A stretch of 8,952 bases of DNA. Source: a bacterium. Lineage in GTDB: Bacteria > BMS3Abin14. Under the pieces are notes generated by a model. The model saw only the letters and a list, made by a program, of their open reading frames with translations, was not told the origin of the DNA and ran no database searches. Made by a program: the position numbers and the translations under genes. Location of the stretch: positions 1 to 8,952 of the forward strand of contig JARGFV010000101.1 in assembly GCA_029210545.1 (NCBI GenBank). The letters are read 5' to 3'. Position 1 is the stretch's first letter; each line of letters starts with the position of its first letter. Positions 1-8,952 of this stretch are shown here, piece by piece.

Positions 1-153
1 GGCCGAAAAGCTGTCCTCGTCGATTTCCCGGCTGTCGGGCAGGAACTCCCCGGTGAAGCTCGGGGAGCCCCAGTCGGCCTCGATGCGGGCCACGGTCTCC
101 TCGCCGAGGGGTGAGAAACTCTGCGACTCGCTGCCCCGAAGGTCCAAACCCAT
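1..153 (-). pseudogene. creD: CreD-family inner membrane protein, N-terminally truncated fragment
   Basis: The reverse strand is open for 63 codons from position 189 to the left edge, below an in-frame TAG at 190-192. The first in-frame ATG is at 151-153. The peptide contains LDLRGSES, SFSPLGEET and then ADWGSPSFTGEFLPDSREI. These match the recalled periplasmic part of E. coli CreD, which has LNLSG, then SNWPHPSFLGDFLPAKREV, at about residues 200-245 of 450. CreD is an inner-membrane protein linked to envelope stress and the CreBC regulon. Here the roughly 200 residues that should come first, including the first membrane helix, are missing. Upstream sequence is dispersed repeat rather than coding DNA. 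The rest of the gene would lie left of the window. It is probably a decayed or recombined gene; a contig misjoin at the repeat is the main alternative. Family assignment is fairly certain; pseudogene status is inferred. Confidence 0.7.
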
Positions 154-168
154 GCGCTGTGGCGCCAA

Positions 169-248
169 AAGGCCTGAGATCGCTCCCGTCTACGTCTTTG
201 ACTACGCCGTGGCAAGTCGCCTGGTTGCCGGCTCGCAATGACGAACGT
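169..248. repeat. 80-bp dispersed repeat, copy 1
   Basis: Positions 169-236 are identical, base for base, to 554-621. The next 12 bases match 622-633 with two differences. The unit begins aaggcctgagatcgct and ends tcgcaatgac. Its two ends are roughly inverted (gatcgct at one end, cgcaatgac at the other), like the widespread class of intergenic repeats with GCAATCTC/CATTGCGA ends. No protein of its own is supported. Its left edge coincides with the end of the CreD-like homology. Confidence 0.9.
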
Positions 249-289
249 TGGTTTCCTCTGTGGCCCCCTGCTTGCCAGGCCGAGGCCTT

Positions 290-315
290 GGCGAAGGTTG
301 GTGGCGAAGGCTGGT
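290..315. repeat. Short tandem repeat, two 13-bp units
   Basis: Two adjacent 13-base units, ggcgaaggttggt (290-302) and ggcgaaggctggt (303-315), differ at one base. They sit in the repeat-rich spacer between the CreD-like fragment and the dehydrogenase gene. No coding role is seen. Confidence 0.6.
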
Positions 316-392
316 GGTTAGTCCGTTCCTGATCTTCTTTGCGCCTTGGCGGCTTTAGCGACCAAGGGGAGCGAGCGTGAGGCAGCCTTTGT

Positions 393-443
393 TCTTCTCC
401 GTGTTCTTGGCGTGCCTGGCGGTTAAACCCGGGCCTTTGGGCC
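393..443. repeat. 51-bp direct repeat, copy 1
   Basis: This segment matches 501-551 at 49 of 51 bases, ungapped. It contains ttcttggcgtgc followed by ggttaaacccgggccttt. Both copies are followed within a few bases by a cctgagat...gcaatgac-type element (449-486 after copy 1, 557 onward after copy 2). The two repeat families are therefore joined into a composite unit that occurs twice. A degenerate relative of the ttggcgtgcctggcgg core is at 331-360. Confidence 0.9.
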
Positions 444-448
444 GTACA

Positions 449-486
449 GCCTGAGATTGCTTCACCAGATAATGGTTCGCAATGAC
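449..486. repeat. Short, internally deleted relative of the 80-bp repeat
   Basis: The segment has the same ends as the 80-bp repeat (gcctgagattgct at the left, tcgcaatgac at the right) but a short, different middle (tcaccagataatgg). It looks like a family member with a different core rather than a degraded exact copy. Confidence 0.65.
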
Positions 487-500
487 AACCGTTTCCTGGA

Positions 501-551
501 TCTTCTCCGCGTTCTTGGCGTGCTTGGCGGTTAAACCCGGGCCTTTGGGCC
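501..551. repeat. 51-bp direct repeat, copy 2
   Basis: Second copy of the 393-443 repeat, with two substitutions. It runs directly into the second copy of the 80-bp repeat at 554, forming the larger composite unit. Confidence 0.9.
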
Positions 552-553
552 AC

Positions 554-633
554 AAGGCCTGAGATCGCTCCCGTCTACGTCTTTGACTACGCCGTGGCAA
601 GTCGCCTGGTTGCCGGCTCGCGATAACGAACGT
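554..633. repeat. 80-bp dispersed repeat, copy 2
   Basis: Direct repeat of 169-248. The first 68 bases are identical and there are two substitutions in the last 12. Such perfect identity between two copies 385 bp apart implies recent duplication or ongoing gene conversion. It is also long enough to confuse short-read assembly. Confidence 0.9.
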
Positions 634-652
634 ACCGTTCCTTCTTTTCGCC

Positions 653-688
653 TTTCTCCGCGTCTCCGCGTCCCCCCATCTCCGTGTC
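653..688. repeat. 36-bp octamer-based repeat, intergenic copy
   Basis: The segment is built from near-tandem 8-base units of the form tctccgcg. It aligns without gaps to 2292-2327 at 31 of 36 bases. Here it is non-coding, about 55 bp downstream of the dehydrogenase stop codon. The other copy lies inside the ABC-F reading frame. Confidence 0.8.
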
Positions 689-736
689 AAAAGGTTTTTC
701 TCCCCCTCCCCCATTCGCCTCCTCTCCCCCTCGTGG

Positions 737-752
737 GTCAGCATCAGCTGAC
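737..752 (-). terminator. Small hairpin spanning the dehydrogenase stop codon
   Basis: GTCAGC (737-742) and GCTGAC (747-752) are perfect 6-bp inverted arms around a 4-base loop that contains the gene's TGA stop (read at 746-744). No T-tract follows on the minus strand, so intrinsic terminator activity is doubtful. It could be an mRNA 3'-end structure. Confidence 0.3.
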
Positions 753-1691
753 TGTATTCACCGGCCTCCCATCCATCCACGCCTCCAGATTACTCACCAC
801 CGTCCCCATGAGCCTGCCCCTGGCCGCCTTCGTTGCCCACGCGATGTGGGGTGTGATCACACAGTTTCTGGCCGAGAGAAGGGGGTTGCCGGGAGGAGGC
901 GGTTCCACCGATAACACGTCCAGGCCCGCTCCAGCGAGGGCTCCCGCGTTGAGGGCGTCGGCCAGGGCCTGCTCATCCACCAGGGGGCCGCGGGCCGTGT
1001 TGATGAGGAACGCCGACGGTTTCATCCGGGTGAGCCGTTCCCGGTTGACAATGCCTACCGTCTTATCGGTCAGGGGGCAGTGCAGGGAAACGACGTCGCT
1101 TTCATTGAACAGGGTATCCAGGTCAAGGTACTGAACCCCTTCTTCAGATCCAGGAGTGCGAGTGTGGACCAGGACCTTCATCCCCATGGCCCTTGCTATC
1201 CGGGCCACCCCCTGCCCGATGGCGCCGTAACCCACGATACCAATGGTCAGGCCTGAAAGCTCGACAAGGGGAATTTCGTGAAAGCTGAAGTCCGGGCTTT
1301 TTGACCAGATACCTGAACGGACCGACCTGCTGTGGCGGCCGACTCCGTTTATCAGCTCCAGGAGAAGCGCAAAGACCATCTGGGCCACCGAATCGGTGCT
1401 GTATGCCGGAACGTTGGTAACAGCGATCCCGCTCTGCGCCGCAGCTTCGAGATCCACCACGTTGTACCCTGTGGCCAGTACGCCGACATATTTCAGATCG
1501 GGCAAGTTGGTGATGGCCTCGGCATCCAGAATCACCTTGTTGGTGAGCAGTACCTCGGCTCCGACAGCCCTGTCCATGAGCTCATCGGGTGAGGTCCTGT
1601 CATGGACGGTAACCTCACCGAGCTTTCCCAGCCCCTCCCACGACAGGTCGCCAGGGTTCAAGGTGTAACCGTCGAGAACGACGATCTTCAT
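744..1691 (-). CDS. D-2-hydroxyacid dehydrogenase (glycerate dehydrogenase / hydroxypyruvate reductase type)
   Basis: A 315-residue cytoplasmic oxidoreductase, normal length for the family, expected to interconvert 2-keto acids such as hydroxypyruvate or glyoxylate with D-2-hydroxy acids. The N-terminus MKIVVLDGYTLNPGDLSW is typical of the glycerate dehydrogenase branch. The Rossmann motif GIVGYGAIG is at 151-159. The catalytic set is R234 (in NTARG), E263 (in SVEP) and H282 (in TPHIAW), all present. After the second beta strand the sequence is VLVHTRTP (about 173-180). T177 and R178 stand where NAD-specific enzymes usually carry an acidic residue, which suggests NADPH use; this is inferred. 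I chose the ATG at 1691 because GGAG lies 9 bases upstream. An in-frame TTG at 1706 would add only five residues and would consume that ribosome site. The exact substrate cannot be read from sequence. Confidence 0.93.
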   Translation of the reverse strand: MKIVVLDGYTLNPGDLSWEGLGKLGEVTVHDRTSPDELMDRAVGAEVLLTNKVILDAEAITNLPDLKYVGVLATGYNVVDLEAAAQSGIAVTNVPAYSTDSVAQMVFALLLELINGVGRHSRSVRSGIWSKSPDFSFHEIPLVELSGLTIGIVGYGAIGQGVARIARAMGMKVLVHTRTPGSEEGVQYLDLDTLFNESDVVSLHCPLTDKTVGIVNRERLTRMKPSAFLINTARGPLVDEQALADALNAGALAGAGLDVLSVEPPPPGNPLLSARNCVITPHIAWATKAARGRLMGTVVSNLEAWMDGRPVNTVS

Positions 1692-1721
1692 GGCAGGGTT
1701 CTCCAAATTCAGATTTCACCC

Positions 1722-1743
1722 TTCGACAAGGCTCAGGGCAGGC
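1722..1743 (+). repeat. Short dispersed repeat (gacaaggctcagggcagg family), copy 1
   Basis: The core is gacaaggctcagggcagg. Related copies occur at 1790-1810 in the same orientation and at 8826-8844 and 8845-8865 in the opposite orientation. It sits in the dehydrogenase leader, starting 31 bp upstream of the ATG. Repeats of this form are common in intergenic DNA of several environmental bacterial lineages; this is general knowledge, not checked here. Confidence 0.7.
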
Positions 1744-1789
1744 ATTTCAAATTTCAAGATTAGAGCCTAATCCAACACAAAGTACACCA

Positions 1790-1810
1790 TTCGACAGGCT
1801 CATGGCAGGC
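1790..1810 (+). repeat. Short dispersed repeat, copy 2
   Basis: Core gacaggctcatggcaggc. It differs from copy 1 (1722-1743) by a one-base deletion and one substitution. It lies 46 bp to the right of copy 1, in the same orientation. Confidence 0.65.
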
Positions 1811-1910
1811 GAAGGGGCACGAAGGGTTTGATCAAAACACCAAATCCCTACTTTGTGAACTTCGTGTTCAACAGCTCTTTTACTCTCCTGTCAAGATCGT
1901 ACGTCTGTGA

Positions 1911-1973
1911 GTGCGTTAAGCGTGAATGCGTAAGATCTTACGCTGCCACGCACGTACGCTCTACGCCCACACG
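1911..1973. repeat. Palindrome-centred repeat flanking the ABC-F gene, left copy
   Basis: About 63 bp, related over its whole length to 3894-3956 and in the same orientation. It is built on gcgtaagatcttacgc (1928-1943), a perfect 16-bp palindrome. It ends four bases before the ABC-F stop codon. On the minus strand the palindrome could act as a weak transcript-end hairpin for the ABC-F gene, but there is no T-tract. Confidence 0.75.
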
Positions 1974-1976
1974 AAA

Positions 1977-3824
1977 TTACAGCTTTTCGCTCCACTCCTG
2001 TTCTAACCGTTCCAGCTCTTCGGTAACCCCGAAAAGCTCCTCATAGTTTCTCTCCAGCTCGTCCTTTAGCTCACTCAGCTGCTTGCTCAGGGAGGCGATG
2101 GCATCCCCGTCCCCCGAGTTGGAAGCGGCGATCAGCTCTTCGTTGACCTTCTCCACCTCCAGCTCCAGCTCCCGGACTTCCCTTTCCAGCCCCTCCGTCT
2201 TTTCCTTTAACGGCGCCAGATCCCGGGCCTTTTCCTTCAGCAGCCGGGCCTTCTCCTTCCTCGCCTCTTTTTTAGACTCGCCTTTAGGTAGTTTCTCCGT
2301 GTCTCCGTGTCCCCGCGTCCCCGTGTCAGGAAGCTCCTCACTCTCCCAGCCCACCTCATCCAGGAAGTTCCGGTAGGTCCCTTCGAAAACGGCGCTCCGG
2401 CCGCGGTCGAACACCACCAGGCGCTGGGCCAGGCTGTGGAGGAACATCTCGTTGTGGGTGACGATGACGACGGCACCCTCGAACTGAACCAGGGCGCTCA
2501 GCAGGGCCTCACACGAATCCATATCCAGATGGTTGGTCGGTTCGTCGAGAAGGAGGAGGTTGTGAGGTTCCAGAAGGAGACGTCCCAGGAGCACCCGGCT
2601 TTTCTCCCCTCCGGAAAGAACCGATATTTTCTTGAGGGCGGCATCTCCCTCGAACATCATGGTGCCGGCGACGCCCCTCGCCTTTTGTACCGACCTGTCA
2701 GGATCGCCCGCCACCAGTTCCTCCACGACTGTCCGGTTCGGTTCGAGCCTCTCCACGTTGGTCTGTCCGTAAAACCCCATCCGGGCAGTCCCGTGAGCCC
2801 CCACGGTCCCCGTTCCCGGTTCAAGCTCCCCTGCCAGGACCCGCAGAAAGGTGGACTTCCCCTTGCCGTTGGGGCCCACCACTGCGATGCGGTCACCTCT
2901 GCCAACCGTAAGGTCGAGGCCGGCAAACAGTTCCGGGAACTCAGATGACCACCGATACCCCAGGTCCCTGCACTGGATAATGACCTTGGACTCCATGGGC
3001 GCCAGGCGAAAGTTGAAATCCATGGAGCGGATCGCCTCGAGCCGGTCCGGCACCTTCTGCTTTTCCAGGGTCCGGATGCGGGACTGGACCAGCCCCACCA
3101 GCCGGGCCTTGGCCCTGAACTTCCGGATAAACTCTTCGGTCTGTTTTCGCTTGCGTTCGATGTTGATCCGGGATTTTTCGTGGACCTCCTCTTCCAGGGC
3201 GATCTGGCCATAGTACCTGGCCGTATCGCCGGGCATCTTCCGGATCCGGCGCCGATGGATCCCCATGGTGTGGGTGGTCACCGAATCCATGAAGCTGCGG
3301 TCGTGGGTCACGAGCAGGAGTTCACCCCTCCACGAGCGGAAAAACCGTTCCAGCCAGCGGATGGCCACGATGTCCAGGTAGTTGGTGGGCTCGTCCAGCA
3401 GCAGAAAATCGGGATCGGAAACCAGGAGCTTTGCCAGGTTCAGGCGCACCTGGTAGCCGCCGGAGAAGGTGTAGGGCGGCCTTTCCATGTCGGCCCTGGA
3501 AAAACCCAGGCCTGCCAGTACCTTTTCGGCCTTCCAGCTCTGGTCCTTATCCTCTTCGGGCAGACCCAGGGCCGCCTCAGTGAGAACGGTTGACTCGGTA
3601 AAATCCAGCTGCTGTCGAAGGTGGCCGATGCGGTAGCCCCGCGGCGCCGTGATAATGCCCGAATCGGGCGTCTCCTCCCCCGCTATGAGCCTCAGGAAGG
3701 TGGTTTTGCCATGACCGTTTCGCCCCACCAGGCCGACCCGCTCGCCCCGGTTGATGTTGACGGTCACCCCCTCGAAGAGGGCCTGAGTGCCGTATGACTT
3801 GGAGAGGTTCTCGATCTTGAGCAT
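1977..3824 (-). CDS. ABC-F family ATPase (ribosome-associated, Uup/YheS/EttA type)
   Basis: A 615-residue soluble protein with two fused ABC ATPase domains and no membrane segment, the hallmark of ABC-F proteins that act on the ribosome. Domain 1: Walker A GRNGHGKTT (34-42), signature FSGGYQ (120-125), Walker B LLLDEP (141-146), switch H174. A charged helical linker (about 200-275) is the P-site tRNA-interaction region. Domain 2: Walker A GPNGKGKST (317-325), signature LSGGEKSR (403-410), LLLLDEP (423-429), switch H457. A Lys/Glu-rich coiled coil fills 515-615. Residues 500-511 are encoded by a dispersed repeat. The ATG fits the family N-terminus (MLKIENLSKSYG), but the bases before it (tctccttcc) are not Shine-Dalgarno-like. 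Whether it is a housekeeping translation factor or an antibiotic-protection protein cannot be decided here. Confidence 0.95.
   Translation of the reverse strand: MLKIENLSKSYGTQALFEGVTVNINRGERVGLVGRNGHGKTTFLRLIAGEETPDSGIITAPRGYRIGHLRQQLDFTESTVLTEAALGLPEEDKDQSWKAEKVLAGLGFSRADMERPPYTFSGGYQVRLNLAKLLVSDPDFLLLDEPTNYLDIVAIRWLERFFRSWRGELLLVTHDRSFMDSVTTHTMGIHRRRIRKMPGDTARYYGQIALEEEVHEKSRINIERKRKQTEEFIRKFRAKARLVGLVQSRIRTLEKQKVPDRLEAIRSMDFNFRLAPMESKVIIQCRDLGYRWSSEFPELFAGLDLTVGRGDRIAVVGPNGKGKSTFLRVLAGELEPGTGTVGAHGTARMGFYGQTNVERLEPNRTVVEELVAGDPDRSVQKARGVAGTMMFEGDAALKKISVLSGGEKSRVLLGRLLLEPHNLLLLDEPTNHLDMDSCEALLSALVQFEGAVVIVTHNEMFLHSLAQRLVVFDRGRSAVFEGTYRNFLDEVGWESEELPDTGTRGHGDTEKLPKGESKKEARKEKARLLKEKARDLAPLKEKTEGLEREVRELELEVEKVNEELIAASNSGDGDAIASLSKQLSELKDELERNYEELFGVTEELERLEQEWSEKL
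2292..2327 (-). repeat. 36-bp octamer-based repeat translated within the ABC-F gene
   Basis: Ungapped 31/36 match to the intergenic repeat at 653-688, made of 8-base units such as tctccgtg. It covers exactly 12 codons, residues 500-511 (from DTGTRGHG to DTEK), between the second ATPase domain and the C-terminal coiled coil. Its length is a multiple of three, so the frame is kept. Confidence 0.75.
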
Positions 3825-3831
3825 GGAAGGA

Positions 3832-3878
3832 GATTACAGAGTCCAGGGTCCAACGTCCAGAGGGAAGGGTCTGTAATC
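3832..3878 (-). promoter_or_regulatory. Inverted repeat in the ABC-F leader
   Basis: Perfect 9-bp arms, gattacaga (3832-3840) and tctgtaatc (3870-3878), are separated by 29 bp containing repeated gtcca-type motifs. It ends 8 bp before the ABC-F start codon, so a leader RNA hairpin would sit against the translation start. Regulation of translation is possible, but a simple dispersed repeat is equally likely. Confidence 0.35.
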
Positions 3879-3893
3879 CACGTAAATGCGTAC

Positions 3894-3956
3894 GTGCGTT
3901 GAGCGTGAGCGCGTAAGATCTGACGCAACCACTCTCGCACGCTTTACGCACACACG
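3894..3956. repeat. Palindrome-centred repeat flanking the ABC-F gene, right copy
   Basis: Direct-orientation relative of 1911-1973. Both begin gtgcgtt, have a gcgtaagatc core and end with cacacg. The central palindrome (3911-3926) carries one mismatch here. Extra short units resembling cgctttacgcacacac follow to about 3970. Confidence 0.75.
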
Positions 3957-3971
3957 CTTTACGCACGCACA

Positions 3972-4000
3972 GCATTGATCAGGCGTCAGCTGATCAATGC
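3972..4000 (-). terminator. Perfect 11-bp hairpin overlapping the kinase stop codon
   Basis: Arms gcattgatcag (3972-3982) and ctgatcaatgc (3990-4000) pair perfectly around a 7-base loop. The stop codon of the membrane kinase gene (3996-3994) lies within the right arm. It is placed correctly for the 3' end of the kinase transcript but lacks a T-run, so Rho-independent termination is uncertain. Confidence 0.45.
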
Positions 4001-6060
4001 ACTTCCGTCCCGGCCTCCTGATGTTCCTTGAAAGTCATCATGAAGGAGGTCCCGCCCTCGCCGTTGTACGTTAGCTCCCCGCCAAGCTGCTCCACCAGGA
4101 CCACGACCAGCTGCATCCCCATGGATTTGACCTTGCGGTAGTCCATCCCCTCGGGCAGCCCGACCCCGTCGTCGCTGATGGTCAGGGTGTAGGTGCCGCC
4201 CAGTCTCGTTACCGAAACCTCGATCTTCCCCTTACGCTGGTCCGGGAAGGCGTGCTTGAGGGCGTTGGAGATAAGTTCGTTGACGATGAGCCCGCAGGGG
4301 ATCGCCGTATCCAGGTTTATATCCAGGACCGGGATATCCAGGACCAGTTGGATGGCCTCCTTTTTCACCATGTAGGATTGGAAAAGGTTCTCCACCAGGT
4401 CGCGGAGATACTTGGCCAGGTTGATCAGGGCCAGGTCCTCGCGCTGGTACAGCTCCTCGTGGATGAGGGCCATGGTCTTGATCCTGTTCTGGCTCTCCTT
4501 GAAGACGGAGCGCACACCAACATCGCCGATGTATTGTGACTGCAGGTTCAACAGCCCGGAGATAACCTGGAGGTTGTTCTTGACCCGGTGGTGGATCTCC
4601 CGCAAAAGGATCTCCTTTTCCGCCAGGGAGTTTCTGATGCGTTCCTGCGCCTCCTGCCGTTCAGAGATGTCCCTGATGACGGACAGGCCCAGGTACCGGT
4701 CACCCAGCTGGAAAGTCTGGGCGCTGATCTCCACGGGGATCAGGCTGCCTTCCTTCGAAACGAGCTTCCGCTCGAAGAAGGCCGTCCCGCCCATCTCAAG
4801 GTTTCCACTGTACATGGGCGCGTCACCGGCTTCTTCCGGAGCCTCCAGATCAAGGGGCGACATCTTCAGCAGCTCATATCGCCTGTATCCGACCAGGTTG
4901 CAGAATCCGCGGTTCACGTCCAGGAATGCGCCCGGCATCCCATCTTCATGAATCTCGTGGATGACCACGCCGTCCGAGATACTGTCGTACAGCATCCGGT
5001 ACCGTTCCTCGCTCCTGGCCAGGGCATCGTACGCCCTTTTGCGTTCGGAGATGTCCTCCAGGACGCTCAACGTGTTGGTAACGGTCCGATCTTTCCCGAA
5101 AATGGGGAGGATCGTCTCCCGGAGGTGACGGCCGAGACCGGGAGATTCGATCTCCTGGGGGCCCACCTGAACACCGTGATCCTGCACCCACCTGACGCTG
5201 TCGATGACCTTCCGCTTCTGCGGGCCATCGGGCATGAACTCTTCCAGGGTCCGGCCCATAACATTTTCCGGAACAAAACCGGTCACATCCTGGTAGGCGC
5301 TGCTCACCCTGACGATGCGCAGGTCCGGATCGTGGAGGACAAAAGCCACGGGGGAGGCGTCCAGGATCTTCTCATCGAGTTCCTGTATTTCTCGCAGTTT
5401 ACGCTCCGCCTCTTTTCTCTCGGTGATGTCCCTGACCATTGAGATGACGCGCTTTCCCCCTTCGAAGTCGAAAAGCTTCGAACTGATCTCCACGGGGATC
5501 CTGCGGCCGTCCTTGGCGATATGGACCCTCTCGAACACGGCCCGGCCATCTTTGAGGAGTTTCCTGACCACTTGGGGGTTTTCGTCCGCAGGTCCCTGGT
5601 CGCCAATATCCCCGGGCCTCAGCAAAAGGTACTCTTCCCGCGTGTACCCCAGCATGGAACAGGCCACGTCGTTGACCTCCAGAAAACGCCCCGGGGATCC
5701 GTCCGGATCGATGCCGCAGATCTCGATCCCGTCGTTCCCCATGTCGAAAAGGCTCCTGTATTTCGCTTCGCCGGCCCGGAGCTTTCGTTCGGTGAGTTCC
5801 TGGGCGAAGGTGTAAAAGAAGAATGCCCACAGGGCAGCCGTGAGCACCTCCATGTAATCCTCGATGGGGTCGAACCAGTTGGTCCACCCCGCCCATTCCA
5901 CGAAGTTGCCCGCATCGTGTGTGAAGGTCAGGGCGACAACCATGGTAAACAGAATGATCTCCGCTCCCCCGGGCTTCCGGAACAGCTCTGAGAGGATAAA
6001 GTACAGCGCTGCCAGGGAAGCCGCCGCCGCCGTGAGATCGATGAGGGCAACGATATTCAT
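3994..6060 (-). CDS. Membrane-anchored multi-PAS sensor histidine kinase, HisKA_2 type
   Basis: A 688-residue inner-membrane sensor kinase. Three hydrophobic helices (about 3-26, 33-48, 70-88) precede three PAS domains (about 98-215, 225-340, 348-470), each ending in a typical DIxER linker. The catalytic part has the HisKA_2 box EIHHRVKNNLQ (probable phosphorylated H491), the N box NELISNALKHAF (from N594), the G box DDGVGLP (630-636) and GEGGTSF near 667-673. It should autophosphorylate on His and pass phosphate to a response regulator not found here. The ATG at 6060 is chosen because it overlaps the upstream stop as ATGA and has AGGTGG 9 bases upstream. An in-frame GTG at 6096 would add 12 residues and extend further into the upstream gene. 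H48, D49, E55 and E67 in the membrane region are unusual polar residues. The sensed signal is unknown. Confidence 0.95.
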   Translation of the reverse strand: MNIVALIDLTAAAASLAALYFILSELFRKPGGAEIILFTMVVALTFTHDAGNFVEWAGWTNWFDPIEDYMEVLTAALWAFFFYTFAQELTERKLRAGEAKYRSLFDMGNDGIEICGIDPDGSPGRFLEVNDVACSMLGYTREEYLLLRPGDIGDQGPADENPQVVRKLLKDGRAVFERVHIAKDGRRIPVEISSKLFDFEGGKRVISMVRDITERKEAERKLREIQELDEKILDASPVAFVLHDPDLRIVRVSSAYQDVTGFVPENVMGRTLEEFMPDGPQKRKVIDSVRWVQDHGVQVGPQEIESPGLGRHLRETILPIFGKDRTVTNTLSVLEDISERKRAYDALARSEERYRMLYDSISDGVVIHEIHEDGMPGAFLDVNRGFCNLVGYRRYELLKMSPLDLEAPEEAGDAPMYSGNLEMGGTAFFERKLVSKEGSLIPVEISAQTFQLGDRYLGLSVIRDISERQEAQERIRNSLAEKEILLREIHHRVKNNLQVISGLLNLQSQYIGDVGVRSVFKESQNRIKTMALIHEELYQREDLALINLAKYLRDLVENLFQSYMVKKEAIQLVLDIPVLDINLDTAIPCGLIVNELISNALKHAFPDQRKGKIEVSVTRLGGTYTLTISDDGVGLPEGMDYRKVKSMGMQLVVVLVEQLGGELTYNGEGGTSFMMTFKEHQEAGTEVH

Positions 6061-6332
6061 CCCTGCTTCCCACCTCTCTGGAAGGTGACCCGGCACCAGG
6101 CTGCGATCATGATCGAGCAGAGCGCATAGGACAGGTGTTCCAGGATATTAAACAGGGAAGGAAAGGCAAACCCTTCCAGGATGGTGAGGGCCCACCCGGA
6201 GAACAGGCCCATGTAGGCGGCAAGGAGGAGCCTGAAGTTGGGGATGGAACGAAACCGTCGGGAGTTGGCCAGGACGTAAAGGGCAACGCCGAAACCCACG
6301 AGGAACGTGACGAGTTCGTTCTGCTGGATCAT
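6057..6332 (-). CDS. Small three-helix membrane protein coupled to the sensor kinase
   Basis: A 91-residue protein of unknown function with three predicted membrane helices (about 7-22, 33-52, 64-82) and a basic C-terminus (FQRGGKQG). Its TGA overlaps the ATG of the downstream kinase as ATGA, so the two are probably translationally coupled and made in matched amounts. It aligns almost without gaps to the first 90 residues of that kinase. ALY is at 17-19 versus 18-20; E53, F61-N62 and E65 match E55, F63-D64 and E67. I infer a shared ancestral three-helix module. The protein has no catalytic domain, so it probably acts as a sensor partner or assembly subunit. The start is an ATG with GGGAGG only 2 bases upstream, closer than ideal, but no better in-frame start is visible. 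Confidence 0.85.
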   Translation of the reverse strand: MIQQNELVTFLVGFGVALYVLANSRRFRSIPNFRLLLAAYMGLFSGWALTILEGFAFPSLFNILEHLSYALCSIMIAAWCRVTFQRGGKQG

Positions 6333-6396
6333 GGCCTCCCTTTCCCGCCAAAACGATCGGCGCCGTCAAAACAGGTTTACCGGTACCCCACCCGTT

Positions 6397-6402
6397 ATTA
6401 TA
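6397..6402 (-). promoter_or_regulatory. Perfect -10 hexamer upstream of the membrane-protein/kinase unit
   Basis: TATAAT reads on the minus strand at 6402-6397, 65 bp before the ATG of the 91-residue gene. Only weak -35 candidates exist at normal spacing (TTTATT at 6424-6419, 16 bp). The site is well placed to start the two-gene transcript, with an inferred leader of roughly 55-60 bases. Confidence 0.45.
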
Positions 6403-6485
6403 GCCGATAAAAGTGTAAAATAAAGATTCCTGAGTCCTGGGTCTGGGAAAAGCCGGTACGAAGTACCAGGAGCGATAAACGAAGG

Positions 6486-6535
6486 TTGATGGACTCGCGA
6501 AAAGTCCCGGATTGGACTTTTTGCGACCCTGTCAA
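6486..6535. repeat. Imperfect inverted repeat between the two kinase units
   Basis: The core arms tcgcgaaaagtcc (6495-6507) and ggactttttgcga (6514-6526) pair at 12 of 13 positions around a 6-base loop. Weaker pairing continues outward (ttga at 6486-6489, tcaa at 6532-6535). It could end transcripts of the soluble kinase or be a mobile palindromic repeat. On the minus strand it is not followed by a T-tract. Confidence 0.55.
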
Positions 6536-6577
6536 GGTTTGGAATCTCTTCGCACTTTGCTCCTCGTGCTTCGTTCT

Positions 6578-6604
6578 CATCTTTCTGCTGTAAGCTAAAA
6601 GATG
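6578..6604 (-). terminator. Weak inverted repeat directly after the soluble-kinase stop codon
   Basis: Arms catcttt (6578-6584) and aaagatg (6598-6604) form a 7-bp AT-rich stem with a 13-base loop, starting immediately after the stop codon. The stem is weak, so its activity is doubtful. Confidence 0.2.
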
Positions 6605-8695
6605 TCAGTACAGTACCGTCCCCGCCTCGTGGTACTCGCTGAAGACCATGGTGAAGCTCGTTCCTTCGCCGGCTCCGATCTCCAGGGTTCCTCCCAGCTG
6701 CTGGACCAGAACGGTGACCAGCCGCATCCCCAGGGTAGACGTACGTTGGATATCCACATCCCCGGGAATACCAACCCCGTCGTCACTGACTGTCAGCTCA
6801 TACAACTCATCGGGGAGGGTGTGGAAAGAGATGCTGATGGTTCCTTTCCTGTCGCCGGGAAAAGCGTGCTTGAGGGAGTTTGTCACCAGTTCGTTGATGA
6901 TGAGGCCGCACGGGATGGCGGTATCCACCACCATGTTTGCCTTCCCTGTATCGACCTTCAGATCGATGCGTTCGCGGTCGACCCCGTAGGAGATCATGAG
7001 GTTATCGCACAGGTTCCGGATGTAATCGCCGAAATGAACCTGGGCAAGGTCGGTGCTCTGGTAAAGTTCCTCGTGGATGAGAGCCATGGTGATGACCCTG
7101 TTCTGGCTTTCCTTGTAAACCGCCCGGCCCAGGGGATCGGTGATGTGATGGGCCTGGAGGTCCAAAAGGCCGGAGATCACCTGGAGGTTGTTCTTGACCC
7201 GGTGGTGGATCTCCTTGAGCAGGATCTCTTTTTCTTCAAGGGAGGACTTGAGCTGTTCCCGTGCCTCCATGAGGCGTGTGACGTCTCGGACGATGATGAG
7301 AAGGTGGGCTTTGCCGGCAAGGTCAATAGTACGGGCCGACAACAGTCCTCTCTTGACCGTTCCATCCTTCGTTCGGAAATCGCCCTCGAAACTCTCCACG
7401 CTGCCGGGTCCGGAAATGGCTTCGTAGAAGCGATCCCTGTCCGACTTGTCGGCCCAGACCCCGACCTTCATGGCGTTTCGTCCGAGCACCTCTTCCTTCT
7501 CATACCCGCTGTTCGAGACGAACTCCTCGTTGACGTCCACAATGGTCCTCTTTTCAAGATCCACGATGACGATGCAGTCGGGGCTGGTCTCGAAGGCAAC
7601 CCGAAACCGCTCCTCGCTCTGTTCCAGTTCCTTCCGCATTCGGACCTTTTCGGTCACGTCGTTGCACAGGACCAGCCGCGCCCTCGTCTGCCTGAAGGGA
7701 AAGTCACTGCTCGTGGTCTCCACGTCGATGACAGAACCGTCCGCTCTCAGGTGGCGCCTTTGGCCCAGCCAGATCTGGCCTGGGCGCCGATCGGACACGT
7801 TTTTCAAAAGTTCCTTCACATCCTCCGGGGGACGGATATCCTTGATGCCCATGGCCGTCATCTCGTCCCTGGTGTACCCGTAGTTCACAGTCATGGCCTT
7901 GTTGACCTCGAGGATCATCAGGGTGTCCATGTCGTAGATGTACATGGGGACAGGGTTCTTCTCGAAGACATGCCGGTACCTCGCCTCCGATTCGATAAGT
8001 TCCTGGTCTGCCTGGACTTTCGCGGTGATGTCCCTGATGAAATACGCGACACCGGCCACCCGGCCATCGGGTCCGTGCAAGGGGTTGGTGTTGACCTCGA
8101 AGACCTGGTCCCGGGAGATGTCCAGCGCCAGGGTGGGCTCCCCGGTTCGCAGAACCCCTGCGAACCTCTGCCTGCGCACGGCTGTCGTCTCCCCATCGAG
8201 GAGATCCCAGTAGAGGACCCCTGTCATTTTTTCGGCTTTCATGCCGTAGTCGGAGGCAGCCCGGTCATTGATGGCCATGATCCGCCCCTCCCTGTCCAGG
8301 AGGAATGCCATGTCGGTGGAAGCGTTGATAAGGGCCCGCAGCGATTCGTCGGAACGGCGATGCTCGGTGACATCCCGCACCATGACCAGGACCTCTCCCT
8401 CGTCGAGATGGATGAACCGGGCCTCGAAATGCTCCTTATCTCCCTGCACGGGAAGGGTGTAGGACATTCGGCTCTCCTGGCCGGTTGCGAGGACCCTCCT
8501 CACGTGTTCCATGGCTGCTTCGGAAATTTCATGGGAAAACACCTCCGCAAGGGGTTTCTCGAGGAACTGTTCCGGAGGGATGAGAGGCTGTGTCGTTCGG
8601 GAGGGCTTGAAATCGAGGAGGACCCCGTCACCGTCCAGGATAAAGTACATGTCCGGGACGGCGTCCAGGATCTTCTGCAGTTTGGAACGATCCAT
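6605..8695 (-). CDS. Soluble four-PAS sensor histidine kinase, HisKA_2 type
   Basis: A 696-residue cytoplasmic kinase with no hydrophobic segment. Four PAS domains lie at about 3-112, 115-225, 235-350 and 357-475, each closed by a (V/I)RD(V/I)T or CNDVTE linker. The catalytic part has EIHHRVKNNLQ (probable phosphorylated H498), the N box NELVTNSLKHAF (from N601), the G box DDGVGIP (638-644) and GEGTSF (676-681). It is a close paralogue of the membrane kinase to its left from about residue 484 to the end, including the tail (YHEAGTVLY versus HQEAGTEVH). No regulator gene adjoins it. I prefer the ATG at 8695; an in-frame TTG at 8701 would add two residues. Neither has a strong ribosome site (GGTG lies 8 bases before the ATG). 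The signal is probably intracellular but unidentified. Confidence 0.95.
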   Translation of the reverse strand: MDRSKLQKILDAVPDMYFILDGDGVLLDFKPSRTTQPLIPPEQFLEKPLAEVFSHEISEAAMEHVRRVLATGQESRMSYTLPVQGDKEHFEARFIHLDEGEVLVMVRDVTEHRRSDESLRALINASTDMAFLLDREGRIMAINDRAASDYGMKAEKMTGVLYWDLLDGETTAVRRQRFAGVLRTGEPTLALDISRDQVFEVNTNPLHGPDGRVAGVAYFIRDITAKVQADQELIESEARYRHVFEKNPVPMYIYDMDTLMILEVNKAMTVNYGYTRDEMTAMGIKDIRPPEDVKELLKNVSDRRPGQIWLGQRRHLRADGSVIDVETTSSDFPFRQTRARLVLCNDVTEKVRMRKELEQSEERFRVAFETSPDCIVIVDLEKRTIVDVNEEFVSNSGYEKEEVLGRNAMKVGVWADKSDRDRFYEAISGPGSVESFEGDFRTKDGTVKRGLLSARTIDLAGKAHLLIIVRDVTRLMEAREQLKSSLEEKEILLKEIHHRVKNNLQVISGLLDLQAHHITDPLGRAVYKESQNRVITMALIHEELYQSTDLAQVHFGDYIRNLCDNLMISYGVDRERIDLKVDTGKANMVVDTAIPCGLIINELVTNSLKHAFPGDRKGTISISFHTLPDELYELTVSDDGVGIPGDVDIQRTSTLGMRLVTVLVQQLGGTLEIGAGEGTSFTMVFSEYHEAGTVLY

Positions 8696-8729
8696 ATCCA
8701 ACGCACCAGGGCAAGGGTATAAAAGCTGT

Positions 8730-8758
8730 ATTTTAGTTCATATCCCCGGCCACTTCAA
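8730..8758 (-). promoter_or_regulatory. Sigma-70-type promoter candidate for the soluble kinase
   Basis: TTGAAG (8758-8753) and TAAAAT (8735-8730) are separated by exactly 17 bases. The -10 matches consensus at 5 of 6 positions and the -35 at 4 of 6. The predicted start of transcription near 8723 gives a leader of about 28 bases to the ATG at 8695. Confidence 0.5.
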
Positions 8759-8771
8759 ACGGAAACAGGGC

Positions 8772-8812
8772 ACCCGAAATCCGCGATCGGTTTGGGCCGG
8801 CGGATTTCGGGT
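8772..8812. repeat. Perfect 13-bp inverted repeat
   Basis: Arms acccgaaatccgc (8772-8784) and gcggatttcgggt (8800-8812) are exact reverse complements around a 15-base spacer. It lies just upstream of the kinase promoter candidate. It could be a transcript end for a gene beyond the right edge, a protein-binding operator or a palindromic repeat. No T-run follows on either strand. Confidence 0.6.
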
Positions 8813-8825
8813 ATGGTTCCCCCCT

Positions 8826-8865
8826 GCCTGCCGTGAGCTTGTCGCCTGTCCCGAGCTTGCCGAGG
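8826..8865 (-). repeat. Two adjacent dispersed repeats, inverted copies
   Basis: On the minus strand, 8865-8845 reads as cggcaagctcgggacagg with flanking bases, and 8844-8826 as cgacaagctcacggcaggc. Both belong to the family seen at 1722-1743 and 1790-1810. The two copies abut head to tail. Confidence 0.65.
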
Positions 8866-8952
8866 GGAACGGAGCTTAGCCCGGACTATTCACGAGGTTC
8901 TTTTCCGTTCCGGCGGCGTTGCTGAGTCGTTCGCTTGTGCGGAATACTAAAG

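Follow-up and report, generated by a model that had tools for sequence, protein, structure and literature searches.

Co-component systems such as VtrA/VtrC are the closest known design to the gene pair described here. In these systems, which also include ToxR/ToxS, the membrane sensor is obligately made of two parts, whose genes are adjacent and in many cases overlap (Kinch et al. 2022, PMC9214523). The pair shares with VtrA/VtrC an overlapping two-gene plan with one output-bearing partner and one free co-sensor: the genes are adjacent at 33 of 33 loci and overlap by 4 bases at 21. VtrA/VtrC, found in enteric bacteria, has a periplasmic lipocalin-like beta barrel as its sensor and a membrane-tethered HTH transcription factor as its output (PMC9214523), whereas the pair described here is predicted to be all-helical and intramembrane, its partners look like copies of each other, the small gene comes first, and the outputs are HK, GGDEF and HD (kinases and c-di-GMP-type domains).

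Intramembrane-sensing histidine kinases (LiaFS, BceAB-BceS) are characterized by short extracytoplasmic loops, sensing at the membrane and dependence on a membrane partner (PMC8534201), features that are predicted or may be supposed for the pair as well. Their input has two helices, and their partner is a transporter or a LiaF-type protein (PMC8534201), while the kinase described here has three helices and a similar three-helix partner of 91 aa. The small membrane proteins MgrB, SafA and UgtL act on the kinase PhoQ, as the small protein of the pair may act on its own kinase, but they are mostly single-pass connectors or feedback regulators, and no likeness to the sensor of the kinase itself is described for them (PMC8534201).

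MASE-type domains, like the module studied here, are N-terminal multi-helix inputs common to histidine kinases and c-di-GMP proteins. They are single-chain and larger, and their definition, unlike the pair, includes no partner gene. The pair is filed here under accessory-dependent membrane sensors.

Gene Pair and Its Surroundings

The window, i.e., the whole stretch of DNA that was analysed, is 8,952 nucleotides long and carries the following features of the pair:

6057..6332, minus strand: gene of the small membrane protein P0001 (91 aa), the free-standing three-helix partner; homologues were found
6252..6323, minus strand: helix 1 of the small protein, residues 4–27, with a break at 23 (AlphaFold2, conservation)
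6174..6236, minus strand: helix 2 of the small protein, residues 33–53, with E53 at its end (AlphaFold2, conservation)
6135..6176, minus strand: motif E53-x8-N62-x2-E65-H66 of the small protein, spanning the outer turn from helix 2 to helix 3 (conservation)
6069..6161, minus strand: helix 3 of the small protein, residues 58–88 (AlphaFold2)
6057..6060, minus strand: ATGA overlap of the small gene stop and the kinase gene start
3994..6060, minus strand: gene of the sensor histidine kinase P0002 (688 aa), with its ATG at 6060
5773..6060, minus strand: N-terminal three-helix sensor module of the kinase, residues 1–96 (alignments, AlphaFold2)
5857..5907, minus strand: motif N52-x2-E55-x8-D64-x2-E67-D68 of the module, spanning the outer turn from helix 2 to helix 3 (conservation)
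4639..5721, minus strand: three PAS domains, residues 114–474 (Pfam)
4372..4599, minus strand: HisKA_2 phosphoacceptor domain, residues 488–563 (Pfam, E-value 2.7e-30)
4024..4290, minus strand: HATPase_c domain, residues 591–679 (Pfam)

The coordinates in an earlier note on this DNA are correct; the two genes lie at 6057–6332 and 3994–6060 on the minus strand, and the ATGA overlap reported there was confirmed at 6057–6060. P0001 is a hydrophobic protein. P0002 consists, in this order, of the three-helix module, three PAS domains, HisKA_2 and HATPase_c, and its catalytic half is that of a HisKA_2 sensor histidine kinase (PF07568, 104.7 bits against a cut-off of 22.3; PF02518, 53.4 bits against 26.4).

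A second kinase gene with PAS domains and HisKA_2, encoding no membrane domain, lies upstream of the pair (window 6605–8701, minus strand). Kinase genes likewise end just upstream of the pair at the G005, G006, G007 and G008 loci, and a soluble kinase may therefore be a partner of the unit. Downstream of P0002 (window 744–3824, minus strand), genes for a D-2-hydroxyacid dehydrogenase (744–1706) and an ABC-F type ATPase (1977–3824) were found, and they occur in the same order in G005, G007 and G008. The intergenic region at 164–642 contains direct repeats: a 94 nt repeat present twice (at 164 and 549; 93%), a 69 nt repeat present twice (at 393 and 501; 90%), and a 20-nt element present three times.

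No Pfam or NCBIfam family, MASE1, MASE3 and the other membrane input domains included, reached its cut-off for P0001 or for the first ~96–97 residues of the kinase; the other members of the pairs gave only scattered weak matches (MASE1, 0.042; MASE3, 0.042). Sequence searches of the PDB revealed no relatives. That the pair belongs to no named family, as had been suggested from the sequence alone, is thus borne out by searches of Pfam, NCBIfam, PHROGs and PDB sequences, and no description of the pair was found in searches of the literature.

Distribution and Conserved Adjacency

In total, 33 pairs of small gene and sensor module were found; they come from 30 genomes, which belong to at least seven bacterial phyla. 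A scan of named genomes with the small protein yielded a single relative, L002, in a Spirochaetales metagenome-assembled genome (MAG). Searches with the small gene then gave 10 loci in the window's phylum (in seven of 12 genomes), another 11 intact loci in the phylum of the Spirochaetales MAG (392 genomes searched), four loci in genomes of other phyla, and one more locus. At all 27 of the loci found with the small gene first, the next gene begins with a related three-helix module, its start lying between 31 bases before and 7 bases after the stop of the small gene. The reverse search, with alignments of the module, returned the same 10 loci in the window's phylum and the same 12 in that of the Spirochaetales MAG. 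The two kinds of matches therefore correspond one to one (10 of 10 in the former phylum and, among the 392 genomes of the latter, 12 of 12 intact). The module-first search added six loci (L065, L070, L072, L104, L106 and L107), at each of which a small gene precedes the module; at least one of these small genes, that of L072, is too diverged for direct detection.

The small gene thus lies directly upstream of the module gene at 33 of the 33 intact loci, and the overlap is exactly 4 bases at 21. No credible orphan of either kind was seen in the small-gene and module searches of genomes, which scored a limited number of first-look candidates and could let very diverged orphans escape. Four candidates were rejected as chance weak matches, having internal stops or an unrelated context: L035 (stops inside), L060 (without a partner, inside a longer membrane ORF), L073 and L074. 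Homologues of the small gene, which according to the earlier note should adjoin such modules, were never found away from them. No plasmid relatives were found.

The flanking genes vary between loci while the pair stays intact. Pairwise distances among the small proteins correlate with those among the modules (r = 0.785; 0 of 5000 permutations), a correlation that shared descent alone would give. Three genomes carry two paralogous pairs each, and their partners are not mixed. In four genomes (loci L009, L010, L011 and L012), the second paralogous type of the pair neighbours a divergent gene that encodes a cysteine-rich CxxCxxCC protein; no Pfam family was found for one of these proteins.

Output Domains and a Natural Replacement

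The full-length partners of the small protein include three-PAS HisKA_2 kinases (P0002 is one), GAF-HisKA and PAS-HisKA kinases, and hybrid kinases with receiver domains, as well as one PAS-GGDEF protein, one PAS-HD protein and one short PAS protein. Thus, the placement of the module on a kinase is right for the gene in the window, but as a general rule the kinase is one of several outputs. Five kinases of 307–314 aa (L090, L092, L093, L095 and L103) consist of the module, HisKA_2 and HATPase_c only; as no other sensor domain is present in them, the membrane unit is their only visible input. In G153, the partner protein (L087, 5750–7780) stops inside its GGDEF domain, and the next frame, starting right after the stop, continues it; this may be a broken or split output gene.

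Two genomes of one genus, represented by L056 and L059, differ at this locus. The pair of L056 is intact. The DNA of L059 is 97% identical to that of L056 up to base 1660 (near codon 54 of the small gene); directly after the module, identity resumes at 96%. Between these points, a stretch corresponding to 1660–2047 of L056 has been swapped in L059 (1660–2034, minus-strand orientation) for a different membrane input domain, so that the small gene is cut at about residue 54 and the rest of the output protein is retained. Such a swap is expected if small gene and module together form an input unit that can be exchanged as a whole; being a single event, it supports this reading and does not prove it.

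Predicted Structure and Topology

AlphaFold2 models based on 30-row alignments place the helices of the small protein at residues 4–27, 33–53 and 58–88 (pLDDT 92.5), and those of the module at residues 3–28, 33–56 and 64–96 (pLDDT 94.7). The helix limits are thus nearly equal in the two predicted models, and the outer turn is predicted to be short in both (residues 54–57 and about 57–63, respectively). Helices 1 and 2 are joined by a basic loop, with 2.7 Lys/Arg per protein in the small protein and 3.1 in the module, and the turn between helices 2 and 3 is acidic (3.0 and 5.0 Asp/Glu, respectively). By the positive-inside rule, this charge pattern predicts that the N terminus is outside and the C terminus inside in both halves, and such a topology agrees with what the cytoplasmic domains of the kinase require. 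The three-helix topology and helix spacing proposed previously to be common to both parts were therefore recovered by AlphaFold2 and by the charge pattern.

Foldseek searches gave no match at an E-value of 0.001 or better, and the VIA-align Z values (up to 10) are in the range expected for any helical bundle. A resemblance to NuoK/ND4L-like three-helix subunits was set aside for this reason, as the fold matches were no better than those of any three-helix bundle.

Relationship of the Two Halves

The earlier note had regarded the small protein and the kinase sensor as two copies of one module with a nearly gap-free match. An ungapped scan with column permutation revealed that the whole-length, gap-free register +2 is uniquely best. 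For 23 pairs from outside the window's phylum, this register scores 25.5 and the runner-up offset 5.6, a value as high occurs in none of 3000 block-wise column permutations, and the best score with the module profile reversed is −9.1; with sequences unseen by the author of the earlier note, this test is the cleanest of those performed. When residue groups of 30 pairs were compared, register +2 scored 20.7 and the next offset 1.9 (0 of 6000 block-wise column permutations), and with E53, N62 and E65 masked it still scored 14.3 against 0.1 (3 of 6000). With identities only, 9 of 6000 permutations reached it. Significance of the register was not reached with the sequences of the window's phylum alone, which explains why pairwise BLASTP of the small protein against the kinase gave no alignment and why HHalign with mostly window-phylum sequences gave no match.

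The comparison of profiles gave a divided result. Without realignment, HHalign returned the predicted gap-free register +2, but with a probability of 17–76%, depending on the alignment, which is below the usual threshold, and for the 30-row alignment the reversed control nearly equals the true match. The realigned output favours a shifted match of NxLEH (residues 62–66 of the small protein) to NxLE (residues 52–55 of the module). Matches of single sequences to the HMM of the other half (E-values down to 6e-5) were discounted, as reversed sequences score about as well. Of the two-copies claim, the common topology and the shared register +2 stand, whereas homology is not formally established by HHalign; since the HHalign values remain below the usual threshold, a common origin of the small protein and the module by duplication is, on these alignments, probable and short of proof.

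Among 30 small proteins, E6, with which helix 1 begins on the predicted outer side, and H66 are invariant, while E53, N62 and E65 are conserved in at least 90%. In the modules, N52 is nearly invariant, and D8, E55, D64, E67 and D68 are the majority residues. Register +2 makes E6/D8, E53/E55, N62/D64, E65/E67 and H66/D68 equivalent, all of them at predicted outer helix ends, at the outer membrane face. Of the 33 small proteins, 30 carry the motif E-x8-[NDE]-x2-E-[HDE], as do 17 of the 33 modules, compared with 20 of 801 background windows. Conservation of the outer-site residues is not complete: the small proteins of L072 and L107 have K at both E53 and E65, and the module of L002 has no E55.

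The letters of the motif first noticed in the sequence (E53/F61/N62/E65 in the small protein and E55/F63/D64/E67 in the kinase) are as they were given. Two other details did not survive the comparison. The shared ALY (residues 17–19 of the small protein and 18–20 of the module) is one residue out of register +2 and not conserved, and is thus attributed to chance. The proposal of H48 of the kinase as a residue of the ligand or cofactor site is unsupported, since this histidine occurs in a minority of modules (about 22% by weight); the universal histidine is H66 of the small protein.

Proposed Mechanism and Alternative Explanations

The best reading of the data as a whole, and one that we consider likely, is that a single membrane sensory unit is made in two halves, one from the small gene and the other from the first ~96 codons of the gene that follows. 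Three transmembrane helices are predicted in each; the N and C termini would lie outside and inside, respectively, with the basic loop on the inner and the acidic turn on the outer side. Duplication of a single module is the probable source of both halves. We infer that the small protein and the module probably assemble as a 3+3 helix hetero-oligomer, in which the acidic and histidine residues at the outer face of both halves could form a composite site for a cation, a proton or a small polar ligand. Binding of the ligand or ion would shift helix 3 of the module, which is predicted to extend into the cytoplasm as the signalling helix of the output protein and would relay the change to the PAS/HisKA_2 kinase here and, elsewhere, to a different kinase or a protein with a GGDEF or an HD domain. 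The overlap of stop and start would link synthesis of the small protein to that of the kinase.

A possible but rather unlikely alternative is that the small protein binds the module as a regulator or chaperone, in an accessory role like that of MgrB, SafA or LiaF, and is not a second copy, the likeness being due to convergent packing against the module. Known accessory small membrane proteins do modulate kinases in this manner (PMC8534201), and the HHalign values short of the usual significance would suit such a role. Yet chance would hardly produce the full-length gap-free register along with agreement in acids, basic loop and helix limits, and the connectors reviewed in PMC8534201 show no pairing as strict as the obligate one-to-one association seen here across phyla and outputs.

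We regard as improbable that the pair is a two-gene unit for membrane anchoring or localisation and that the cytoplasmic PAS and GAF domains do the sensing. Such domains are present in most of the partners, P0002 included, but the five HisKA_2 kinases built of module and catalytic core only have none; moreover, an anchor needs no conserved charged residues at the outer helix ends, and in L059 it was another membrane input domain that took the place of the unit. Co-inheritance on a mobile operon, with no function in common, would account for the adjacency and for the patchy distribution (12 of 392 genomes in the phylum of the Spirochaetales MAG, seven of 12 in that of the window), but this is very improbable, as the flanking genes and outputs differ and yet the pair remains intact and co-diverging.

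The sensory unit of two halves may also be described in a broader way, in which we place about even confidence: a previously unnamed split sensor, derived from a duplicated three-helix module, one copy of which is free and the other fused to exchangeable outputs (histidine kinases, GGDEF, HD). It would always form a pseudo-symmetric 3+3 receptor with a composite acidic/His site at its outer face, and would have spread by exchange over many phyla.

Significance

Membrane input domains of unnamed families are a large blind spot in bacterial signalling. As the pair is apparently a compulsory two-gene unit, annotation would leave one half of it as a hypothetical protein, and would also miss that the kinase is probably incomplete without the small protein. 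The unit can be tested directly on the five minimal kinases of ~310 aa. The pair also points to a way in which a duplicated module may be divided into a shared receptor with interchangeable outputs.
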